Below, in pieces: positions 1 through 64,000 of a stretch of 64,000 nucleotides of DNA. This stretch comes from Gemmatimonadota bacterium (GTDB taxonomy: Bacteria > Gemmatimonadota > Gemmatimonadetes > Longimicrobiales > Gaopeijiaceae), in NCBI GenBank assembly GCA_029262115.1, contig JAJCZZ010000082.1, positions 1-64,000 on the forward strand, given 5' to 3'. The number at the start of each line of letters is the position of its first letter. Position 1 is the stretch's first letter. The position numbers and the translations under genes were made by a program. Under the pieces are notes generated by a model. That model was not told the origin of the DNA. It was given only the letters and a program-made list of their open reading frames with translations, and did no database searches.

Positions 1-120
1 CGCGACCCAGGTCCTGCGGACCCGGGTACCCCCCTGGTAGGCGCGACCCAAGTCCTGCGGACTCGGGTACCCCCGAGGAATAGCAGCGCTCTGGGGTACC
101 CGCGCCGAAGGCGTGGGTCG
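1..120. repeat. Short tandem repeat (period 41) with a related inverted copy
   Basis: Positions 1-33 and 42-74 are two direct copies of a unit beginning CGCGACCCA and ending CGGGTACCCCC, differing at only two bases. Positions 93-120 (GGGGTACCCG ... GTGGGTCG) are a shorter related unit in the opposite orientation. The CGCCGAAGGCGTGGGT stretch in this third unit recurs near 20670 in another spacer, so this looks like a dispersed intergenic repeat family, not a CRISPR array (no spacers, only two direct copies). The left edge of the window may cut off further copies. Confidence 0.6.
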
Positions 121-509
121 AGGAGCAACGACCCAGGGCCGGATGCCTCGGCCCTCGAATGGCCGAGACACTTTCGTAACACCACACTTCTAGAGCCATA
201 GCGCAGACCAGGGCGCCCACCATCGCCCGGTGACCTCCTCCATGCAGGGAGGGAGTGCAGCGATCGGACCGCGTTCTCCAGCCATGGCCGGTGGTCCTAC
301 GGTGGGTCGGAACAGGGGTGTCGAACCGCGAAGCTACCCGGGTTGCTTCCGCCCCGCCAAGGTGAGAACCTTCGGGCCGCGAGGCGGCCCCTAGCTGTTT
401 TTTCTTTCCGATCCGGTGTGTGCCGGACGGATGTCCGCGGCACCTTCGGGCGTCCGATGGTGGGTCCGCCTCCGGTCTGCGATCCCCCGGAACCCAGCCC
501 GGAGAAGGA
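121..509. other. Non-coding leader upstream of the topoisomerase gene
   Basis: No convincing gene is visible here. Short open frames on both strands lack ribosome binding sites and recognisable domains. The stretch must carry the promoter and leader of the downstream topoisomerase gene. A T-rich patch lies at about 399-410, but no clean -35/-10 pair could be assigned. Confidence 0.4.
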
Positions 510-3089
510 ATGGCCACGGCCAGGAAGCGGGAACGGATTCTCCCTCGCCTCATCGAAGAGGAACTGAAGGAGTCGTTCCTCGACTACTCGATGAGCGTCA
601 TCGTACAACGGGCTTTGCCCGACGTACGAGATGGACTGAAGCCGGTGCATCGCCGGATTCTGTACGCGATGCACGAGGCCGGGCTCGTGCCGGAACGGGC
701 CTACAAGAAGTGCGCGACCGTGGTGGGTGACGTGTTGGGTAAGTACCACCCGCACGGAGACTCGGCCGTGTACGACGCACTGGTCCGCATGGTCCAGGAC
801 TTCTCGCTGCGATACCCGTTGATCGACGGCCAAGGAAACTTCGGTTCGATCGACGGGGACTCAGCGGCGGCCTATCGCTACACGGAGGCGCGTCTCGACC
901 GGACCGCGGTCGAACTGCTGGACGACGTCGAGAAGGAAACGGTCGACTGGGGACCGAACTTCGACAACCGGCTGGAGGAGCCGCTGGTGCTTCCGGCGCG
1001 CTTTCCGAACCTGCTCGTCAACGGGTCTTCCGGCATCGCGGTAGGCATGAGTACGAACGTACCTCCGCATAATATGCGCGAAGTCGCGGCGGGCGTGAAG
1101 CAACTCGTGATCGACCCGGACTGCACGGTCGACGACCTCATGCGCCATATCCCCGGTCCGGACTTCCCGACGGGTGGCTACATCCTCGGCCGCGACGGGA
1201 TCGACTCGATGTACCGGACGGGACGAGGACGGGTGGTGATGCGGGCGCGCATCATCAGGGAGGCCATGCGCGGGGGGCGGGAGCAACTCGTGGTGACCGA
1301 GCTGCCCTACACGGTCTCGAAGTCGAAGATCATCGATCAGATCGCTGGACTGGCACGAAAGGGCAAAGCGGAGGACATCTCCGATATCCGGGATGAGACC
1401 GACCGGGACGGAATTCGTCTCGTGATCGAAATGAAGCGAGGGGCGACGGCTGGCAAGGTGCTGAAGCTGTTGTACCGCAAGACCGGACTCCAGCAGACGT
1501 TTGGTGGCATCCTGCTGGCGCTCGACAAGGGACAGCCGCGCGAGTTCGATCTCAAGGAGCTTCTCGAGCGTTTCCGCGATCACCGTCTCGATGTGATCCG
1601 CAAGCGCTCGCTGTTCGAGTTGGAGAAGGCGGAAGCCGAGCGGCACATCGTTCACGGGCTACTCGTCGCGCTCGACAACATCGATCACGTCATCAAGATC
1701 ATCCGCAGGTCCGACGATCGAGCGGAGGCTTCGGAGCGGCTGCAGGACACGTTCGGCCTCAGCGAGGCGCAGGCCGACGCCATCCTCAACATGCGGCTCG
1801 CTCGCCTCACCGCCCTCGAGCGGTCGCACCTCGAAGCGAGGCTCGCCGAACTCGAAGCCTGGATCGTCGAGCTTCGGGGGATTCTCGACTCGGAGGAGCG
1901 ACAGCTCGAACTGATGCTCGAGGAGCTCTCGGAGGTGGTAGCCCGGCATGGAGACGAGCGCCGCACCGCCATCCTGGAGGATCCGGACGACGCCGGCGAC
2001 GGCGAGATCGCTGCGGTGGAGACCGCGGTGGCCGACGAAGGTGCGGTGGTGACACTGAGCCACGAGGGGTACGTGAAGCGCATGCCCCTCCACCTCTACA
2101 GGAGACGGGTGTCGTCGGGCAAAGCGCTCGCGGGTATGGAGCGATACGATGACGATTACCTGGAGCGGGTGTTCGTGGCCCGGACGCAGGGGTGGCTCCT
2201 CGCATTCACGGAGGGTGGTCACTGTCACTTCCTGCCGGTGCTCGACGTGCCGGAAAGCGGACGAGCGTCTCGTGGCCAGTCCATCTACGCACTCATTCCC
2301 GGGGCGGATCGAGGCGACCGTATCATTTCCATCGTGGCGGTCGACGATCTCGACTCCGATGAGCGGTTCCTTCTGTTCCGGGCGCGCAGCGGTCTCGTGA
2401 AGCGAACGCCCGTTTCGGAATTCTCGAACCCCCGGTCGGGCGGGATCATCGCGGCTGGAGTGAGAGACGGCGACGGGATCCAGGACGTGGTCGCGACCGA
2501 CGGATCCGGGGAGATCATGTTGCTGTCGAGCGGCGGCCGGGCCATCCGCTTTCCCGAAGATCAGATCAGCGTCGTGGGCCGCACTGCCCAGGGCGTGAAG
2601 GGCATGGAGCTCAAAGGCGACGAGGAGGTCGTGGGCATGGTCGTCATCCGGCGGGAAGCCACCGTACTGACGGTAACCTCCGAAGGCATGGGGAAGCGGA
2701 CGCCGGTGAGCGAATTCCCTCTTCAGAAGCGAGGGGGGATGGGCACGTTGGCCGTCCCGTCGGGCGCGACCGGGGGGCCTGTCGTGGGAGCTCTGGAGGT
2801 TCTGGATGGCGACGAAGTGATGGTCATCAGCGCCGGGGGCGCCGTCAACAGGGTCCCGGCCAATGCGATTGCCGTTCAGGGACGGCGGACACAGGGCAAG
2901 CAGATGGTGACGCTCGTCGCCGGCGACCGGGTGGTGGAGGTCACGCGGTCCCAGGGCGCCGGGGGCGACTCCGATGCCGCCTCCGACAGCGACGGCCCGG
3001 CAACGGGCGGTACGTCGGGCGCCGCTTTGGAAGAGGTCGACGGCACGGGTCCGGAAGACGACGAAGGGCAACTGGACCTCCTGGGCTGA
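510..3089 (+). CDS. gyrA: DNA gyrase / topoisomerase IV subunit A
   Basis: This is the DNA-breaking and rejoining subunit of a type IIA topoisomerase, which pairs with a GyrB/ParE ATPase. ATG at 510 is chosen because GGAGAAGGA lies just before it; the open frame continues upstream without a ribosome site. The 859-residue protein has the winged-helix/tower core with catalytic Tyr124 (RYTEARL), a quinolone-resistance region of sensitive type ([10 protein letters not shown], Ser85 and Asp89), and a C-terminal beta-pinwheel from about residue 510. The usual GyrA box of blade 1 is degenerate (RRRVSSGKA, residues 531-539). A box-like QKRGGMG lies in a late blade at residues 739-745. The last 40 residues are an acidic tail. 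The displaced box leaves open whether it works as gyrase or topoisomerase IV. Confidence 0.93.
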
Positions 3090-3170
3090 CGAATCGCTCA
3101 GGGAGTCCACGACCCCGACCGACGATCGGCCGGGGCGGCCATCATGTTCTCAACAGGGTAGGCGTACTCG

Positions 3171-4316
3171 ATGAAGTTTCTGGTTCTCGGGGGTGGCTCG
3201 CAGGGGTCGGCCTGCGCCTTCGATCTCGTCCGCCGTGACGGGGTGAAGAAGGTGATTCTGGCCGATGTCCACGTCGACGAGCCCAGGGAGTTCCTGCGCC
3301 CGTACATCGGCAAGGGGCTCGAGCTGCGCTCGGTCGACGCAACGAACGAGGACGAGGTGCGGGCCGTGATGAAGGGTGTCGACGCGGTTGCCTGTGCCCT
3401 CCCCTACTACTTCAACCTCGACATGACCCGACTGGCGATCAGGGCCGGCGCCCATTTCTGCGATCTCGGAGGCAACACGGAGATCGTGGATGACCAGAAG
3501 GGACTCTCGGATCGGGCCGTGGATGCCGGCGTGAGTGCCGTGCCCGACTGCGGCTTGGCTCCGGGCATGGTGAACATCCTTGCCCAGGGGGGGATCGACG
3601 CGCTGGATCGAGTGGACTCGGTCAAGATCTTCGTCGGCGGCCTTCCGCAAGATCCGAAGCCGCCGCTCAATTACCAGATCGTGTACTCCATGGAGGGCGT
3701 GCTCGACTACTACACGACCCCGGTTCTCGTTCTGGAAGACGGGGCCGTGGTGGAAAAGGAGGCCCTCACGGGCGTCGAAGACATCGATTTCCCCGAGCCT
3801 GTCGGGCGGCTCGAGGCGTTCTACACCGCAGGTGGGATCTCCCGGATGCCGTACCGGTACGAGGGCACGATCCCCTCGATGGCTTATAAGACGCTCCGGT
3901 ATCCGGGCCACGCACAGCTGGTCAAGGCGATGCGCGATCTGGGTCTTTTCGACCTGGATCCGGTGAAGACGGGCGGTACCTCCGTCGTTCCGAGAGACGT
4001 CTTCATCGACATCGTGTCGCCCCGTCTTCGGAACCCCGACGGCAACGACCTCGTGGCGATGCGCGTGGAGGTCGAGGGAGCGAAGTGGGGCGAGCCGAAG
4101 TCCGTTCGCTTCGACTTGATCGACTACTACGACGCCGAGAACGGGGTCACCGCGATGGAGCGGACCACCGGCTACTCACTGGCTGCCACCGCCTTCATGC
4201 AGGCCGCTGGCGTGGTCGAGCCGGGCGTACACACACCGGCTGAATGCATCCCCGTCGACCGGTTCATCGAGGAACTCGGCGGGCGGGGTGTGAAGATCGA
4301 GCGAAGCGAGTCGTAG
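3171..4316 (+). CDS. Saccharopine dehydrogenase family oxidoreductase
   Basis: This NAD(P)-dependent amino acid dehydrogenase has 381 residues. An N-terminal Rossmann motif (LVLGGGSQGSA, residues 4-14) is followed by the family's catalytic/dimerisation domain, including DLGGNTEIVDDQ and the conserved PDCGLAPGMVN. Length and layout match the saccharopine dehydrogenase / lysine 6-dehydrogenase group. The family covers lysine catabolism, lysine epsilon-dehydrogenation and carboxynorspermidine synthesis, and the sequence alone does not decide the substrate. The gene begins 81 bases after the topoisomerase gene on the same strand and could be cotranscribed, but no functional link is obvious. Confidence 0.85.
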   Translation: MKFLVLGGGSQGSACAFDLVRRDGVKKVILADVHVDEPREFLRPYIGKGLELRSVDATNEDEVRAVMKGVDAVACALPYYFNLDMTRLAIRAGAHFCDLGGNTEIVDDQKGLSDRAVDAGVSAVPDCGLAPGMVNILAQGGIDALDRVDSVKIFVGGLPQDPKPPLNYQIVYSMEGVLDYYTTPVLVLEDGAVVEKEALTGVEDIDFPEPVGRLEAFYTAGGISRMPYRYEGTIPSMAYKTLRYPGHAQLVKAMRDLGLFDLDPVKTGGTSVVPRDVFIDIVSPRLRNPDGNDLVAMRVEVEGAKWGEPKSVRFDLIDYYDAENGVTAMERTTGYSLAATAFMQAAGVVEPGVHTPAECIPVDRFIEELGGRGVKIERSES

Positions 4317-4425
4317 CCAAGGTTCGTTCGGGCGGTCACGGAACCAAACGGTGGGCGTATCTGTTCGGAAAAGGACCGCGTGACTCGGTAGGGTCCGCGG
4401 CGACTCTGACTTCAGGAGATGGGAC

Positions 4426-5064
4426 ATGATTCGACGCTTCTTCGCTCCGGCCGTCCTGGCCATGCTCGTGGCCGCGCCGGTGGCGGCTCAGTCGATGGAC
4501 GGATGGCAACTCCGGGTCGACCGGAGCACCAACGCTGCCGATCCGGACGACGTACCAGAGGTGGACGTCAGCGAGATGGATGGGAAGCTTCGAGTCGCTA
4601 CGGGACCAGCCGCCGTCGTCTGGGACGACGACAGCAAGGCCATGGGGGAGTACATGCTGTCAGGGACGTTCGTGCTCGAGCGCCCGAGCGACCACAACAA
4701 CTACTACGGCCTGGTGTTCGGAGGCGCGGACCTCGGGACGTCGTCCCAGAATTACCTCTACTTCCTGATCTCTCAGAACGGCATGTTTCTGGTGAAGCAC
4801 CGGGCGAACGACGAGGCCGTGCACACGATCGTCGGCGCGACCGAGCACGAGGCGATCAACCAGCCCGAGGGCGACACGTCCTCCAACGAGTTGGCGGTTC
4901 GCGTCGGCTCGACGTCGATCGACTTCATCGTGAACGGTACGATCGTTCACACAGAGGCCCGTGAAGGCATGGCCTCCCGGACCGACGGAGTGTACGGCGT
5001 CCGCGTGAACCATCGGATTCCGGGTGTGTCCGTGAGCGGGCTGCATGCGATGAGCGGTATGTAG
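4426..5064 (+). CDS. Secreted DUF1080/LamG-like domain protein
   Basis: A 212-residue exported protein. It has a classical signal peptide (residues 1-21, ending VAAQ) followed by one beta-rich domain. WQLRVDRS near the start, the NNYYGLVFGG and YLYFLI strands and a late DFIVNG strand are typical of concanavalin-like folds of the DUF1080 (3-keto-disaccharide hydrolase-like) or LamG type. No catalytic residues can be assigned. It sits alone between the oxidoreductase and a bidirectional terminator. A sugar-binding or glycan role is a family-level guess. Confidence 0.6.
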   Translation: MIRRFFAPAVLAMLVAAPVAAQSMDGWQLRVDRSTNAADPDDVPEVDVSEMDGKLRVATGPAAVVWDDDSKAMGEYMLSGTFVLERPSDHNNYYGLVFGGADLGTSSQNYLYFLISQNGMFLVKHRANDEAVHTIVGATEHEAINQPEGDTSSNELAVRVGSTSIDFIVNGTIVHTEAREGMASRTDGVYGVRVNHRIPGVSVSGLHAMSGM

Positions 5065-5135
5065 GCAGACGACCTACGCCACACGGTCCGATCGCGTCAT
5101 GTCGGCGCCCTGGCGGACGGTGTAACGTTGCACGA

Positions 5136-5176
5136 GGAGGGCATTGGACTTCCCTAAAGGAGGCCCAGTGCCCTCC
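5136..5176. terminator. Bidirectional terminator hairpin
   Basis: GGAGGGCATTGG (5136-5147) pairs with CCAGTGCCCTCC (5165-5176) over 12 positions with one G-U pair, around a 17-base loop. It lies between two convergent genes (stops at 5064 and 5212), as expected for a shared terminator. There is no clear T-run, so termination strength is uncertain. Confidence 0.6.
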
Positions 5177-5211
5177 CTGCCTTCCCGAAGGCGGCCTCCC
5201 CCCGAAGCGTC

Positions 5212-6972
5212 CTACCGGGACTCTCCGAGCACGGCCCGAACGGTCACGCGCTCGCCGTCTCGCTCGACCACGATCTCGACCGCGTCGCCGGGTGCGCGCT
5301 CCCGGAGCGCGTACGTGTAGGCGTAGATGTCGGCGACCTCCTTTCCGTCGAACATCACCACGACATCCCCGGCGCGAAGCCCCGCCTCGTCGGCCGGACT
5401 TCCCTCGCGCACGCCGGTGAGGCGAAGTCCGAACTCCCTCGGCGTCATGTCCGGGATGGTCCCGAGGTACGGGCCGTATCCCCGCGACGGGGCCTCCGAC
5501 GTGGTGGCGTCTGGAGCGGCGGGCGGCTCCTGGGTGATCCGCGTAAGCGCCACCGACGCCGCGTCCCCAGCGGTGAGCCGTCGGGTGACGGCCGTCGCGA
5601 GTTCGGACACGAGTTCGATTCCTTCCTCGTTGATCAACTCCCAGTCGTCTTCGGGTCGGTGATACTCGGCATGCGTGTTGGTGAAGAAGTGGAGGACGGG
5701 AATGCCGACGGCGAAGAACGAGGCATGGTCCGAGGGGCCGTACCCGTCCGGTGACGTTGCGATGCTGAGAGGGCGGGACATCCTGGAGTTGCCATCCCCC
5801 AGGATCTGGTCCCACTCGGACGCGGTACCCACGCCGAAGACGCTGACCGCGTCGTTCGACATGCGACCGACCATGTCCAGGTTGAGCATGGCGATCAGTC
5901 GCTCCAGCGGCCGGGTCGGACTCTCGACCCACCGCGCCGAGCCCCACAGGCCCTTTTCCTCGCCCGTGAAGGCCATGAACACCACACTGCGCGCCGGACG
6001 TGGTCCGCTCGCCAGGCGACGGGCGATGTCCAGCATGCCGGCGGTGCCACTCGCGTTGTCGTCGGCCCCGTTGTGAACGGCTCTTCCCTCAGGGGCGAGA
6101 GATCCCTCACCACCCATCCCCAGGTGATCGTAGTGTGCGCCGATTACGACGTACTCTTCGGCCAGATCCGGATCGGAGCCGGGCAGGACGGCCACGACGT
6201 TTCTGGCGGCCACCTCCGTCGGGGCCACATCCGTGAAGATATGGGCGCGGCCGCCGGCCTCGGCCTGCTCTCTCAGCGCCCCCGCGGCGTCGGCCGTGAC
6301 GACCCCGATGGGGACCGACAGAACGGATCGGCGCTCCGCGGAGATCTGCGGCAACACCATCCCCTCCGGCAGAATCACGAGCACGGCCAACGCGTCACGT
6401 CCGGCCGCGACCGTCGCCTTGAAGTGCGCGTCGGCCCGGAGTCCGCCTCTCCCCGACACGGTGGGGTCGCCCCATTCGATGACCGCAATCTTCCCGGCGA
6501 TCTCGATGTGGGCCGACCGGTCCGCGGGCGTTCCGGGGCTGCTCAACATGTACCCGGCATACACGAGTTCACCCTCGGCCGAGGCACGGGCCGAAAAGCC
6601 GAGAGGGATCCAGTCCCTTCCCATGACGTACTCGTTTCCGGAGATTGCCAGTCGGTTGTCCGGTCCGAGATCCGCACCACCGGGAACGGGAAAGGTGTGG
6701 AACCACGTCCCGTCCTGGCCTGCGGGCTCAAGTCCGAGCGCTGCAAAGCGGGCCGCGATGTAGTCGGCGGCGCACCGCTCTCCGGCGCTTCCGACTTCGC
6801 GGCCACCGAGGCGGTCGTCCGCGAGGTAGCGGACATCGGCCAGTGGGCCGGACATCCGTGGCTGGAACGACGCCGGATCCGGACAGATCTGGACGGCGGA
6901 GAGCACGGAAGCAGTGGTGCCGAAGGCGGTGGCAGCCAGGGCAATCGCGGAGTAGAAGCGGGAATACATCAT
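5212..6972 (-). CDS. Exported M28 family zinc aminopeptidase with PDZ domain
   Basis: A secreted metallopeptidase of 586 residues. The start is the ATG at 6972, where a hydrophobic signal peptide begins (MMYSRFYSAIALAATAFG); a longer open frame upstream is antisense to the neighbouring gene. A protease-associated-like insert precedes the M28 core. Predicted di-zinc ligands are visible in order: GAHYDHLG, HNGADDNASG, FTGEEKGL, NLDMVGR and the late His in EYHRPEDD. A PDZ domain near the C-terminus (GVREGSPADEAGLRAGDVVV) probably binds substrate or partners. Family members clip N-terminal residues from extracellular or periplasmic peptides. Only about 24 bases separate it from the divergent propeller gene. 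Confidence 0.9.
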   Translation of the reverse strand: MMYSRFYSAIALAATAFGTTASVLSAVQICPDPASFQPRMSGPLADVRYLADDRLGGREVGSAGERCAADYIAARFAALGLEPAGQDGTWFHTFPVPGGADLGPDNRLAISGNEYVMGRDWIPLGFSARASAEGELVYAGYMLSSPGTPADRSAHIEIAGKIAVIEWGDPTVSGRGGLRADAHFKATVAAGRDALAVLVILPEGMVLPQISAERRSVLSVPIGVVTADAAGALREQAEAGGRAHIFTDVAPTEVAARNVVAVLPGSDPDLAEEYVVIGAHYDHLGMGGEGSLAPEGRAVHNGADDNASGTAGMLDIARRLASGPRPARSVVFMAFTGEEKGLWGSARWVESPTRPLERLIAMLNLDMVGRMSNDAVSVFGVGTASEWDQILGDGNSRMSRPLSIATSPDGYGPSDHASFFAVGIPVLHFFTNTHAEYHRPEDDWELINEEGIELVSELATAVTRRLTAGDAASVALTRITQEPPAAPDATTSEAPSRGYGPYLGTIPDMTPREFGLRLTGVREGSPADEAGLRAGDVVVMFDGKEVADIYAYTYALRERAPGDAVEIVVERDGERVTVRAVLGESR

Positions 6973-6996
6973 GATTTTTTCCGGGGGATGGTAGCT
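6973..6996. promoter_or_regulatory. Very short divergent gap between peptidase and propeller genes
   Basis: The two outward-facing genes have start codons 24 bases apart (15 if ATG 6988 is used for the plus-strand gene). The gap holds the weak ribosome site of the peptidase (GGAAAAAATC on the minus strand) and GGGGGA for the plus-strand gene. It is too short for two conventional promoters, so at least one must lie inside the opposite gene. Confidence 0.5.
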
Positions 6997-8085
6997 GTGA
7001 ATCGTCGAGCGTTTGTTGGAACCGTGATCCTCGTGTCGTTGCCCACGGCGTGCGGCCCTGGCGAGCCCGCCGAAACGTCGGAGGCTCCGATCGCCTCCGA
7101 GGCGCTGGCCCAGCCGACCGAGCGACACCTGCGCAACCTTCGCCAACTCACCTTCGGCGGGGAGAACGCGGAGGCCTACTTCTCGTTCGATGGCACCAAG
7201 CTGATCTACCAGGCCCGTAAGCCAGGCATGGAGTGCGACCAAATCTACGTCCTGGATCTGGCGACGGGTGAGTCCGAGCAAGTCAGTACCGGCGAGGGGC
7301 GCACGACGTGTTCGTACTTCTATCCGTCGGGTGATCAGATTCTCTATTCGTCTACCCATCACCACGACGCATCGTGCCCGGCCAACCCCGACTTCTCCAT
7401 GGGATACGTCTGGCCGATCTACGAAACGTACGACGTGTTCGTGTCGGGAGTGGATGGGAGCAACCTCCGCCAATTGACCACGGAAGACGGATACGACGCC
7501 GAGGCCACCTTTTCGCCGACCGGCGATCGGATTGTCTTCACGTCCGTCCGCGACGGCGATCTCGACCTGTACTCGATGGCTCCTGACGGTTCGGACGTGC
7601 GCCGGTTGACCGACAGGATCGGGTACGACGGGGGTGCGTTCTACAGTCCGGACGGCTCCAAGATCATCTGGCGGGCGCACTACCCCGAGGCGGGTGAGGC
7701 CCGCGACGAATATGTCTCTCTCCTGCAAGAAGGGCTGATCCGCCCGGGCGAACTCGAGATCTACGCCATGGACGCCGACGGCTCGAATCAGCGTCAGGTG
7801 ACCAGCGCGGGCGGCGCGAACTTCGCACCCTATTGGCATCCCTCGGGCGAGAAGATCATCTGGAGTTCGAACCAGCACGACCCGTCCGGCCGCGATTTCG
7901 AGCTCTACATGGCCGACCTGGACGGCGAGAACATGGAGCGGGTGACGTTCAGCGAGGGCTTTGACGGCTTTCCGGTGTTCAGCCCGGACGGCCGCTACCT
8001 CGTGTTCGGCTCGAACCGGAACAACGGCGACACGAGCGACACGAACGTGTTCATTGCCGAGTGGGTGGACGACCCGGAGATGTAA
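6997..8085 (+). CDS. TolB-like beta-propeller lipoprotein
   Basis: An exported protein of about 362 residues. GTG 6997 is preferred because GGGGGA (6983-6988) sits 8 bases upstream; ATG 6988 would add three residues. A short signal ends near LPTACGP, a lipobox-like site with Pro at -3, so lipid attachment is likely but not certain. The rest is repeated WD40/PD40 blades of the TolB type: LRQLTFGGENAEAYFSFDG, LRQLTTEDGYDAEATFSPTG and VRRLTDRIGYDGGAFYSPDG are three of about six. Such proteins act as periplasmic or surface binding scaffolds. It diverges from the peptidase gene, which may supply a functional partner. Confidence 0.85.
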   Translation: MNRRAFVGTVILVSLPTACGPGEPAETSEAPIASEALAQPTERHLRNLRQLTFGGENAEAYFSFDGTKLIYQARKPGMECDQIYVLDLATGESEQVSTGEGRTTCSYFYPSGDQILYSSTHHHDASCPANPDFSMGYVWPIYETYDVFVSGVDGSNLRQLTTEDGYDAEATFSPTGDRIVFTSVRDGDLDLYSMAPDGSDVRRLTDRIGYDGGAFYSPDGSKIIWRAHYPEAGEARDEYVSLLQEGLIRPGELEIYAMDADGSNQRQVTSAGGANFAPYWHPSGEKIIWSSNQHDPSGRDFELYMADLDGENMERVTFSEGFDGFPVFSPDGRYLVFGSNRNNGDTSDTNVFIAEWVDDPEM

Positions 8086-8130
8086 GAGGGAACGCCCCCG
8101 CGTCGGTTCTTCGTCAGCGCGGACGGAGCG

Positions 8131-8790
8131 TCAGCGCTCGGAGGGGAGGCGGTGGGTGGGGTATCGCTCGAGGAACTGGCGAAGGATTCGATACGTGAGT
8201 CCCCACACGATCTCACGTCCCACACGATAGCAGGGGAAGCTCCGTGACCCGCCGGGAAGTTCGATCGGGACGGTGTCGTGCGTAGCCGGATCACGAAGCT
8301 GGTCGAGCGACACCCAGAAGACGTCGGCTACCTCCGTGCTGGCAACCCTCGCCTGCGCGTCCGGCAACGCCCCGAACACGAAGGGGAACACGGTAAGGCG
8401 GGGGAGGCGAGCGCTGGACGGCGAAACCGGGTCGAGAGGGCCGAGTAGCGATCGAGCCTCCTCCAGGGCCAGCCCGGTCTCTTCGTGCGTTTCTCGAAGC
8501 GCGGTCCGGACGAGCGTACCATCCACTGGGTCCCGCCTCCCGCCGGGAAGGGCCATGTGGCCCGACCAGGGGTCGCGCGGAGACCGCGCCCGTTTGATCA
8601 GCAGGAGTTCCAGGGGATGGGCGCCGCGGAGCACCAATGCCACGGCGGCTTGAACCCGCTCGTCGTCCTGAACCGGCGGGTCGTCAGGGTCGGATGCGTA
8701 GGACGCGAGTGCCTCGCTCAGTACGAAGAAGCGGGGGTCCGCGTCACGGGGGGTCACTCCGTCACCTTCATGCGCCCTTGTCGGGTCCAC
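8131..8790 (-). CDS. NUDIX hydrolase, CoA pyrophosphatase-like
   Basis: This is a NUDIX pyrophosphohydrolase of 219 residues. The Nudix helix is visible as GGRRDPVD followed by RETHEETGL, with Asp at the first acidic site. The preceding KRARSPRDPWSGHMALPGG resembles the motif upstream of the Nudix box in CoA pyrophosphatases (NudL/YeaB group), whose products are phosphopantetheine and 3',5'-ADP. A protein with this group's features may also act on other nucleoside diphosphate derivatives. It lies 57 bases downstream of queE on the same strand. The start is uncertain within the first 15 residues. Confidence 0.82.
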   Translation of the reverse strand: MDPTRAHEGDGVTPRDADPRFFVLSEALASYASDPDDPPVQDDERVQAAVALVLRGAHPLELLLIKRARSPRDPWSGHMALPGGRRDPVDGTLVRTALRETHEETGLALEEARSLLGPLDPVSPSSARLPRLTVFPFVFGALPDAQARVASTEVADVFWVSLDQLRDPATHDTVPIELPGGSRSFPCYRVGREIVWGLTYRILRQFLERYPTHRLPSER

Positions 8791-8847
8791 TCGACCGCGT
8801 GACCAGCCGGTATCGGACGACGCGGTTCACGCCCACGAGACCCCACC

Positions 8848-9528
8848 TCATACCCCGATCCGCTCCGCGCCCCAGATCAGCTTGTGGAGCTGGACCTGGA
8901 AGCGCACCGGGAGCCCGTCGGACAGGATCCACCCGGCCATCGCCTCGAGATCGATCTCCCCCCACACGGGCGATGCCAGGAGCGCCCGGAGCGAGCCGTC
9001 CGCGACGCGGGTGTCGAGCCCGCGATCCCGGATGGCCGAGCGCATCCATTCGTAGTCCTCCCGATCCTTCAGAACGAACTTGATCTCGTCACGACCGGTC
9101 AGGTGATCCAGATTCGACCACAGGTTACGTGCGCACTCGCCCGAGCCGGGGCACTTCAGGTCCATGATCTTGTGCACGCGTGGGTCGAGCTCGTCGACCG
9201 GAAGCGCGCCGGAGGTCTCGACCAGGACCGTGTAGTCCTCCTGGAGGAATCGGTCGGTCAGAGCGAACGCTCCCTTGTGCGCGAGCGGCTCACCTCCGGT
9301 GACCTCCACGAGCCGAGTCGGGAAGGAACCGACGCGGTTCAGGATTTCGTCGAACGACATCCTCGACCCGCCGTGGAAGGCGTACTCCGTGTCGCACCAG
9401 GTGCACCGAAGCGGGCACCCGGTCAGGCGCACGAACGTGCACGGAAGCCCCGCCCAGGTGGATTCTCCCTGCACGGAGTGGAAGATCTCGGTAATCCGCA
9501 GAAAGCGAGCCGGAGCCTGCGACGTCAC
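8848..9528 (-). CDS. queE: 7-carboxy-7-deazaguanine synthase (radical SAM)
   Basis: QueE converts 6-carboxytetrahydropterin to 7-carboxy-7-deazaguanine, the ring-contracting step on the route to queuosine in tRNA. The start is GTG 9528, preceded by GGAGGAGG and overlapping the stop of the upstream gene as GTGA, giving 226 residues. The N-terminus carries the family signature FHSVQGEST, and the iron-sulfur cluster cysteines are Cys38, Cys42 and Cys45 (GCPLRCTWCDT). EVTGGEPL is the SAM-binding GGE motif. The substrate-side EIKFVLKDREDYEW is also typical. No queC, queD or queF is adjacent; queG lies about 10 kb away. Confidence 0.92.
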   Translation of the reverse strand: MTSQAPARFLRITEIFHSVQGESTWAGLPCTFVRLTGCPLRCTWCDTEYAFHGGSRMSFDEILNRVGSFPTRLVEVTGGEPLAHKGAFALTDRFLQEDYTVLVETSGALPVDELDPRVHKIMDLKCPGSGECARNLWSNLDHLTGRDEIKFVLKDREDYEWMRSAIRDRGLDTRVADGSLRALLASPVWGEIDLEAMAGWILSDGLPVRFQVQLHKLIWGAERIGV

Positions 9529-9905
9529 TCGGCCTCCTCCCCCGCCGGCGCTTCCTCGGCAAGGGCAGCCACAGCCCGATCGAGAATCGCCTGGACCTCG
9601 ACGAGCGTGTGGGCCCGGAGGGCTCCCTCGACAGTGGCAGAGTCTCGCGCCCGCGCCAGCGTGGGGCTTTCGACGTGACCGACGATGCCCACCCCCGTCG
9701 CCGCCCACTTGGGGAAGACGAGGTAGCCGACGTAGGGGTTCACGAGGTCGCCCGTCTTCTCCACTTCAGGAGATACGGTATAGGGATGTCCGTCCGGGCC
9801 CTCGAAGGCGGGCGGGCGATTGTGCACGTCGAAGTACCCGCCCAGGGTCGTGTCCTCGCCTTCGCCTTCCCCCGGGACTGCTCGAGTTGCTTCAGTGTCT
9901 GACAT
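9525..9905 (-). CDS. Small acidic protein of unknown function, coupled to queE
   Basis: I do not recognise this 126-residue protein. It is acidic, has no signal peptide or membrane segment, and has a central aromatic/proline-rich part (GGYFDVHNRPPAFEGPDGHPY, then NPYVGYLVFPKW) that looks folded and selected. The C-terminus is an alanine/glutamate-rich helix. Its stop overlaps the GTG of queE in a GTGA arrangement, and the queE ribosome site lies inside it, so the two are probably translationally coupled. An accessory role near tRNA modification is possible only by context. Confidence 0.7.
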   Translation of the reverse strand: MSDTEATRAVPGEGEGEDTTLGGYFDVHNRPPAFEGPDGHPYTVSPEVEKTGDLVNPYVGYLVFPKWAATGVGIVGHVESPTLARARDSATVEGALRAHTLVEVQAILDRAVAALAEEAPAGEEAE

Positions 9906-10003
9906 GAAGGGAAGCTAGAGCCGACCGCTGAGGGGGGCCAAGACGCGGTTGTGGTCGCCGTGTCTCGACCCGTACCTTTGGCTCCACCCGCCCAGGAGCC
10001 AGA

Positions 10004-11047
10004 ATGCCGAAGTCGATGCGCGCCGCGGTCTTCTCCGAGTACGGAGGGCCGGAGGTCGTAGCCATTCGGGACATGCCGATCCCAACGCCGGGCCCCGGAG
10101 AAGTACGAATCGCCGTGAAGGCGGCGTCACTCAACCATCTCGACCTATGGGTGCGCAGGGGCCTTCCGATCGAGACTCCCATGCCCCACATCGGTGGCTC
10201 CGACATTGCGGGAATCGTCGACGCGGTTGGTCCCGGGGTGGCTCAGGTGGAGACGGGTATTCGCGTTGTGGTCGACCCGTCGGTCAACTACGGGTGGTAC
10301 CACGGCCAGGGTCAGGGACGGGGTGAGGCGTTCGACGAGCCGCGCTTCAGCATTCTCGGCGAGCACACGCAGGGCGGGTTTGCCGAATACGCCGTCGTGC
10401 CGGCGGAGAACCTCCTTCAGATTCCCGACGACGTCACCTTCCCGGTGGCGGCGGCTGCCGGCCTCGTCTTCGTTACCGCATGGCGCGGTCTGATGAGCCG
10501 GGGACATCTCCGCGCGGGCGAGCGGGTGCTCATTACGGGCGGATCGGGCGGGGTGTCCACGGCGGCCATACAGATCGCTCGGATGGCCGGGGCCCGGGTA
10601 TACGTCGTCACGAGCGGCCCTGAGAACATGGAGCGTGTTCTTAATCTGGGCGCTCACGTGGCGTATGACCGGACTCGGGTCGACTTCTCGCGGGAGGCCT
10701 GGCGCGATACGGGTAAGCTCGGCGTTCACCTCATCCTCGATGCCGTCGGGGAGGCAGTCTGGCCGCAGTGCTTGAAGGCGCTCGGCACATGCGGACGCCT
10801 CGTCAGTTATGGAGCGACCAGCGGATCACGGGGGACAACGGAGTTGCGTGTCGTCTTCTGGAAACAGCTCACGATCATGGGCAGCACGATGGGAACGCCG
10901 ACCGAGTTCCGTGAGGTCATGCGTCTCGTGTTCTCGGGACGGCTGAAGCCCGTGATTCACGAGGTTCTTCCCCTCGACGAAGCTCGCCGCGCCCACGAAC
11001 TGCTCGAGAAGGGCGACGTCTTCGGCAAGCTGGTACTGGCGCCGTGA
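10004..11047 (+). CDS. Zinc-type alcohol dehydrogenase / quinone oxidoreductase family protein
   Basis: A medium-chain dehydrogenase/reductase of 347 residues. An N-terminal GroES-like domain (PTPGPGEVRIAVKAASLNHLDLWVR) is followed by a Rossmann fold with the glycine motif ITGGSGGVSTAAIQIA. The classical catalytic zinc cysteine is absent from the N-terminal domain (SLNHLD takes its place), which points to the zinc-free quinone oxidoreductase-like branch that uses NAD(P)H. AGGAGCC precedes the ATG at 10004. The substrate cannot be deduced. It diverges from the queE operon. Confidence 0.85.
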   Translation: MPKSMRAAVFSEYGGPEVVAIRDMPIPTPGPGEVRIAVKAASLNHLDLWVRRGLPIETPMPHIGGSDIAGIVDAVGPGVAQVETGIRVVVDPSVNYGWYHGQGQGRGEAFDEPRFSILGEHTQGGFAEYAVVPAENLLQIPDDVTFPVAAAAGLVFVTAWRGLMSRGHLRAGERVLITGGSGGVSTAAIQIARMAGARVYVVTSGPENMERVLNLGAHVAYDRTRVDFSREAWRDTGKLGVHLILDAVGEAVWPQCLKALGTCGRLVSYGATSGSRGTTELRVVFWKQLTIMGSTMGTPTEFREVMRLVFSGRLKPVIHEVLPLDEARRAHELLEKGDVFGKLVLAP

Positions 11048-11111
11048 CCTCTACCGTCGGCGTTTCCGGTCGACGGGGTTCCGTGTATCTCCCGGACCAT
11101 CGGGCAGCCCC

Positions 11112-11438
11112 TTGGATCTGAAAGAGGCCCAACGGCGGGTCGATGACTGGATCTCACAGTTCGAGGAAGGCTACTGGCCGCCCCTGTCGAATCTGGCGCG
11201 GCTGACCGAGGAGGTCGGTGAGTTGGCGCGGCTCATGAACCATGAGTTCGGGCACAAGCCCAAGAAAGGGGGCGAGCCTGCACAGGACCTTGCCCTGGAG
11301 ATGGCGGATATTCTATTTGTCCTCCTGGTGATGGCCAACGAGCAAAAGATCGACCTCAGCGAGGCTCTCGAAAGGACCCTCGAGAAGTATCGCCTTCGTG
11401 ACAGCGAACGTTGGACCCGGAAGGTCGGATCGGATTGA
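11112..11438 (+). CDS. MazG-like nucleotide pyrophosphohydrolase
   Basis: A single-domain all-alpha NTP pyrophosphohydrolase of 108 residues, starting at TTG 11112; no other in-frame start is available after the upstream stop. The magnesium-binding helices are visible as LARLTEEVGELAR (EEVGE) and LALEMADILFVLLVMAN (ExxD). A short Lys/Gly-rich segment joins them. Members hydrolyse dNTPs or NTPs, including damaged or non-canonical ones. It follows the oxidoreductase by 64 bases on the same strand. A shorter, phage-like or housekeeping MazG cannot be distinguished here. Confidence 0.85.
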   Translation: MDLKEAQRRVDDWISQFEEGYWPPLSNLARLTEEVGELARLMNHEFGHKPKKGGEPAQDLALEMADILFVLLVMANEQKIDLSEALERTLEKYRLRDSERWTRKVGSD

Positions 11439-11566
11439 CGATCCGAGTTTTCTTCCCCGGTGCGAGTGCTTACCGGCTCTGCGGCGGGCCGCCCCGCCGC
11501 TTGCCCCGAGTGTGACGCTTGGCGTACGGTGATGTTTGGGACCCTCCCTTTGACTCGGTCAGAATC

Positions 11567-12406
11567 ATGGAAGAGTTGACGCTCGAATCGCGGATGAAGC
11601 TGCACGACATTCGCGATCACATGCACCACTATGCCGGCCGACGGCAGGTGAAGGCGATGACACGGGAGCGCCTCGAGGCAGCGTTCCTTCGCGTCGTCGA
11701 GATGGTGCAGGGTCAGGCTCCAAAAGGCGAGGTCGACGAGGCGGTTGAACGGTTACACGCCACCTTCCAGGACTTTACCGGTCACGACCAGTTGATGGAG
11801 GCCGCATACGACCGGATCATTGGCATCCTGCTGAGTTCTCAGGACTCCGATGCCATGGTAGCGCTCAACCTGGCCGAGGTCGTTCGGGATGAGGTGGCAT
11901 ACTATCATCGAGACCTCCGACTGCTCCCGGCCGAACGGGTCACGTTCATCTCGCACTACGAGCCGTGGGTGCTGGCCAACGAGGTCCGTCTGCGGCGTCT
12001 GGCTGGGAATCTCCTGAAGAACGCCGCTGACGCGCTATCTGAGGAGCGGGACACCGACGGCGTGACCGTAGAGGTCGACGTGGGTTCGGTGCTGGAAGCC
12101 CGGGAGGGTGTCGGACCAGACGTCGACCCGGGAAACTACGCCACGCTCGACTTTCGTGACGACGGTGGCGGGATCCCGGAGGATGTGGCCGAGCACCTCT
12201 TTCAGCCGGGGTACACCAGCAAGAAAGGCCACATGGGGCTCGGGCTGACCTTTGTGAAGCAGGTGGTCGACGAAATGAACGGCCGCATCGAGATCGTACA
12301 GCTGGAGTCAGGCACGCTGATCCGGATGTACTTCCCGTTGGTAGAGCCACCCGAGGAAATTCGGTCGGCGGGGAGAACCGAGGACCGGGCCGCCGCGCCC
12401 ACCTGA
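11567..12406 (+). CDS. Histidine kinase-like ATPase (possible orphan sensor kinase)
   Basis: The C-terminal half is a GHKL ATPase domain: N box NLLKNAADAL, G1 DDGGGIP, G2 GHMGLGLTFVKQVV. The N-terminal half is helical and carries LHDIRDHMHHYAGRR, which may hold a phosphoacceptor His of the Spo0B/CitA kind, but no standard HisKA H-box is present. No transmembrane segment or sensor domain is visible, so it would act in the cytosol. The start is unclear: ATG 11567 (279 residues) or TTG 11519 (295 residues); neither has a strong ribosome site. No response regulator is nearby. The stop codon lies inside a terminator hairpin. Confidence 0.75.
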   Translation: MEELTLESRMKLHDIRDHMHHYAGRRQVKAMTRERLEAAFLRVVEMVQGQAPKGEVDEAVERLHATFQDFTGHDQLMEAAYDRIIGILLSSQDSDAMVALNLAEVVRDEVAYYHRDLRLLPAERVTFISHYEPWVLANEVRLRRLAGNLLKNAADALSEERDTDGVTVEVDVGSVLEAREGVGPDVDPGNYATLDFRDDGGGIPEDVAEHLFQPGYTSKKGHMGLGLTFVKQVVDEMNGRIEIVQLESGTLIRMYFPLVEPPEEIRSAGRTEDRAAAPT

Positions 12407-12427
12407 CGGCGCCGGGGCGCCGTCAGG
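12402..12427. terminator. Strong GC hairpin between convergent genes
   Basis: CCTGACGGCGCC (12402-12413) and GGCGCCGTCAGG (12416-12427) form a perfect 12-bp stem with a two-base loop. The hairpin contains the stop codon of the ATPase gene and lies before the stop of the convergent PLP enzyme gene (12482). It probably ends transcription in both directions, although there is no T-run. Confidence 0.7.
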
Positions 12428-12481
12428 GATGGATGCTCGCGACCCGCGACGGTCCACGCCCACGGGCATGACCAACCCTCT

Positions 12482-13630
12482 TTAGCCAGCTACCACGCCC
12501 AGCGCGTCCACCAACCGATCGATGTCGTCATCGCTGTTGTAGAAGTGGGGGCTGACGCGTACGTAGCCCGGCCTGTGGTCGACGATGATCCTTTGCTCGG
12601 CCAAGCGAGCCACGGCCCCCTGCGGATCGGCGTGCTGGACCATCACAATGGCCGATCGGTGGTCCTGGTCGGCCAGCCGCAGGGTGAATCCGGACGAACG
12701 GCACCCCCGCACGAGCCGCTCCGTCAACGTGGCGTTGCGCCGCACGATAGTGTCGATGCCCACCTCGTCGATCAGCTCCTGCCCGCCGAGGGCTGTGTGG
12801 ACCGTGGGGAGCGCGGGCGTGCCGAGTTCGAAGCGGCGGGCGTCGTCCCGGTATTCGAAGCCACCAAGATCGAAGTGGAACTGGTCCTTCGTGGCGAACC
12901 AGGAGGTGATACGAGGCTCCATAGAGCCGATCAACTCCTCGCGGACGTACAGGTACGCCAGCCCGGGTCCGCCACACAGCCACTTCAGGGGCCCTGCCGT
13001 ATAGATGTCCACTCCGGTGGTGGACAGATCGAGCGGAAGCTGACCCGCCCCCTGGTAACCATCGATCAGAGAGAAGGCGCCCGCCGAGCGGGCGATGTCC
13101 GCCAACGCACCGATGTCCTGGACGAAGCCGGTCGTGAAGAAGACGTGGCTGGTGGCGAGAAACAGGGTCCGGTCGTCCACCGCGTCGGCGAACTGCAGCG
13201 GGTCGATGCCGATGCCGTCGTGGCTCTCGAGAACGACCAGCTCGATATCGGGCTTCACGGCCCACTGATACGCGAGGGTCGGGAAGTCCAGCTCGGTGCA
13301 GACCACCCGGTTCCGCTTCGTAGCCCGTACGCTCTCCGTGATGACGGACAGCGCCGCCGAGGTCGAGGGGAGCAGAGCGACCTCGGCCGGCTGTGATCCC
13401 CAGAACGTCGCCACCCGCGTTCTCAACTCCTCGACACGGCCGAGCCAGTGCTCGTACCAGGCAGAGGCTCCCATGGAGTGCCAGCGGCCGGTGAAGTCGG
13501 CCAGGTACGATTCGGCCCGGTGAGACAGCGCGCCGAGTGAGCAGGAGTTCAGGTAGGTATGCGTTCCGAGGATCGGAAACTCGGAGCGGATCGCGTCGAG
13601 CGTCGCGCGGGAAGGGGTGGGGTCAGGCAA
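12482..13630 (-). CDS. Aminotransferase class V / kynureninase-like PLP enzyme
   Basis: A fold-type I PLP enzyme of 382 residues. The cofactor Asp is in FSLIDGYQGAG and the Schiff-base Lys in GPLKWLCGGPG. YLNSCSLGALS at the start and RITSWFATKDQF resemble kynureninase and isopenicillin-N-epimerase-like class V enzymes more than NifS/IscS desulfurases; no active-site cysteine loop is evident. Substrate is unknown. Its start overlaps the end of the ArsR-rhodanese gene by 8 bases, so the two form an operon. A sulfur-related substrate is a reasonable guess from that partner but is not shown by the sequence. Confidence 0.8.
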   Translation of the reverse strand: MPDPTPSRATLDAIRSEFPILGTHTYLNSCSLGALSHRAESYLADFTGRWHSMGASAWYEHWLGRVEELRTRVATFWGSQPAEVALLPSTSAALSVITESVRATKRNRVVCTELDFPTLAYQWAVKPDIELVVLESHDGIGIDPLQFADAVDDRTLFLATSHVFFTTGFVQDIGALADIARSAGAFSLIDGYQGAGQLPLDLSTTGVDIYTAGPLKWLCGGPGLAYLYVREELIGSMEPRITSWFATKDQFHFDLGGFEYRDDARRFELGTPALPTVHTALGGQELIDEVGIDTIVRRNATLTERLVRGCRSSGFTLRLADQDHRSAIVMVQHADPQGAVARLAEQRIIVDHRPGYVRVSPHFYNSDDDIDRLVDALGVVAG

Positions 13631-14315
13631 GGTCGTCGGGGCCGGGGTGTGAGGATCGACTCGCGGCCCACTCCACGTAACCCGAAGCGAGCCGACTGGC
13701 GTGCAGTCCCGCCTCGGAGAGCACGGCGACCGCTTGCTCAGCTAACACGCAATACGGCCCCCGACAGTACGCGACGACCTGACGATCTTCCCGGAGTCGA
13801 TCCAACTCGAACGGGAGGCGCTCGATCGGGACCGAGAGGGCCCCGGGGATGTGCCCGGCGGCAAACTCCACCGCGGGCCGTACGTCGATCAGGACGATTC
13901 GCCCCGACGCCACTTCGGCGGCCAGGACTTCCGGCGGCATCTGAGCCAGGGCGCCCCGATCGTCGAAGTACTGGTCGAGCAACACCTTCACCTCCGCCAC
14001 GTGGCGTGCGCCGAACGACTGAATGGCCACCCAGAGAGGGACGCTCGCGGGTCGGGCTCGATAGAAGCTCCGCACGCCCTCTTTGCGGACGCTGACCAGG
14101 TTGCTGGCTCGCAAGATCTGTAGGTGGCGAGACGTGTTCGCCACGCTCATGCCCGTGAGCGTGCTCAGCTCGTCCACGCCGCGCTCCGCCTGGAGAAGCA
14201 ACTCGAGCAGCTCGAGCCTGCTTCCGTTGGAGAGGGCCCCGCCCACACGGGCGGTTGCGGCGTACACGGCGTCCTTGAAACCGCGCTTGGTCGCTGGGCC
14301 TACGTCGTTACTCAA
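13623..14315 (-). CDS. ArsR-family regulator fused to a rhodanese domain
   Basis: This 230-residue protein joins an ArsR winged helix-turn-helix (about residues 25-100; SNGSRLELLELLL, then NTSRHLQILRASNLV) to a rhodanese domain (about 125-220) with active Cys in YCRGPYC. Such fusions sense sulfane sulfur or persulfide and repress nearby genes. TTG 14315 is used because the family begins shortly before FKDAVY; a GTG at 14267 with AAGGA upstream is an alternative. An inverted repeat sits exactly at the start codon. It overlaps the PLP enzyme gene and diverges from a methyltransferase. Confidence 0.85.
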   Translation of the reverse strand: MSNDVGPATKRGFKDAVYAATARVGGALSNGSRLELLELLLQAERGVDELSTLTGMSVANTSRHLQILRASNLVSVRKEGVRSFYRARPASVPLWVAIQSFGARHVAEVKVLLDQYFDDRGALAQMPPEVLAAEVASGRIVLIDVRPAVEFAAGHIPGALSVPIERLPFELDRLREDRQVVAYCRGPYCVLAEQAVAVLSEAGLHASRLASGYVEWAASRSSHPGPDDLA

Positions 14316-14327
14316 GGATTCGCTTGA
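14312..14327. promoter_or_regulatory. Candidate ArsR operator
   Basis: TCAAG (14312-14316) and CTTGA (14323-14327) form a perfect 5-bp inverted repeat around a 6-base spacer. It overlaps the proposed TTG start of the ArsR-rhodanese gene and sits in an AT-rich stretch (14323-14340), the least GC-rich part of the divergent gap. Position and symmetry fit an autoregulatory operator that could also control the methyltransferase. Confidence 0.4.
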
Positions 14328-14391
14328 TTAATTGATAAAGAGATGGTATGGTGCGGTCATCACAAGATCTGCGGGAGGGGACGGGGGGGCA

Positions 14392-15063
14392 ATGCATGCA
14401 ACTGGATTGGACGTACCGGAGGTCGCTCCTGCCGGTGGCGACGACTCGCACACGCCGTGGGACCTGGTTCATTCCGGCCGACCGCCGGAGGTCCAGAGTT
14501 GGTTCGAGGCCGAACCCACAGTGTCCCTCACCCTGATCGATCGTGTCCGGGCAGGGAGGACGGACGGCGCTGGGCTGACCGTGCTGGATGTCGGAGCCGG
14601 CGCCTCCACGCTGGTCGACCGTCTCGTAGCGGCTGGCCGTGACCATGTGACGGTGCTCGACATCTCGCCGAGCGCTCTCGCTCACGCCCGTCGGAGGCTG
14701 GGCGCGACCGCCACGACCGTGGAGTGGGTGGAGGCGGACATCACAAGGTTCCGGCCCCGACGCACCTGGGACCTCTGGCACGACCGAGCGCTTTTCCACT
14801 TCCTCACGGAGGCCCCGGAGCGAGAGGCGTATCGAGCGTCCTTGAGTCGAGCGCTGAGACCGGGAGGACACGCGATCATCGCGACGTTCGCCGAGAATGG
14901 ACCGGCGCGATGCAGCGGGCGAGATGTGGTTCGCTACGGAAGCGAGAGCCTCGCGGCCGCCCTCAGTCCGGGGATGAAAGCAATCGAGTGCCAGCACGTA
15001 GTACACCGAACCCCGTTGGGGTCGGATCAGCACTTCACCGTTGGGCTATTCCGGAGGGGATGA
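14392..15063 (+). CDS. Class I SAM-dependent methyltransferase
   Basis: A cytosolic methyltransferase of 223 residues from ATG 14392, which follows a purine-rich GGGACGGGGGGGC. An in-frame ATG at 14332 would add 20 residues that look unlike the family. SAM-binding motif I is VLDVGAGASTLVDRL, motif II the acidic DIS (VTVLDISPSALA), and motif IV DLWHDRALFHFL; the start, TPWDLVHSGRPPEVQSWFE, is typical of small-molecule methyltransferases. The substrate is not known. The gene diverges from the ArsR-rhodanese regulator, which may control it. Its stop overlaps the first ATG of the next gene. Confidence 0.85.
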   Translation: MHATGLDVPEVAPAGGDDSHTPWDLVHSGRPPEVQSWFEAEPTVSLTLIDRVRAGRTDGAGLTVLDVGAGASTLVDRLVAAGRDHVTVLDISPSALAHARRRLGATATTVEWVEADITRFRPRRTWDLWHDRALFHFLTEAPEREAYRASLSRALRPGGHAIIATFAENGPARCSGRDVVRYGSESLAAALSPGMKAIECQHVVHRTPLGSDQHFTVGLFRRG

Positions 15064-15946
15064 TGATGAGGGGAGGATGGAGGAGTCTCCCCGTTGCGGC
15101 GGCCCTGGTCGCCTTAAGTGGATGTACATCGACCGGCCCTAGCCAAGAGACGTCCGTTCCGGATCCGGATGCGGGCGGTACCGCCCCGTCCTGCTACCGA
15201 GCGTGGCAATCCAGGCCATCTACCTGACGCAACGCGACCAGCCGGAGCGCGACCAGGTCGAGATCGTCGAATCGTTCCAGCCGCTCGTCGTGCGGGAAGG
15301 TGTGACGGGCGACGAGCGCCTCTCCCTCGGAGAGCTTCACTTCCTCCACTTCGAACCGGATCCCGCGAAGGCTCTCTTTCGGGAGTTCGCCGACGGCGAC
15401 GACTGGACGGCGCGGTTGGCGTGGCAGCGCATCATGCAGATCGACTTCGCCGCGTACGACAACCCCGACCAGGTTCGAAACGACCTTCCTGTCTTCGTGC
15501 GGCGGTTCGGCGCATCGTCGCCGCACGACATCTTCGGACTCGCCCAGCAGGTCGGGAACTTCGTGCGGCTTTACCGGGAGTCCGGCGAACCCGCTCAAGC
15601 CGTCGACCTCATTGAGACGGAGGTACGCCGCATCGGTTTCGACGCACCGTACTTCTCGCACATCATCCCGCTACGAGCCGTAGATCTCTTCAAGGAGACG
15701 GGACGGAAGGCCGATCTGCGCACGCTGATCGAGTTCAGCATCGCCGGCCTCGAAGTGGCGCTTGAGCGGCGCGAGCGCATGGGACCGACGGTCGCGGAGG
15801 AAGTCGGCCCCCCCATGCCAGCGTCGCTGGCGCGTTGGTTCTGGTTGTGGCAGGGAGTAGACGGTAGCCGGTCCGTGTTCGAGGTCCGCAACCGTCAGTA
15901 CCGCAGCTACATCGATCAGCTCAAGTCCGGGTTGGCCGAACTGTGA
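15060..15946 (+). pseudogene. Frameshifted lipoprotein gene of unknown function
   Basis: ATG 15060-15066 starts a lipoprotein signal (LVALSGC lipobox) immediately overlapping the methyltransferase stop, but this frame ends at 15227. A second frame, open from 15143, continues as a well-folded-looking helical protein of about 245 residues to 15946 (ALFREFADGDDWTARLAWQ, then LYRESGEPAQAVDLIETEV). Joining the two frames between 15143 and 15227 gives one normal-sized lipoprotein of about 295 residues. No domain is recognised. Either a single indel broke the gene, the assembly has an error, or a separate cytosolic protein starts at GTG 15203. Confidence 0.5.
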
Positions 15947-15993
15947 GCCCCAGATACCGCGTCGATCTTCCACCAACGACAGAGAGGCGGACC

Positions 15994-16545
15994 GTGAACC
16001 ACCGCACTCTCCTCATATGGGCCGTTTCGGCCGTGCTCTCGGCCATTCCCGCACTTGCCCAGACCCCTCGCCCCGAAACGTGGGACTCCGTCTCCGACGT
16101 CATCCGCGAGCATCAGTGGCCCGACGCGATCAATAGTTTGCTGGAGATCACCCGGGCCATGCCGGCGGACCGTTTCGACGAGACCCTCGTCGAGCCGCTC
16201 GGGACGTTCGGCGACGTCGTCACTCATATCGCCAATATCCAATTCATCTTCTGTGACCAACTGTTGGGGAATCCGACCCGGGGCGACGGTCCCACCCGAG
16301 GAAAGGAGGCCGTATACCAGAACCTCTTGACGGCTGTCCGGACGTGCGACGAGGTGATCGACAGAGTCGCGGATCCGGACCTGGTCGAGGACCGGGCCAA
16401 GGCGGCCGACACGACCCTGACGATGATAGGGCACACCATCCGGGAGACGGGGCGGTTGGTCACGTACCTGCGGCTCGCTGGGGTCGAGCCCCCAGAGTTG
16501 GTCTTCTTCAGAGGGCCGACATGGAGAACGGGGCCGAAGGGGTAG
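15994..16545 (+). CDS. Exported DinB-like four-helix protein
   Basis: This 183-residue protein starts at GTG 15994, which follows AGAGAGG at good spacing. The upstream in-frame GTG 15943 overlaps the previous gene. Residues 1-23 form a signal peptide (ending IPALAQT). The mature part is a four-helix bundle of the DinB/MDMPI type: THIANIQFIFCDQLL is the first metal-site-bearing helix, followed by a helix with TMIGHTIRETGRLVTYLR. DinB proteins bind a divalent metal and some are thiol transferases; secreted forms have no defined role. Confidence 0.75.
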   Translation: MNHRTLLIWAVSAVLSAIPALAQTPRPETWDSVSDVIREHQWPDAINSLLEITRAMPADRFDETLVEPLGTFGDVVTHIANIQFIFCDQLLGNPTRGDGPTRGKEAVYQNLLTAVRTCDEVIDRVADPDLVEDRAKAADTTLTMIGHTIRETGRLVTYLRLAGVEPPELVFFRGPTWRTGPKG

Positions 16546-16578
16546 GAGCGGTCATCGACCGGCCCATAACGCAGCCGC

Positions 16579-17394
16579 TCACCCCAGGAACCAGTCCAGC
16601 GCCTCCTGCGACACCGCGCTCGGCACCTCGTGCCCGCCGGCGAACTCCTTGTACGTGATGTCGTACCCGTCGTCCTTCAGGCCCGGGACGATGATGTCAC
16701 GGCTCAACCGGACCGGCAGAATCCCATCGGCGGTGCCGTGCGAGATCCACACACGTGGCTTTCCGGTGATGGGCTCCTGAGCGTCCACGAACCCGGGGGA
16801 GAACGCGATCAGATTGTTGAAGAGATCGCCGTTCGACAGGCCCAGCGACAGCGCGTAGGACGCGCCGTCGGAGAAGCCTCCCAGGCACACGCGGGCGGGG
16901 TCGACGCGCACCCGTTCGAACGTGTGGCCAAGCGCTCGGTCCATGAAGGCGACGTCCGGCCCGAAGGCACCGCGGATCCGGTCCCAGGTACCGCCGCGCG
17001 CGTCAGGGGCCAGGATGACCATCCCCCTGTCATCCCCCGCGGGGAAAAACCCCCGCCAGTTATCGGCGTCCCCGGTGGCCCCGTGGAGCGCGACGAAGAG
17101 CGGCCAGGCCCGCGACGGATCGTATGCTTCGGGCACGAACAGCAGGCCGTCCCGTGCCCCGCCGAAGTCGAGCTCGGACGCACCGACCTGGGGAGTCAGA
17201 GTCGGCATTCCCGGGCGTGCGCTCAGTCGGTTGGTGCCGGGTACGAGTGCGGCGGTCTCCGATTGGCAGCCGACCACACCCGGGAAACAGACGGCTGCGG
17301 CACCGAGCCGGAGGAAGTCACGGCGGGAACGATTGGCCGAATCAGGGAGGTCACGGCGGTGGCCGTCGTTGCGATAGCTCCGGGGGTGGCTCAT
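16579..17394 (-). CDS. Tat-exported lipoprotein alpha/beta hydrolase (esterase)
   Basis: An exported esterase-like hydrolase of 271 residues. The N-terminus has a twin-arginine signal (SRRDFLRLGAA) and then a lipobox (GVVGC), so it is probably a Tat-dependent lipoprotein. The catalytic set is visible: nucleophile Ser in GGFSDGAS, Asp in SHGTADGILP, His in GGHEVP. An HG oxyanion element appears in VALHGATG. Layout fits the phospholipase/carboxylesterase and PHB-depolymerase-like group. It converges on the DinB-like gene with 33 bases between stops. Confidence 0.85.
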   Translation of the reverse strand: MSHPRSYRNDGHRRDLPDSANRSRRDFLRLGAAAVCFPGVVGCQSETAALVPGTNRLSARPGMPTLTPQVGASELDFGGARDGLLFVPEAYDPSRAWPLFVALHGATGDADNWRGFFPAGDDRGMVILAPDARGGTWDRIRGAFGPDVAFMDRALGHTFERVRVDPARVCLGGFSDGASYALSLGLSNGDLFNNLIAFSPGFVDAQEPITGKPRVWISHGTADGILPVRLSRDIIVPGLKDDGYDITYKEFAGGHEVPSAVSQEALDWFLG

Positions 17395-17495
17395 GACGGT
17401 GGGTACGGCCGGCTCTGTCCGGAGTTACGAGAGGGTTACGCGGCGAGGCTGCTGAGGCGCCTTGAAGCGGCCTCGGGCATCGGCGACCTTTCTCC

Positions 17496-18065
17496 ATGCC
17501 TGAAACTATACTCGAAATCGTCGGCTTCGCCGGGAGTTTGCGGTCCGGTTCCTACAACCGAACGTTGCTGGCAGCCGCCGCGGATCTTATGCCGGAGGGC
17601 GCCAACCTCACCCAGTTGGTGTTGGACGGCATCCCCCCGTACAACGAAGACATTGACAACGACGAAGACCGCCCGGCTTCGGTCGAGCGATTCAAATCCG
17701 CTATTGCCAGCGCGGACGGGGTGCTCATCGTCACGCCGGAGTATAGCCATGGCGTTCCGGGGTTGTTGAAAAACGCGCTCGACTGGGCGTCCCGGCCGCG
17801 GGAGACTCAGCCCATGTCGCGGCGGCCGGTGGCCCTGATGGGCGCGTCGCCGGGCGTGACCGGGACGGCCCGAGCCCAGGAGCAACTGAAGTTGGCGGTC
17901 ATGGCCATGGGCGCTCAGGTGTACCCGGCCCCGACGGTGGCCGTAGGTGGGGCGAAGGACAAGCTGGCGGACGGGCGGATCACCGACGAGCGTACCGAGA
18001 AGTTCACGAAGCGATATCTGTCGGGCTTCGCGGAGTGGATTCAAGCGATACCTCGCCCGTCGTAA
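17496..18065 (+). CDS. NADPH-dependent FMN reductase
   Basis: A flavodoxin-fold reductase of 189 residues. The FMN phosphate loop GSLRSGSYNR and the second flavin motif TPEYSHGVPGLLKNALDW are both intact and match the ArsH/SsuE/chromate-reductase-like family. Such enzymes pass electrons from NADPH to FMN, quinones or metal oxyanions. It precedes the glycosyltransferase by 48 bases on the same strand and could share a transcript. The exact acceptor is unknown. Confidence 0.9.
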   Translation: MPETILEIVGFAGSLRSGSYNRTLLAAAADLMPEGANLTQLVLDGIPPYNEDIDNDEDRPASVERFKSAIASADGVLIVTPEYSHGVPGLLKNALDWASRPRETQPMSRRPVALMGASPGVTGTARAQEQLKLAVMAMGAQVYPAPTVAVGGAKDKLADGRITDERTEKFTKRYLSGFAEWIQAIPRPS

Positions 18066-18113
18066 GCGCGTCGGCGTAGGCCGACGCGCCTTCCTCCAGG
18101 CTCTGAAGGGCCC

Positions 18114-19274
18114 GTGCTGCCCGTTCTCTTCGCCTTCCCCTGGATCGGCCTGCTCGCGTTCCTCGCGTTTCGGGTGCGGCTGGCGCGCGCCTTACCAGCG
18201 CCACTCCACCCGGCGAGGGCCCCGTCGGTCACCGTCATCGTTCCGGCGCGCAACGAGGGGCACAACATCGAACGGTGTGTCGAGTCGCTGGCCGCCTACG
18301 ACTACCCCGAGTACGACATCGTGGTCGTCGACGACCGGTCGGAGGACGACACGGCCGAGCGTGCCCGCGCGGCGGACCGTGGTCGAGCGCGATCGATCCG
18401 AGTGCTGGACGGATCGCCCCTCCCTGATGGCTGGCTGGGCAAGCCGTGGGCGTGCTGGCAGGGCGCGAAGGCCGCTCGGAGCGATCTGCTGTTGTTCACG
18501 GATGCGGATACGATGCATCAGCCTCGGCTCCTCGCTCGGGCGGTGGCCGGGATGGAGGAGGACGAGGCCGACCTCCTGACCGTGGCCGGCCGCCAGATCA
18601 TGGGTTCGTTCTGGGAGCGCCTGGTTCAGCCGCAGGTGTTCTTGACCATGATCCTCAGGTTCTCAGATGTGGACGGAGCGCTGCGGCGCGGGAAGTGGCG
18701 AAACGCCATCGCCAACGGCCAGTTCATGCTGTTCACGAGGCGGGCGTATACGGCGTTGGGAGGCCATGAGGCCGTACGCGGCGAGGTCGCCGAGGATCTC
18801 GCCCTGGCGCAGCTCGTCGCGCGCGAAGGCCGAGTCCTGTCGATCCGCCTGGCCGAAGACGACTTCGCGACCCGCATGTATCGCTCTCTCGGCGACCTGA
18901 TCGAGGGGTGGTCGAAGAATCTCCTGATGGGTGGCCTGAAGACGCTTCCCCCGGGTCTCCGACCGTTCATGGCTCCTGCCTCTCTCCTGTCGGGCGTGGC
19001 ACTATGGGTCATGCCTCCAGTGGTCCTGGCCATGTCGTTGATGGGTGTCCTGGGGATGCCGTGGTTGGTGTGGTCGGCCGTCGTGGTCGCGCTGTCACTG
19101 GGTCTGTGGACGTTCGTGACCGTGCGGATGGGTGCGCCCGCCGCCTACGCGCTGCTTTATCCTTTGGGAGCGGCCATGATGGCGTACATCTTCGCGCGCT
19201 CATGGGCCGGTGGGCGCAGGGTGGAGTGGAAGGGGCGGAAGTATTTGTTGGAGGATCTCGAGGAGGGGGCGTGA
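18114..19274 (+). CDS. Membrane glycosyltransferase family 2
   Basis: A GT2 enzyme of 386 residues from GTG 18114. One N-terminal membrane helix precedes the GT-A domain: VPARNEGHNIERCVESL, the nucleotide-binding VVVDDRSEDDT, the metal site FTDADT and an acceptor-side EDLAL. Residues about 295-370 form three C-terminal membrane helices. The segment PDGWLGKPWACWQGAK resembles enzymes of the carotenoid/hopanoid glycosyltransferase kind (CrtQ/HpnB-like), so a lipid acceptor is possible. The stop overlaps the GTG of queG as GTGA. Confidence 0.85.
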   Translation: MLPVLFAFPWIGLLAFLAFRVRLARALPAPLHPARAPSVTVIVPARNEGHNIERCVESLAAYDYPEYDIVVVDDRSEDDTAERARAADRGRARSIRVLDGSPLPDGWLGKPWACWQGAKAARSDLLLFTDADTMHQPRLLARAVAGMEEDEADLLTVAGRQIMGSFWERLVQPQVFLTMILRFSDVDGALRRGKWRNAIANGQFMLFTRRAYTALGGHEAVRGEVAEDLALAQLVAREGRVLSIRLAEDDFATRMYRSLGDLIEGWSKNLLMGGLKTLPPGLRPFMAPASLLSGVALWVMPPVVLAMSLMGVLGMPWLVWSAVVVALSLGLWTFVTVRMGAPAAYALLYPLGAAMMAYIFARSWAGGRRVEWKGRKYLLEDLEEGA

Positions 19275-20590
19275 GCGCCGGCGAGGGGTGGGCTCCGGAG
19301 TTGGCCCATCGGGTCCGCGAGCGAGCGCGATCCGTCGGGATCGACCGAGTGGGCATCGTGTCCGCGGACGCGTCACCCCATCTGGACGCATACCGACGGT
19401 GGATCGGCGCGGACCATCACGGATCAATGGCGTACCTCGCCCGCCCCGATGCCGTCGAGCGACGCGGAGACCTGTCACGGACGGTTCCGGGCGTCCGCTC
19501 GGTCATCGTCGTGGCGGAGCCGTACGATCCTGATGACTCGCCCGGCGTACCCGACGACCCGTCCATGGGAGTGATCGCTCGGTACGCGCGGGGGCGGGAC
19601 TACCACAAGGTGCTGGCGAGGAAGCTACGCGCGATCGCGGGGGTGCTCCCGGACGAGGTGGTAGCCCGGGCGTACGTGGACACCGGCCCGATCCTGGAGC
19701 GGGATCTCGCCCGCCGCGCGGGCCTGGGGTGGCATGGCAAAAACACCATGCTCATCCACCCACGGCGTGGTTCCTACTGCTTCCTCGGCGTGATCCTCGT
19801 GGATGTGGCGCTCCCGGCGGACCCGCCGTTCGAGGCGGACTACTGTGGAAGCTGCCGGGCGTGCCTGGACGCCTGTCCCACTGGCGCCTTGCTGGGTCGT
19901 GACGAATCAGGCGCGCCGATCATGGACGCCAGGCGTTGCATTTCCTACCTGACCATCGAGCACCGGGGCGCCATCCCCCTGGAGCTACGCCCGCTCATGG
20001 GCAACCGGGTGTTCGGGTGCGATATCTGCCAGGAGGTGTGCCCTTGGAATGAGCGGTTCGCGGAAGAGTCGAGCGAGCCGGGGTATGCGGCGCGGAGGCC
20101 GGGGGAGCGGCCGACCGGGGTGGAGGCGGAGGTGGAGGCGGGGGTGGAGGTGGAGTCTGCGCGCGGAGGAGGGGCGTCGACGGGAAAGGACGTTTCCGCG
20201 GAAACGCGCGCCGACGCTTCAGGTGAAACGCGTGGTGTCGCGTATCCGGCGCATCCTGGCACGGAAGCGCCGTCGCTGATCGAGTTGCTCGAAACGGCGC
20301 TGGACGAGGCTGCGTGGGACTCGTTCTCCAAGGGCTCGGCCATTCGCCGGGCCGGCCGCGCGGGCTTCGCGTGTAACGTCTGCGTGGGGCTCGGCAACTG
20401 GGGGTCGCCGGAGGCCGTGCCGGTGCTGTCCGCGGCGCTGTCGGATCCGGAGCCGCTGGTGCGGGCGCACGCGGCCTGGGCGCTCGGTCGGGTGGGCTCG
20501 GTCGAGGCCAGGGCGGCGGTGTCGTCGAGGGCGTCGATCGAGTCGGATGAATCGGTAGCCGAGGAACTGGCAGCGGCCCTGGAGCGCTGA
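19271..20590 (+). CDS. queG: Epoxyqueuosine reductase with an unusual linker insertion
   Basis: QueG is a cobalamin and [4Fe-4S] enzyme that reduces epoxyqueuosine in tRNA to queuosine. GTG 19271 follows AGGAGGGGG and overlaps the upstream stop, giving 439 residues. Two ferredoxin-type clusters are visible (CGSCRACLDACP and CDICQEVCPW), along with the family motif GWHGKNTMLIHP. The C-terminus has HEAT-like repeats (LSDPEPLVRAHAAWALGRVG). Between the clusters and the HEAT part lies a low-complexity insert of about 50 residues rich in Glu/Val/Ala/Gly. Its DNA contains a 16-bp palindrome also found near 29190. The catalytic parts look intact. Confidence 0.92.
   Translation: MSAGEGWAPELAHRVRERARSVGIDRVGIVSADASPHLDAYRRWIGADHHGSMAYLARPDAVERRGDLSRTVPGVRSVIVVAEPYDPDDSPGVPDDPSMGVIARYARGRDYHKVLARKLRAIAGVLPDEVVARAYVDTGPILERDLARRAGLGWHGKNTMLIHPRRGSYCFLGVILVDVALPADPPFEADYCGSCRACLDACPTGALLGRDESGAPIMDARRCISYLTIEHRGAIPLELRPLMGNRVFGCDICQEVCPWNERFAEESSEPGYAARRPGERPTGVEAEVEAGVEVESARGGGASTGKDVSAETRADASGETRGVAYPAHPGTEAPSLIELLETALDEAAWDSFSKGSAIRRAGRAGFACNVCVGLGNWGSPEAVPVLSAALSDPEPLVRAHAAWALGRVGSVEARAAVSSRASIESDESVAEELAAALER
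20179..20206. repeat. Palindromic repeat inside queG
   Basis: CGTTTCCGCGGAAACG (20191-20206) is a perfect 16-bp palindrome within the low-complexity insert of queG. The block 20179-20204 matches 29178-29202 at all but four positions (shared core GGAAAGGACGTTTC, then GC.GAAA). A related partial palindrome, TTCAGGTGAAAC, follows at about 20218. It is translated in frame as part of the QueG linker. Confidence 0.6.
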
Positions 20591-21124
20591 CCGTCCAAGG
20601 CGAAGCCAGTGTGCCGTAGCCGAAGTTCCTGGTCCACCGAGCGGCCGCTGGCACCGCGAGCGGGCACCGCCGAAGGCGTGGGTGACGGAGCGACGCGGCG
20701 TGGCCATTGCGGGCACCACTGGGAGTTGAGCTACTCCGCAGGCGCCTACGCCTGACGTCGGGCAGCCCAGACAGACGAAGACGTACCGGTGCATATACCT
20801 TCCCCGTCTCAACGGGCCATGGGCACGCTCCGGGAGCGGCCGCAACGTAGGGTCCCGGACCGCGGACGACCGCCCGTCGGGATCCCGACACCTGGAGAAA
20901 GGACGCGACTCCTCGATGCTGAAAACACGCCCCGCCAACGCCCGCCTACGCCGAGTGACGGGCTCCCGGCGATCCCTTCCTGAAAGCGCGCCACCCCGAT
21001 CGGCAGCGGCGATTCGAAGTGGCGGGTTGGCCAGACAATATGCGTACAGCGCGCCACGTGGAGCCTAACGGGGGGTTCGGGGCGCGATATCCTGAAGGAC
21101 TCCGGTCCAGCCCCGCCGCCGGTC
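20591..21124. other. Repeat-bearing spacer without a recognisable gene
   Basis: This 534-base stretch has no open frame with a plausible start, ribosome site and domain; the open frames are GC-driven. It contains CGCCGAAGGCGTGGGT (about 20668-20683), shared with the repeat at the left edge of the window, and the nearby GCGGGCACC motif appears twice (about 20659 and 20709). The remainder looks like decayed sequence joining the queG operon to the broken genes that follow. Confidence 0.5.
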
Positions 21125-21790
21125 GTGCCCGATGCGCGGACCCGACTCGCACGGAGGTCCGTGGAGGTGGCTGAGCCCTCCGGCGTGGATCAGCGGATCC
21201 GGGATCTCGCGGCAGACACGCACGGGGTCGTCACCCGGCGCCAGATGCTGTCGCGTGGAATCCGGGCGCACCAGGTTGACTATCGAGTGAGAACGGCCGC
21301 CCTCCGTCCTCTCTACTGGGGCGTGTATGCGGTGGTGGCGCCGCTCCCCCATAAGGGGCGGTATGCCGCCGCCCTGTTCGCATGCGGAAAGGAAGCCGTG
21401 CTCAGTCACACGAGCGCAGCGATCCAGTGGGGCATGCTGGACGCGCCCGGACCGCTCCGGGACGGGCGTCCATCCGACGTGGTCCACGTGAGCGTCCCCC
21501 GCAACGGATCGCGTCGAGGCTCCGACGGTCTGCGAGTCCACCGGGTCGGGCCGATCCGGGGGCGCGACCGGGCGGTCGTGCGAGGCCTTGCCACGACGGC
21601 GGTGCAGCGAACGCTCTTGGATCTGGCCCGTTCGTTGCGTCGAGGGTCCCCGAGCGAGCGGTCGGCCATGCGAGGGAGCGACTCGGTATGTCCGAGGCCG
21701 ACCTACTGGGTCGGGATCACGTCGCAACCGGAAGCCACGCTTGTCTCGATCGCGCAGGCTCTCGCTCGCGGCGATCCCTGCGCTCGATGA
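21125..21790 (+). pseudogene. Broken AbiEi-type antitoxin-like / DUF559-like gene
   Basis: The N-terminal 160 residues match the AbiEi-family antitoxin layout: winged-helix RIRDLAADTHGVVTRRQML, then LYWGVYAVV, the SHTSAAIQWGM segment and TTAVQRTLLDLARSL. From about 21640 the expected next helix (VPERAVGHARERLGMSEADLLGR) appears in another frame, while the original frame turns into non-family sequence and ends at 21790. The usual C-terminal DUF559-like nuclease-fold domain is absent. A start at GTG 21167, after GGAGG, is more likely than GTG 21125. No partner AbiEii nucleotidyltransferase is seen. The gene appears inactivated by an indel or an assembly error. Confidence 0.6.
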
Positions 21791-21874
21791 GTTCCCGTGA
21801 TCGCGGGGGAGGGGCGTCCCCGCCGGAGAACGTTCCCGCGGAGGGCGGGCCGTCGGTTCAGCCTTCACAGGTGA

Positions 21875-22702
21875 CCTCCAGCCGGCTCGACCGCTCCCCC
21901 TTGCGACTACCAGGAGCCTCAGGGCGAGTACTGGGAGAACCTGCGCCGCTTCCGCCAGATGTTCATGGTGGGCAACGGGGACGAGCCGTGGATGCAGGAG
22001 GCGTTGGACGAGGTTCGGGACCCGGTGGACGGGCCGGGACTCTACCGGGCGTACGATGTCGGGTCCCGGGGCCGGCAGCTCACGGTCGTCCTCGCCGAGG
22101 AGGGGCAGGAGCGCGCCGCCGTCGTCGAGCACCTCGACGAGATCAACGCCAACCTGGACGAGCAGTACCGGGGGTGGGCACGGAACCGGATGTTCTTGAC
22201 CGGCCCCGACACGGCGCTGGCCGACACGCTCCGCCGTGAGGCGGGCTTCGAGCTCCTGGTGCCGCGGGTCTATCGGCGGGTCGAGCGGGACTCGCCCTAC
22301 GTCTTCCGCAACGACCATCCGGACCCCAGCGAGCTCACCCGCCAGATCGCCGTGAGCTGGACGAGCCCCATCCCCCGGACATGACCCCGGAGGGATTGCC
22401 GGAGTGGCGCCGGGCGGTCACCGAAGCGTACGAGGAGCCCCAGGTCGTGGACCTGAAGAACGCCGCCGCCGGGCCCATCGACTTCAAGGGGTGGGACGCC
22501 TACGAGATCCAGGCCGTCTGGACGAACCTCTGGAGCTGAACTGGCCCGCGGCGGGCCCCTTCATCATGCGGGGCGTGCTCTGCCCCCAGCAGAACCGGAT
22601 GTATCTGGTGACGCGTGGCTCTACGCGCCGCGGAGAGAGAAGTACGAGTACATGATCTCGCTCGAGATCATCCTCGACGCCTTCGAGTGTGGGCGTAGCT
22701 GA
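21875..22702 (+). pseudogene. Remnant of a DUF4837-like gene, several frameshifts
   Basis: One protein is readable across three or four frames: QGEYWENLRRFRQMFMVGNG to FRNDHPDPSELTRQIAVSW (ends at the TGA at 22384), then a second frame from ATG 22381 (EWRRAVTEAYEEPQVVDLKN to AVWTNLW), a third with LNWPAAGPFIMRGVLCPQQ, and a fourth with DAWLYAPRREKYEYMISLEI to the TGA at 22702. The order and motifs (GPF, the late YAP..K.Y) resemble the DUF4837 family of Bacteroidota/Gemmatimonadota-type lipoproteins. The signal peptide and N-terminus are missing. This is a pseudogene or a badly assembled copy. Confidence 0.55.
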
Positions 22703-22745
22703 GGCGTGGGGGCCGGCCCGGCGGGCCGACCCCCACCTCGGTCCG

Positions 22746-23198
22746 TCAGTTCACGATGATGTTGTAGGCTCCGTTCGTTAACAGGTTGGCCGAGAGAACG
22801 AGTTGCTGCTCGGTCACCCCGTCATTCACGGCGAGCGCTGCGGTGTTCGGCGGGATGTCACCCTCGTTGTGGGCGAACAGAGCTACGTAGTTGTACCCGT
22901 TGTGATCCAGGGTCACGGGGATGGACCGGGGGGTCGCGGTGAGCTCGTAACGGCTGAGGATCTCGCGACCGTTGACGAACAGGGAGATGACGTCCCCGTC
23001 GATCCTTCCCGAGTCCCACGTGAGGAAGGTGACGGTCTTGGACGATACGGTGATGGTCCCAAGCGTCTCGACGGGCCGACCGTTCAGCGACGGGGGCACG
23101 ATGGGTTCGTCGTTGCGCTGGGGTTCCAGGATGTCGCACCCGGTCAAGGTCGGCATGAGGAAGGCGCCGGCGAGCAGGGTCAGAAGTCTGCGGATCAT
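22746..23198 (-). CDS. Small lipoprotein, probable beta-sandwich
   Basis: A 150-residue lipoprotein with signal peptide and lipobox (MPTLTGC, Cys21), preceded by GAGGAACC. The mature part is beta-rich: ITVSSKTVTFLTWDSG, DVISLFVNGREIL, RSIPVTLDHNGYNYVALFAHNEG. The 'D..S..VNG' pattern with a late 'NEG..PPNT' element resembles secreted cell-surface beta-sandwich proteins, but no named family can be assigned. It is the last of three tandem minus-strand genes (24232 to 22746). Confidence 0.65.
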   Translation of the reverse strand: MIRRLLTLLAGAFLMPTLTGCDILEPQRNDEPIVPPSLNGRPVETLGTITVSSKTVTFLTWDSGRIDGDVISLFVNGREILSRYELTATPRSIPVTLDHNGYNYVALFAHNEGDIPPNTAALAVNDGVTEQQLVLSANLLTNGAYNIIVN

Positions 23199-23222
23199 TA
23201 TTGGTTCCTCAGGGAATGGAGT

Positions 23223-23456
23223 TCAGGAGTCGTCGGCGCAGTAGCCGTCGCCGGTGGAGATGAGTTCGTCGATCACGCCATCGGTTTGGTCGTCGACGAA
23301 GAGCTTCGCGATCCGCAACGCGGCCCGGAGGGCAGGCCAGACCGCGCATACCTTGGTCGGCCACCCCGGGATGTCGGCGCGGGCGAGGGAGTCGAAAGCG
23401 GCCTCGACCTGGGCCGCGCGATCGGCGATGTCTGCTGGCTGAGCTTGCTTCGGCAT
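23223..23456 (-). CDS. Small helical protein of unknown function
   Basis: I do not recognise this 77-residue protein. It is predicted mainly helical, with an amphipathic N-terminal half (IADRAAQVEAAFDSLARAD) and a central ALRAALRIAKLFVDD helix; no signal peptide or membrane helix. GGAGAACC precedes the ATG at a good distance. It lies between the SH3-domain gene and the lipoprotein gene with gaps of 44 and 24 bases, so it is probably cotranscribed with them. Confidence 0.6.
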   Translation of the reverse strand: MPKQAQPADIADRAAQVEAAFDSLARADIPGWPTKVCAVWPALRAALRIAKLFVDDQTDGVIDELISTGDGYCADDS

Positions 23457-23500
23457 TTCGGTTCTCCTCTTCTCTTCGTGGCATCAGGTGAGGATCGGAC

Positions 23501-24232
23501 TCAGGGCAGCGAGACGGAGAGGCCCACGCGGGTGGCCCCGTCGGACCGAGAGGACAGGTGGGGCCGCAGATCCGCGTTTGCCATGGACGCGAGGCGCGTG
23601 TTCTGGCGTCGGGCGGCGTCGTCGGCGTCCAGGATCCCGTAGATCCACGTCGCCCCTGCGACGGCGGCCCCCAGATAGAGTGGGCCGAGCCCATCGTCGC
23701 AGCTCGCGTCGAAGCCCGAGAAGCTGCAGGACGGGCTGCTCAGGGCGGTTCCCGCCAGCCAAGCCCCGAGAGAGATCCCCATGAGCGTCAGCCCCTTGGT
23801 AGTCTCTCCCGCGTAGAGGTGGCCGCCACCGGTGATGAGGACCGCGAACAGCCTTGGGGTGCCCGGGCTCTTGTCGGGCACTCCCGTCGCCACCTGGAGC
23901 GGGACTTGCTGACCCGCGGTCCCCCCCCGGTAGGGCGGCTGAGCCGGCTGCTGCTGTGCGGGCGTGGCCGGCGCGGAAGAAGCGAGCGGGCCGGTCAGCG
24001 CGCCGTGGACGAACCCGACCTGGTCGTTCGCGAATACCCGCACCCACTCTCCGGGGCGATCCAGAACGTGGAGAACGGTGCCGCGCGCGAGTTCTCCCAG
24101 CGCCGTGGCGCTGAAGTCGGGGGCGGTATGGAGGTTGGCGTTGGTGGCGGTCACGACGATCCGCTCCTGTGCCGCAAGCGGATGAGCGCCTCCGGCCAGA
24201 AGGAGGATGAGGAGCCAGGTTCTCACGTGCAT
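23501..24232 (-). CDS. Exported SH3-domain protein with membrane segments
   Basis: A 243-residue envelope protein. It has a signal peptide (residues 1-21, LAAQE) and a bacterial SH3 domain at about 25-80 (ATNANLHTAPDFSATALGELARGTVLHVLDRPGEWVRV). A Pro/Gln-rich linker follows, then a hydrophobic region of about 60 residues with two likely membrane helices (FAVLITGGGHLY and LMGISLGAWLAG). The first SH3 strand pair suggests peptidoglycan or protein binding. A good ribosome site (GGAGG, 7 bases before ATG) marks the first gene of a three-gene operon. Confidence 0.7.
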   Translation of the reverse strand: MHVRTWLLILLLAGGAHPLAAQERIVVTATNANLHTAPDFSATALGELARGTVLHVLDRPGEWVRVFANDQVGFVHGALTGPLASSAPATPAQQQPAQPPYRGGTAGQQVPLQVATGVPDKSPGTPRLFAVLITGGGHLYAGETTKGLTLMGISLGAWLAGTALSSPSCSFSGFDASCDDGLGPLYLGAAVAGATWIYGILDADDAARRQNTRLASMANADLRPHLSSRSDGATRVGLSVSLP

Positions 24233-24339
24233 GGGAATGCCTCCGTTCGTTTCGGGCCGGTCGTTCGGCCCTGTTGGCGGCGCCCGCCGCCGGGGCGGAC
24301 GGACGTCGGATCGGTCCGGAGAGCTGGATCCCCGGATCG

Positions 24340-24362
24340 ACCCCGGGGGCGTTCCCCGGGGT
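24340..24362. promoter_or_regulatory. Inverted repeat in divergent intergenic region
   Basis: ACCCCGGGG (24340-24348) and CCCCGGGGT (24354-24362) form a perfect 9-bp inverted repeat with a 5-base spacer, followed at once by a TACGAT -10-like element (24364-24369). It lies in the 239-base gap between the SH3 operon and the BTAD-kinase gene. An operator for the kinase gene is plausible; a hairpin in the leader is an alternative. Confidence 0.4.
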
Positions 24363-24471
24363 GCTACGATGAAGGTGATCCGCCCACTTCACGCGAAGCT
24401 CAACCCACCATCACGCCGCTCTCACACGGGCCGGGCTGGCTTCTCCGACCGAAGCCGCAGAGGTTGATTCC

Positions 24472-26007
24472 ATGGCCCTCACCTTCAGCGCCCTTGGAAC
24501 CCCTCGCGTGCTCGCGGACGGGGACGAGGTCTTTCGGATCTTCCGATCCCCGAGCCGATGCGCCCTCCTCTTCGTCGTGGCGCTGGAGCGCGAAACGACG
24601 CGGCCTGCTTTGATGGGCATGTTCTGGCCGGACGCCGACGAAGACCGAGCTCGCCACGCGCTCAGCCAGGCGTTTTACCAGGCGCGCAAGGAGTTCGACC
24701 AGGAGATCCTCGAGATCGACGGGGAGAAGGTTCGAATCGCTGGGGATCCGTCCGTCGACGTCCATGAGTTCGAGGCCAGGTTGGCGCGGGGGGAGTTCCA
24801 GGCGGCGCGGGAGCTGTATCGGGGTCCCTTCATGGAGGGCTCGTACCTCGTGGACACCCGCGCCTTCGAAGGCTGGGTCGACAGCTGGCGCGCCCGGACG
24901 GGCCAGCACGCCCGCGGGATGTACGTCGGTCTCGTGTCAGCAGCCGGCGCCGCGAGCCGGGACGGCGCGGAAATCGAGGCGGCACGGGCGTGGGCGCGCC
25001 ACGATCCCTTCGACGACCGAGCCAACTCGGCCCTGATCGGGGCGCTCGCCCGGTCGGGGCAGAGAGCCGAGGCGCTCCGTAGGTATGAGGAGTACTCCCG
25101 GCTCCTCCGAGAGGAGCTGGACATCGGTCCGTCGGACGAGGTGGACGGCCTCGTCCGACGGATCCGGGCCGGTGCGCTTCCCCGTCGAGCGCCGGCGCCG
25201 GACCCCTTCTCCGACGAGGCTCCCGGTCTCCAGCGGATCCGTACTCTGGGCCACGGAAGCACTGCGGTCGTGTACCTGGTTCGGGAGCCGTCCCTGGATC
25301 GCCTCGTTGCCATGAAGGTGCTTCTTCCGGAATACCTGACCGACCCCACGGCCTGTGCCCGTTTCGAGCGGGAGGCCCGGAGTGCCGCTCGCATCCATCA
25401 CCCGAACGTGGCACCAATCTACCGCACCGGTCGGACGCCGGAGGGGGCGCCTTTCCTCCTCGTCCCGTACGCACGGGACGGCACGGTCGCGGATCGGCTT
25501 CGTCGCGATCCCTCCTGGTCTCCCGACGCCCCTCGGCTGGTTCGTCAGATCGCTTCCGGGCTCGCGGCGGCCCACAGGGCCGGCGTCGTCCACCGCGACG
25601 TGCGCCCGGCGAACGTCCTGCTCGACGGGGGTGGAGCCCACGCCATGCTGTGCGACTTCGGAATTGCCGCCGTCCGCGAGGGGGCGGACGAGGGACCCCG
25701 GCGGCTCACTCGCACCGGTGAGCTGTTGGGACGGCCCCGCTACGCGTCCCCGGAGCAGATCATGGGGGAGCCGGTGACGGATCGAGCAGACGTGTATTCC
25801 CTGGGGATCACAGCATACGAGCTTCTCACGGGGGCCCCTCCGTTCGACGGCCCCGACCTCGCGGTCCTCGAGGCCCACCTGAACTCCGACCCCCCGCCTC
25901 TTCCCACCCGGATCGGGCTCCTCGGTGAGATGGTCATGGCGTGCCTCGACAAGGACCCGCGGCGGCGCCCCGCGGCCCAGGAGCTCGCTGACTCCATCGA
26001 TCGCTGA
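24472..26007 (+). CDS. BTAD transcriptional-activator domain fused to serine/threonine kinase
   Basis: This 511-residue soluble protein joins two regulatory modules. Residues 1-235 are a BTAD/SARP-like part: the winged-helix-like LTFSALGTPRVLADGDEV start, then FWPDADEDRARHALSQAFYQARK and TPR-like helices ending in RYEEYSRLLREELDIGPSDEV. Residues about 255-505 are a Hanks-type kinase: ATP Lys in VAMKVLL, catalytic loop HRDVRPAN (Arg replaces the usual Lys), DFGIA, and APE-like ASPEQI. It could phosphorylate a partner or itself to control the DNA-binding part. It converges, 3 bases apart, on a membrane-bound kinase gene. No PASTA or membrane segment is present. Confidence 0.88.
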   Translation: MALTFSALGTPRVLADGDEVFRIFRSPSRCALLFVVALERETTRPALMGMFWPDADEDRARHALSQAFYQARKEFDQEILEIDGEKVRIAGDPSVDVHEFEARLARGEFQAARELYRGPFMEGSYLVDTRAFEGWVDSWRARTGQHARGMYVGLVSAAGAASRDGAEIEAARAWARHDPFDDRANSALIGALARSGQRAEALRRYEEYSRLLREELDIGPSDEVDGLVRRIRAGALPRRAPAPDPFSDEAPGLQRIRTLGHGSTAVVYLVREPSLDRLVAMKVLLPEYLTDPTACARFEREARSAARIHHPNVAPIYRTGRTPEGAPFLLVPYARDGTVADRLRRDPSWSPDAPRLVRQIASGLAAAHRAGVVHRDVRPANVLLDGGGAHAMLCDFGIAAVREGADEGPRRLTRTGELLGRPRYASPEQIMGEPVTDRADVYSLGITAYELLTGAPPFDGPDLAVLEAHLNSDPPPLPTRIGLLGEMVMACLDKDPRRRPAAQELADSIDR

Positions 26008-26010
26008 CGC

Positions 26011-28554
26011 CTAACGCCCGCCTTCCCCGAGCCGGGCGAGGAGCTGAGGCGCCGTCCGGGGGCGCCCTCGTCCGGACCCGCTCAGAGCCGTGGCGAGGAG
26101 AAAGGCGACGTCCGGGGGGGTCGCCGGCGGGAGCAACGCCGTGTCCGGTCCCTCTCCCCGTCGTATGCGGAGGGCGGTCAAAGCGGACGTGTTGGCGCGG
26201 AAGGGGTGTTGCCCCGACAGGCATTCGAAGAGAACGACCAGCAGGGCCCATACGTCCATCGCCGGCTCTGGATGGGCGCCGTCCAACGCTTCGGGTGAGA
26301 GGTAGGCTAGCGTCCCGACGAGGCCCCCGGTCCGGGTGAGCGCGCCGTCGAGGAACCCGTCGCGGACCCCGGGTCGGGGCGTGAACTCCCGTACGCCGCT
26401 CGCGCCGAACCTGGCGAGCCCGAAGTCCAACAGCTTCGGCGTATCCTCCCGCGTGAACCCCACGTTCGACGGCTTGATGTCCCGGTGGAGGATGCCGGCC
26501 GTGTGCAGCGCGTGGACCGCCGCCGCCAGCTTGCGAGCCATCTCCACTGCCTCCGCAGGGGGGATCGGTCCGGTCCGCGAGATCCGGTCACGCAGCGTTC
26601 CCCCCTCCAGATACTCCACCAGCAGAACCGGGGACCCACGCCAGCTCTCCACCCCGTAGATCGTGGCCAGGTGGGGGTGGGCGACCAGCGCCATGCTTCG
26701 AGCCTCCCGCCGAAGACGTCCCTCCCTTCCCGCGATCTGACCGCGGAGCGTCTTAATGGCCACGGCACGGTCCAGCCATTGGTCCACTCCGCGATACACG
26801 ACCCCCATACCACCCTCCCCGATCCGCTCTTCGACCCTGATCTTCCCGAACAGGAGCAGGGGTACGGAAGCCGGAACCATTGAGCCGCCGCAACGCCCGC
26901 ATCGTCTGCGGTCGGGGGGCCCGAGACCGCCACACTCGGTGCACTCGTGCCCGTTGCGCTCCCCCCCCTCTGGCACATCCGCCTCCCCTCGCCCACCGTC
27001 CCCGCGTGGCATCCGCAGCGCGAGGAGCTGCGCGACGCGTTGAAGCAGATCGACGTCTTCGCCTGTGTAGGGCTCTTCACTGCGTCGCTCGCCCAGCGCC
27101 AGCACCGCGTCGAGCTCCCCGTCCTCCCGGCGGACCGGAACCATCAAGGCGAACGGCGCCGGCCCGGTGACGGGACCGAGGGTCCCATCGCGCGTCCTGT
27201 CCAGGAGGACCACGTCACCCCCCTTCGCCAGAGCCGACCCCAGTGGCCCGTCCAGGTGGACGGACTCGAAGCCTCCCCCGACGGGGCTCAGGCCGCCGTC
27301 GCCGTCGGGGAGGAAGACGCGGACCGCGGTTGGCTGGAGGGCCCGCTCGATCTCCGACTCGACGATGTCGAAGAGGCGGGGAGCGGGGCGTTCCGAAGCG
27401 ATGCGATCCGCCAGGGAACCCAGGACCTCCCTCGCGCGATAGCGCTCCCGGAAGAAGCGCCGGTCGATGGCACGGAGAAGCGTGTGCCGCCAGGCGAACG
27501 CGCCGATCCCGCTGAGTACGAGAGCCGCGACACACAGGCCCATCCACCCCGAGAACAGGGAGGCCACGGTGCGGTCCCGGTTCACGGCCACCATGACCAC
27601 CAGGGCACCGACCGGAGCGAGCAGGAGGACATAGGCACCGTTGCGGGCGAGCAGGTACCAGACCGCCTGCCGGATCACAAGGCCGACGGACAGCGCCCGC
27701 CGACTCACCACCGCCCACGCCACCACCAGGGGCACGGAGAGGGCGCTGGCGTGGGCGACGCCGGTCCAGACCGGAACGACGTGCGATCGAGAGAGCACCT
27801 CCCGCGCCGTCGGCGATACCCCCCACGCGATCATGGAGAGAACGGCCGGTGTGAAGCCCAGCGCCACGCCCCAGAGCAGAAGGGCCGATCGCCGCCGATC
27901 CTGCGTGCCACCAAAGCGGGTCTTCCACGCGCCGTACGCGAGAGCCGGAAGCACCAGGGTCCAGAGCGTCAGCCAGAACAGACTTCCCGCAGCACCGGCC
28001 CCCACACCCTTGAGCGACGCCGCCACGCCTCCGAGCCCCCCGGCGTCCCCGGACGGAACGGGCACAGCCTCGACCAGGAACCAACTGCCGCCGAGGAAGA
28101 GGCTGGCCACACGGAAGGCGCGATCCACCCGCAACGCCGGCCCGAATCGAGTCCGGACCGGGAACCGGTGGACGAATGTCCAGAGAAAATACGGGAGGAA
28201 GGTGACGGGCCAGAGACGCCGGGCGACCTGAACCGCTGCGACCTCCGACCCGACCAGCCCCAGGTTCGCATACGCGCTGGCGGCCAGAAGGAAGACGACG
28301 CCCAGGGGGCGTGCCCTCGGATCTCCGCGGCCGGCCACGAGCAGCCACCCCCCCGCGGCCGTGGGGATGATCAGATACGCCAGCAGGATCGGGACGGGAG
28401 TGAACTGGCTCCCCGTGACGGCGCCCGCCCCGATCCGGGTGGCTGCCAGGCACACCCGGACCAGGGCCAGGGCAGAGAGGCCGCCGACGAGTACCCGCGA
28501 GGCGGAGACCCTCGGATCATCGAGCCTCAGTGGTGTTCCAGATACAGCGTGCAA
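26011..28554 (-). CDS. Membrane sensor kinase: 7TM-like region, GAF, zinc ribbon, serine/threonine kinase
   Basis: An 847-residue integral membrane protein. Residues about 20-345 contain seven or more hydrophobic helices, resembling sensor regions of histidine kinases. A helical connector (RRFFRERYRAREVLGSLADR) leads to a GAF-like domain at about 390-540. Next is a zinc ribbon, C-x2-C then C-x2-C (CTECGG, CGRCGG), at about 565-590, and a Hanks kinase to the end: IGEGGMGVVYRG, VAIKTLRG, HRDIKPSN, DFGLA. All catalytic residues are present. The start TTG 28554 overlaps the upstream gene by 28 bases. The design suggests a signal sensed in the membrane or by GAF driving Ser/Thr phosphorylation. 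Confidence 0.85.
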   Translation of the reverse strand: MHAVSGTPLRLDDPRVSASRVLVGGLSALALVRVCLAATRIGAGAVTGSQFTPVPILLAYLIIPTAAGGWLLVAGRGDPRARPLGVVFLLAASAYANLGLVGSEVAAVQVARRLWPVTFLPYFLWTFVHRFPVRTRFGPALRVDRAFRVASLFLGGSWFLVEAVPVPSGDAGGLGGVAASLKGVGAGAAGSLFWLTLWTLVLPALAYGAWKTRFGGTQDRRRSALLLWGVALGFTPAVLSMIAWGVSPTAREVLSRSHVVPVWTGVAHASALSVPLVVAWAVVSRRALSVGLVIRQAVWYLLARNGAYVLLLAPVGALVVMVAVNRDRTVASLFSGWMGLCVAALVLSGIGAFAWRHTLLRAIDRRFFRERYRAREVLGSLADRIASERPAPRLFDIVESEIERALQPTAVRVFLPDGDGGLSPVGGGFESVHLDGPLGSALAKGGDVVLLDRTRDGTLGPVTGPAPFALMVPVRREDGELDAVLALGERRSEEPYTGEDVDLLQRVAQLLALRMPRGDGGRGEADVPEGGERNGHECTECGGLGPPDRRRCGRCGGSMVPASVPLLLFGKIRVEERIGEGGMGVVYRGVDQWLDRAVAIKTLRGQIAGREGRLRREARSMALVAHPHLATIYGVESWRGSPVLLVEYLEGGTLRDRISRTGPIPPAEAVEMARKLAAAVHALHTAGILHRDIKPSNVGFTREDTPKLLDFGLARFGASGVREFTPRPGVRDGFLDGALTRTGGLVGTLAYLSPEALDGAHPEPAMDVWALLVVLFECLSGQHPFRANTSALTALRIRRGEGPDTALLPPATPPDVAFLLATALSGSGRGRPRTAPQLLARLGEGGR

Positions 28555-28964
28555 AGGGGCTCGGTGAGACGCGCGGTGTCCTCGTCGAAGGATGGGATGT
28601 CTCTCTCGATTCTCTCTCTCTCGTCCGCACTAAGCCGGTGCACGCCGCCGCCGGAGAAGATGGCCGTACAGAGCGCTCGGAGCTCCTCGAAGACCCTTCG
28701 TGTCACGGCTTCGAGTTGATGCGCGTCGACCGGGCCCGCTCCGTGCGCGCTCTCCAGTTCCTCGGCGAGCTCCACGATGGCCACGTAACACACCTCCCTC
28801 AGCACGCCCTCCCACGGTGTGTGGGGACGCTTCTCCAGGAAGGCTACAACGGTCAGCTCCGGAATCTGACGGAGATGCTGCAGCGCGTCCTCCTTCAGCC
28901 CCGTCCGTAACTCCGTGAGCAGCTTCCACGTCGTCTCATGTCGCACCGCGTTGATGTCGGCCAT
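28527..28964 (-). CDS. Small partner protein overlapping the membrane kinase gene
   Basis: I do not recognise this 145-residue soluble, helical protein. ATG 28964 is chosen because a GGAG lies about 10 bases upstream and the longer open frame looks artificial. Features include an aromatic/basic start (VRHETTWKLLTELRTGLKEDA), a CYVAIVELAEELESAHG helix and an acidic C-terminal half. There is no domain hit by eye, no metal motif and no signal peptide. Its end overlaps the kinase start by 28 bases, so it is probably translationally coupled and may be a regulator or substrate of that kinase. Confidence 0.65.
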   Translation of the reverse strand: MADINAVRHETTWKLLTELRTGLKEDALQHLRQIPELTVVAFLEKRPHTPWEGVLREVCYVAIVELAEELESAHGAGPVDAHQLEAVTRRVFEELRALCTAIFSGGGVHRLSADERERIERDIPSFDEDTARLTEPLCTLYLEHH

Positions 28965-29177
28965 CGGCCATGACTCCAGCGAGAGGGATGTCTCGGGGGG
29001 GACGCCGCCAAGGTCCGCGGCGGCGGTAGCTTGCAGACGCCCGGTACCCACCGCAACCCCGCGCACCCGGGCGGACGTCCGCTCGTGCCGACGGGAGCGA
29101 GCTTCGGTGGGGCCCCGTCGCCCCACCGCCCCACCGCCTCTTCGAGCTCCCCCAGCCCCCTCCGGCGGAAACATCCG

Positions 29178-29203
29178 ACTGGAAAGGACGTTTCAGCTGA
29201 AAG
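29178..29203. repeat. Palindromic repeat related to the queG insert
   Basis: GACTGGAAAGGACG followed by TTTCAGCTGAAA (29191-29202, perfect 12-bp palindrome). The block matches 20179-20204 in queG at all but four positions. It lies in the spacer between the kinase-partner gene and the AraC gene, so the element exists both inside a gene and outside one. Confidence 0.6.
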
Positions 29204-29326
29204 TTGCGACCAGGCCATGCCGGTCTGAGGGGAGTTCAAGGATGAGAGGCTGAAATTCGGCGATGCGGTACCGGTATCAGCCGATCCGGAGGGTGTACAT
29301 CGCCGAAGGCGAACGAAGGAGGAAGC

Positions 29327-29392
29327 ATACCCGAGCGGGAATTCGACGACGAGTACGCCGCCTACAAGCGTTCGGTACGGCGGTGGCTGTGA
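29327..29392 (+). pseudogene. C-terminal remnant of a small membrane methyltransferase-like gene
   Basis: The in-frame string IPEREFDDEYAAYKRSVRRWL then TGA (29390-29392) has the layout of the C-terminus of isoprenylcysteine methyltransferase-like proteins (EREF.DEY..Y...V.RW). Nothing upstream in this frame resembles the rest of that family. It overlaps the end of the antisense AraC gene. It is most likely a leftover gene end; the assignment from 20 residues is weak. Confidence 0.35.
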
Positions 29393-30180
29393 GGCGATGG
29401 GAAGCCACCGTGGTAGCGTCCCGGCGTCACGCCGAACATCTCCTTGAAGCGCGCGATGAAGGCGCTCGTGCTTCCGTAGCCCACGCGAAGCCCCACGGTG
29501 GTGACGGACCCGCCCTCCGCCAACAGTTCCACGGCTCGTAGGAGTCGGAGGCGTCGCCGCCAGCGCCCGACCGTCAGCCCCGTCTCGGCCATGAAGATCC
29601 GTTCCAGCGTCCGACGGCTCGCCCCCGCATCCCGGGCCAGCGCATCCACCCCGGCGTCGTCTCCCGGGCGGTCCAGGAGCCGTCGCGCAACCTGAAGCCC
29701 CCTCGGATCTTTCGGCAGCGACAGCCCGACCACCGCCCGGCGCTCCCGACTGAGGAGGTCGCGCATCATCGCGAGACACAGCGACTCATGGTCGTCGGCA
29801 CGACGGAGCCGCCCCAGGCGCACGGCGTGGAGGATCAGCTCCCTCAGGAGGGGGGACACCTCGATGGCATGACAGCCGGGTCCCAGGGGTGTCACTTCTC
29901 CGGGGTGGAAGTAGAGGGTGCGCAGCTCGACCCGTCCGGTTGTGGCGAGGTCGTGCTCCGTGCCGGAGGGGACCCACAGGGCGCGCTGGGGAGGGATCAG
30001 CCAGGCGCCTCCGTCCGCGAAGACGCGCATCACGCCGGATGCGGCGAAGATGAGCTGGTCCCAGTCGTGGGTGTGCACGCCCACCGCGTACCCGGGCGGA
30101 TAGGTGAATCCGAAGCAGCGTGCGAGGAGATCCGCCTCTGGTCGGTGTGCTTCTGCCTCGATGTGTCGGATTGACGGCAT
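29362..30180 (-). CDS. AraC family transcriptional regulator
   Basis: A 272-residue regulator starting at ATG 30180. The N-terminal cupin-type sensing domain is visible (YPPGYAVGVHTHDWDQLIFAASG, WLIPPQRALWVPSGTEHDL). The C-terminal double helix-turn-helix follows: DALARDAGASRRTLERIF, LRLLRAVELLAEG and VGYGSTSAFIARFKEMFGVTPGRY. Family members bind a small ligand in the cupin and regulate nearby genes. It diverges from the VOC/lipoprotein pair across a 93-base gap holding the palindromes CAATATTG (30188-30195) and TTGCGCAA (30193-30200). Confidence 0.9.
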   Translation of the reverse strand: MPSIRHIEAEAHRPEADLLARCFGFTYPPGYAVGVHTHDWDQLIFAASGVMRVFADGGAWLIPPQRALWVPSGTEHDLATTGRVELRTLYFHPGEVTPLGPGCHAIEVSPLLRELILHAVRLGRLRRADDHESLCLAMMRDLLSRERRAVVGLSLPKDPRGLQVARRLLDRPGDDAGVDALARDAGASRRTLERIFMAETGLTVGRWRRRLRLLRAVELLAEGGSVTTVGLRVGYGSTSAFIARFKEMFGVTPGRYHGGFPSPHSHRRTERL

Positions 30181-30273
30181 AATCTGACAATATTGCGCAA
30201 GCACGGCGAAGGTCTCAAGAGCTATCTTCGCCCCGGAGACCCGTTCCGCCCCATCTGCCCAGGTGCCGAGACC

Positions 30274-30657
30274 ATGGCCAACAACATCGCCTTCTTCGCC
30301 ATCCACGCCGATGACGTCCAGAGGGCCCGCCGATTCTACGAGCGGGTGTTCGACTGGCGATTCGAGGCGTGGGGGCCACCGGATTTCTACCTCATCACCA
30401 CCGGCTCGGGGGAGGACAGTCAGGTTCAAGGGGCGCTTCAGGGTCGACTGGAGCCCCTCGAAGGAAGGGGGATGCGCGGCTACGAGTGCAGCATCGCCGT
30501 GGACTCCGTCGACGAGACGGCGCACCGGATCGAGGAGCACGGAGGAACCATCACCCTGGAGAAGTCGGTCATCCCGGGCGTGGGCTGGCTGGTCAAGTTC
30601 CGGGACCCGGAGGGGAACGAGGCGGCGGCGGTGCGCTATGATCGGGAGGCCGAGTGA
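30274..30657 (+). CDS. VOC family (glyoxalase/bleomycin resistance-like) protein
   Basis: A single vicinal-oxygen-chelate domain of 127 residues. Two beta-alpha-beta-beta-beta units are readable: FFAIHADDVQRARRFYERVFDW, then GYECSIAVDSVDETAHRIEEHGGTI and GVGWLVKFRDPEGNEAAAVRYD. Metal-site positions fit His in FFAIHAD and Glu in PEGNEAA. Substrate and reaction cannot be given. The start follows the AraC divergent promoter region. Its stop overlaps the GTG of the next gene as GTGA. Confidence 0.85.
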   Translation: MANNIAFFAIHADDVQRARRFYERVFDWRFEAWGPPDFYLITTGSGEDSQVQGALQGRLEPLEGRGMRGYECSIAVDSVDETAHRIEEHGGTITLEKSVIPGVGWLVKFRDPEGNEAAAVRYDREAE

Positions 30658-31136
30658 GGATGCGGGCCGCAGCGGTCGCAGTGGCGGCGGTGGCCGTCAC
30701 CGGCTGTGGACCGGCCCCCGCCGATCCCGATGCCCGGAGCAGGGCCGATCCCACCGCCGAGGTCGCGGCGCTCCTGGACCGGTACCTTTCCGCGATCGAA
30801 GCCCGGGACACTGCGGAGATTCGGGCCGTGTACGCAGACGACGGGCGTTTTGTCTGGATCGAGGAGGGGGAGGTCCGTTACCGCTCCCCGGACGGGGTGT
30901 TGGTCGGCCTGGCCTCCTTCCCGCGGGGAACCGCCATCCGGACCGAACTCACCGGCCTCACCGTGGTCCCGCTCGGGAGGAGTGCGGCCCACGCGTGGGC
31001 CGGCTTCACCACTTCCGTGGGCGAGGGATCCGGCGCCTACTCGTTCGGAGGAGCCATCTCCTTTCTCACGGAGCGGATCGATGGCTCATGGCGGATCGTC
31101 GGAGGCCACACCTCGTCGCCCCGTGGGCCGCCCTGA
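30654..31136 (+). CDS. Lipoprotein with SnoaL/DUF4440-like domain
   Basis: A 160-residue lipoprotein from GTG 30654 (ATG 30660 is possible). It has a lipobox (AVAVTGC) and a mature NTF2-like fold of the SnoaL/DUF4440 kind: LLDRYLSAIEARDTAEIRAVYADDGRFVWI and a late SFLTERIDGSWRIVGGHTS strand pair. These domains bind small hydrophobic ligands or act as enzymes, and many remain uncharacterised. It is translationally coupled to the VOC gene, and both are probably under the divergent AraC regulator. Confidence 0.8.
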   Translation: MRMRAAAVAVAAVAVTGCGPAPADPDARSRADPTAEVAALLDRYLSAIEARDTAEIRAVYADDGRFVWIEEGEVRYRSPDGVLVGLASFPRGTAIRTELTGLTVVPLGRSAAHAWAGFTTSVGEGSGAYSFGGAISFLTERIDGSWRIVGGHTSSPRGPP

Positions 31137-31331
31137 CCCCAGCCCTCCCGCCGCCCCTGACCGCCGCCGTCCCGCCGCCTTTCCGTCACCGGGTCATCTC
31201 TGCCGGACGCCCCGCCCGGGCGTTGCTGAGTGCGGAGAGCGTCTCCCACAGACGCCGTGGAAAACCATGGCGGCCGACTTGGCCCGACGACGTTCTCGAG
31301 TTGAGAAGTCTCGCCCCGGGCTCATCGGCTC

Positions 31332-34300
31332 TCAGCCCAGCGCGTGCACCAGCCCGCGCGCATCGGCGATCACGGACGCCAGCAACTCCGGTGGAACCTC
31401 GGGCGCGCCGGCCAGGGCCAGACAGCGGCCGATCGAGGCCGCTTGCTCCGGCTCCATCACGCCCCTCGGCACGAGTTCCGAGTAGAGCCACACGGCGGCC
31501 GAACCGGGCTGCGGCGGTTCTTCGGCGCCCGCTGCGGCGGCCGCCGCGTGGAGCATGGCCGACGTAGCCAGCTCCAGGGCCTCGCCCCGCTCTCCTCCAT
31601 CCGCCAGGAGCTCGGCCGCACGGAGCTTGCGCTCTGCCGTCTGGGCCGCGGGGGCCGGCTCGGCCGCGCGCTGCCGGTCCAGGAGAACGCGCGCGCCGGC
31701 CACGGGAGACGCCGATCCGAGGCGGGACAACGCGGCCCAGCTGCGAGCCTCCACTACCGCCAGGGGAACGCCGGCTTCGAGCGCCGCAACGCGCTGTTCC
31801 ATGGCCGCGTCCACGCGCTCCGCTACCACCACCAGACCCCCGCCCATGGCGACCACGCGCTCGATGCCGTCGCCCACCGCCGACTGGAGCGCCGACAGGA
31901 TGGGAGCGAGGGACTCGTGGTCGTCCAGTACGCGCGGCTCCGCCCGGTCTTCCGCGGATAGCGCCTCGGCCACCGGGCCGGCCACTGGCTCCATCCCCGT
32001 CCCCGCCCCGCCGGCGGGCGACGTCGTCTCTCCGGCCGCGTCCTGCCGCTGCTCCTCCGCCTCGCCGTCAAGGCTGGTGATGACTGCTTCCACCATCTTC
32101 TTCGACACCCCCACGACGTCCTCGGTGGCTTCGTCGGTGACCACGTTGCGGAAGAGCTCCCGCTTGGCCGCGACCAGGCCCGCCACCCGCTCCTCATAGC
32201 TGTTCCGGGCCACCATCAGCACCGCCTGGACCCGCTGCCCCTGACCGAGCCGGTGCACGCGGGCAATCCGCTGCTCCAGCACGGCGGGGCTCCACGGCAC
32301 GTCGAGGTTCACCACCGCGCTGGCGGCCTGCAGGTTGAGACCCACCCCGCCGGCGTCCGTGGAGATGAACAGCTGGATCTCCGGGTCGTCGCGGAAGCGG
32401 TCGAGGAGAGCCCCCCGGCGGTGGGTCGGGACGCCCCCATGGAGCCGCAGCACGCCCAGTCCCAGCTTGCGCGCGACCCCCTCCGCCATGCGCGTCATCC
32501 GCTCCCACTGGGAAAAGACCACGACCTTGTGGCCGCCGTCGACGCACAGTTCCTCGAGGAGGTCCGCCAACTCGTCCAGCTTGGGCGAGCCCTCGCTCTC
32601 CTTATCCACGAGGCCCGCTGCATCGCACGCCATACGGGCGTTTTGCAGGGCCGCCATCAGCCGGTGCTCTTCAGTGGGCGTGAGGGGGCGCTTCTTCGCC
32701 ATCTGGGCGATGCGGCCGGCTGTGGCCATGGCGTCGTCGTGAAGCGCGCGTTGCCGCCGGTCGAGCTTTACGTCGAGCCGCACGTCGGTGCGCTCCGGGA
32801 GCTGCTCGCGCACCAGCGCGCGGTCGCGCCGCAGCATCACCGGCGCCAGGCGCCGGCGCAGTTCAGCAAGGTTGCGATAGCCGAGGACGCGCCCGGCGTC
32901 GTCGGTCACGTGGAAGTCCAGGAGGTAGCGCCAGAGCGGTCCGAGCACCCGGGGGTCCACGACCTGCATGACGCTGTACAGGTCCTCCAGGCGGTTCTCC
33001 AGAGGGGTGCCCGTGAGCACGAAGGCGAAGGGCGTCTCGATGGACTTCACCGCGGCCGCCGTCTTCGTACGCCAGTTCCGGATGCGTTGGGCCTCGTCCA
33101 GGATCAGGAGGTCCGGGACCAGCTCGGCGCGGATAGGATCGGCGTCCCGCAGCACCAACTCGTAGTTCACGATCGTGAACGGGGCGCGCTGGCGGTACAG
33201 CGCGCCCCGGGCCGCGGGCGGCCCCTCCACAACGACGGCGTCGACTCCCGTGAAGCGGCGGACCTCACGGGACCACTGGTGCTTCAGCGACGCGGGACAG
33301 ACGATCAGCGCCCGCCGCACCCCCTCGTGCTCCCGCAGCACTGACGCGGCCGCGATGGCCTGGAGCGTCTTGCCGAGCCCCCTGTCGTCTGCCAGGAGCG
33401 CCCGCCCCGCAGCCGCGAGGAAGGCCACGCCCTCCACCTGATAGGGGTAGAGGCGCGCGTCGACACCCGGCAGGAGGCCGCCCGAGCGGCGGATCGTGTC
33501 GGCGAGGGCCTCGGCCCGTACGCGGCGCGCTCCTTCCTCGACCAGCCGGCGGGCATGCGCCTCTACCTCGTCAGCCAGGATGACGTCGTCGCGACCCCGC
33601 GCCGCACGCTCCAGGCCCGGAAATGCCTCCAAGAGGGGCCCGCGGAGGAAGCCATCGCCGTCGAAGTGGCCGTCGAGCCAGGCCGGCGCGCCGCCGGCGG
33701 CCCTCCGGACCCGGATTCGCGGTGCGTCGGGCACGCCCCATTCCAGATGGACGACGCTCGTGGGCGGCCCTTGGCGGGCGTAGCGCTCGAAGGTCTTCGG
33801 CGCCTGCTTCCGTAGGCGGTGGCGCACGGCCTCGATATGCTTGCACGTGCCAAGGCGGTTCACCGCGAAGTCGGGGCACGTGCAGTGGTTGATCGGATCA
33901 GAGACGGAGCGTATCTGCACCCGATATGGGGGGCGGCCCTCGGCGGCTGAGGCCATGGAGCGGGCTTCCCAGGTGCCCAGCCACCGGTCGCCCGAGACAT
34001 GCTTCACCTCCACTTCGGAACGTCCGCGCTTCACCCGCGCCTCGACGGCGGCGCTCGCGGCGTCGTCCGCCTGCACCTCCGAGATGTCCTGTCGGGCGCC
34101 GTAAGCCAGGAGCGTGGCCACGGCGTGCTTGCAGGCCGGCTCCCAGTCGAAGGGGCAGTCGCAGTCGACGATCAGCTCGCTGTCCTCGTCCATGGACAGT
34201 TCTACCTGATAGCGGCCGGGCCGGGAGCCATCCACCGCCGACCACACCCGGGCGCCGTCCCAGCCCAGGTCGGTGACGCGGTTCTCCTTGAAATAGGCGA

Positions 34301-34394
34301 TGCCTCGGCGAACGATGGGCTCGGAGGCAAGGGTGGTGAGCCGTTCGGCGTCGTAGAGGAAGGGGTCCGTTCGCGGAGTGGCGAGATCGGGCAT
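31332..34394 (-). CDS. SWIM zinc finger-containing SNF2-family helicase
   Basis: A nucleic-acid translocase of about 1020 residues from ATG 34394. The N-terminus carries two SWIM-type zinc sites (CDCPFDWEPACKH and CTCPDFAVNRLGTCKH). The SNF2 core follows: motif I LLADDRGLGKTLQAIA, motif II LDEAQ, then VFSQWERMTRMAEGV and the late motif STDAGGVGLNLQAA with RIARVHRLGQGQRV. A C-terminal Ala/Glu-rich region of about 250 residues has no clear domain. Bacterial proteins of this type are linked to chromatin-like remodelling, RNA polymerase recycling or defence, but none is proven. No partner gene is in the same operon. Part of it is duplicated at about 39.9 kb. Confidence 0.9.
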   Translation of the reverse strand: MPDLATPRTDPFLYDAERLTTLASEPIVRRGIAYFKENRVTDLGWDGARVWSAVDGSRPGRYQVELSMDEDSELIVDCDCPFDWEPACKHAVATLLAYGARQDISEVQADDAASAAVEARVKRGRSEVEVKHVSGDRWLGTWEARSMASAAEGRPPYRVQIRSVSDPINHCTCPDFAVNRLGTCKHIEAVRHRLRKQAPKTFERYARQGPPTSVVHLEWGVPDAPRIRVRRAAGGAPAWLDGHFDGDGFLRGPLLEAFPGLERAARGRDDVILADEVEAHARRLVEEGARRVRAEALADTIRRSGGLLPGVDARLYPYQVEGVAFLAAAGRALLADDRGLGKTLQAIAAASVLREHEGVRRALIVCPASLKHQWSREVRRFTGVDAVVVEGPPAARGALYRQRAPFTIVNYELVLRDADPIRAELVPDLLILDEAQRIRNWRTKTAAAVKSIETPFAFVLTGTPLENRLEDLYSVMQVVDPRVLGPLWRYLLDFHVTDDAGRVLGYRNLAELRRRLAPVMLRRDRALVREQLPERTDVRLDVKLDRRQRALHDDAMATAGRIAQMAKKRPLTPTEEHRLMAALQNARMACDAAGLVDKESEGSPKLDELADLLEELCVDGGHKVVVFSQWERMTRMAEGVARKLGLGVLRLHGGVPTHRRGALLDRFRDDPEIQLFISTDAGGVGLNLQAASAVVNLDVPWSPAVLEQRIARVHRLGQGQRVQAVLMVARNSYEERVAGLVAAKRELFRNVVTDEATEDVVGVSKKMVEAVITSLDGEAEEQRQDAAGETTSPAGGAGTGMEPVAGPVAEALSAEDRAEPRVLDDHESLAPILSALQSAVGDGIERVVAMGGGLVVVAERVDAAMEQRVAALEAGVPLAVVEARSWAALSRLGSASPVAGARVLLDRQRAAEPAPAAQTAERKLRAAELLADGGERGEALELATSAMLHAAAAAAGAEEPPQPGSAAVWLYSELVPRGVMEPEQAASIGRCLALAGAPEVPPELLASVIADARGLVHALG

Positions 34395-34517
34395 GAAAGG
34401 GCCTGCCGGGGTGGGAGCCGCGAGTCGAGGACGGAAGATGGAAAGCGGGAGGCCGGGGAACAACGGCGCCGGCGGTGTGGTCCCCCCGGCGCGTGGTGGC
34501 GCCCACCCTACGAACGT

Positions 34518-34790
34518 CTACGGCTTCAACTCTCGGACCACCCTGAAACCCTACGTAGCGGTCGCCGGCGAGCCCCCAAGGGCCCTTGGTGTTAATCGGC
34601 TTCCGCCCCGCCGACCGTATCTCCCACGCGGACGACGCCGAGGACCCGCCGCGCCAAACATGGACCGTGCAGGTGCCGTCCTCCCAGTATGGTGAGACAT
34701 CCAGGCGCGGCGCGCCGTCGGTCGGGCCGACGTCGTTGCCTCGATAGTAGCAGTCGGACACCCACTCGTACGCGTTGCCCATCATGCCGG
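34518..34790 (-). pseudogene. C-terminal remnant of a formylglycine-generating enzyme-like gene
   Basis: MMGNAYEWVSDCYYRGND at about 34733-34785, then VWRGGS and IRSAGR, are the C-terminal motifs of the FGE/SUMF1-like fold (GN.WEW, RGGSW...R...R). The expected ending GFRVVRELKP then TAG (34518) is present but in a shifted frame, so an indel lies near 34560. The N-terminal half is missing; at about 34790 the sequence joins the propeller gene. It is a truncated copy; whether the break reflects decay or assembly error is open. Confidence 0.6.
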
Positions 34791-36134
34791 TAGAGGCCGA
34801 GGACCGGTTCGCCCATTTCGGTGATCTCGAGAGCGACGAACAGGGAGTCGGAGAGGAACGCTACCGGGAATCCGGGCGTGGCGAAGGTGCCCAGGTACCG
34901 GCCCTCGGAAGCGAACACGTCGACGCGATCCGGAACAGGCCGTCCGGAGCCACGGCTGACCCAGAGATCGCCCGAGGGGTGCGCGGCGATCCACTCGATC
35001 GGAGAGGCCAACTCCTCGTAACCCACTGCGGCGACCATCTGTTCTGCGGTGACCCCGGCCCTCCGTATGAAGCCGCGGTAGGTGCCCGAACCGACCCGCG
35101 CGGCCGCCATTTCGTCGGTCACGGCGATAGGCGTCACATCGCGCCGTATGCTGCCAATTGGGCGTCCTTCGGCGTAAGCCTCGATCCGGTAGTCGGGTCC
35201 GTTCAAGACCAGGACCGTGTCGCCAGCGGTCGTCCAGATGAGGTCGGGCGCGAAGATGCGGGGCGCCGGCATGCTCATGCCCGGCAGGTCCATCTGGACC
35301 AACTCCCGGGTAACGGCAAACAGCTCGCTGGGCGCACCCGCGCCGGTCGAGCGCACCAGTGACTGGCGCTGCTGATTTGCCTGTCGTCGTTTGGGTCACC
35401 GCTACTAAGCCGTCCCGGGGCACTGCGAGGCCCGGGCCCCAGTAGTCCAGGGGTGCCAGTTGCTCGTCCAGCAGATCGCCATTTGCTGACCAGCGGCTGA
35501 TGACCCCGCGTTGCGCATCCCACAGCGCGAGGGCGCCGTTCTCATCCATGGCGAGGGCGGTGGGACTGCGGAACTCACCTGGACCCTCGCCCGGCCGGCC
35601 GATGTCCGCGCGAACTCGCCGTTCGCATCCGCTACGAAGATGTTCCCGGTTTGAGTCGGCGACGGCGCCCCACGGCATCGCCGTGAGGGCGCTGTCCGGT
35701 GGCTGCAGCGATCGGAGTCGCACGGGCGTAGCCGGAAACGGTCGGTCCTGGCCGAAGTTCTCCGCCACCCGGATCCCGGCAGAGTCGGACACCACGAAGT
35801 GGGCTCCGTCGGCGTCATCGCAACCCGCGGTGAGGCCGCACACGACCAGGATAAGCAAGGCCGGCGCGACTCCGGCGGAGCGGCTTACGAGCCGCCGTGC
35901 CCACATATCCAGGGCGAGCCAGAGGAAGCCCGACAGGAGGAAGATCAGGATCCCGAAAGCAAGGCTGACCAAGGCCACGGCCGTGCCGCTCCAGACCAGC
36001 CCGCCGCTGGCGTCCCCGGCGAGCGTGATCTGCCGTGCCATTATGAGAAGCCCGGTGATAGTACCCAGAGCGCCGGCCAGCAGAGCCATTGCGCCCCAAA
36101 ACAGGATCGGAACGAGGGCCCGTGCCGACCTCAC
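34791..36134 (-). pseudogene. Frameshifted six-bladed beta-propeller lipoprotein with a membrane N-terminus
   Basis: The first 85 residues hold three likely membrane helices (ARALVPILFWGAMALLAG, FGILIFLLSGFLWLALDMW). An apparent second signal and lipobox (LILVVCGLTAGC) begin the secreted part. Propeller blades follow: GNIFVADANGEF, ADIGRPGEGPGEFRSPTALAMD, GALALWDAQRGVISRW and DYRIEAYAEGRPIGSI, ending with ALEITEMGEPVLGLYR. Reading these requires three frame changes, near 35655, 35600 and 35375. The membrane and lipoprotein parts may have been two genes. The start is GTG 36134 or lies slightly upstream, overlapping the PadR gene end. Confidence 0.5.
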
Positions 36135-36213
36135 GGCATCCGACGTGGCCGAATCGGTCGAATCAGCGACCGCGACGGGACTGGTCCGCGGGAGGTCGAG
36201 CCCGGTAGCGACC

Positions 36214-36585
36214 CTACGCAGCGCCGGTCCGAACCGTATCCGTCCCCCCTTCCCCGTCCAGGAGCGAGCTCAATCTCCTGGTCATTTCCCGCCATTCGCC
36301 AAGCAATTCGGCCAAGTACGTTCGCCCCGCTTCGGTCACCGCGTACTCCTTTCGAGGGCGCCCCTTTTCCGGATCGGACCATCTCCCCGAAACCCGCCCC
36401 TCCTTCTCCAGCCGGTGCAGGATCGGGTACAGCGTCCCATGACTGAATTGGAAGTAGCCCCGGCTTCGCTCCTCGATCTCCAGCACCACCTGGTAGCCGT
36501 GGAGCGGGGCTCGGTTGAGCTCCTGGAGAAGCAGCAGCTCGTTGATTTTTCGGCCAAAGGTCTGGCTGTCGAAAACAGTGGTCAT
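36214..36585 (-). CDS. PadR family transcriptional regulator
   Basis: A 123-residue winged-helix repressor. The pattern LLLLQELNRAPLHGYQVVLEIEERS, then FSHGTLYPILHRLEKEGRVSGRW and KGRPRKEYAVTEAGRTYLAELL, is diagnostic of PadR. The C-terminal dimerisation helix is short. Its promoter region carries a perfect inverted repeat (36613-36644). It is followed by the membrane/propeller gene, which it may regulate along with itself. Confidence 0.92.
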   Translation of the reverse strand: MTTVFDSQTFGRKINELLLLQELNRAPLHGYQVVLEIEERSRGYFQFSHGTLYPILHRLEKEGRVSGRWSDPEKGRPRKEYAVTEAGRTYLAELLGEWREMTRRLSSLLDGEGGTDTVRTGAA

Positions 36586-36612
36586 GGTTGGTGTAGCTCA
36601 GAGGTTCTTTAT

Positions 36613-36644
36613 GTATTGACACTCAATATATCGAATGTCAATAC
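36613..36644. promoter_or_regulatory. PadR-type operator / symmetric promoter
   Basis: GTATTGACA (36613-36621) and TGTCAATAC (36636-36644) are perfect 9-bp inverted repeats with a 14-base AT-rich spacer. Each arm carries a consensus TTGACA -35 hexamer, reading in opposite directions. It is 28 bases upstream of the padR start. Position and symmetry fit autoregulation by PadR; the forward-facing arm could feed into the plus-strand region ahead of the nitronate monooxygenase. Confidence 0.65.
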
Positions 36645-36931
36645 TTCTCTCATCGACCGACTTTCAACGACTCCGGAATCTGTCGTCCGCTTGGTTCGCT
36701 GCGGTCGCTTGCCGCGCGCTACGGCGCCGTCTGGGGACTCCTCCTTCAGGGGCTCCACACTCGGGAGGGCCAGTGGCTCCGCGAGACGTTCCTGCGGCCG
36801 TGACGGGCCCGGCCGGCTCACCCGTCATCCCCCCGCGAAATCGCGCCCTCCGACGCCTGTCGCGAGGCTCTCCCCACGGGTAACTGTCGTGACTCCATAT
36901 CGGTGACGACTGTCAAGGAGAAACAGGCCGG

Positions 36932-38359
36932 ATGGGTCCGCAGATCATACAGGGCGGTATGGGCGTAGGAGTCTCCGACTGGCGGCTGGCCCGGGCCGTG
37001 GCCGGCCAGGGTCAACTGGGGGTGGTTTCAGGCACCGCCCTGGATCAGATGCTCGTCCGGCGCCTGGCTGACGGCGACCCCGGGGGTCACTGTCGGCGGG
37101 CCCTGGATGCCTTCCCGATGCCCGAGACGGCCACGGACATCGTGGCAAGGTTCTTCAACCCCGGGGGCCGGCCGCCCGGGGCGGCGTATCCCAACCTGAG
37201 CTTCCCGGCGCGCGTGCTGGGCGAATTCCGCTCGTCGCTCGTCGTGGCGGCCAACTTCGTCGAGGTGTTCCTGGCAAAGGAAGGTCACGACGGCGTGGTC
37301 GGCATCAACCTTCTGGAGAAGATCCAGATCCCCACACTGGCTTCGCTCTATGGCGCGATGTTGGCCGGCGTGGACTACGTGCTCATGGGTGCGGGCATCC
37401 CTCGGGAGATCCCCGGGGCTCTGGATCGCCTGGCTCGGCACGAGCCGGCGCGCATCAGCCTCCATGTCCAGGGTGGCTCGGGTGAGGACGACGAGGTGCT
37501 GGATTTCGACCCCGGTGGACTGCGTGAGGCCCCCGCGACGCCGCTTCGCCGCCCTGACTTCCTTCCCATCGTGGCCTCCAACTCCCTCGCCACAATGATG
37601 GTTCGGAAGGCGACGGGAAGGGTGGACGGCTTCGTGGTCGAGGGCCCCACTGCCGGCGGGCACAACGCCCCGCCCCGTGGTCCCCGGCAATACAACCCGC
37701 GGGGGGAGCCTGTCTACGGCGATCGGGATGTGGTGGACCTGGGCAGGATCGCCGATCTCAGCCTGCCATTCTGGGTTGCCGGGGGCGCCGGCCGCCCGGA
37801 ACGCCTCCGGGAGGTGCAGGCCGTGGGCGCCACTGGCATCCAGGTCGGGACTCTCTTCGCCTACTGCGACGAATCCGGTATCGAGGAAGGCCTCAAGCGG
37901 GAGGTCGTGGCTCGGTCGGCGGACGGGTGCGTGGACATCTTTACGGACGACCGCGCGTCACCCACCGGCTTCCCCTTCAAGGTGGCACTTGTCGAGGACA
38001 CGCTGTCGGAGGCGGCTGTCTATGAGACCCGGGAACGGATCTGCGACCTCGGATACCTCCGCGTCGCCTACCGGTGCGATGACGGCCGGATCGGCTACCG
38101 ATGCGCCGCCGAGCCGGTGGGGACTTTCATGAAGAAGGGAGGCTCCCGGGACGACGCGATTGGACGCAAGTGCCTGTGCAACGCGCTCATGGCCAGTATC
38201 GGCCTCGGGCAGACGCGCGGCGACGGACGAAAGGAGCCGTCGCTCCTCACCAGCGGAGACGACCTGCGCGTCCTGCGAACGTTTCTCAACGGGCGGGATC
38301 GCTACTCGGCCGGGGACGTGGTGGATTACCTGCTCGAGGCCGAGGGCGGCGACGCGTAG
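36932..38359 (+). CDS. Nitronate monooxygenase family flavoprotein
   Basis: An FMN-dependent TIM-barrel enzyme of 475 residues. IIQGGMGVGVSDWRLARAVA at the start is the family signature for the substrate/FMN pocket. The FMN phosphate region is seen as FWVAGGAGRPERLREVQAVGATGIQVGTLFAYCDESG. Extra features are a middle segment with PTAGGHNAPPRG and a C-terminal domain of about 90 residues carrying GRKCLCNAL, longer than the common 320-residue enzymes. Some relatives are enoyl reductase-like or act on other oxidised substrates, so nitronate is only a family-level guess. AAGGAG precedes the ATG at an 11-base distance. Confidence 0.85.
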   Translation: MGPQIIQGGMGVGVSDWRLARAVAGQGQLGVVSGTALDQMLVRRLADGDPGGHCRRALDAFPMPETATDIVARFFNPGGRPPGAAYPNLSFPARVLGEFRSSLVVAANFVEVFLAKEGHDGVVGINLLEKIQIPTLASLYGAMLAGVDYVLMGAGIPREIPGALDRLARHEPARISLHVQGGSGEDDEVLDFDPGGLREAPATPLRRPDFLPIVASNSLATMMVRKATGRVDGFVVEGPTAGGHNAPPRGPRQYNPRGEPVYGDRDVVDLGRIADLSLPFWVAGGAGRPERLREVQAVGATGIQVGTLFAYCDESGIEEGLKREVVARSADGCVDIFTDDRASPTGFPFKVALVEDTLSEAAVYETRERICDLGYLRVAYRCDDGRIGYRCAAEPVGTFMKKGGSRDDAIGRKCLCNALMASIGLGQTRGDGRKEPSLLTSGDDLRVLRTFLNGRDRYSAGDVVDYLLEAEGGDA

Positions 38360-38367
38360 CAGCCCGC

Positions 38368-38904
38368 CTACACCGCCTCCCGGCTGTTCGCCGGGAGTAT
38401 GAGGTCCCCCAGGAAGAAGGCGGAGAGCTCGGCCCTTCCGGTGAGGTTGCCCTTCCTGTAGACAGCTGCCGCGTGCTGACGGACAGTCTGGGCGCTTCGG
38501 CCGGTATGCTTCGCGATGGCCTTGTGGCTGTGGCCTTTGAGCAGCAGGAGGGCCACCTGCCGCTCCGAGGGGGTGAGTTCCCAGGCGTCGAACTGCGCGT
38601 CGATGGCCTCGCCGAGCCCCTCCAGCGCCAGCCTGGCGCTGCTCCGCCATACGTCGCGCTCCTCCTCCCGCTCCTCCAGCGAGCGACGCAGTTCGCTCAC
38701 CGACCGGGAACTCCGCCACCAGCCCATCCAGAGGGTCGTGGTTACGAGGAGAGCCCCGGCGATCATCAGTGTCTCGAAGATGACGTGGAAGCTGAGCCAG
38801 GTCTCGGGCTGGTCGAGGATCAGATCGACGACCCCGCCCACGATGATGGCGGACAGCGCTGCGGCCAGGATCAGTCGCAGCCGCTCATCGGTCTCCAGGT
38901 CCAT
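38368..38904 (-). CDS. Membrane-anchored LuxR-type transcriptional regulator
   Basis: A 178-residue protein with two N-terminal membrane helices (LILAAALSAIIVGGVVDLIL and HVIFETLMIAGALLVTTTLW), a coiled coil (SELRRSLEEREEERDVW), and a C-terminal LuxR helix-turn-helix (LTPSERQVALLLLKGHSHKAIAKHTGRSAQTVRQHAAAVYRK). There is no receiver domain. Membrane tethering of a short LuxR protein implies control by membrane state or a partner protein. Stops face the nitronate monooxygenase with an 8-base gap. The divergent neighbour is the DUF2231 protein. Confidence 0.85.
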   Translation of the reverse strand: MDLETDERLRLILAAALSAIIVGGVVDLILDQPETWLSFHVIFETLMIAGALLVTTTLWMGWWRSSRSVSELRRSLEEREEERDVWRSSARLALEGLGEAIDAQFDAWELTPSERQVALLLLKGHSHKAIAKHTGRSAQTVRQHAAAVYRKGNLTGRAELSAFFLGDLILPANSREAV

Positions 38905-39033
38905 GGCGCATCCAACATCTGTAGGATATCAGGATGGGAGAAGCCTTTTTGGCCCACCCGCAACGTCTGTGCGATACCCGCTACCGACTCCTCGGGTCAC
39001 TGTTTCAGTACACTCGCAACCCGAGGGGGAACC

Positions 39034-39546
39034 ATGTTACCTGACCCACTGCACCCGGCTGTTGTCCACTTCCCCATGGCTCTGTCGGCGCTCCTCCCAT
39101 TGTCCGCCCTCGTCGCCCTCTGGGCAATCCATCGCGGAGCCCGATCCCGCCACGCATGGGCTGTACCCGTGGCCCTCGCCGCGAGCCTCACCGGGAGCGC
39201 CTGGCTGGCGATCGAGACGGGGGAGAATGACGAGGAGCGCGTCGAAGCCGTGGTGGCTGAATCCGCGATCCACGAGCACGAGGAGGCTGCTGAGCGCTTC
39301 CTCCTTTTCGCCGGCGTGCTGACGCTGGTGGCCGGGGTGGGCTTCGCCGGCGGCACATTGGGCTCCGCCGCCCGGATCCTGGCCACGGTTGGGACGGTGG
39401 GCGTCCTTGTGGCCGGTGTCCAGGTCGGGTCCAAAGGAGGTGAGTTGGTCTACGTCCACGGCGCCGGCTCGGCGTATGCCGACGCTCCCGCCGGCCCGGC
39501 GCGAACCCCCGCTGGTGAGGAACACGACGAGCGCGACGAGCACTGA
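39034..39546 (+). CDS. DUF2231 family membrane protein
   Basis: A 170-residue protein starting at ATG 39034 after GAGGGGGA. The family signature LHPAVVHFPMALSALLPLSALVALWA opens the protein. Three further membrane helices follow, and an acidic His-containing loop lies between helices 2 and 3 (IHEHEEAAERF). The C-terminus is polar with charged repeats (EEHDERDEH). DUF2231 proteins often accompany haem, cytochrome or metal genes. The function is unknown. It diverges from the membrane LuxR gene across 129 bases. Confidence 0.85.
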   Translation: MLPDPLHPAVVHFPMALSALLPLSALVALWAIHRGARSRHAWAVPVALAASLTGSAWLAIETGENDEERVEAVVAESAIHEHEEAAERFLLFAGVLTLVAGVGFAGGTLGSAARILATVGTVGVLVAGVQVGSKGGELVYVHGAGSAYADAPAGPARTPAGEEHDERDEH

Positions 39547-39718
39547 GCGGGACGCCATATTGGCGGGGTTGGCCGAGGTGGAGACCATCGCTGCTGGTGC
39601 CTATGAGGTTACGACCAAATTCGGTTACGGCCGCAAGTAGGTTGTGAGTCCGGGAGGTCGCCCTGGAGCCCGCAGGAACTTGCGACTTGGCGGCCGCGGA
39701 CCAGCTCAATGTCGTCGC

Positions 39719-39820
39719 TGGATCACTATCGACACCCCGCGCGTCACGCTCGCCTACATCGTCCCGACGCGGCGCGCGCTGGACGTGGAGCCAAGGAAAG
39801 CCCTGCGCGCAGAGGGCTGA
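39719..39820 (+). pseudogene. C-terminal remnant of an ADOP-type permease
   Basis: An open stretch ends with AYIVPTRRALDVEPRKALRAEG and TGA (39818-39820), which matches the C-terminal consensus of FtsX/MacB-like duplicated permeases (the P-R-R-A ... P-ALR-E pattern), as in the intact ADOP gene at 46481. Only about 33 codons remain; the rest of the permease is absent. It marks an old insertion, deletion or rearrangement in a 500-base junk interval. Confidence 0.55.
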
Positions 39821-39872
39821 AGCCAGGCCACCTCGCTCGAGGCAGCCGCCTGCAGCAAAACCAGCCTGATCA

Positions 39873-40022
39873 AATGGTGATGACCGCCTCCACCATCTTC
39901 TTCGACATCCCCACGACGTCCTCGGTGGCTTCGTCGGTCACCACGTTGCGGAAGAGCTCCCGCTTGGCCGCGACGAGGCCCGCCCCCCGCTCCTCGTGGC
40001 TGTTTATCAGCACGGCCTGGAC
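39873..40022 (-). pseudogene. Partial second copy of the SNF2 helicase gene
   Basis: This minus-strand segment encodes GLVAAKRELFRNVVTDEATEDVVG then SKKMVEAVIT, matching the SNF2 gene around 32077-32220 almost base for base, with only a few percent difference and a small deletion near 40005. Flanking sequence is unrelated. It is about 135 bases long, so it can only be a remnant of a paralogue or a local duplication. Confidence 0.75.
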
Positions 40023-40056
40023 CCACGAGCGGGTTGGGCCGGCCCTTCCATATCTT

Positions 40057-40683
40057 CTAAAAGATGAGGCCCGCCCGGAGGGCAAACCGGGAATCGGCGC
40101 GTTCCAGGAGAACCCGGTTCACCGACCCTCCAAAGAAGAATCGCTGGCCGACGCCGACGTTTGCGCCCAGGGAGAGCTCCAGCTCGGTATCCGCGTGGTC
40201 CAGCCGGCTGAAGACGACTGCGGGAAGGATCCAGGGCTGCAGGGTGGTGGTCCCCTCGGCACCCAGGGGGTACGAAGTACCGAATCCCAGCCCCACTGGC
40301 ATCCGCCAGGTGTCTGGATCGTCGGTACGAGGCATGACCAGGGAGGCGGTGGGGCACCCCTGGAATGCCTCACCGGAGGTGCCTCCGAAGCGAGTGGCGA
40401 AAAGGGCTACACCGACGCCCACGGAGACAGATGTGCCGACGCTCCGCCCCTCGAGCTGAGTAGCGGTAAAGCCCCCGAAGGCGCTGAATCCATCGGCGAG
40501 GTTGACATTCGCATCCAGGCCGTAGCGGTCGCCGCCGGTGAGGGTGCCCACATTCATGGCCACTGCCTTCTGCCCCGGTGCGGTGGGATAGCCGACGCAG
40601 AGCTGCCCCACGGCGGGGGACGCCGCTACCAGAAGGACCAGGCCCACATAGAGAACCGGGCGAGACAAAGATGGTGTGAACAT
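40057..40683 (-). CDS. Outer-membrane beta-barrel-like protein
   Basis: A 208-residue exported protein from ATG 40683. It has a signal peptide (residues 1-24, ASPAVGQ) followed by alternating hydrophobic/polar strands: DRYGLDANVNLADGFSAFGGF, RSVGTSVSVGVGVALFATRFGG, TTLQPWILPAVVFSRLDH, ELELSLGANVGVGQRFFFGG. The last residue is Phe (AGLIF), as expected for beta-barrel assembly. The size fits an 8-10 stranded barrel. It has no known family by eye and no operon partner. Confidence 0.65.
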   Translation of the reverse strand: MFTPSLSRPVLYVGLVLLVAASPAVGQLCVGYPTAPGQKAVAMNVGTLTGGDRYGLDANVNLADGFSAFGGFTATQLEGRSVGTSVSVGVGVALFATRFGGTSGEAFQGCPTASLVMPRTDDPDTWRMPVGLGFGTSYPLGAEGTTTLQPWILPAVVFSRLDHADTELELSLGANVGVGQRFFFGGSVNRVLLERADSRFALRAGLIF

Positions 40684-40763
40684 GACCAGATGTACTCCGA
40701 AGTAAGAGGGTGCGAGCCGCCCTCTATGGGCGGTGAGGGTGTATTTCCATGAAGGACGACCCC

Positions 40764-41444
40764 TCATGGGAGTGGGTCCGCTGACCCCGGGGAGTGTTGA
40801 TCCAGGACGCCACCCGATCGGCGCCACGCCAGCACCATGAAGAAGCCCAGCCAGGTGGCTACGAGGGGACCCGGGTCGAACAGCCCCGCGTCGGCCGGTG
40901 GCGTGGGGAGGGTACGGAGGTTGGTCCCCAAGGCCACGACGGCCACTGTTACGCCGAGCCAACCGTAGGCCCGGTACCCGAAGTACCGGACCAGCCCGAC
41001 CGCGAGGGCGGCGACGCCGAAAGAGATCCAGAGGTCGAAGACGATGTCCAGGGCAAGCTGGACATCGTTGGTTCCTTGAAGCACCGCCCGAACCATCTCC
41101 CGGGCCGCCTCATCGTTGGCCACCGCGGCCCGGCGGTCGGCGAAGGTGTAGATGACGTCCTGGACGACGGCCATGAGGTTGACCGCGACTCCTGCGACTG
41201 CCGTCATGAGAAAGCCGAGCTCGAACCAGGGCCGGCGGCCCCCTCCGCACAGGGTCCGGTACCCCGCCACCGCAGATAGGCAAAGAGTGATCCCGAACAG
41301 ATAGAAGAGGAAGCGACCCACCGCCCAGGGTACAGCGTCGAACACCGAGACGAAGTAGCAGACCAGGCAGGTGATCCCGACGCCCAGGAGAAGTCGTCGC
41401 CAGGTGGACAACTCGGCGGAGGCGGCCCGTTCCTCCCCCTTCAT
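40764..41444 (-). CDS. Multi-spanning membrane protein of unknown function
   Basis: A 226-residue membrane protein from ATG 41444 with about six hydrophobic helices (LLLGVGITCLVCYFVSVF, AVGRFLFYLFGITLCLSAVAGY, ELGFLMTAVAGVAVNLMAVVQ, and three more in the second half). A cytosolic or external loop contains TFADRRAAVANDEAAREM. The start overlaps the MerR stop as ATGA, so it is translationally coupled to that regulator and probably under its control. No family name can be assigned. Confidence 0.7.
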   Translation of the reverse strand: MKGEERAASAELSTWRRLLLGVGITCLVCYFVSVFDAVPWAVGRFLFYLFGITLCLSAVAGYRTLCGGGRRPWFELGFLMTAVAGVAVNLMAVVQDVIYTFADRRAAVANDEAAREMVRAVLQGTNDVQLALDIVFDLWISFGVAALAVGLVRYFGYRAYGWLGVTVAVVALGTNLRTLPTPPADAGLFDPGPLVATWLGFFMVLAWRRSGGVLDQHSPGSADPLP

Positions 41445-42136
41445 CGTTCCTCTTCGTTTGGCAGAAGCCCCGCACCCAGCTCGGCGATGTCGTGTAGACG
41501 CCATCGGTAGAAGAGATAGCCGTGGATGAGGTTCACACCGGCCTGGATTCGGCCGGTGAGTTCGGCGGCCGCGCCGTCGTCGGCGCCCTGCACCGCCCGA
41601 TTCCGCAGCTCCATCTCGTAGCGGCTCAGCGCCCGGATGGTCTCGGAGATGCGGCGGGCCGCCTCCAGCGGCAGGCCCGTACCCCGGACCAGGGCGGCGC
41701 ACGTCCGCACGAGCAGAAGATCCAAGGCGTCCCAGGTGGCCGGGGACCCCGGCGGCGGGACCAGCAGGAGGACCTCCTGCATTTCCTCCACGAACGCTGG
41801 GGTGACACCGGCCTCCTCGGCGAGCTCTCGGCTGGTGAGGGAGCTGGCGGGCAGGTCGTTGGGGAGCGATCCGAGAACGGAGCGCTCGAGCGAGACTGCT
41901 GACTCGAGCTCGATGCCCAGCTCCACGAGCTGCACGACTCGGCGAACCAAAGGAAGAGGAAGGGGCCCGAGGGGAGGTCTCCGCAGCCGATCCAGGAGCC
42001 GGATCCGACGAATGTGGCGCTGGTCATAGTAGGCCGCGTTCGGCGCCGGCTTCTCCGCATCGGGAAGGAGGCGCTCACGGGACCAGAAGTGGATCGTCGT
42101 GCGGGGCACTCCTGTGCGCTCTTCGAGTTCAGCCAT
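41441..42136 (-). CDS. MerR family transcriptional regulator
   Basis: A 231-residue regulator. ATG 42136 is preferred: GAGGAA lies 9 bases upstream, and it begins the MerR helix-turn-helix directly (MAELEERTGVPRTTIHFWSRERLL). An ATG at 42172 would add 12 residues but overlaps the operator. The helix-turn-helix is followed by a long helical C-terminal half with no metal-binding Cys pair, so a metal signal is unlikely. FVEEMQEVLLLV and ALVRGTGLPLEAARR are parts of that effector region. It is coupled to the membrane protein downstream. A 21-bp dyad is 36 bases upstream of the chosen start. Confidence 0.82.
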   Translation of the reverse strand: MAELEERTGVPRTTIHFWSRERLLPDAEKPAPNAAYYDQRHIRRIRLLDRLRRPPLGPLPLPLVRRVVQLVELGIELESAVSLERSVLGSLPNDLPASSLTSRELAEEAGVTPAFVEEMQEVLLLVPPPGSPATWDALDLLLVRTCAALVRGTGLPLEAARRISETIRALSRYEMELRNRAVQGADDGAAAELTGRIQAGVNLIHGYLFYRWRLHDIAELGAGLLPNEEER

Positions 42137-42171
42137 CCGAAGCCGTTCCTCAGGTGGTAAGGGGTTGTCCA

Positions 42172-42192
42172 TAGTGCATAGTCTATACTCTA
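42172..42192. promoter_or_regulatory. MerR-type dyad operator
   Basis: TAGTGCATAG (42172-42181), T centre, CTATACTCTA (42183-42192): a 21-bp dyad, symmetric except for two positions per arm (TAG.G.ATAG / CTAT.C.CTA). It lies in the only AT-rich patch of the divergent spacer between the merR and 636-residue protein genes. This fits the elongated spacer dyad bound by MerR regulators and suggests autoregulation. Confidence 0.6.
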
Positions 42193-42369
42193 CACGCTGA
42201 ACCGGCCACCCCTTCTTCCGTCGTACGCGCGGGCCGTCGAGGCCCCCCTACCCCATCCCTTCAACGCCTCGGTCGCCTCGACCCCGAGCGCCCGCCATGC
42301 CGGGACCGCGCGGCCGTCCCCCAGGAGTATCCGTTTGCCGCCACATGCCGGCGAAAGCAAATTTCCGGT

Positions 42370-44280
42370 ATGGTCCACTCCTCCGAATCCCCTCCCGGCA
42401 CCTACCTACCCACCGGCTGGCGCATCGTCGGACAGGGGGCTGAACGGCTCGCCGAGCGTCTGGCGTCCGGTGGAGCAGATGGACTCGTGCCCGGTGAGGC
42501 CGAGCAGGCGCTGTACGGGGTGCAGTGCACTTTCGACCCGGTTACCCGCGGGCGGCCGACCGTGGAGCGGGTGCTGGACGCCGTTACTGAACAGATCCGC
42601 GCGGTCGATTCGGACTGTCCGCGCCTCGTTCGAGATCAACCGGTAGAGCGGCCGTCCTCCAGATTCAGCGGCCTCAGGTTCGAGCAATTTTCCGACGCGG
42701 GTCGTGAGTGGATCGGAGAGCTGATTTGGCGCGCTGTTCATCCTGTGGTTGCCGGCGCTCCGATCACCAGCCATCTGGTCATTGAGGAGACCTCGACGTT
42801 TACCCGTCTGACGGTTCGTGTGACGGCGGACCACGGGCTGTCGAGCGTCAGGGGATATGTCGGTGCGGGCCAGGCGCAGCCGGCTTTTCTCCGTGCTCTT
42901 CGACCGGACCTCACCCCCATCTGGTTGGGCGGCCCGCTCAAAGCCCACGTCATCCAGAGGCACGGCGTTCTGGACCTCGTTCACTCGATCCTCGCCGCCA
43001 GCAACCGGGATGTCCCGGTGGCCGTGCTCGCCCCGTTGGAAGCCGGGGGATTCGTCGTGGATCCGGAGGATCTCGCCTGGGACCTGCTGGGTCGGGCGCG
43101 CCTCTACGTCCTGACGGAGCATCGCCAGACGTTCGATCTCAGCGACGTGGTCGGGGACCGTCGTATGTCGTGCTACTGGGGCGCTGTCCGTTGTTACTTC
43201 CCGGGCTGGAGTCGCCACGACGACCCGTACGAGCATCCTCTGCTTGTCGGTGAGCGGCTGGCCGACCCGATCCTGCGAGCGACGTGGTTGGGGGAGGTGG
43301 GCCTCCCGATGGGCCGTCGGATCGAGTTCCCCTCGTCGGTGCGGGAACGTCGCCCTCCGCCTGACATCGAAGTCCGGACGAGCGAGTCGACTGGAGCTGC
43401 CGCCGATCTCCCGAACGACCGCGACGGTTCGGGCGGCCCCGACGTTCCGAACGGGCTGGGCGTCCGCGACCGGTCAGGTGACGCCGCCCCGATCTCCTTG
43501 GCGGAGCCGGAGGGCGACGTGGCTCCCACGGTCGATCGAGAGGATAGCGCGGTCGACCGGACCGACCCCGCTCGAGCGGCGCTGTCGCTGTCTCTGGACG
43601 AGTTGCTCCGGGAAGTGCGCGCGCTCCGATCCTCGGTAGGAGGGCTGACCGATGAGGTGGAGCGCCTGCGGACAATATCTTCCGTGCGTTCATCAAGCAC
43701 GAACGCGATCGAGCGCCGTTTGGGTCGGCTCGAGGACATTCTCGGGCACGTCTTTCCTGATGGCAGTCCGTCCTCCGGCCCCGAAGAGGAGGCCGAGGCC
43801 GGTACGTCGCCGCCCGACGAATCGTCGGATGATGGGCGTACAACGCTCCCGCAGGTCGTGAATGATTCGGCCGAATCTCACGCCGACACGCTCGTCTTCC
43901 TGGACTCCGCGCACCATTCCGCCGCGGAGAGCCCCTATGAGGACCCTGAACGGGTGCGGGCGATTCTGGACGCGATGGCGCGGGTCGCACGCCGTCGCCG
44001 CGACGGCGTGCTTGGGACGTCGCTTCGAGAAGCGTTTGGGGACCTCGGGATCGACTACCGATCTGGGATCGCCCGCTCGACGCCGGCGAGGCTTCGTGAG
44101 CAGTATCGCTTTGCCGCCCCGAACGGCGACTACGTGGAGGCAGAGGAGCACATCGTGCTGGGAAACACCTACGATCCTCGCAGGTGTCTCAGGCTCTACT
44201 TCTCCTCGCGCGTGCCGAACGAGCCCCGCTTCGTTATCGGGCATGTCGGGCGGCACTTCGAGGTTCGGTCCTCGACCTGA
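42370..44280 (+). CDS. Large multidomain protein of unknown function, candidate defence or nucleic-acid protein
   Basis: I do not recognise this 636-residue protein. Residues 1-325 form an alpha/beta region with a conserved-looking core (PVAVLAPLEAGGFVVDPEDLAWDLLG, then the aromatic CYWGAVRCYFPGWSRHDDPYEHPL). Residues about 326-400 are a Pro/Asp-rich linker. Residues 400-460 form a coiled coil (SLDELLREVRALRSSVGGL, IERRLGRLEDILGHVF). Residues 520-636 are a compact beta-rich domain with LREQYRFAAPNGDYVEAEEHIVLGN, CLRLYF and the ending RFVIGHVGRHFE. No signal peptide or membrane helix. The start lacks a strong ribosome site. It is followed 56 bases later by a SEC-C protein. Confidence 0.75.
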   Translation: MVHSSESPPGTYLPTGWRIVGQGAERLAERLASGGADGLVPGEAEQALYGVQCTFDPVTRGRPTVERVLDAVTEQIRAVDSDCPRLVRDQPVERPSSRFSGLRFEQFSDAGREWIGELIWRAVHPVVAGAPITSHLVIEETSTFTRLTVRVTADHGLSSVRGYVGAGQAQPAFLRALRPDLTPIWLGGPLKAHVIQRHGVLDLVHSILAASNRDVPVAVLAPLEAGGFVVDPEDLAWDLLGRARLYVLTEHRQTFDLSDVVGDRRMSCYWGAVRCYFPGWSRHDDPYEHPLLVGERLADPILRATWLGEVGLPMGRRIEFPSSVRERRPPPDIEVRTSESTGAAADLPNDRDGSGGPDVPNGLGVRDRSGDAAPISLAEPEGDVAPTVDREDSAVDRTDPARAALSLSLDELLREVRALRSSVGGLTDEVERLRTISSVRSSSTNAIERRLGRLEDILGHVFPDGSPSSGPEEEAEAGTSPPDESSDDGRTTLPQVVNDSAESHADTLVFLDSAHHSAAESPYEDPERVRAILDAMARVARRRRDGVLGTSLREAFGDLGIDYRSGIARSTPARLREQYRFAAPNGDYVEAEEHIVLGNTYDPRRCLRLYFSSRVPNEPRFVIGHVGRHFEVRSST

Positions 44281-44336
44281 TGCGCCTGCTTGGGAACGCC
44301 AGTGGACAGGCCACCCGGTCCGCGTAGTTTTCGCCG

Positions 44337-45791
44337 ATGAGCACCCGACGAAACGATCCGTGTCCCTGCGGAAGTGGGAAGAAGTACAAGCAGTGCCACG
44401 GAAAGCCCACCCGGACGCAGCTCTCATCGGAGGAGTCCGCGTGGCGCCGGCTGCGGGACGCCCTGGACGGCTACCCGACGATGATGCTTCGCTTCGTACG
44501 AGATGTTTACGGGCCGTGGGTCGTCCACGAGGCGTGGGCCGAGTTCACCTTGTGGGAGGATGAAGAGGCCGGGTTCGATCCCGACTCCGATCATCTCCAG
44601 GTCTTCATGCCCTGGTTCTTCCATCGATGGTCACCCGACCCCCACGAGACCAACATCGAGGACGCCTTTTTGCATGGGCGATGTCCCACGAGCGTGCTGC
44701 TCGAACGCAAGGGGAGTCGGCTGCAGCCGGTGTTGAGGGCCTATTTCGAGGCGTGTCTCACGACGCCCTTCAGCTTCCACGAGATCGTACGCGCCGACAC
44801 CGGACACGGGTTTCTTGCCCGAGACGTGTTCACCCTTGACGGCCACGAGGTCCTGGACCGCAGCGCATCCCGCACGTTGCAACCCGGAGATATCTTCTTC
44901 GGCCAAGTCGTCTCCTCGGGCGGGATCACCTTGATGGAGGCGTGCTCACCACACGCGATGCTGCCCCGCGAGAAGGTCGCACTCATCGACCTTCGGGAGT
45001 CCATTGCTCGGGGCGGACCTCCGCCTTCTGCCGAGATGCTCCTGGACTGGGACGCCGAATTGCGGGAGGAATACCTGGAATGGGTGAAGGCGCTAACGAA
45101 CCCGCCGCCTCCGCGCCTCCACAACACCGACGGAGAGCCCATCGCCTTCCACCGTCTCCGCTTTGAGGTCCCTTCGGCGCAGGGAGCGTTCGACGTGCTG
45201 TATCACCTGACATACGACGACTCTGAGATCGACCTGCTGGAGTCCGCGGAGCGCGACGCCCAGGGACGGTTGCAACGCGTGTCGTTCCCCTGGATTGCGG
45301 CGGGCAACGCAATACACGCGAGTTGGGACAGTACGGCCCTCGGCCACATCGAGATCGACGGCCACCGCCTGGAGGCGAACGTCAACTCCGCGGGACGCGC
45401 CGCGCGGTTGAAGGAGATCGTGGAGTCCAGTTACCCGGACGCCCGGCACGTGAGCACGGACGTGGAAACGGTCGAGGAGGCGAGGGCCAGGAGCAGGCAC
45501 AGTGCTGGCGACCAGCCTCCTGAAGATCCAGATGCCGCCGCCCTCGCCTCGCATCCGGAGGTGTTGGATCGCGTGCGTGCGATGTCGGCGGCCCACTACG
45601 AGGGGTGGGTCCACCAGGAAATTCCCGCCCTCGGTGGCCTCTCGCCGATGGAGGCGATCGAGGAGATGGGTGGACGTGAGAAGGTCGAAGCACTCATCGC
45701 GCAGATCGAACGCGACGGCCGACGCATGGTTCCACCACTCGACGTGGCCGTAATCCAGAGAATGCGTGAGCGGCTCGGGTTGGTGGACTGA
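44337..45791 (+). CDS. SEC-C motif protein with C-terminal MbcA/ParS-like segment
   Basis: A 484-residue cytosolic protein. Residues 6-22 (NDPCPCGSGKKYKQCHG) are a complete SEC-C zinc site of the C-x-C-x8-CH kind, placed at the N-terminus, unlike in SecA. A long central region (about 30-400) has no familiar domain; it contains FMPWFFHRWSPDPHETN and LLERKGSRLQPVLRAYFEA. The C-terminus (IPALGGLSPMEAIEEMGGREKVEALIAQIE) resembles the DUF2384/MbcA-type antitoxin tail found on other SEC-C proteins. SEC-C proteins are frequent in defence islands. It lies between the 636-residue protein and a MazEF pair. Confidence 0.8.
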   Translation: MSTRRNDPCPCGSGKKYKQCHGKPTRTQLSSEESAWRRLRDALDGYPTMMLRFVRDVYGPWVVHEAWAEFTLWEDEEAGFDPDSDHLQVFMPWFFHRWSPDPHETNIEDAFLHGRCPTSVLLERKGSRLQPVLRAYFEACLTTPFSFHEIVRADTGHGFLARDVFTLDGHEVLDRSASRTLQPGDIFFGQVVSSGGITLMEACSPHAMLPREKVALIDLRESIARGGPPPSAEMLLDWDAELREEYLEWVKALTNPPPPRLHNTDGEPIAFHRLRFEVPSAQGAFDVLYHLTYDDSEIDLLESAERDAQGRLQRVSFPWIAAGNAIHASWDSTALGHIEIDGHRLEANVNSAGRAARLKEIVESSYPDARHVSTDVETVEEARARSRHSAGDQPPEDPDAAALASHPEVLDRVRAMSAAHYEGWVHQEIPALGGLSPMEAIEEMGGREKVEALIAQIERDGRRMVPPLDVAVIQRMRERLGLVD

Positions 45792-45858
45792 GGGCAGAGG
45801 GTGTTTCGGGCGAAATCGACGTCGTAGGACTGCGGGGGATTGTGGAGGGATTGTGGGG

Positions 45859-45875
45859 GTAAGGAACCTCCTTAC
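45859..45875. promoter_or_regulatory. Candidate MazE operator
   Basis: GTAAGGA (45859-45865), ACC, TCCTTAC (45869-45875) is a perfect 7-bp inverted repeat overlapping a TACATT -10-like hexamer (45873-45878). Just upstream, GGGATTGTGG occurs twice in tandem (45836-45845 and 45847-45856). Both features lie directly ahead of the antitoxin gene and fit autorepression by an AbrB-type antitoxin. Confidence 0.5.
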
Positions 45876-45904
45876 ATTGAATCACACACTTGGAGGTCAA
45901 CCCG

Positions 45905-46120
45905 ATGATCACGAGCAAGCTCACCACGAAGTCCCAGACCACCATTCCCCAGCCGGTGCGCGTGGCCCTCGGTCTTACACCCGGTGACGAGGTGGTCTAC
46001 GAGATCGAGGGCGACCGGGTTGTCTTACGCAAGGCCGGCTCAAGGGCTGCGGATGACCCTTTCGCGACTTTCGTGGAGTGGCACGGCGAGGCCGATAGGA
46101 ACGCGTATGCGGGCCTTTGA
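45905..46120 (+). CDS. AbrB/MazE-family antitoxin
   Basis: A 71-residue swapped-hairpin antitoxin from ATG 45905, with GGAGGT 7 bases upstream. The fold is readable as SKLTTKSQTTIPQPVRVALGLTPGDEVVYEIEGDRVVLRK. The C-terminal part (DDPFATFVEWHGEADRNAY) would wrap the toxin. It overlaps the toxin gene by 14 bases. AbrB-type antitoxins repress their own operon, consistent with the inverted repeat upstream. Confidence 0.88.
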   Translation: MITSKLTTKSQTTIPQPVRVALGLTPGDEVVYEIEGDRVVLRKAGSRAADDPFATFVEWHGEADRNAYAGL

Positions 46121-46475
46121 ACAGGGGGACGTAGTACGCGTACCTTTTCCCTACACGGATCGGAACACCCGCCAGCACCGACCTGCACTGGTTGTGACCC
46201 ATGGTGGGATTGGACAGGCGGCAGCGTTCCTGTGGGTGGTCATGATCACGAGTGCAGAGAACCGACCGTGGCCCGGCGACGTCCCTCTCGTGGAGGACCA
46301 CGAGGCGGCCGGCCTTCCCGTTCCGTCGGTCGTGCGCACTGCTAAGATCGCGACGATCGAGGCTCGACATGCTGACAGACTCGGCCTCCTGTCGCCAGGC
46401 CAGTGGTCTCAGGTCGAGGGCGCCCTGGTGGGCCACCTCGGATTTTTCCCGGGCTCTGACGCGACGGCACGGTAA
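46107..46475 (+). CDS. PemK/MazF-family toxin
   Basis: A 122-residue type II toxin from ATG 46107, overlapping the antitoxin end by 14 bases. GDVVRVPFPYTDRNTRQHRPALVV is the diagnostic MazF/PemK first strand set with the conserved Arg/Pro-Tyr residues, followed by VMITSAENRPWPGDVPL and KIATIEA. Family members cut RNA at short sequences. The target sequence cannot be predicted. It converges on the ADOP gene with a 5-base gap. Confidence 0.9.
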   Translation: MRAFEQGDVVRVPFPYTDRNTRQHRPALVVTHGGIGQAAAFLWVVMITSAENRPWPGDVPLVEDHEAAGLPVPSVVRTAKIATIEARHADRLGLLSPGQWSQVEGALVGHLGFFPGSDATAR

Positions 46476-46480
46476 ACGTG

Positions 46481-49126
46481 CTACTCCGACCGCAGCGTTC
46501 TCGCGGGGTCCATGTGGGTCGCCCGACGGGCGGGTATAACCATGGCGAAGAGGGCCACGGCGGACAGGATCAACGGCACGCCGATGAAGGTCACGGGGTC
46601 ATGCGCGCTGATCCCGAATACGATGCTGTCCAGCAGTCGACTCAGCCCGAAAGAGGCTGCGAGTCCGATGACGATGCCCAACCCCAAGAGCCTTGTTCCT
46701 TGCCCGACGATGAGCCAGCGGACGGTGCTCCGTTCCGCGCCGAGAGCCAAGCGAACCCCGATTTCCGTGCTTCTCCGGGAGACGGAGTAGGCCATGACGC
46801 CGTAGATCCCGACGGCAGCCATGATCAACGCGAACACCGCGAAGGTTACGAAGAGCGTGATGACCGCCACGCTGCTGGCGCGGGCCTCGTACTGGGCGCG
46901 CTCCATCATGCGAATCCGGTCGATGGGCAGGCCCGGGTCGACGCCGGCGATCGCTTCGCGAACGGAGTGAGCCACCGACGCCGGGTTCGCGGTCGTCCGG
47001 GCGACGAAGTACATGTCCGTGAGGGGCCGCTGTTCATGAAGACGATACACGTTGAGGGCGCCCTGATCCGAGTCGGTGGTGCCGCGCACGTCGGCCGCAA
47101 CGCCGATGACCGGCACCCAACGTGCGTTTCCAGAGATCCTGAAGCGGCTCCCAACCGGGTCCTCGCCCGGCCAATACCGGTCGGCGATGCTTCCACTCAG
47201 AATCGCCACCGGAAAAGACTCGGTGTCGTCCGAGACCTCGAACGCTCGACCCGCTTGGACAGGCAAACCGATCATCTCCAGGTATCCTTGCGAAACCGTA
47301 ACGATGTGCGCGGTCGGTGCGGCCCTTCCTTCGATGACGTCCCTTCCTTCGATCTCAAGAGAGCGGCGGGGTCCGAAGTCCGCCGCGGGAATGACGTTGG
47401 TGAGTTCGACCTGGTCCACACCGATCGCGTTCCTCAGCGCCTCCCGCGCCTGGGCGAAGAACACCAGTCGCGATTCGTCCTCTTCGTACCTGGTTTCGGG
47501 GAGCGCCACGCTCACGGTGAGCAGCCCCGACGAATCGAAGCCCAGGGGTCTGCTCTGGACATTGATCTGGGTACGAACAAGCAGGCCCGCGACGATCATC
47601 AGTGTAAGCACCATCGATACCTGGGCCGTGACCAGGGCGCCGCGGGTCCGTTTGCCCGATCGACCGCCGTCGCCTGAGCGGCCGTTCCGAAGCGCGGCCT
47701 CCGGGCCGGCCGAGGACGCCCGGAGCGATGGAAGGAGCCCGAAGACCAGCGGAGCCGCCAGCGACACGAGTAGGGTGAATGTGAATACGCGTCCGTCCAG
47801 CTTCGCCATCTTGAAGGCTTCCTCGGTACCGGCTGAGATCCAGATCAGCGACTCGTTCAGCGCGTAGGCGATCGCAATTCCAAGGGTAGCCGCAGCCAGA
47901 GAGATCATCAGGCTCTCTGTGAGGAGCTGGCGAATCAAGCGTTGCCGCCCCGCGCCGAGCGCGGACCGTACCGCGATCTCCCGCGAACGCACGGTCGCTC
48001 GGGCCAGCAGCATGTTCGCGACATTGGCGCATGCGATCAGGATCACCATTCCCACGGTAAGTTGTAGGAAGAGGAGAATCGTATTGGCCTGGTCGTCGAT
48101 CAGGGACTCGCGGGCGGGTGCAGACCAGAGGCCCCACCCGAGGTTCTCCGTGGGGTATTCAGCGGCCAGGTCGCGCCCGATCCGCGCCACCTCCGCGGTT
48201 GCGGCGTCCTGGGACACTCCGGGGGCGAGTCGGCCAACCACGAACAGGTAGCGAATCGATCGATTCGATTCGGTGCGGTTCAGGATCAGCGGCGTGATGA
48301 TCTGCGCGTCGGCGAACGACCCGAATTCCAGTTTGGGATGGGTGACGCCGATGATCGTGTACTCGTGGTCGTCGAGACGGAGAATTTGCCCAAGGACGTC
48401 CGGGCGTCCCCCGAACCGGTCCTGCCAGAATCCATGGGTGAGCATCGCGACCGGAGTGGCACCGAAGCGGTCTTCGCTTTCCGCGAAGCTTCGGCCCAGG
48501 ACGGGCCGGAGGCGCCACGTCTCCGTCAGGCCCGCGGTGAATCGGAGGCCGGCCACCCGCTCGGGGGCGTCGCCGTCCGTAAGTATCCACTGACCCTCGG
48601 TCAAAGCCGAGAGCGACTCGTAGCTCCGCGAGCGCTCGACCAGATCGAGATAGTCGGCGGGTGACACGCTCCCCTGATCGATTCCGAGTTCGGCGTTGGT
48701 TCCCCTCACCAGCGCTACTGTCTCCGACTCTTGCATGGGGAGGTCCGCGAAAACGATCGCGCTGACCAGACTGAAGATCGACGTGTTCACCCCGATCGCG
48801 AGAGCCAGCGTGACGATCGAAACTACGGCAAAGCCCGGGCTCTTCCGGAGGGAGCGGAGGCCGTACTTGAGGTCCTGAATGATTGTTTCCATGGATCGGG
48901 CGGTGGTCTGAGTGTCGTTTCGTGTCTGGTAGCGGAGCCGGATCGCTCCGGGGATCGACCCTATCACCTGTCGCAGGTACCAGCGCCTCGCGCCCACCGG
49001 ATCGCGCCGGGCGCGCCGGAGGAAGCCCTCCTCGAGGTCGCCGAGGTGCTCGTCCCGGAACCGAGCGGGGAGGACGCCCGTGATGAGTCGTTCAGCCCAC
49101 CGTGGTGGGGTCGAGTGGGCGCTCAT
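46481..49126 (-). CDS. ADOP-type duplicated ABC transporter permease
   Basis: An 881-residue permease of the acidobacterial duplicated orphan permease kind. The N-terminus is the ADOP prefix domain (RLITGVLPARFRDEHLGDLEEGFLRRAR). Then come two MacB-periplasmic-core/FtsX units: helix 1 near KSPGFAVVSIVTLALAIGVN, first FtsX region MVILIACANVANMLLARATVRSREIAVR, and second ALIMAAVGIYGVMAYSVSRR ending IPARRATHMDPARTLRSE. No ATPase gene is adjacent, as is usual for ADOPs. It overlaps the PadR gene by 4 bases (ATGA) and is probably regulated by it. The substrate is unknown. Confidence 0.92.
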   Translation of the reverse strand: MSAHSTPPRWAERLITGVLPARFRDEHLGDLEEGFLRRARRDPVGARRWYLRQVIGSIPGAIRLRYQTRNDTQTTARSMETIIQDLKYGLRSLRKSPGFAVVSIVTLALAIGVNTSIFSLVSAIVFADLPMQESETVALVRGTNAELGIDQGSVSPADYLDLVERSRSYESLSALTEGQWILTDGDAPERVAGLRFTAGLTETWRLRPVLGRSFAESEDRFGATPVAMLTHGFWQDRFGGRPDVLGQILRLDDHEYTIIGVTHPKLEFGSFADAQIITPLILNRTESNRSIRYLFVVGRLAPGVSQDAATAEVARIGRDLAAEYPTENLGWGLWSAPARESLIDDQANTILLFLQLTVGMVILIACANVANMLLARATVRSREIAVRSALGAGRQRLIRQLLTESLMISLAAATLGIAIAYALNESLIWISAGTEEAFKMAKLDGRVFTFTLLVSLAAPLVFGLLPSLRASSAGPEAALRNGRSGDGGRSGKRTRGALVTAQVSMVLTLMIVAGLLVRTQINVQSRPLGFDSSGLLTVSVALPETRYEEDESRLVFFAQAREALRNAIGVDQVELTNVIPAADFGPRRSLEIEGRDVIEGRAAPTAHIVTVSQGYLEMIGLPVQAGRAFEVSDDTESFPVAILSGSIADRYWPGEDPVGSRFRISGNARWVPVIGVAADVRGTTDSDQGALNVYRLHEQRPLTDMYFVARTTANPASVAHSVREAIAGVDPGLPIDRIRMMERAQYEARASSVAVITLFVTFAVFALIMAAVGIYGVMAYSVSRRSTEIGVRLALGAERSTVRWLIVGQGTRLLGLGIVIGLAASFGLSRLLDSIVFGISAHDPVTFIGVPLILSAVALFAMVIPARRATHMDPARTLRSE

Positions 49127-49470
49127 GCTCCCCCGTCCGGGTCGAGCTCGAGCCCGTCCCAGAGGGCAGCGAGGGCGTTCCGGGATCGGTGCAGAGCCGT
49201 GACCCCGTTCGGGAGGAGCGAGAAGAAGCGCTTGGCCCTGCCGCCGCGCTCCGGCGTGGGATCACCGATCTTCGACTTGACGAGATGTCGCCGTTCGAGC
49301 CGGTCCAGCGCGGCATACACGGAGGCAACTGCTGCCTCGGTACCGGTCGCCTCGGCCAACTCGTCGAGAATGGCCATCCCGTATGCGTCCGACCCGAGCC
49401 GGGCGACGGTCAGGAGCACCATCTGCTCGAATTCTCCGAGATATTCCCCTCTCGGCATGTTTTCTTCCAT
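49123..49470 (-). CDS. PadR family transcriptional regulator (ADOP-linked)
   Basis: A 115-residue winged-helix regulator, with an in-frame ATG at residue 5 as alternative start. LGEFEQMVLLTVARLGSDAYGMAILDELAEATG, then VASVYAALDRLERRHLVKSKIG and GGRAKRFFSLLPNGVTAL, is the PadR domain that accompanies ADOP permeases. The stop/start overlap with the permease gene is ATGA, a common arrangement for these pairs in Acidobacteria and Gemmatimonadota. It probably represses the operon in response to a compound the permease handles. Confidence 0.92.
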   Translation of the reverse strand: MEENMPRGEYLGEFEQMVLLTVARLGSDAYGMAILDELAEATGTEAAVASVYAALDRLERRHLVKSKIGDPTPERGGRAKRFFSLLPNGVTALHRSRNALAALWDGLELDPDGGA

Positions 49471-49584
49471 GAGTACGAGGAATTGAACATGCGGCCCTAC
49501 GCGGGAGCGAGGGAGTGGGTTTCACTCCGGGGGAAGGCAGGCGGGCAGCCCGGAGGTGGCTCCCCCGCACCGCGGGTGGGCCGA

Positions 49585-50739
49585 CTAAGCTGCCGCCGTT
49601 GGCCCTGACATCCCGTCGCGTGGCAGGTGCAGCTCGAACACGGTGCCTTCCTTCGCCGAGGATTCCAGCGTGATCCAACCCGCATGGGCGTGGGCGATCT
49701 GCTGGGTGATATAAAGTCCCAACCCCATGCTACCCTGCACCTCGGTGTTGCTCTGTGTGGACGTCGCGCGCCTGTACGGATCGAAAATATGGAGTTGGTG
49801 CTTCGGGTGAATTGGGGGTCCCCAGTTCCGGACGGCCACGACGACCTCGAGCGTGGCTCCGGTGACGCTTACACGGATAGGATGCTCTTCGTCACCGTGC
49901 TGAAAGGCGTTCCCAATGAGATTGGAGACCGCCTGGCCGATGCGCCCTCCGTCCCACTCGCCGCAGACATCTCCCTGATGTTCGAAGCGAAGGCGGCTGT
50001 CCGTATCCCGGCCCTTGAACTCTTCAACCGTCTCTCGTACGACCTCAGCTATGTCCACGGTCGCCCGTGTGATCGGAATTCCTGCACCCAGACGCGTGCG
50101 AGTGAAGTCCAGCAGGTCACTAACGAGGCGCTCCATCCGTCGGGCGCTCCTGTTCATCGCTTGGACCATCACCAGATTCCGACCCTGCAGGTCGGACTCC
50201 GTCGCGAGAAATGCGGATCCCGAGATGACAGCGCCCAGCGGATTACGGAGATCGTGACCCAGGATCGCGAGAAACATCTCCCGGGAGTCCCCGATACCGG
50301 TGGCGAACCGTGTGATCGACTCGGCCAGAGCTTGATCGATGGCCTCGTTGAATCGGATCAGGTCCCGGGCGTCGACCTCGTCCCGCTCCGGTCGGGTTGC
50401 GGTCCAGAGCCGCAGGACGGATGCGCGCAAGGCTCGGTACTCTGAGAACATCTCCTCGATGGAGAAGCCGTGGCTCGCACGATCCGCGCCGTGCTTTTCG
50501 GCTGGCGTCTCAACGTGCCCGGTGGAACCGTCGTCGTCGCCTTGAGATTTACGGACCTCCTCCTCCTTGGATTGGGGCTCGTTCAGGTCCTCCGCGATGG
50601 TTGTGAGCATGGACGCCGCGTGGTCTCGCAACCCATCGACCGACATGTCGTCGCCCGGGTCGGTGTGCGTGCGCGCGAAGTCCTCGAAGTCGATGAGGAT
50701 CGCCTCGGAGTGCGTCAGGATGAATTGAGCAAGGCGCAT
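49585..50739 (-). CDS. RsbRD-type sensor histidine kinase
   Basis: A cytosolic histidine kinase of 384 residues from ATG 50739, preceded by GAGGATATA. The N-terminal 150 residues are an RsbRD-like helical sensor (FILTHSEAILIDFEDFART, LRDHAASMLTTIAEDL). H-box MFLAILGHDLRNPLGAVISG, N-box NLIGNAFQHG, G1 NWGPPI and G2 GSMGLGLYITQQIAHAHAG are all present. There is no receiver domain, and no response regulator is adjacent, so its partner must lie elsewhere. RsbRD domains are known from stress-response regulators. Confidence 0.9.
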   Translation of the reverse strand: MRLAQFILTHSEAILIDFEDFARTHTDPGDDMSVDGLRDHAASMLTTIAEDLNEPQSKEEEVRKSQGDDDGSTGHVETPAEKHGADRASHGFSIEEMFSEYRALRASVLRLWTATRPERDEVDARDLIRFNEAIDQALAESITRFATGIGDSREMFLAILGHDLRNPLGAVISGSAFLATESDLQGRNLVMVQAMNRSARRMERLVSDLLDFTRTRLGAGIPITRATVDIAEVVRETVEEFKGRDTDSRLRFEHQGDVCGEWDGGRIGQAVSNLIGNAFQHGDEEHPIRVSVTGATLEVVVAVRNWGPPIHPKHQLHIFDPYRRATSTQSNTEVQGSMGLGLYITQQIAHAHAGWITLESSAKEGTVFELHLPRDGMSGPTAAA

Positions 50740-50908
50740 TATATCCTCGGTCCGAGGTGGGTCTGAGAGCCGTGGGCTCCGGAGCTGCCGTCGGCGGGAG
50801 GAGGGACTCTTGCCCAGATCATGAGGCTCCGCTTGCACGTTGTGGTGCGAGTGGGGGAGATTGGCGGCTCATTCATAGTATAGGCGTTTCCCGACCACCG
50901 CGGACTGC

Positions 50909-51301
50909 CTACGTCCAGTCCGGAGCCGGAAATCCCAACGCCGACGCGATCTCCTGCTGTGCTGCATCGAGCGTGACGAAATCCAGGTCCGCGGGCGACT
51001 CGGCGAGGTAGAGGGCGGTCGCGAGGTGCCACAGGTCGGCACCGCGGACGTATCCGGCCGCAAGCACCCGGTCGATCTCGGCTGAGAGCCGACGGTCCGG
51101 GAGGACCCAGCTCATACCGTCGACGGGGGTCCTGCCGCCCCTTACACCCTCCCGCTTCAGCGCCGACGCGAACTCGGCTTCCAGGAGGTTCGAGGAGGCG
51201 AGCAGGTCGTATCCGTCGAGTCTGTCGGCCAGCCGCTTCGCCCTGGGCTCACCGAACGCCACGGCGACGAGGCACGACGTATCGACGTATGCGACCTTCA
51301 C
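50909..51301 (-). CDS. PIN-domain toxin (VapC-like)
   Basis: A 130-residue PIN nuclease. Acidic positions are seen in VAYVDTSCLVAVAF, NLLEAEFASAL, ADLWHLATAL and DLDFVTLD, the four-residue metal site of VapC toxins. The gene begins inside the antitoxin stop (ATGA), so the pair is translationally coupled. VapC toxins cut tRNA or rRNA; the target is unknown. Confidence 0.9.
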   Translation of the reverse strand: MKVAYVDTSCLVAVAFGEPRAKRLADRLDGYDLLASSNLLEAEFASALKREGVRGGRTPVDGMSWVLPDRRLSAEIDRVLAAGYVRGADLWHLATALYLAESPADLDFVTLDAAQQEIASALGFPAPDWT

Positions 51302-51576
51302 CCGTTACGGTCGTCGAGGAAGCGGGTGAGTGCTCCGGGGCGCCGCTCCACTTGCACCATCGGCGAAGCGGGGGCCTCCGGAGCCACAAGGACGCCGCGA
51401 GAGCGCAGCCACTCCACGCGAGCCCGCATGCCGCCGGAGCGGTCCAGCGGGCGGATTTCGGCCACGGGCTCGCCCTGGTATGTCACAGTCACGGTCCGTC
51501 CCTCACGAACGCGGCGGAGGAGCTCGGAAAAACGGGCTTTCGCTTGGTAGGTCGAGAATGTGTCGTCAGGGGCCAT
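51298..51576 (-). CDS. Phd/YefM-family antitoxin
   Basis: A 92-residue antitoxin. FSTYQAKARFSELLRRVREGRTVTVTYQGEPVAEI is the Phd/YefM DNA-binding and dimerisation fold. The C-terminal tail (EAPASPMVQVERRPGALTRFLDDR) would bind the toxin. It is the first gene of the pair. The ATG lacks a clear ribosome site and follows a T-rich tract; an inverted repeat sits 22 bases upstream. Confidence 0.88.
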   Translation of the reverse strand: MAPDDTFSTYQAKARFSELLRRVREGRTVTVTYQGEPVAEIRPLDRSGGMRARVEWLRSRGVLVAPEAPASPMVQVERRPGALTRFLDDRNG

Positions 51577-51597
51577 AAAGAAAAAATAGATGCTCCA

Positions 51598-51618
51598 GTC
51601 AGACTAGTCTACTCTGAC
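51598..51618. promoter_or_regulatory. Candidate antitoxin operator
   Basis: GTCAGA (51598-51603) and TCTGAC (51613-51618) form a perfect inverted repeat. Inside it, AGACTAGTCT (51601-51610) is itself a 10-bp palindrome. The site is just upstream of the Phd/YefM-type antitoxin gene, as expected for autorepression by the toxin-antitoxin complex. Confidence 0.5.
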
Positions 51619-51756
51619 CCGCCGGTGGGACGGCGAACCCCCGCCGGCCCGGCCCCGGCCGGGAGCCCACAGCGTGATGTCGGGTACTCCTTATACTGGT
51701 GCATCCCATCGCGGGGGCCCCCCTTGCCCCCTCGTTCCTCCGGCCGTCATCCGTCC

Positions 51757-53766
51757 GTGGCCTTCTCGTCCCGTCGAGCCATCCGCGCCGCGGTCGTCGC
51801 GGCATGCGCGATCTCGGCCTCGTGCGACGAGGTCGTCGGTCCGAAGGATGATGACGATCCCACGACGACCTGCCTGGCAAACGGCACTCCTCTCCAGGGT
51901 GACCTGGCCGGCGACACCCTGACGGCCGCAGGCGGCCCGTACGTCATCCGAGATTCGGCCATGGTTCGAGGGGGCGCGTGGCTGCGTGTGCAGGAAGGCG
52001 TAACAATCTGCCTGCATCCGCCTGCGTCTATCATGCTGGACGGAAGATTGGAGGCGTTCGGCACGGCGGAGGCGCCCATCACCATAGAGCGCGAACGCCC
52101 TGACCCGTCCTACCTGATCCGACCGGTCGGATCAGGCTTCGTGGCCGAGGTCCGTCTGCGACATGTCCGCATCCTGGGCGGCGGCATCTTCGCGCGCGGG
52201 GGTTCGCTCAGTACCGAGGACGTTACGATCGAGGAGGCACCCGGGGGCGGCATCGCCACGGACCGCGGACGCCTCGTCCGAACGGTGCTCTCATCCACGT
52301 GTGACGAAGCGTGCGCCTCGGAGGGAGCACGTGGTGCGCTGCGATACAGCCGGTTCTCGGGGCAGTCGGGTCTGACCCTCGAGGACGTTACGATCCGCGA
52401 TGCGCAAGGCGATGGCCTGTCGGTCGGCGCCTTACCTACGGATGCACCTCCCCTCTCGGTCGACGGGCTCGTGCTTGAGGATGTGTCCGGCCACGGCGTG
52501 ACGTTCGAGCACTACGCGCCCGACCGCCTGCTCCGTCTCACACGTGCCGGGTCCATCCGTTTCCGAAACGTCGGAGGCGACCTGATCCGAGGTCCCGCGC
52601 GTGCCGCCGCACTCCTGGCAACTCCGGGCTTCGAGGGACCGGTCGGCGAGCCGGCTACCGTATCGCTGGTAGGCGCCGTGCAGGGGAAGCCGCTCGAGCT
52701 CGGCCCGGGTCCCCTGTGGCGGCTCCTCGACGTCACTGGCGTGGACACGCTCGTACTTCGGCCCGGAGCGGAAGTCGAGGGTCCGACCGGAGACTCCACT
52801 GCCATTCGGGTCCTTCGGGCGAAGGGGACGGAGGCCGATCCAGTGCGGTTGAGCGGAAGTGGTCACACGTTCAAGGTCTCAGAAATTTGGGGGAACGAGG
52901 GCCTCTCCCACGTGCACGTAGCGGGCGCAACCGTGCGGATCGACGCTGACCAGGCGCATGTCGCCTCGTCGACGTTCCTTGGCGCCGGTCCACTGGTGCT
53001 GTCCGGCGACTTTCCCACCGTTGCCGGCGTGGTGTTCGAGGGCGCCACGTCCACTACTTTGCGACTCGACGGGCTGGGGGCGCGGGTCCAAGGCTGCTCG
53101 GTATCGAACTCCAGTGGCGATGGCGTGGTGGTCCGGGGGGCGCACGCGAGCATCCACCAGTGCAATCTGGTCGACAACGCTGGTGCCGGGGTGGCGTCGG
53201 AAGCCCGTGGATTCTTGGATGCTCGCCGAGACTGGTGGGGTGCCGCGGGTGGAGCTGGAGCAGTGGGGGCGGACGAGGCACGCGGTGGCGAGCTCGACCG
53301 CCTCCACGGGGGGCTGCCGGTCTCATGCGCGGACCTCTGGGGTCGGTCGGCCACGGATCTGTTCTTTTTGTGCGGGAACCGGCTGTATCGTTGGAGTGGG
53401 GAGACCGCCGAAGAGATCGGCGCTTCCCGTCCTGGTGGGCTCGAGCACGGCGTATGGGCGGGGCCGGAACGGGTGTGGTGGGTGGGCTCCGAGGGTTCGA
53501 TTTGCCGTTGGGACGGCTCCGCCGTCGAGGCGTTGGGGGGTGCGCCTCCGGTGACCCTCCTCGACGTGCACGGGACCTCGAACGACGACGTCTACATTGT
53601 CGGCCGAGGCGACGCGCTTCTGCACTGGGACGGGCGCTTCCTCCGGCCGCTGTGGACCCCAGGGGATGGGGACATCACGCATGTTTGGGTGGTGGAGGGC
53701 CATCTGTACCTCCTCCGTGAGAGCGGGGAGATTCTGGTGGGGAGCCCTCTGGATCGAGGACCTTGA
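51757..53766 (+). CDS. Parallel beta-helix lipoprotein with C-terminal beta-propeller-like repeats
   Basis: A surface or periplasmic lipoprotein of about 669 residues from GTG 51757; the signal ends in a lipobox-like ISASC. The first 520 residues show repeated beta-helix turns (LRHVRILGGGIFARGGSL, LTLEDVTIRDAQGDGLSVG, VQGCSVSNSSGDGVVVRG and a closing SIHQCNLVDNAGAGV) of the NosD/pectate-lyase-like right-handed kind. The last 150 residues are short W/L-containing repeats (DLWGRSATDLFFLCGNRLYRW, GVWAGPERVWWVGSEGSI) like a small propeller. No catalytic residues are evident. Start uncertain: no clear ribosome site. Confidence 0.7.
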   Translation: MAFSSRRAIRAAVVAACAISASCDEVVGPKDDDDPTTTCLANGTPLQGDLAGDTLTAAGGPYVIRDSAMVRGGAWLRVQEGVTICLHPPASIMLDGRLEAFGTAEAPITIERERPDPSYLIRPVGSGFVAEVRLRHVRILGGGIFARGGSLSTEDVTIEEAPGGGIATDRGRLVRTVLSSTCDEACASEGARGALRYSRFSGQSGLTLEDVTIRDAQGDGLSVGALPTDAPPLSVDGLVLEDVSGHGVTFEHYAPDRLLRLTRAGSIRFRNVGGDLIRGPARAAALLATPGFEGPVGEPATVSLVGAVQGKPLELGPGPLWRLLDVTGVDTLVLRPGAEVEGPTGDSTAIRVLRAKGTEADPVRLSGSGHTFKVSEIWGNEGLSHVHVAGATVRIDADQAHVASSTFLGAGPLVLSGDFPTVAGVVFEGATSTTLRLDGLGARVQGCSVSNSSGDGVVVRGAHASIHQCNLVDNAGAGVASEARGFLDARRDWWGAAGGAGAVGADEARGGELDRLHGGLPVSCADLWGRSATDLFFLCGNRLYRWSGETAEEIGASRPGGLEHGVWAGPERVWWVGSEGSICRWDGSAVEALGGAPPVTLLDVHGTSNDDVYIVGRGDALLHWDGRFLRPLWTPGDGDITHVWVVEGHLYLLRESGEILVGSPLDRGP

Positions 53767-53830
53767 TGTCCGTGAGGTGACGACGGATGGGCGGTCAGAG
53801 TTCCCACGATAGACACGGGAGGATGGTGGT

Positions 53831-54970
53831 ATGCAGATCGAGCAGCGGGCCTGGACGGACGATGGTTGGTTCGTAACGAGGGCGATGGACTCCCTCGTTG
53901 ATCCGGATCTGGTTCTGGTGTTCGGGGCCACGTCCTTCTTCGATCAGTCGGTCGCCCTCGAGGCTCTCCAGGCAAGCTACCCGGGTGCGCCGCTCGTCGG
54001 CTGCTCCACGGCTGGCGAGATTCGGGAAACGGTGGTCACCGTCGACTCCGCTGTCGCGACGGCTGTCAGCTTCCGTGACGTCGATGTCAAGATCGAGACG
54101 GAGGTGCTACCTGACGCGGCCTCGAGCCATACGGTCGGGGCCCGCCTCGGGGCCCGCTTTACCGACGCTCCTCCGGACCACGTGTTGCTCCTGTCTCCAG
54201 GTGTCGACGTCAACGGCTCCGACCTGGTACGGGGCTTCACGGCGGCACTTCCGCCGGGGATACTCGTGACGGGCGGCCTGGCCGGAGACGGCGACCGCTT
54301 CCTCAGCACCCGCCTCCTCGCCCACGGAGAGGTGACGGAGAGGACGGTGGTTGCGGTGGCTTTGAGCGGGTCCGGCCTCAAGGTGGGATTCGGATCGATG
54401 GCGGGTTGGGACGACTTCGGGCCCGACCGCCTCATCACGCGTTCGGACGGCAACGTGCTCTACGAACTCGACGGAGAGCCCGCGCTCGATCTATACCGGC
54501 GGTACCTTGGTCCCCACGCGGAACGGCTCCCGGCCAGCGGGCTCCTCTTCCCGCTGAGCGTCGAGGTCACGGAGACGGGCCAGCGGGTAATCCGCACGAT
54601 CCTGGGAATCGATGCCGAGGCTGGAAGCGTCATCCTGGCCGGTGACGTGACCACGGGGAGCCACGCCCGACTCATGAAGGCCAACGTCGACCGTCTCGTC
54701 GACGGGGCGGCTGACGCGGCCCACCGGTGTTCGTCCGTCGATGGGCTCGACGCCGCGGAATTCGCCTTACTGGTGAGTTGCGTGGGCAGGCGGCTGATAC
54801 TGAAGCAACGGACCGAAGAAGAAGTGGAAGCCGTCCAGGAGGCTCTCGGGCCTCAGGCGGTGCTCGCCGGCTTCTATTCCTACGGTGAGATATCTCCGGT
54901 GACCCCCGAAGCGCGCTGCGAGCTGCACAACCAGACGATGACGATCACGACCTTTTCGGAGTCGTCGTGA
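53831..54970 (+). CDS. FIST-domain sensor protein
   Basis: A 379-residue protein made of FIST_N (LVLVFGATSFFDQSVALEAL, PLVGCSTAGEI, VTGGLAGDGDRF) and FIST_C (HAERLPASGLLFPLSVEV and the end GFYSYGEISPV...CELHNQTMTITTF). FIST domains bind small ligands, proposed to include amino acids, and signal to partner proteins. Its stop overlaps the GTG start of the PAS histidine kinase, so the ligand-binding and kinase parts of one sensory system appear split into coupled genes. Confidence 0.9.
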   Translation: MQIEQRAWTDDGWFVTRAMDSLVDPDLVLVFGATSFFDQSVALEALQASYPGAPLVGCSTAGEIRETVVTVDSAVATAVSFRDVDVKIETEVLPDAASSHTVGARLGARFTDAPPDHVLLLSPGVDVNGSDLVRGFTAALPPGILVTGGLAGDGDRFLSTRLLAHGEVTERTVVAVALSGSGLKVGFGSMAGWDDFGPDRLITRSDGNVLYELDGEPALDLYRRYLGPHAERLPASGLLFPLSVEVTETGQRVIRTILGIDAEAGSVILAGDVTTGSHARLMKANVDRLVDGAADAAHRCSSVDGLDAAEFALLVSCVGRRLILKQRTEEEVEAVQEALGPQAVLAGFYSYGEISPVTPEARCELHNQTMTITTFSESS

Positions 54971-56352
54971 CACGCCACAAACTCCTCCGGCGTCAGATTC
55001 GGCGCCATCTCCCCGTCATGGAGCACGGTCGGTCCGAACTTCAGCCGCTGCTGGACGCTATCGACGCGGCGTATCAGCATGCCGATGATGATCGGGCCAT
55101 GCTGGAGCATTCGCTCGACATCATGTCACAGGAGTTGCAGGAGCGGTACAGCAAGCTGCTGGCCGAAGAGGCGCGTACTCGAACGCTGGCGGCAAACCGC
55201 GAGTTGACCGCGATCGTCGAACGCGCCGGAGTGGGCCTCTGCGTGAGCGACATGGGCGGACGCATCGTGCAGGCGAACCCCGCCTTCTGCGAGTTCATGG
55301 GCATCCCGGAGAAGGACCTCCTCGGCCGCCCCACCGACGCGCTTTCACCCGCGGAGGAAGCCCCTCGCACCCACGAAGCGGTTCGGCAGCTCATGGCGGA
55401 GGACGAGGTGAGCGTGGAGGTGGAGAGGCGGTTCCTCCACGCCGACGGGGGGGAACTCACCGGGCGACTGACGCTCACCCTCGTGCGCTCCGAAGGCGGC
55501 GACCCGCTCAACGTCATGGGTGTGGTTCAGGATATCACGTCTCAGAAACGTTTGGAGCGGGAGCTTCTCGAGAAAGAGGAGCAACTTCGCCAGAGCCTGA
55601 AGATGGAAGCGGTGGGACGGCTGGCCGGCGGTATTGCCCACGACTTCAACAACCTACTCACGGTCATCAGCGCCCGGACCGAGCTCCTTCGGTCGGTGTT
55701 GGAGGAATCCCACCCTGGTTGGGAGGACGTGGAGGAGATCCATTCCGCGGCCCGGAGGGCAGCCGAGTTGACGGGCCAGCTCCTGGCGTTCTCCCGGAGA
55801 CAGGTTCTCGCTCCCGAAACGCTCGACCTGGATCACGTCCTATCCGGCTTCCTCCCGTTCCTGTCGAGCCTCATCGGGGACGGCATCGAGGTCGCTGTCG
55901 ACGTGGAAGACGATCTCTCGCCCGTTCACACGGACGCGGGCCAACTCCAGCAGGTGCTCATGAACCTCGCCGTGAACGCACGGGACGCCATGCCGGGTGG
56001 CGGGCAGATCGAGATCACGGCCTGCTGCGTCGACTTCGAAGGAACGGCCGACCTGCCGCCCGGGCGCTACGTGCGGCTCCGCATGGTCGACAACGGCGTG
56101 GGAATGTCGGAGGCCGTCCTGGCTCGTGTCCTGGAGCCGTTCTACACGACAAAGGAGCCGGGAAAGGGCACCGGGCTGGGCCTGGCCATGGTTCACGGGA
56201 TCGTGCGCCAATCCGGGGGCGATGTGGTCATCGAGAGCACCGAGGGAGAGGGGACCGCTGTGTCCGTCTATCTCCCGGGGGTGGCGCCCGGGGGCTCAGG
56301 GCGGTCCGCGCCGGCCGACGCCGGCCGCGGCGCGGCCGAGCCCCCGCGGTGA
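54967..56352 (+). CDS. PAS-domain sensor histidine kinase
   Basis: A cytosolic histidine kinase of 461 residues from GTG 54967. Residues 15-70 form a helical segment (LEHSLDIMSQELQERYSKLL). A PAS domain spans about 80-195 (GVGLCVSDMGGRIVQANPAF, then NVMGVVQDITSQKRLEREL). The kinase core has H-box GGIAHDFNNLLTVISA, N-box NLAVNARDAMPGG, DNGVGM and GKGTGLGLAMVHGIV. There is no receiver domain. Coupling to FIST suggests that FIST ligand occupancy controls this kinase. No response regulator is in the window. Confidence 0.93.
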   Translation: MTRHKLLRRQIRRHLPVMEHGRSELQPLLDAIDAAYQHADDDRAMLEHSLDIMSQELQERYSKLLAEEARTRTLAANRELTAIVERAGVGLCVSDMGGRIVQANPAFCEFMGIPEKDLLGRPTDALSPAEEAPRTHEAVRQLMAEDEVSVEVERRFLHADGGELTGRLTLTLVRSEGGDPLNVMGVVQDITSQKRLERELLEKEEQLRQSLKMEAVGRLAGGIAHDFNNLLTVISARTELLRSVLEESHPGWEDVEEIHSAARRAAELTGQLLAFSRRQVLAPETLDLDHVLSGFLPFLSSLIGDGIEVAVDVEDDLSPVHTDAGQLQQVLMNLAVNARDAMPGGGQIEITACCVDFEGTADLPPGRYVRLRMVDNGVGMSEAVLARVLEPFYTTKEPGKGTGLGLAMVHGIVRQSGGDVVIESTEGEGTAVSVYLPGVAPGGSGRSAPADAGRGAAEPPR

Positions 56353-56470
56353 GGTCGCACGACCGGCCAGATCCGAGTGCGGACATTTTCCTCCAACACA
56401 TCTGCCTCCGTGCATGTCGTGTCGGGCGATCCCCGCATTCCGATGGTCCCCCCTTCACCGGGAGTTGTGA

Positions 56471-58690
56471 GTGACCCGCGGATTCCTGCGCCTTGCCGTC
56501 TGCCTGGCATGCTTTCCCCTCGGGCTCTCCGCCCAGGTCTCCGACACCCGGTCGGATGCCGAGCGGCTCCACCTTCGGGCGGTCTCCGCGGGCGAAGCCA
56601 TGCGCCTCGACGGCGTGCTCGACGAGGCTATCTGGCGTTCCGCGCCCGAGGCCACCGACTTCGTGCAAGCCGAGCCCCGCGAAGGCCGGCCGGCTTCCGA
56701 GCGGACTGAGGTTCGCGTGGTCTACGATGCGGATAATCTGTACGTCGGAGCCGTGCTGTACGACTCGGCCCCGGACGGCCTGGTGGTCACCGACATCACG
56801 AAGGACTTCCAGGAGACGGCACAGGACGCCTTTTCGGTCATCCTCGACACCTTCCGTGACCGGCGGAACGGATACGTGTTCGCCACCAACCCGGAAGGCG
56901 CGCGCGCCGACCAGCAGGTGGCCAACGAAGGGCGCGAGATCAACGCGAGTTGGGACGCGGTATGGCGGGTCCGCACCTCCCGTACGGCCGAGGGCTGGTC
57001 CGTGGAAATGGAGATCCCGTTCCGTGCACTCCGGTTCGACGAGAGTGTGGAGTCGTGGGGCATCAACTTCAGCCGCCGGATCCGGCGCAAGAACGAGCTC
57101 GCCTACTGGTCACCCGTACCCCGTGCGTATGCGTTGACTCGCCTGTCGCTGGCCGGCGACCTGGATGGACTTCCAGACGCTGCAGCGGGGCGCGATCTCC
57201 GGGTGAAGCCATATGTGCTGGGTGCGGCCATCCGGGAGACGGGGCTCGACGACTACGAGACCCGCCAGGAGGCGGGCGTCGATGTGAAGGCCCGCGTGTT
57301 CAATGCGTTCACCCTGGACGTCACGGTCAACCCGGACTTCGCTCAGGTCGAGGCCGACGTGCAGCAGGTGAACCTGACCCAGTTCAGCCAGTTCTTTCCC
57401 GAGAAGCGCGAGTTCTTCCTGGAGAACTCGGGCCTTTTCTACGTGGGCGACGCGGCGCGTAACAACCGGGTGGTTGCGGTGCCGACACCGGACGAGGATC
57501 TGCTGCTCTTCTTCTCCCGGAGGATCGGCGTTTCCGACGACGGCCAAGCGATTCCCATCGTGGGTGGTACCCGCCTGACCGGCCGACTCCCTACAGGAAC
57601 CAATGTGGGTGCCATCATCATGCGCACCGAAGGCCTGCCGGGAGCCAGCGGCAGCGACTACGGCGTCGTTCGGGTGCGACAAAACGTCTTCACCGGATCC
57701 GACGTGGGTGCCATCGCCATGACTCGGAACGTGCGTGGGGAGGGGCCACTCGGTGAAGAGTACAACCACGTGTATGGCGCGGATGCGAATCTCCGCTTGC
57801 CCGGCAACGTGGACTGGAGCACCTACCTGGTGGGCACGGAGTCGCCGCGGGTGGAGGACGGGCAGTATGCCTGGCGGACATCGATCAACCGCGAGGGGAA
57901 TTTCGCGCACATCAAGGTGGGCGCGATGGAGCTGGGCGAGAACTTCCGGGACGACCTTGGCTTCTTCCGCAGGACGGGCGTTCGGAAGTACTTCGTCGAC
58001 TTCGGGATTCGCCCGAGGCCCGCGTCGTTCCAGCGCCGGGGTGTCCGGGAGATGCACCCCCACATCGTCTGGAACTTCTACGAGGATCTCGGCGGTCGGA
58101 TCACGGCGAAACGGCTGCACTCAGGGTACACGTTCTTCATGAACGACGGGGCGTTCTGGGAGCTGAGCGTCAACCCCGCGTTCGAGAGGATCGAGCAGCC
58201 GTTCCGGATCGCTCGGACGGTCGACCCGATCCCGGCCGGCGGCTATGGGTGGGTCGAGTCCCAACTTCGGGGCAACTCCGACCCGAGCCGAGCCCTGTCC
58301 GGTGGATTCACGGCCATCGCCGGCGGACTGTGGAGCGGCACCCAGCGCACCGTCAACGCGAACCTGACCGTGCGGCCTTCGTACCGCTTCTTCCTGGAGA
58401 CGCGCCTGCAGCGAACCTCGGCCAGTCTCGACCTTCCGGACGCCGACTTCGTGCGGACGTTCTGGACGTTCCGGACGAACTACTCGTTTAACACGAACAT
58501 GTTCGTGGACGCCTTGGTGCAGTTCGATCCGGGCACCGACCAACTCAACACCAATGTCCGCTTCAACCTGATCCACCGGCCGCTCTCCGACAGCTTCGTG
58601 GTGTTCAACGAGCGGCGCTTCGCAAGGGAAACCGGCCTGCCGCCGGGACGCGGCTTCACGGTGAAGGGGACCTATATGGTGGCCTTCTGA
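56471..58690 (+). CDS. DUF5916/CBM9-like outer-membrane protein
   Basis: A 739-residue exported protein from GTG 56471. It has a signal peptide (PLGLSAQ), then a CBM9/DOMON-like N-terminal domain (LDGVLDEAIWRSAPEATDFVQAEPREG, VVYDADNLYVGAVLYDSAP, GYVFATNPEGARADQQVANEG, FSRRIRRKNELAYWSPV). A DUF5916 beta-barrel-like part follows, containing QFFPEKREFFLENSGLFYVG. The C-terminus is Phe (TYMVAF), as for outer-membrane barrels. These proteins are common in Gemmatimonadota and Bacteroidota. A role in polymer or lipid transport is possible but not shown. Confidence 0.88.
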   Translation: MTRGFLRLAVCLACFPLGLSAQVSDTRSDAERLHLRAVSAGEAMRLDGVLDEAIWRSAPEATDFVQAEPREGRPASERTEVRVVYDADNLYVGAVLYDSAPDGLVVTDITKDFQETAQDAFSVILDTFRDRRNGYVFATNPEGARADQQVANEGREINASWDAVWRVRTSRTAEGWSVEMEIPFRALRFDESVESWGINFSRRIRRKNELAYWSPVPRAYALTRLSLAGDLDGLPDAAAGRDLRVKPYVLGAAIRETGLDDYETRQEAGVDVKARVFNAFTLDVTVNPDFAQVEADVQQVNLTQFSQFFPEKREFFLENSGLFYVGDAARNNRVVAVPTPDEDLLLFFSRRIGVSDDGQAIPIVGGTRLTGRLPTGTNVGAIIMRTEGLPGASGSDYGVVRVRQNVFTGSDVGAIAMTRNVRGEGPLGEEYNHVYGADANLRLPGNVDWSTYLVGTESPRVEDGQYAWRTSINREGNFAHIKVGAMELGENFRDDLGFFRRTGVRKYFVDFGIRPRPASFQRRGVREMHPHIVWNFYEDLGGRITAKRLHSGYTFFMNDGAFWELSVNPAFERIEQPFRIARTVDPIPAGGYGWVESQLRGNSDPSRALSGGFTAIAGGLWSGTQRTVNANLTVRPSYRFFLETRLQRTSASLDLPDADFVRTFWTFRTNYSFNTNMFVDALVQFDPGTDQLNTNVRFNLIHRPLSDSFVVFNERRFARETGLPPGRGFTVKGTYMVAF

Positions 58691-58777
58691 CCCGGTGCCC
58701 GGGTACCATCAGGCATCCGCGGTGTAGCTCCTCGGACACCGCAGTTGCTTTCTGACACCGAACACGTGACGACCTTC

Positions 58778-59980
58778 ATGGAACGGACCTTCATAGCCAC
58801 TGCCGCGCTCCTGACCGCGCTCGCGTCGGCCTCACCGGCCGCCGCCCAGCGCGGCGCCGCCCAGGCCACGCTTATTCAGCCGGGCGAATCCTGCCCAGCG
58901 GGTACGACCGAGATCCGACCGGGGCGGTGCATGGCGCCCTCTTTCCCTGCTCCGAGCATCCTGGACTACCGGCCCGAGTCCACGCTGGTGACGGCCGAGC
59001 ATCTGGTCCCGCGTGCCCGTTATCCCGCCGTGGACTTTCATGGTCACCCGCGGGGCTTCACAACGCCGGAAGGGTTGGCGGAGCTTGGTGCCGCGATGGA
59101 CGAGTTGAACATCGGTGTCATGATCGCAGCCAACAACGTCTCGGGGGAGTCTCTCCGGGAGGCTCTGGCCGCCATCTCCGAGTCTCCCACAATGCGCGAC
59201 CGTGTGCGCGTGATGACGGGCGTCGACTTCCGTGACGTCGGCCTCGGATGGGCGGAGCGGACGGTGGCCCAACTCGAGGCGGATGCGGCCGCGGGCGCGG
59301 TGGCCATCGGCGAGATCAGCAAAGGCCTTGGGCTATCCTATACAAAAGCTGACGGCACTCGCCTCCGGATCGACGACCCGGCTCTGGATCCGGTTTGGGA
59401 AACGGCCGCGCGACTCGGCCTTCCGGTTTTCATCCATACCGGCGACCCAGCGGAGTTCTTCGCCCCGCTCGACTACACGAACGAGCGGTGGCTCGAGCAG
59501 GCCCTCTTCCCGAACCGGAGCTACCCCGCGGCCGAGTACCCGTCCTTCGAACAGCTTATCGAGGAGCGCGACAACCTCTTCCGCCGGCACCCCAACACGA
59601 CCTTCGTTACGGCTCACCTGGGCTGGCAGGCCAACGACCTCGGTCAGCTCGGCCGACTCCTCGACGAAATGCCCAATGTGTACACGGAGATCGGCGCCGT
59701 TCTTTACGACATCGGCCGTCAGCCCCGGTCCGCGCATGACTTCTTCGTCCGCTACCAGGATCGCATTCTGTTCGGGAAGGACTCCTTCCAGCCTGGAGAG
59801 TATCCATACTACTGGCGGGTTCTGGAGACGGCGGACGAGTACTTCGACTACTACCGCGACTACCATGCGTACTGGAAGCTGTACGGTATCGATCTGCCGG
59901 ACGACGTCCTGAAGAAGGTGTACTTCGGAAACGCCGTGCGTCTCATGCCGGGGATGCCGCAGGAGGGATGGCCGCGGTGA
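58778..59980 (+). CDS. Exported amidohydrolase family 2 enzyme
   Basis: A secreted TIM-barrel amidohydrolase of 400 residues from ATG 58778 (an upstream TTG would add 11 residues with no clear ribosome site). A signal peptide ends at PAAAQR. Predicted metal and catalytic residues are in DFHGHPRG (HxH), VFIHTGDP, TAHLGW and FGKDSF, matching the amidohydrolase-2 (decarboxylase/hydrolase) clan. Extra N-terminal residues (about 25-75) include CPAGTTEIRPGRC. Substrate unknown. The stop overlaps the next gene, so the two are coupled. Confidence 0.85.
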   Translation: MERTFIATAALLTALASASPAAAQRGAAQATLIQPGESCPAGTTEIRPGRCMAPSFPAPSILDYRPESTLVTAEHLVPRARYPAVDFHGHPRGFTTPEGLAELGAAMDELNIGVMIAANNVSGESLREALAAISESPTMRDRVRVMTGVDFRDVGLGWAERTVAQLEADAAAGAVAIGEISKGLGLSYTKADGTRLRIDDPALDPVWETAARLGLPVFIHTGDPAEFFAPLDYTNERWLEQALFPNRSYPAAEYPSFEQLIEERDNLFRRHPNTTFVTAHLGWQANDLGQLGRLLDEMPNVYTEIGAVLYDIGRQPRSAHDFFVRYQDRILFGKDSFQPGEYPYYWRVLETADEYFDYYRDYHAYWKLYGIDLPDDVLKKVYFGNAVRLMPGMPQEGWPR

Positions 59981-60327
59981 CCCTGACGAACACCTTCCAC
60001 CGCGCAGTCGTGCGGGTCGTTGCCGGCCCGCTCGCCGCCGTGATGCTCAGTCTGAGCGTCGCGGTTCCGCTGTTGGAGGTTGCGTCGGCCGCGGCGCGGA
60101 CGGTTCTGGAGAACCCGCATCCGCCCGGGTCGTGCCCCTCGGCCCACGATCACACGATCTGCGTGCAGGTCGGGGCCAACCAGGGGATGGCGGCGTCACC
60201 GCCGCGCGCACGCTCCCTCCCGGTGCTCTTCCGAGCCGCCGCACCGGCGGCGGATGCGGCCTCCGCCGTACCGACTCTCCTGACAGGCCCGCCCTCCCGG
60301 GCTCCTCCCGCTCCGGTCGCGATCTGA
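59977..60327 (+). CDS. Small exported protein with HDH/Cys motif, probably metal-related
   Basis: A 116-residue protein. GTG 59977 (GTGA overlap) is preferred over ATG 59968 because GGAGGG lies 9 bases upstream. A hydrophobic N-terminal segment (VVAGPLAAVMLSLSVAVPLLEV) serves as a signal anchor or signal peptide. The central CPSAHDHTICVQVGANQ, with Cys, His, Asp, His and Cys closely spaced, looks like a metal-binding site. The rest is Ala/Pro-rich. It sits directly upstream of a TonB receptor, suggesting a role in metal or metal-complex handling. Confidence 0.6.
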   Translation: MTLTNTFHRAVVRVVAGPLAAVMLSLSVAVPLLEVASAAARTVLENPHPPGSCPSAHDHTICVQVGANQGMAASPPRARSLPVLFRAAAPAADAASAVPTLLTGPPSRAPPAPVAI

Positions 60328-60432
60328 CGACCGAGCCGCCGGCATCGCCGCGCGGCACACAATGAAAATCGGGTGACCCAACCGTCCCATGTGGCGGATG
60401 CGCCCGTGGAGCCTTTATGGAGGAGTACCGAC

Positions 60433-62703
60433 ATGAAGAACGTGTGGAAGATCATTGGAGTCAGTGCCGCCGTGGCGTTTGCGCCAGGCGCACCGCTGTC
60501 CGCGCAGGACGGAAGGATCGAAGGCACCGTCGTCGTTGGCCAGGTCCCTGTGGACGACGCGGACGTCACGCTCACCGGGCAGGGCCGTCGCGTGCGTGTC
60601 GACGGGTCGGGCCGCTTCGCGCTCGAAGACGTGCCCCCGGGGATCTATGCGATCGAGGCGGAGAGCCCTCGCTGGGGCCGCGCCGTGGAAAGCGTCCGGG
60701 TGATTGCCGGCCAGACCACCCGGGTAGTGTTGAGTCTCGAAGCCGTCTTCCACCTCGATGAGATGGTCGTGTCCGCCGGAGCCGGCGCGTCGCGGCGCAC
60801 CGAGGCCTACCAGCCGGCAAGCGTGGTCACGAGCCGCGAGTTGGTTGCGCTGGGCGAGGCCACCCTCGGGGAGACGCTGTCCCGCGAACCGGGCGTCTCG
60901 TCCACCTACTTCGGCCCGGGCGCGAGTCGGCCCATCATCCGTGGCATTGGCGGCGATCGGGTCCGCGTTCTGGAGGGGGGCGTCGGTGTCGGAGACGCGT
61001 CGAGCACGAGTCCGGACCACGCGGTGGGACTGGAGACCCGTACCGCGGAGCGGATCGAGGTCATCCGGGGCCCGGCCACGTTGCTGTACGGAAGCTCGGC
61101 GGTGGGTGGGGTCGTCAACGTGCTGGACGGCAAGATCGCTCGGGAGCCTCCCACCCAGACGGTCAGCGGCTTCGTCGAGGGCCTGGGAGGCAGCGTCGCG
61201 GACGAGCGGACGGGCGCGGCCGCAATCACGGCCACGGCTGGACCTGTCGTGTTTCACGGATCGGGTCTCTGGCGTGATGCGTCCGATTACTCGATTCCCG
61301 GCTTTGCCGAAGCCGGTGGCCCCGACGAGCCCGGTGAAGAGCCTGGCACGCTCGAGAACTCGGCGTTGGAGTCCCGCCGAGGCAGCCTGGGTCTGACCTA
61401 TGTCTCCGAGGGTGGCTTCCTCGGCGTGGCATGGACGGAGCAGCGATCCGACTACGGGATTCCCGGCCACGGACACGAAGGAGAGGAGCCCGAGGAGGCG
61501 GAAGGCGAGGAGGAGGGTGCGGTCACGATCGACCTGAATCAGAGCCGCTTCGACCTGGAAGGCGCACTCCGGTTTCGCGGCGTGATCAGGAACGTGAAGG
61601 CGCGGGTGGGCGTCTCCGACTATCGCCACGTCGAGTTGGAAGGCGATGAGATCGGGACGGTCTTCACGAACGACTTCGTCGAGGGGCGGGTCGAGAGCGA
61701 ACACGAGCTGTCGAGCCGGCTTCGCGGGGCGCTCGGCGCCCAGTATGCGACCCGCGACTTCCGTGCGGACGGCGACGAGGCCTTCGTGCCACCGTCCGAG
61801 ACCGGCACCGTCGCGGTCTTTGCCTACGAGGAGTTCGAGGTCTCGGAGCCGTTCCGGCTGGAAGGCGGGTTGCGCTTCGAACGTCAGAGCGCCCAGCAGC
61901 CGGCCGCGCGATCCCTGGATCGGACGGACAACGCCGTTTCCTTCTCGGGCGGTATGAGCTGGGACGCGACGGAGCACTTCAGCGTCTCTGGCTCGGCGTC
62001 GCGCTCGATCAAGTTCCCGAACGCGGAAGAACTGTTCTCGAATGGCCCTCACGCCGCGACTCGGGCGTTCGAAATCGGTGATCCATCGTTGAACAAGGAA
62101 GTCGCCCTGGGAGTGGACATCACCGGCCACGTGCACGGCGACCGCTTTCGGGGCAGTGCGTCGGTCTTCACGACGGGCTTCCGCGACTACATCTATGAGG
62201 TGGGCACCGGGGAGGTCCGGGACGGCCTGGACGTGTTCGAGTTCGTTCAGGGCGATGCCCGCTTTTCCGGCTTCGAGGTCGAAGCGTCCGTGGATGTCGT
62301 GGAAAGCGACGCAGGAGCCAACGGTCCGCATCTGAGCCTCGAGGTGATGGGCGACTACGTGTCGGCCAGACTCACGGACCTCGATGAGTCACTCCCGCGG
62401 ATCCCGCCCATGCGCTTCAGCGTGGGTACGAACTACCGCCAGGGGCCGCTCGTTATGCAGGGCACCGTTCGGCGCACGACCCAGCAGGACGACGTGGGGC
62501 CCCTCGAAAGCCCCACACCGGGTTTCACGATGATCGACGCGTCCGCGAGCTACCGGTTCTTCACCGGATCGCTCTTCCACGACATCACGCTGGTCGCGAA
62601 CAATCTGTCGAACTCGGAGGCGCGACTGCACACGTCGTTCCTCAAGGACCTCGCACCCTTACCGGGCCGTGAGATCCGCTTGGTGTACCGGATCAACTTC
62701 TGA
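60433..62703 (+). CDS. TonB-dependent receptor, probable metal uptake
   Basis: A 756-residue outer-membrane receptor from ATG 60433 after GGAGG. It has a signal peptide (PLSAQ), a carboxypeptidase-regulatory-like domain (about 25-105, IEGTVVVGQVPVDDADVTLTG), a plug (ASRPIIRGIGGDRVRVLEGG, TAERIEVIRGPATLLYGSSAVGGVVNVLD) and a barrel ending in NF (LVYRINF). A surface loop at about 345-365 carries GHGHEGEEPEEAEGEEEG, an acidic His-containing stretch like the zinc/copper-binding loops of ZnuD-type receptors. The upstream small HDH/Cys protein supports a metal role. The substrate is inferred, not proven. Confidence 0.9.
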   Translation: MKNVWKIIGVSAAVAFAPGAPLSAQDGRIEGTVVVGQVPVDDADVTLTGQGRRVRVDGSGRFALEDVPPGIYAIEAESPRWGRAVESVRVIAGQTTRVVLSLEAVFHLDEMVVSAGAGASRRTEAYQPASVVTSRELVALGEATLGETLSREPGVSSTYFGPGASRPIIRGIGGDRVRVLEGGVGVGDASSTSPDHAVGLETRTAERIEVIRGPATLLYGSSAVGGVVNVLDGKIAREPPTQTVSGFVEGLGGSVADERTGAAAITATAGPVVFHGSGLWRDASDYSIPGFAEAGGPDEPGEEPGTLENSALESRRGSLGLTYVSEGGFLGVAWTEQRSDYGIPGHGHEGEEPEEAEGEEEGAVTIDLNQSRFDLEGALRFRGVIRNVKARVGVSDYRHVELEGDEIGTVFTNDFVEGRVESEHELSSRLRGALGAQYATRDFRADGDEAFVPPSETGTVAVFAYEEFEVSEPFRLEGGLRFERQSAQQPAARSLDRTDNAVSFSGGMSWDATEHFSVSGSASRSIKFPNAEELFSNGPHAATRAFEIGDPSLNKEVALGVDITGHVHGDRFRGSASVFTTGFRDYIYEVGTGEVRDGLDVFEFVQGDARFSGFEVEASVDVVESDAGANGPHLSLEVMGDYVSARLTDLDESLPRIPPMRFSVGTNYRQGPLVMQGTVRRTTQQDDVGPLESPTPGFTMIDASASYRFFTGSLFHDITLVANNLSNSEARLHTSFLKDLAPLPGREIRLVYRINF

Positions 62704-62740
62704 GGTCGCGGTCGCTTTTTCTTCGACAGATCTGGACGAG

Positions 62741-62765
62741 CCTCCCCCCCTTCCAAGGGGGGAGG
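62741..62765. terminator. GC-rich hairpin after the TonB receptor gene
   Basis: CCTCCCCCCCCTT and AAGGGGGGAGG form a near-perfect stem with a two-base CC loop in the 122-base gap between the receptor (stop 62703) and the convergent permease (stop 62826). This is probably a bidirectional terminator. The absence of a T-run makes the call moderate. Confidence 0.5.
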
Positions 62766-62825
62766 ACGAAACGTTGCGGCCGAGCTCGCGGAAGGGATGG
62801 TGTGCTTCCTTAGCCGCATTTGCGT

Positions 62826-64000
62826 TCAGTCGGATTGGAGCGCCGTGCGGGGGTCAACGCGGGCCGCCCGCAAGGCCGGCACGGCCGACGCTCCCGCGGC
62901 GATCAGGAGCATGAGGGCGGTCACAGCGGCCAGAGTGAGGGGGTCGGCGGCGTCGACTTCGAACAGGAGGCTTTCGATCCAACGTGTCGTTGCCAGCGCC
63001 AGCCCCACGCCTACGAGGGTACCTGCCGCGGCCGGGGCGAGACCGGAGCGAGCGCCGACCCGGGCCAGCTCGGACGGCCGAGCGCCCAGCGCCACCCGGA
63101 TTCCGAGTTCCCTGCGCCGCCGACCGACGGAGTAGGCGATCATTCCGTAAACCCCCAACGACGCCAGGCCGACGGCAAGCGCGGCGAAACCAGCGAGGAG
63201 CGTGGCGCCGAAGCGGGTGCGTGAGCGAGCTGCGGCGACGGCTCCGACGAGGGGCTGCGGGGGCGGCACGGCCACGGAAGGGCGTGTGTCCTTCAGGGCC
63301 TCGCGGACGGCCGTGGGCCGCAGCGCGTCATCCCAGCGCCCATCGATCAGAAAAGTGACCCTCCGGAGAGGCAACTGGGTGTACGGTTGGTATGCCTCCC
63401 CCCGCGACTCGACCGTGAGTCCTTCGTTGCGCACATCACCTACCACACCGACGACTGTCAGCCACTCGGGGCGGGCGTCAGGCTCGAGGTTGGTCAGGCG
63501 CCGCCCAAGGGGATCGCGTCCCGGCCAGAGCGTGTGGGCCAGGCTCTCACTCACGACCGCGACGGCGCCGTCCGCACCGTCCGATTCCATGAAGGTTCGC
63601 CCCGCCACGAGGGGAATCTGAAGCGCCTCGAAGTAGCCGGGGGACACGGCGTTGTAGCGGGCGAGATACCGCTGCGGGCGGGGTTGAATCGGGGTCCCCT
63701 CGGCATGGACCCGCGTCCCCCACTGGCTTCCACCCAGGGGCGGGTAGGCGATGGCCGCGACAGCGGAGACGCCCGGTACCCGGTGTAGCCGACGGCGCGC
63801 TTCCGCGACGAACCCCGCGACAGAAAGCGAGTCGCCGGTCCCACCGCCGGCAGCGAGGGTTACGGGGAGGCTTCGGACCGTGCCCGGATCAAAGCCGATC
63901 GGAACCTGGTGCAGGTTGACCAGGGATCGCACCAGGAGGCCCGCACCCATCAGGAGTACCACGGCCAGCGCTACTTCCCCGCTCACCATCCCCGCGCGAA
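62826..64000 (-). CDS. ADOP-type permease, C-terminal part, truncated by window edge
   Basis: The visible 390 or so residues are the second half of an ADOP/FtsX permease; the gene continues past the right edge. A transmembrane helix near the visible N-terminus (EVALAVVLLMGAGLLVRSLVNL) is followed by a MacB periplasmic core region (YFEALQIPLVAGRTFMESDG, VVSESLAHTLWPGRDPLGRR, TVVGVVGDVRNEG). The FtsX helices follow (LASLGVYGMIAYSVGRRRRELGIRVALGA), and the family C-terminus ends it (VPALRAARVDPRTALQSD). It is a second paralogue, distinct from the one at 46481. No regulator is visible inside the window. Confidence 0.9.
   Translation of the reverse strand, partial: RAGMVSGEVALAVVLLMGAGLLVRSLVNLHQVPIGFDPGTVRSLPVTLAAGGGTGDSLSVAGFVAEARRRLHRVPGVSAVAAIAYPPLGGSQWGTRVHAEGTPIQPRPQRYLARYNAVSPGYFEALQIPLVAGRTFMESDGADGAVAVVSESLAHTLWPGRDPLGRRLTNLEPDARPEWLTVVGVVGDVRNEGLTVESRGEAYQPYTQLPLRRVTFLIDGRWDDALRPTAVREALKDTRPSVAVPPPQPLVGAVAAARSRTRFGATLLAGFAALAVGLASLGVYGMIAYSVGRRRRELGIRVALGARPSELARVGARSGLAPAAAGTLVGVGLALATTRWIESLLFEVDAADPLTLAAVTALMLLIAAGASAVPALRAARVDPRTALQSD

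Follow-up and report, generated by a model that had tools for sequence, protein, structure and literature searches.

A dispersed palindromic dyad in a Gemmatimonadota family, carried within queG, as a putative site for a dimeric DNA-binding protein

A palindrome inside the coding sequence of queG, found in a 64,000-nucleotide stretch of the genome of a Gemmatimonadota bacterium (referred to here as the window), belongs to a family of 18-bp dyads with consensus RCGTTNCMGCKGNAACGY. The dyad is dispersed in the genomes of relatives, its half-sites covary, its boundary is sharp, and in galactokinase genes it is constrained at the nucleotide level. We propose, with a probability of roughly one half, that a putative homodimeric protein binds the dyad sequence-specifically and so marks many chromosomal places, and that the copy in queG came by way of an exchange of the 3′ part of the gene.

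Results

The palindrome and the shared block in the window

The queG gene (19271–20590, plus strand) encodes tRNA epoxyqueuosine(34) reductase, with HEAT repeats in its C-terminal part (TIGR00276, PF08331, PF13484 and PF13646; the TIGR00276 match scores 324 bits against a cut-off of 200). It contains the 18-bp dyad ACGTTTCCGCGGAAACGC at 20190–20207 (no strand assigned), which matches the consensus with 0 mismatches and whose inner 16 bp, CGTTTCCGCGGAAACG at 20191–20206, form a perfect palindrome. A palindromic element read in frame within the protein, as the preliminary description had it, is therefore indeed present, and is translated as DVSAET. The length of this palindrome alone is unremarkable, because there are six perfect palindromes of at least 16 bp in the window, including the one in queG. 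The longest in the window is a perfect 24-bp palindrome, CCTGATCCGACCGGTCGGATCAGG, at 52113–52136. A degenerate second dyad, CGCTTCAGGTGAAACG (20215–20230, no strand assigned), lies 24 nt downstream of the queG dyad. Downstream of queG itself there is an AbiEi_4-like gene (21125–21790), whose score of 22.7 bits is under the cut-off of 25.

The near-identical block that had been noted outside a gene at 29.2 kb is also real: a 27-nt block in queG (20178–20204, plus strand) recurs at 29176–29202 (plus strand) with identity at 24 of 27 positions. The second copy is intergenic, between an AraC-family gene (29365–30540, minus strand) and an open reading frame without a family match (28530–29174, minus strand). 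In the QueG reading frame all three differences between the copies are at third positions of codons, and two of the three are palindrome partners (C/G to A/T). The palindrome at 29.2 kb is 12 bp long, TTTCAGCTGAAA. Its dyad, ACGTTTCAGCTGAAAGTT at 29188–29205, agrees with the consensus at 16 of 18 positions when compared by eye. The two copies also have in common a non-palindromic left flank, CGACNGGAAAG.

With up to three mismatches allowed, the 27-nt form CGACNGGAAAGGACGTTTCNGCNGAAA occurs only at these two sites in the 5.45-Mb genome, and none of 100 shuffled versions of the window matched a shorter form of it. The 14-mer GGAAAGGACGTTTC (20183–20196 and 29181–29194) likewise has its sole sites there, and its reversed control has none; we estimate that a single 14-mer shared within 64 kb is what chance would give. 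The preliminary description had held that an absence of further copies would count against a repeated element; this nearly applies to the genome itself, with its two copies, whereas relatives carry a dispersed dyad, as described below. The evidence from the 5.45-Mb genome alone would make a weak case.

The copies were also folded as RNA, and the window copies proved ordinary, with no excess structure (z = 0.20, −1.32 and −0.60 in three folds). A known RNA element was rejected on the basis of this folding and of 0 Rfam matches in the window.

The dyad family in relatives

Completing the 29.2-kb copy to a full palindrome gives the pattern GACGTTTCAGCTGAAACGTC. With up to three mismatches allowed, this pattern occurs in 60 of the 121 genomes available for the family, at 1–21 copies per genome, compared to 1 of 121 for its reversed control. 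Across the phylum, a 16-mer with at most one mismatch was found in 58 of 395 genomes, 43 of which belong to the same family by a count made by eye. The dyad is dispersed within its carriers in the family.

Eight genomes were searched with the pattern CGTTNCNGCNGNAACG, in which four positions are free. It matched at 51 places in seven of them, and 28 of these places are perfect palindromes. The inner free pair is complementary at 43 of the 51 places (5000 shuffles: mean 25.7, maximum 38) and the outer free pair at 34 (mean 21.4, maximum 31). We take the 51-site set as the unbiased figure, because the excess of perfect palindromes in our set of 91 non-redundant sites, and that in the codon-usage analysis, partly follows from the search patterns themselves. 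The arms vary by lineage (TTTC..GAAA, TTAC..GTAA and TTCC..GGAA), with the half-sites changing together. The inner pair would form the loop of any RNA hairpin, and its covariation therefore points to double-stranded DNA as the functional form. There is no conservation of the flanks outside the 18-bp dyad among the 91 sites, making the boundary a sharp one; the inner letters of the 91-site logo are partly fixed by the search method.

In one genus (g3) the presence of the dyad is divided: 19 of 23 genomes have 6–21 sites, and the other four (G019, G026, G029 and G032) have none. Two of the dyad-free genomes (G026 and G029) also lack the galactokinase site. This split suggests one trans-acting factor, gained or lost.

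DUF222-HNH genes hold 8 of 46 examined sites, which is an over-representation. These genes were considered as the source or owner of the dyad on account of their frequent sites, but a genome without a match to the family (G066) has four exact perfect sites. In another genome, G048, the dyads occur as pairs and triplets at 41–42 bp (L304, L306 and L307), and the spacer between them, similar to cggggcgccgaccggg, is conserved in part. One group of dyads in this genome adjoins an apparent tRNA gene, recognized by eye and unscanned. Two other kinds of palindrome were seen in G035: one of 30 bp, CCCTTCGGCGCCCCGCGGGGCGCCGAAGGG, which is also dispersed and recurs exactly at four places in the 760 kb sampled (L447:1724, L457:8973, L442:4054 and L445:13045), and operator-like palindromes of the type TGTGAAACGTTTCACA at two places (L447:15476 and L465:9650).

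Sites within conserved genes

Three sets of orthologues indicate how sites within genes came about. In galactokinase, 25 loci were examined from a larger set of galK rows, and the exact 12-bp core is present in 22 of them, in two genera, where it is read as FQLK. The codons of the dyad are frozen among the 23 sequences that could be parsed and aligned (the two left out being one with the core and one without): phenylalanine is TTT in 23/23, lysine is AAA in 22/22, and arginine is CGT in 22/23. Synonymous sites neighbouring the dyad vary, in contrast to the dyad codons, and the constraint is therefore on the DNA and not on the peptide. Orthologues with and without the palindrome are unchanged in length.

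In a multihaem cytochrome, 7 of 24 orthologues contain the exact 12-bp core. Over the stretch compared, the 11 parsed orthologues are all 51 residues long, whether they have the palindrome or not (for example GTTTCAGCTGAAACG versus ATCGCCGCGGAGACG). In both the galactokinase and the cytochrome sets, the palindrome thus arose in place, without insertion. The third set is a lipoprotein-like protein of metallo-β-lactamase fold, in which 6 of 21 orthologues have the exact core. In one genus the dyad is translated here to VSAET and the length is the same with and without it; the other genus has a shorter region, which may reflect an insertion or a deletion.

The QueG linker and a probable swap of the queG 3′ end

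The predicted structure of QueG has a mean pLDDT of 84.7, and the palindrome sits in its only long low-confidence stretch, residues 284–322 (pLDDT <50 at residues 284–316 and 318–322). This disordered linker (approximately residues 284–322; 20120–20236, plus strand; defined by pLDDT and by the linkers of relatives) varies in both length and sequence among relatives. Perfect palindromes of at least 16 bp occur in 7 of 89 parsed queG linkers, from relatives and the genome itself, compared to 2 of 846 control windows from the same loci; regular-expression parsing shortened some of the linkers and left L122 unparsed, and one 16-bp palindrome (CGGTTCAGCTGAACCG), in the linker of G076 that was cut short, is not among the seven.

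The linker palindromes are specific to lineages, and one of the analyses behind this covered 80 parsed linkers and left 10 unparsed: CGTTTCCGCGGAAACG is found in the genome studied here, CGGTCCCGCGGGACCG in G065 and G086, and CGCCCGATTCCGCGGAATCGGGCG in G078 and G079, and G066 has the form ACGTTCCAGCTGAAACGT. The queG copy of G048, CGTTACCGCGGTAACG, read as VTAVT, is also the dispersed variant that G048 carries most often (8 of 17 sites). In the sister species (G001) the corresponding sequence is GACGTTTCAGCGGAGACG, in which the palindrome is broken and the peptide DVSAET is kept.

A comparison of QueG lengths in relatives with and without the linker sequence had been suggested as a check on insertion. 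It is confounded by the history of the gene, because the 3′ part of queG, linker included, appears to have been exchanged between lineages. In a tree of the N-terminal part the genome studied here groups with its sister species (support 97/94); in a tree of the C-terminal part it groups with G066 (92/80), and a branch with support of 100/96 sets the sister species apart. These trees are short and moderately supported, and one of 33 rows (G048) was dropped from the C-terminal tree as too short. In G078 the gene is clearly chimeric: as far as the linker it is 95% identical to that of G080, and beyond this it resembles that of G079.

Truncated 3′ fragments of queG are present in G073, G075, G078, G080 and G086, the five genomes whose extra partial matches were followed. 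Fragments with a visible start begin exactly at the CAGGA of the QEVCP codons, and the six that were aligned have in common an unrelated left arm resembling AACGGGTnAGTCGG; some fragments are touched by contig edges. The fragments are L467–L473 and L476, in some cases two per contig, and a HepT-like gene adjoins that of L467. The inferred recombination junction in our window, placed from the fragment starts in relatives, is CAGGAGG at 20030–20036 (plus strand; QueG ..CDIC|QEVCP). No displaced queG fragment or left arm was found next to CAGGA in the 64-kb window, and no recombinase was found for the fragments of relatives.

Given the conflict between the trees and the common CAGGA start of the truncated fragments, a simple insertion is unlikely to account for the difference in QueG length between the genome and its sister species. 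Comparison of these sequences suggests that queG is a target of integration or recombination, and that its 3′ end was probably swapped by recombination at the CAGGA junction. The simplest reading would be a 3′ exchange by way of an integrating element or of recombination with stored fragments.

Discussion

We favour a binding site as the explanation of the dyad, because its half-sites covary, in-gene copies form with no change in length, the galactokinase nucleotides are frozen, and none of 11 genomes has a RAYT-type transposase. Constraint at the nucleotide level and two-fold symmetry are together the general mark of a site for a dimeric protein, and both are found here. A putative dimeric protein would bind RCGTTNCMGCKGNAACGY at many places, inside and outside genes, and we infer that it acts on chromosome structure rather than at one promoter. 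The site in queG would be tolerated because the linker is disordered. Its present form is probably owed to the replacement of the 3′ part of the gene (linker and HEAT repeats) by recombination at CAGGA, in which case the copy would not have been newly inserted, in frame, into a linker that was already there.

Several observations weaken the proposal of a binding site. The genome itself has two copies, one of them imperfect; the doublet and triplet arrays of G048, with their shared spacer, look like a repeated element; a binding site alone leaves the common left flank CGACNGGAAAG of the window copies unexplained; and we can offer no good reason for the over-representation of sites in DUF222-HNH genes.

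A narrower form of the binding-site explanation is that the dyad is a chromosome-marking site of the parS or NBS type, recognized by a ParB- or Noc-like protein and altered at its centre, which we regard as possible and rather unlikely. The resemblance is in the architecture: these are perfect dyads of 14–16 bp in several to many copies, with half-sites in the same order, GTTTC..GAAAC, and a variable fourth base. The half-site of the dyad, CGTTTCM(G), may be compared with the consensus sequences given in the relevant passages of PMC7383237, TGTTTCAC-GTGAAACA for parS and TATTTCCC-GGGAAATA for NBS; of the eight bases in the half-site, two depart from parS and three from NBS. The centre is AGCT or CGCG, versus ACGT in parS and CCGG in NBS, and the outer base of the dyad is C. 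The dyad thus fails the parS core, GTTTCAC-GTGAAAC; no exact canonical core was found in G034, G035 or the genome studied here, and this absence of an exact GTTTCACGTGAAAC from all three is in keeping with an altered site, as is the presence in a dyad-free relative (G045) of two canonical parS sites beside parA, parB and gidA (genes named by eye).

The location of the sites bears on the same question. A parS site is expected in the origin domain. The dyad is dispersed over two single-contig genomes, with 8 and 10 exact copies of GTTTCAGCTGAAAC, much like NBS, described in PMC4331003 as scattered round the chromosome. No clustering of the dyad near an origin could be shown: in G035, none of the origin genes looked for lies in the region of 600–1040 kb that holds the galactokinase site, and the GC skew (18 sampled 20-kb stretches) was too noisy to use. 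In G045, the stretches sampled did not include the origin genes.

The other explanation of comparable, low probability is a mobile palindrome of the REP or RPE (Rickettsia palindromic element) kind, inserted at random and tolerated in frame, which is the origin that the preliminary description had proposed. Intragenic REPs and RPEs are known, and passages of PMC3733652 describe short dispersed palindromes, both RPEs and CGTC/GTAG REPs, some of them in frame within proteins; two Xanthomonas species have REPs at about the same site of recB, which is reminiscent of the way the queG linker has been used repeatedly. Such an origin would account for the dispersal of copies in both intergenic and coding DNA, the doublets and triplets of G048 with their conserved spacer, the copies read in frame within variable loops of both QueG and DUF222-HNH proteins, and the left flank common to the window copies. 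The many copies per genome typical of RPEs are seen in relatives and not in our genome, with its two places.

Against insertion, galactokinase and cytochrome orthologues are equal in length with and without the dyad, the galactokinase synonymous sites are frozen, and RNA folding shows no excess. GTAG/CGTC REPs have a one-sided unpaired tag and a stem with a 4–5-nt loop, unlike the dyad, which is symmetric and loopless and has neither a one-sided tag nor a conserved flank in 91 sites. The Y1 transposase that drives GTAG REPs (PF01797) was found in 0 of 11 genomes, and the control search was positive in 5 of 14 reference genomes; a RAYT-driven REP was rejected for this reason. The proposed Rickettsia-like insertion is thus unsupported.

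That conservation of the peptide VSAET makes the DNA palindromic by an accident of the code is very improbable, and was rejected as a general cause though it may explain single copies: VSAET and VTAVT do encode near-palindromes and a V[SC]xET[SA]RRL motif is native to DUF222-HNH proteins, but intergenic copies exist, the same DNA is read as FQLK in galactokinase and VTAVT in the QueG of G048, and a perfect 14-bp palindrome has p = 0.09 for VSAET (codon usage of seven window genes) where the queG spelling has p = 0.0012 given VSAET, in an analysis whose excess is in part a product of the search patterns.

The proposed exchange in queG has parallels in genomic islands whose attachment sites are tRNA-modification genes, such as trmE for SGI1, and dusA, according to PMC8409611; as with those islands, the end of the gene appears to have been replaced while fragments remain. 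It differs from trmE and dusA in that the junction is in the middle of the gene and no recombinase was identified, and the exchange is deduced from fragments and trees. Among the matches listed for such islands in openly licensed PMC papers queG is unmentioned. Four spellings of the dyad were found in none of the openly licensed PMC papers searched, and the matches listed there for palindromic repeats with Gemmatimonadetes or Gemmatimonadota held nothing on this phylum.

Combining the binding site with the exchange gives a fuller picture, which we offer tentatively and think rather unlikely: a previously undescribed system of this Gemmatimonadota family, in which a ParB/Noc-like or other dimeric protein reads CGTTTCMGCKGAAACG at some 5–20 places. 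Sites within genes would evolve by substitution and be gained or lost with the protein, and the variants of the arms would be mirrored in the linker of queG, the 3′ half of which would be swapped at CAGGA.

Short intragenic palindromes are usually interpreted as inserted selfish DNA. Here, an origin in place in two sets of orthologues, and maintenance at the nucleotide level in one of them, point instead to a putative DNA-binding protein of a little-studied phylum. One probe could fish out the putative dyad-binding protein, and the bimodal presence of the dyad within one genus makes the search for a partner gene straightforward. The exchange of the 3′ end of queG, if true, would add a tRNA-modification gene to the targets of integration.

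Follow-up and report, generated by a model that had tools for sequence, protein, structure and literature searches.

A probable divergent member of the candidate anti-phage family HEC-07 in a Gemmatimonadota genome, with a C-terminal domain that recurs in other proteins

Is a long open reading frame without family annotation a real gene, and if so, what could its product be doing? The question is raised by one such frame in the window (the whole stretch of 64 000 nucleotides that was analysed); its 636-residue product is called P0001 below, and the features discussed are collected in Table 1. The length of the frame and its ATG start were confirmed. Relatives of P0001 in related genomes could be aligned with it over the entire length (identity 55, 56 and 46%), and in comparison with these relatives pN was 0.31-0.40 while pS was 0.64-0.66. 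With end-to-end relatives present and non-synonymous differences far below synonymous ones, the frame is a genuine gene, intact and selectively constrained; an open reading frame arising by chance in GC-rich DNA is out of consideration.

Conservation is uneven along the protein. Identity to one of the relatives (locus L003) was 59% in residues 44-305, 36% in residues 306-499 (linker and coil) and 72% in residues 500-636, the highest value of all parts of P0001; the initial annotation, made from the letters of the sequence, had already remarked on a conserved look of the C-terminal domain. The linker (residues 306-399) consists of 12% Pro and 21% Asp plus Glu. When PDB sequence profiles were compared with the P0001 family, nearly all matches were coiled coils, and AlphaFold2 modelled helices at 400-436 and 443-461 in the coiled-coil segment, with low confidence. 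Regional conservation and coiled-coil matches thus give P0001 a layout in which a coiled-coil stalk carries two conserved domains, in agreement with the earlier description of two separate parts joined by a linker and a coiled coil. The motifs that had been quoted are all present: CYWGAVRCYFPGW makes up residues 268-280, and LREQYRF, EEHIVLGN, CLRLYF and RFVIGHVGRHFE all fall within the final 65 residues. The N-terminal (N) domain also carries the motifs DPxRxxPxxV and TFxLSDxVG....GAxRxYxPG....HPL.

Table 1. Coordinates of the P0001 gene, its parts and its neighbours in the window, and of the related genes in Gemmatimonas
Feature	Position	Strand	Basis
Probable HEC-07 homologue, divergent, P0001, 636 aa	42370..44280	+	ATG start, profile and relative alignments
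N-terminal conserved domain, residues 44-305	42499..43284	+	family alignments A1, A6; HEC-07 match on domain alone
Linker, Pro/Asp/Glu-containing, poorly conserved, residues 306-399	43285..43566	+	composition and conservation
Coiled-coil segment, residues 400-461	43567..43752	+	PDB profile matches; low-confidence model
C-terminal domain, residues 500-636, best conserved part	43867..44277	+	alignments; module common to several proteins
MerR-family regulator, divergent, upstream of P0001 gene	41441..42172	-	Pfam scan
SEC-C protein, MbcA/ParS-like C-terminus, 56 bp downstream of P0001 gene	44337..45791	+	Pfam scan
MazE/PrlF-like antitoxin	45890..46120	+	Pfam scan
MazF/PemK-like toxin	46107..46475	+	Pfam scan
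HEC-07-like gene of Gemmatimonas	L058 9039-10625; L059 9252-10880; L060 8995-10626		loci of genus g74

No family model for P0001 was found in Pfam, NCBIfam or PHROGs, and the initial annotation could name no family; a name can, however, be taken from PADLOC-DB, where P0001 matched HEC-07 (models PDLC04158-PDLC04161, for which the library gives no curated cut-off) with E=4.9e-30. Both domains took part in the match, and each matched when searched alone (N domain, E=2.3e-17; C-terminal domain, or C-domain, E=5.1e-13). The PADLOC model aligns with P0001 over 168-278 and 419-549 of its 553 positions, and a profile made from intermediate HEC-07 members aligns with P0001 over its full length. Iterative profile search over the loci fetched gave ∼34 distinct members with the layout N domain, coil, C-domain. 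In 20 diverse members, residues L208, R213, P216, G241, L257, G271 and R274 of the N domain, as well as L533, H594 and G598 of the C-domain, are invariant or nearly so. The same order of domains and the profile matches of both make P0001 very probably a divergent member of HEC-07, a candidate anti-phage family. It differs from members outside its close clade, to which it is only ∼16-26% identical; the first ∼165 positions of the HEC-07 profile have no match in P0001, and its linker is longer. An unannotated protein is thereby placed in a candidate defence family, and two domains that have no model in Pfam or NCBIfam are defined.

The designation HEC stands for Hma-embedded candidate, a gene nominated as a defence gene from its position inside Hma loci; antiviral activity was shown for several HECs, HEC-06 being the only one named (2026 paper, PMC12988326). 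Our literature search returned no paper describing HEC-07 and no anti-phage experiment on it. Differing in position from these nominees, the P0001 gene is not in an Hma locus, and there are no helicase, methylase or ATPase genes beside it; assignment to HEC-07 by profile does not depend on this context. It is the sole locus of the family in the window's own genome. Viral contigs yielded no relative when queried with P0001, with A2 or with any of four distant members, and no match to the family was seen in a phage collection.

The SEC-C and MazE/MazF-like genes do follow the P0001 gene, as had been said, and from these neighbours a defence island had been argued. One could go further and take the P0001 gene as the first cistron of a compound defence system with SEC-C and MazEF (42370-46475): the four genes share a strand, the gaps between them are 56 and 98 bp, followed by an overlap, and SEC-C and toxin-antitoxin genes are frequent in defence loci. 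However, a full-length relative of the SEC-C protein was present in just one of 58 other related genomes (G062), a genome without a P0001 relative, and at this position the rest of the close clade carries different genes. Such a compound system is therefore very improbable, and a single operon with SEC-C and MazEF was dropped for lack of co-conservation. On the other side, the MerR gene was not found in the same number of other related genomes searched (58). As the neighbours are not conserved partners, the argument for an island is weak; no tRNA, composition shift or boundary repeats were seen in the window, and the surroundings of the P0001 gene look like ordinary chromosome. The SEC-C protein itself (484 aa) combines an N-terminal SEC-C zinc motif with the C-terminal toxin-binding domain of MbcA/ParS/Xre antitoxins (E=1.3e-5, over the Pfam cut-off); no RES-type toxin was seen beside its gene.

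In a tree of 28 members P0001 falls into a clade of seven (support 100/98). The clade is patchy: it was found in 5 of 98 related genomes, the window's own included, and also in a genome of another family (G360). The gene directly after the homologue is SEC-C in the window, an HNH_2 nuclease ∼9 bp on in G019, an EVE domain gene in G050, a DUF1186-like gene (just below the Pfam cut-off) in G005, an ECF sigma factor in G185 and an unknown gene in G360; in G008 the place is taken by converging genes, among them one for a PIN toxin. Thus no neighbour is common to all seven members, and with a different next gene at each locus the P0001 gene appears as a stand-alone unit.

The sister of this clade (support 99/97 in the same tree) is formed by genes of genus g74, which we take to be probably the soil bacterium Gemmatimonas. 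Here the HEC-07-like gene is single-copy in 28 of 30 genomes, and in all three loci read it was placed between dtd and prfC (names assigned by eye from translations). With dN/dS of 0.04-0.14 among six copies, it is under strong purifying selection. Of 35 genera sampled in the taxonomic family of Gemmatimonas, 2 have the gene. Outside Gemmatimonas this family nearly lacks it, the remaining 93 genomes giving a single match; therefore the Gemmatimonas copy was probably gained once and fixed afterwards. It has the same two domains as P0001, at 26% identity; yet it is fixed, single-copy and vertically kept, whereas the window gene is sporadic and placed elsewhere. According to the initial annotation, homologues lying outside defence or mobile regions would speak against a defence role. 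For the sister clade, a core gene outside any island, this is indeed the situation; for some other homologues, found beside defence genes, it is not. A cultured genus with a single-copy sister gene also offers a knockout route to what HEC-07 proteins do.

The other clades are accessory, and their members were found in varied company. A homologue in G158 (L055 9100-19901) adjoins a cluster that resembles Hma, with genes for SNF2 helicase, DUF4391, N6 methylase and ATPase_2/DUF234; this genome carries a core copy too. On a Bradyrhizobium conjugative plasmid the homologue stands beside TrlF and DUF2130, and another homologue is near type I R and HipA. The earlier statement that such proteins occur in defence islands is supported in part, in that some homologues stand by Hma-like, TrlF and restriction genes; the close clade has no shared neighbour, and the sister clade is a core gene. 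Whole or C-domain matches were found in 161 plasmid records, mostly from Pseudomonas, many of the copies lying among unannotated plasmid genes; megaplasmids are among the carriers of distant members. A full-length homologue (L085 11998-13587) lies among DnaE, exonuclease and RepB genes on a Klebsiella plasmid; nine records of Klebsiella plasmids of 110-113 kb carry the homologue, and the one read is IncFIB. These plasmids, we assume, resemble SSU5-type phage-plasmids; their homologue had no match in the phage collection. Across the phylum, an HEC-07-like gene is present in 15 of 138 genera.

Furthermore, the C-domain is not restricted to proteins of this layout. Taken across HEC-07 members, it matched five models of the Menshen protein NsnC (best 7.7e-13). 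The isolated C-domain of P0001 matched NsnC model PDLC03879 with E=8.1e-5; in the whole protein the NsnC match is limited to residues 574-630, against 254-303 of 305 in NsnC. The last ∼57-130 residues of P0001 are homologous to the NsnC C-terminus; no similarity is seen elsewhere along NsnC, and, differing again from Menshen, no OLD-type nuclease/ATPase or DUF262 gene adjoins the P0001 gene in a Pfam scan of the neighbours on both sides. In a Burkholderia protein of 922 residues (L019 9685-12453) the C-domain (789-920) comes after DrmE_C (591-731), the domain PF24957 of DISARM DrmE, while P0001 itself is without DrmE_C in Pfam and has no DISARM genes nearby. The C-domain is also the last part of a plasmid protein of 973 residues, the N-terminus of which has a weak helix-turn-helix (HTH) match. 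In Euzebya it stands nearly alone, beside a MerR gene, with DUF262 and phosphorothioate-dependent restriction genes fairly near. Conversely, the core of the N domain occurs without the C-domain in actinobacterial plasmid proteins. As each was seen apart from the other, the two domains are independent building blocks.

What goes beyond family membership, then, is a C-terminal module common to three systems and a branch of the family fixed as a core gene; neither proves a new mechanism. Through its C-domain, HEC-07 is linked with Menshen and with a DISARM-type protein. One could speculate that sensing is the task of this module, which has no name and makes up the final ∼137 residues, in HEC-07, in Menshen, in a DISARM-type DrmE protein and in others, and that Gemmatimonas, in addition, made one HEC-07 copy a permanent core gene. 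We regard this combined proposal as rather unlikely; if it were true, one bacterial genus would have fixed a protein of innate immunity and passed it on vertically.

Attempts to recognize a fold gave little. PDB sequence profiles compared with each P0001 domain singly produced nothing significant. AlphaFold2 models from a three-sequence alignment were unusable (pLDDT 44 for full-length P0001 and 47.7 for the C-domain alone). A VIA-align search with the poor full-length model covered residues 42-186 only, with the best Z of 7.1 in the range of chance; the matches were the spermine synthase N-domain, DcrB and BamC, as well as RnlA at Z 6.5, and no fold is claimed from them. The order of helices then four strands in the C-domain, together with its H...R(L/I)xF...H ending, gave the impression of an mRNA interferase of RelE/ParE/YoeB type, in which case P0001 would be a self-contained toxin kept inactive by its N-terminal part. 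However, hhalign comparison with YoeB and ParE families of the same phylum gave a probability of <1%, while the positive control, YoeB versus ParE, gave 62% (E=1e-5). The RelE/ParE fold was dropped on this result, and a toxin of this kind is extremely improbable.

As to function, the comparisons leave anti-phage defence as a candidate role of P0001 with a little less than an even chance. An EVE or HNH gene directly follows the homologue in two of the seven close-clade members, and the C-domain is reused at the end of NsnC, of the DrmE_C protein and of the HTH protein. The reading that we prefer, with a probability of about 0.42, is that P0001 forms a stand-alone oligomer through its coiled coil and senses through its C-domain, acting in anti-phage defence or in closely allied surveillance, and that one lineage fixed its copy. 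P0001 would then work alone, as a cytoplasmic oligomer held by the coiled coil; its C-domain would recognise some phage-made or phage-altered feature, and the N domain would carry out or relay the response after this recognition. The target would most likely be nucleic acid or a replication intermediate, nucleic acid being preferred on account of the company of NsnC, DrmE, EVE, HNH and restriction genes. That recognition would belong to the C-domain and response to the N domain is suggested by the architecture alone, and we give this division of roles a low probability.

A fixed single-copy gene with dN/dS of ∼0.1, such as that of Gemmatimonas, is atypical of a defence gene, and it is this core gene that keeps our confidence in defence below one half. 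P0001 could instead serve Gemmatimonadota as a cellular factor outside defence, such as a regulator of the nucleoid, of replication, of repair or of stress; the defence neighbours of distant relatives would then be due to the tendency of accessory genes to cluster, and defence may not be the sole role of HEC-07 as a whole. Apart from the fixed and constrained sister clade, this would agree with two genomes of genus g25 that have flanking genes in common round their copy, with the plasmid copies placed among unannotated genes and with the Klebsiella copy among replication genes. However, presence in 2 of 35 genera of the Gemmatimonas family and in about a tenth of those of the phylum is a poor spread for a housekeeping gene, and the C-domain is common to NsnC and the DrmE_C protein. 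We therefore consider a non-defence factor possible, with chances well short of even, and keep the stand-alone defence or surveillance protein as the preferred reading.

Some further loci were seen in passing. The Burkholderia locus of the DrmE_C protein may be an undescribed defence locus. Its other genes encode a protein of 2164 residues, an E2/ThiF/JAB fusion and an unannotated protein of 385 residues, the start of which resembles by eye a metallo-beta-lactamase fold. In the window, there is an apparent second toxin-antitoxin pair on the minus strand (50909-51576), composed by eye of a PIN-like toxin (50909-51301) and a Phd/YefM-like antitoxin (51298-51576). Two adjacent genes on the plus strand (53831-56352), with products of 379 and 444-461 aa, resemble, again by eye, a FIST-type sensor and a histidine kinase.
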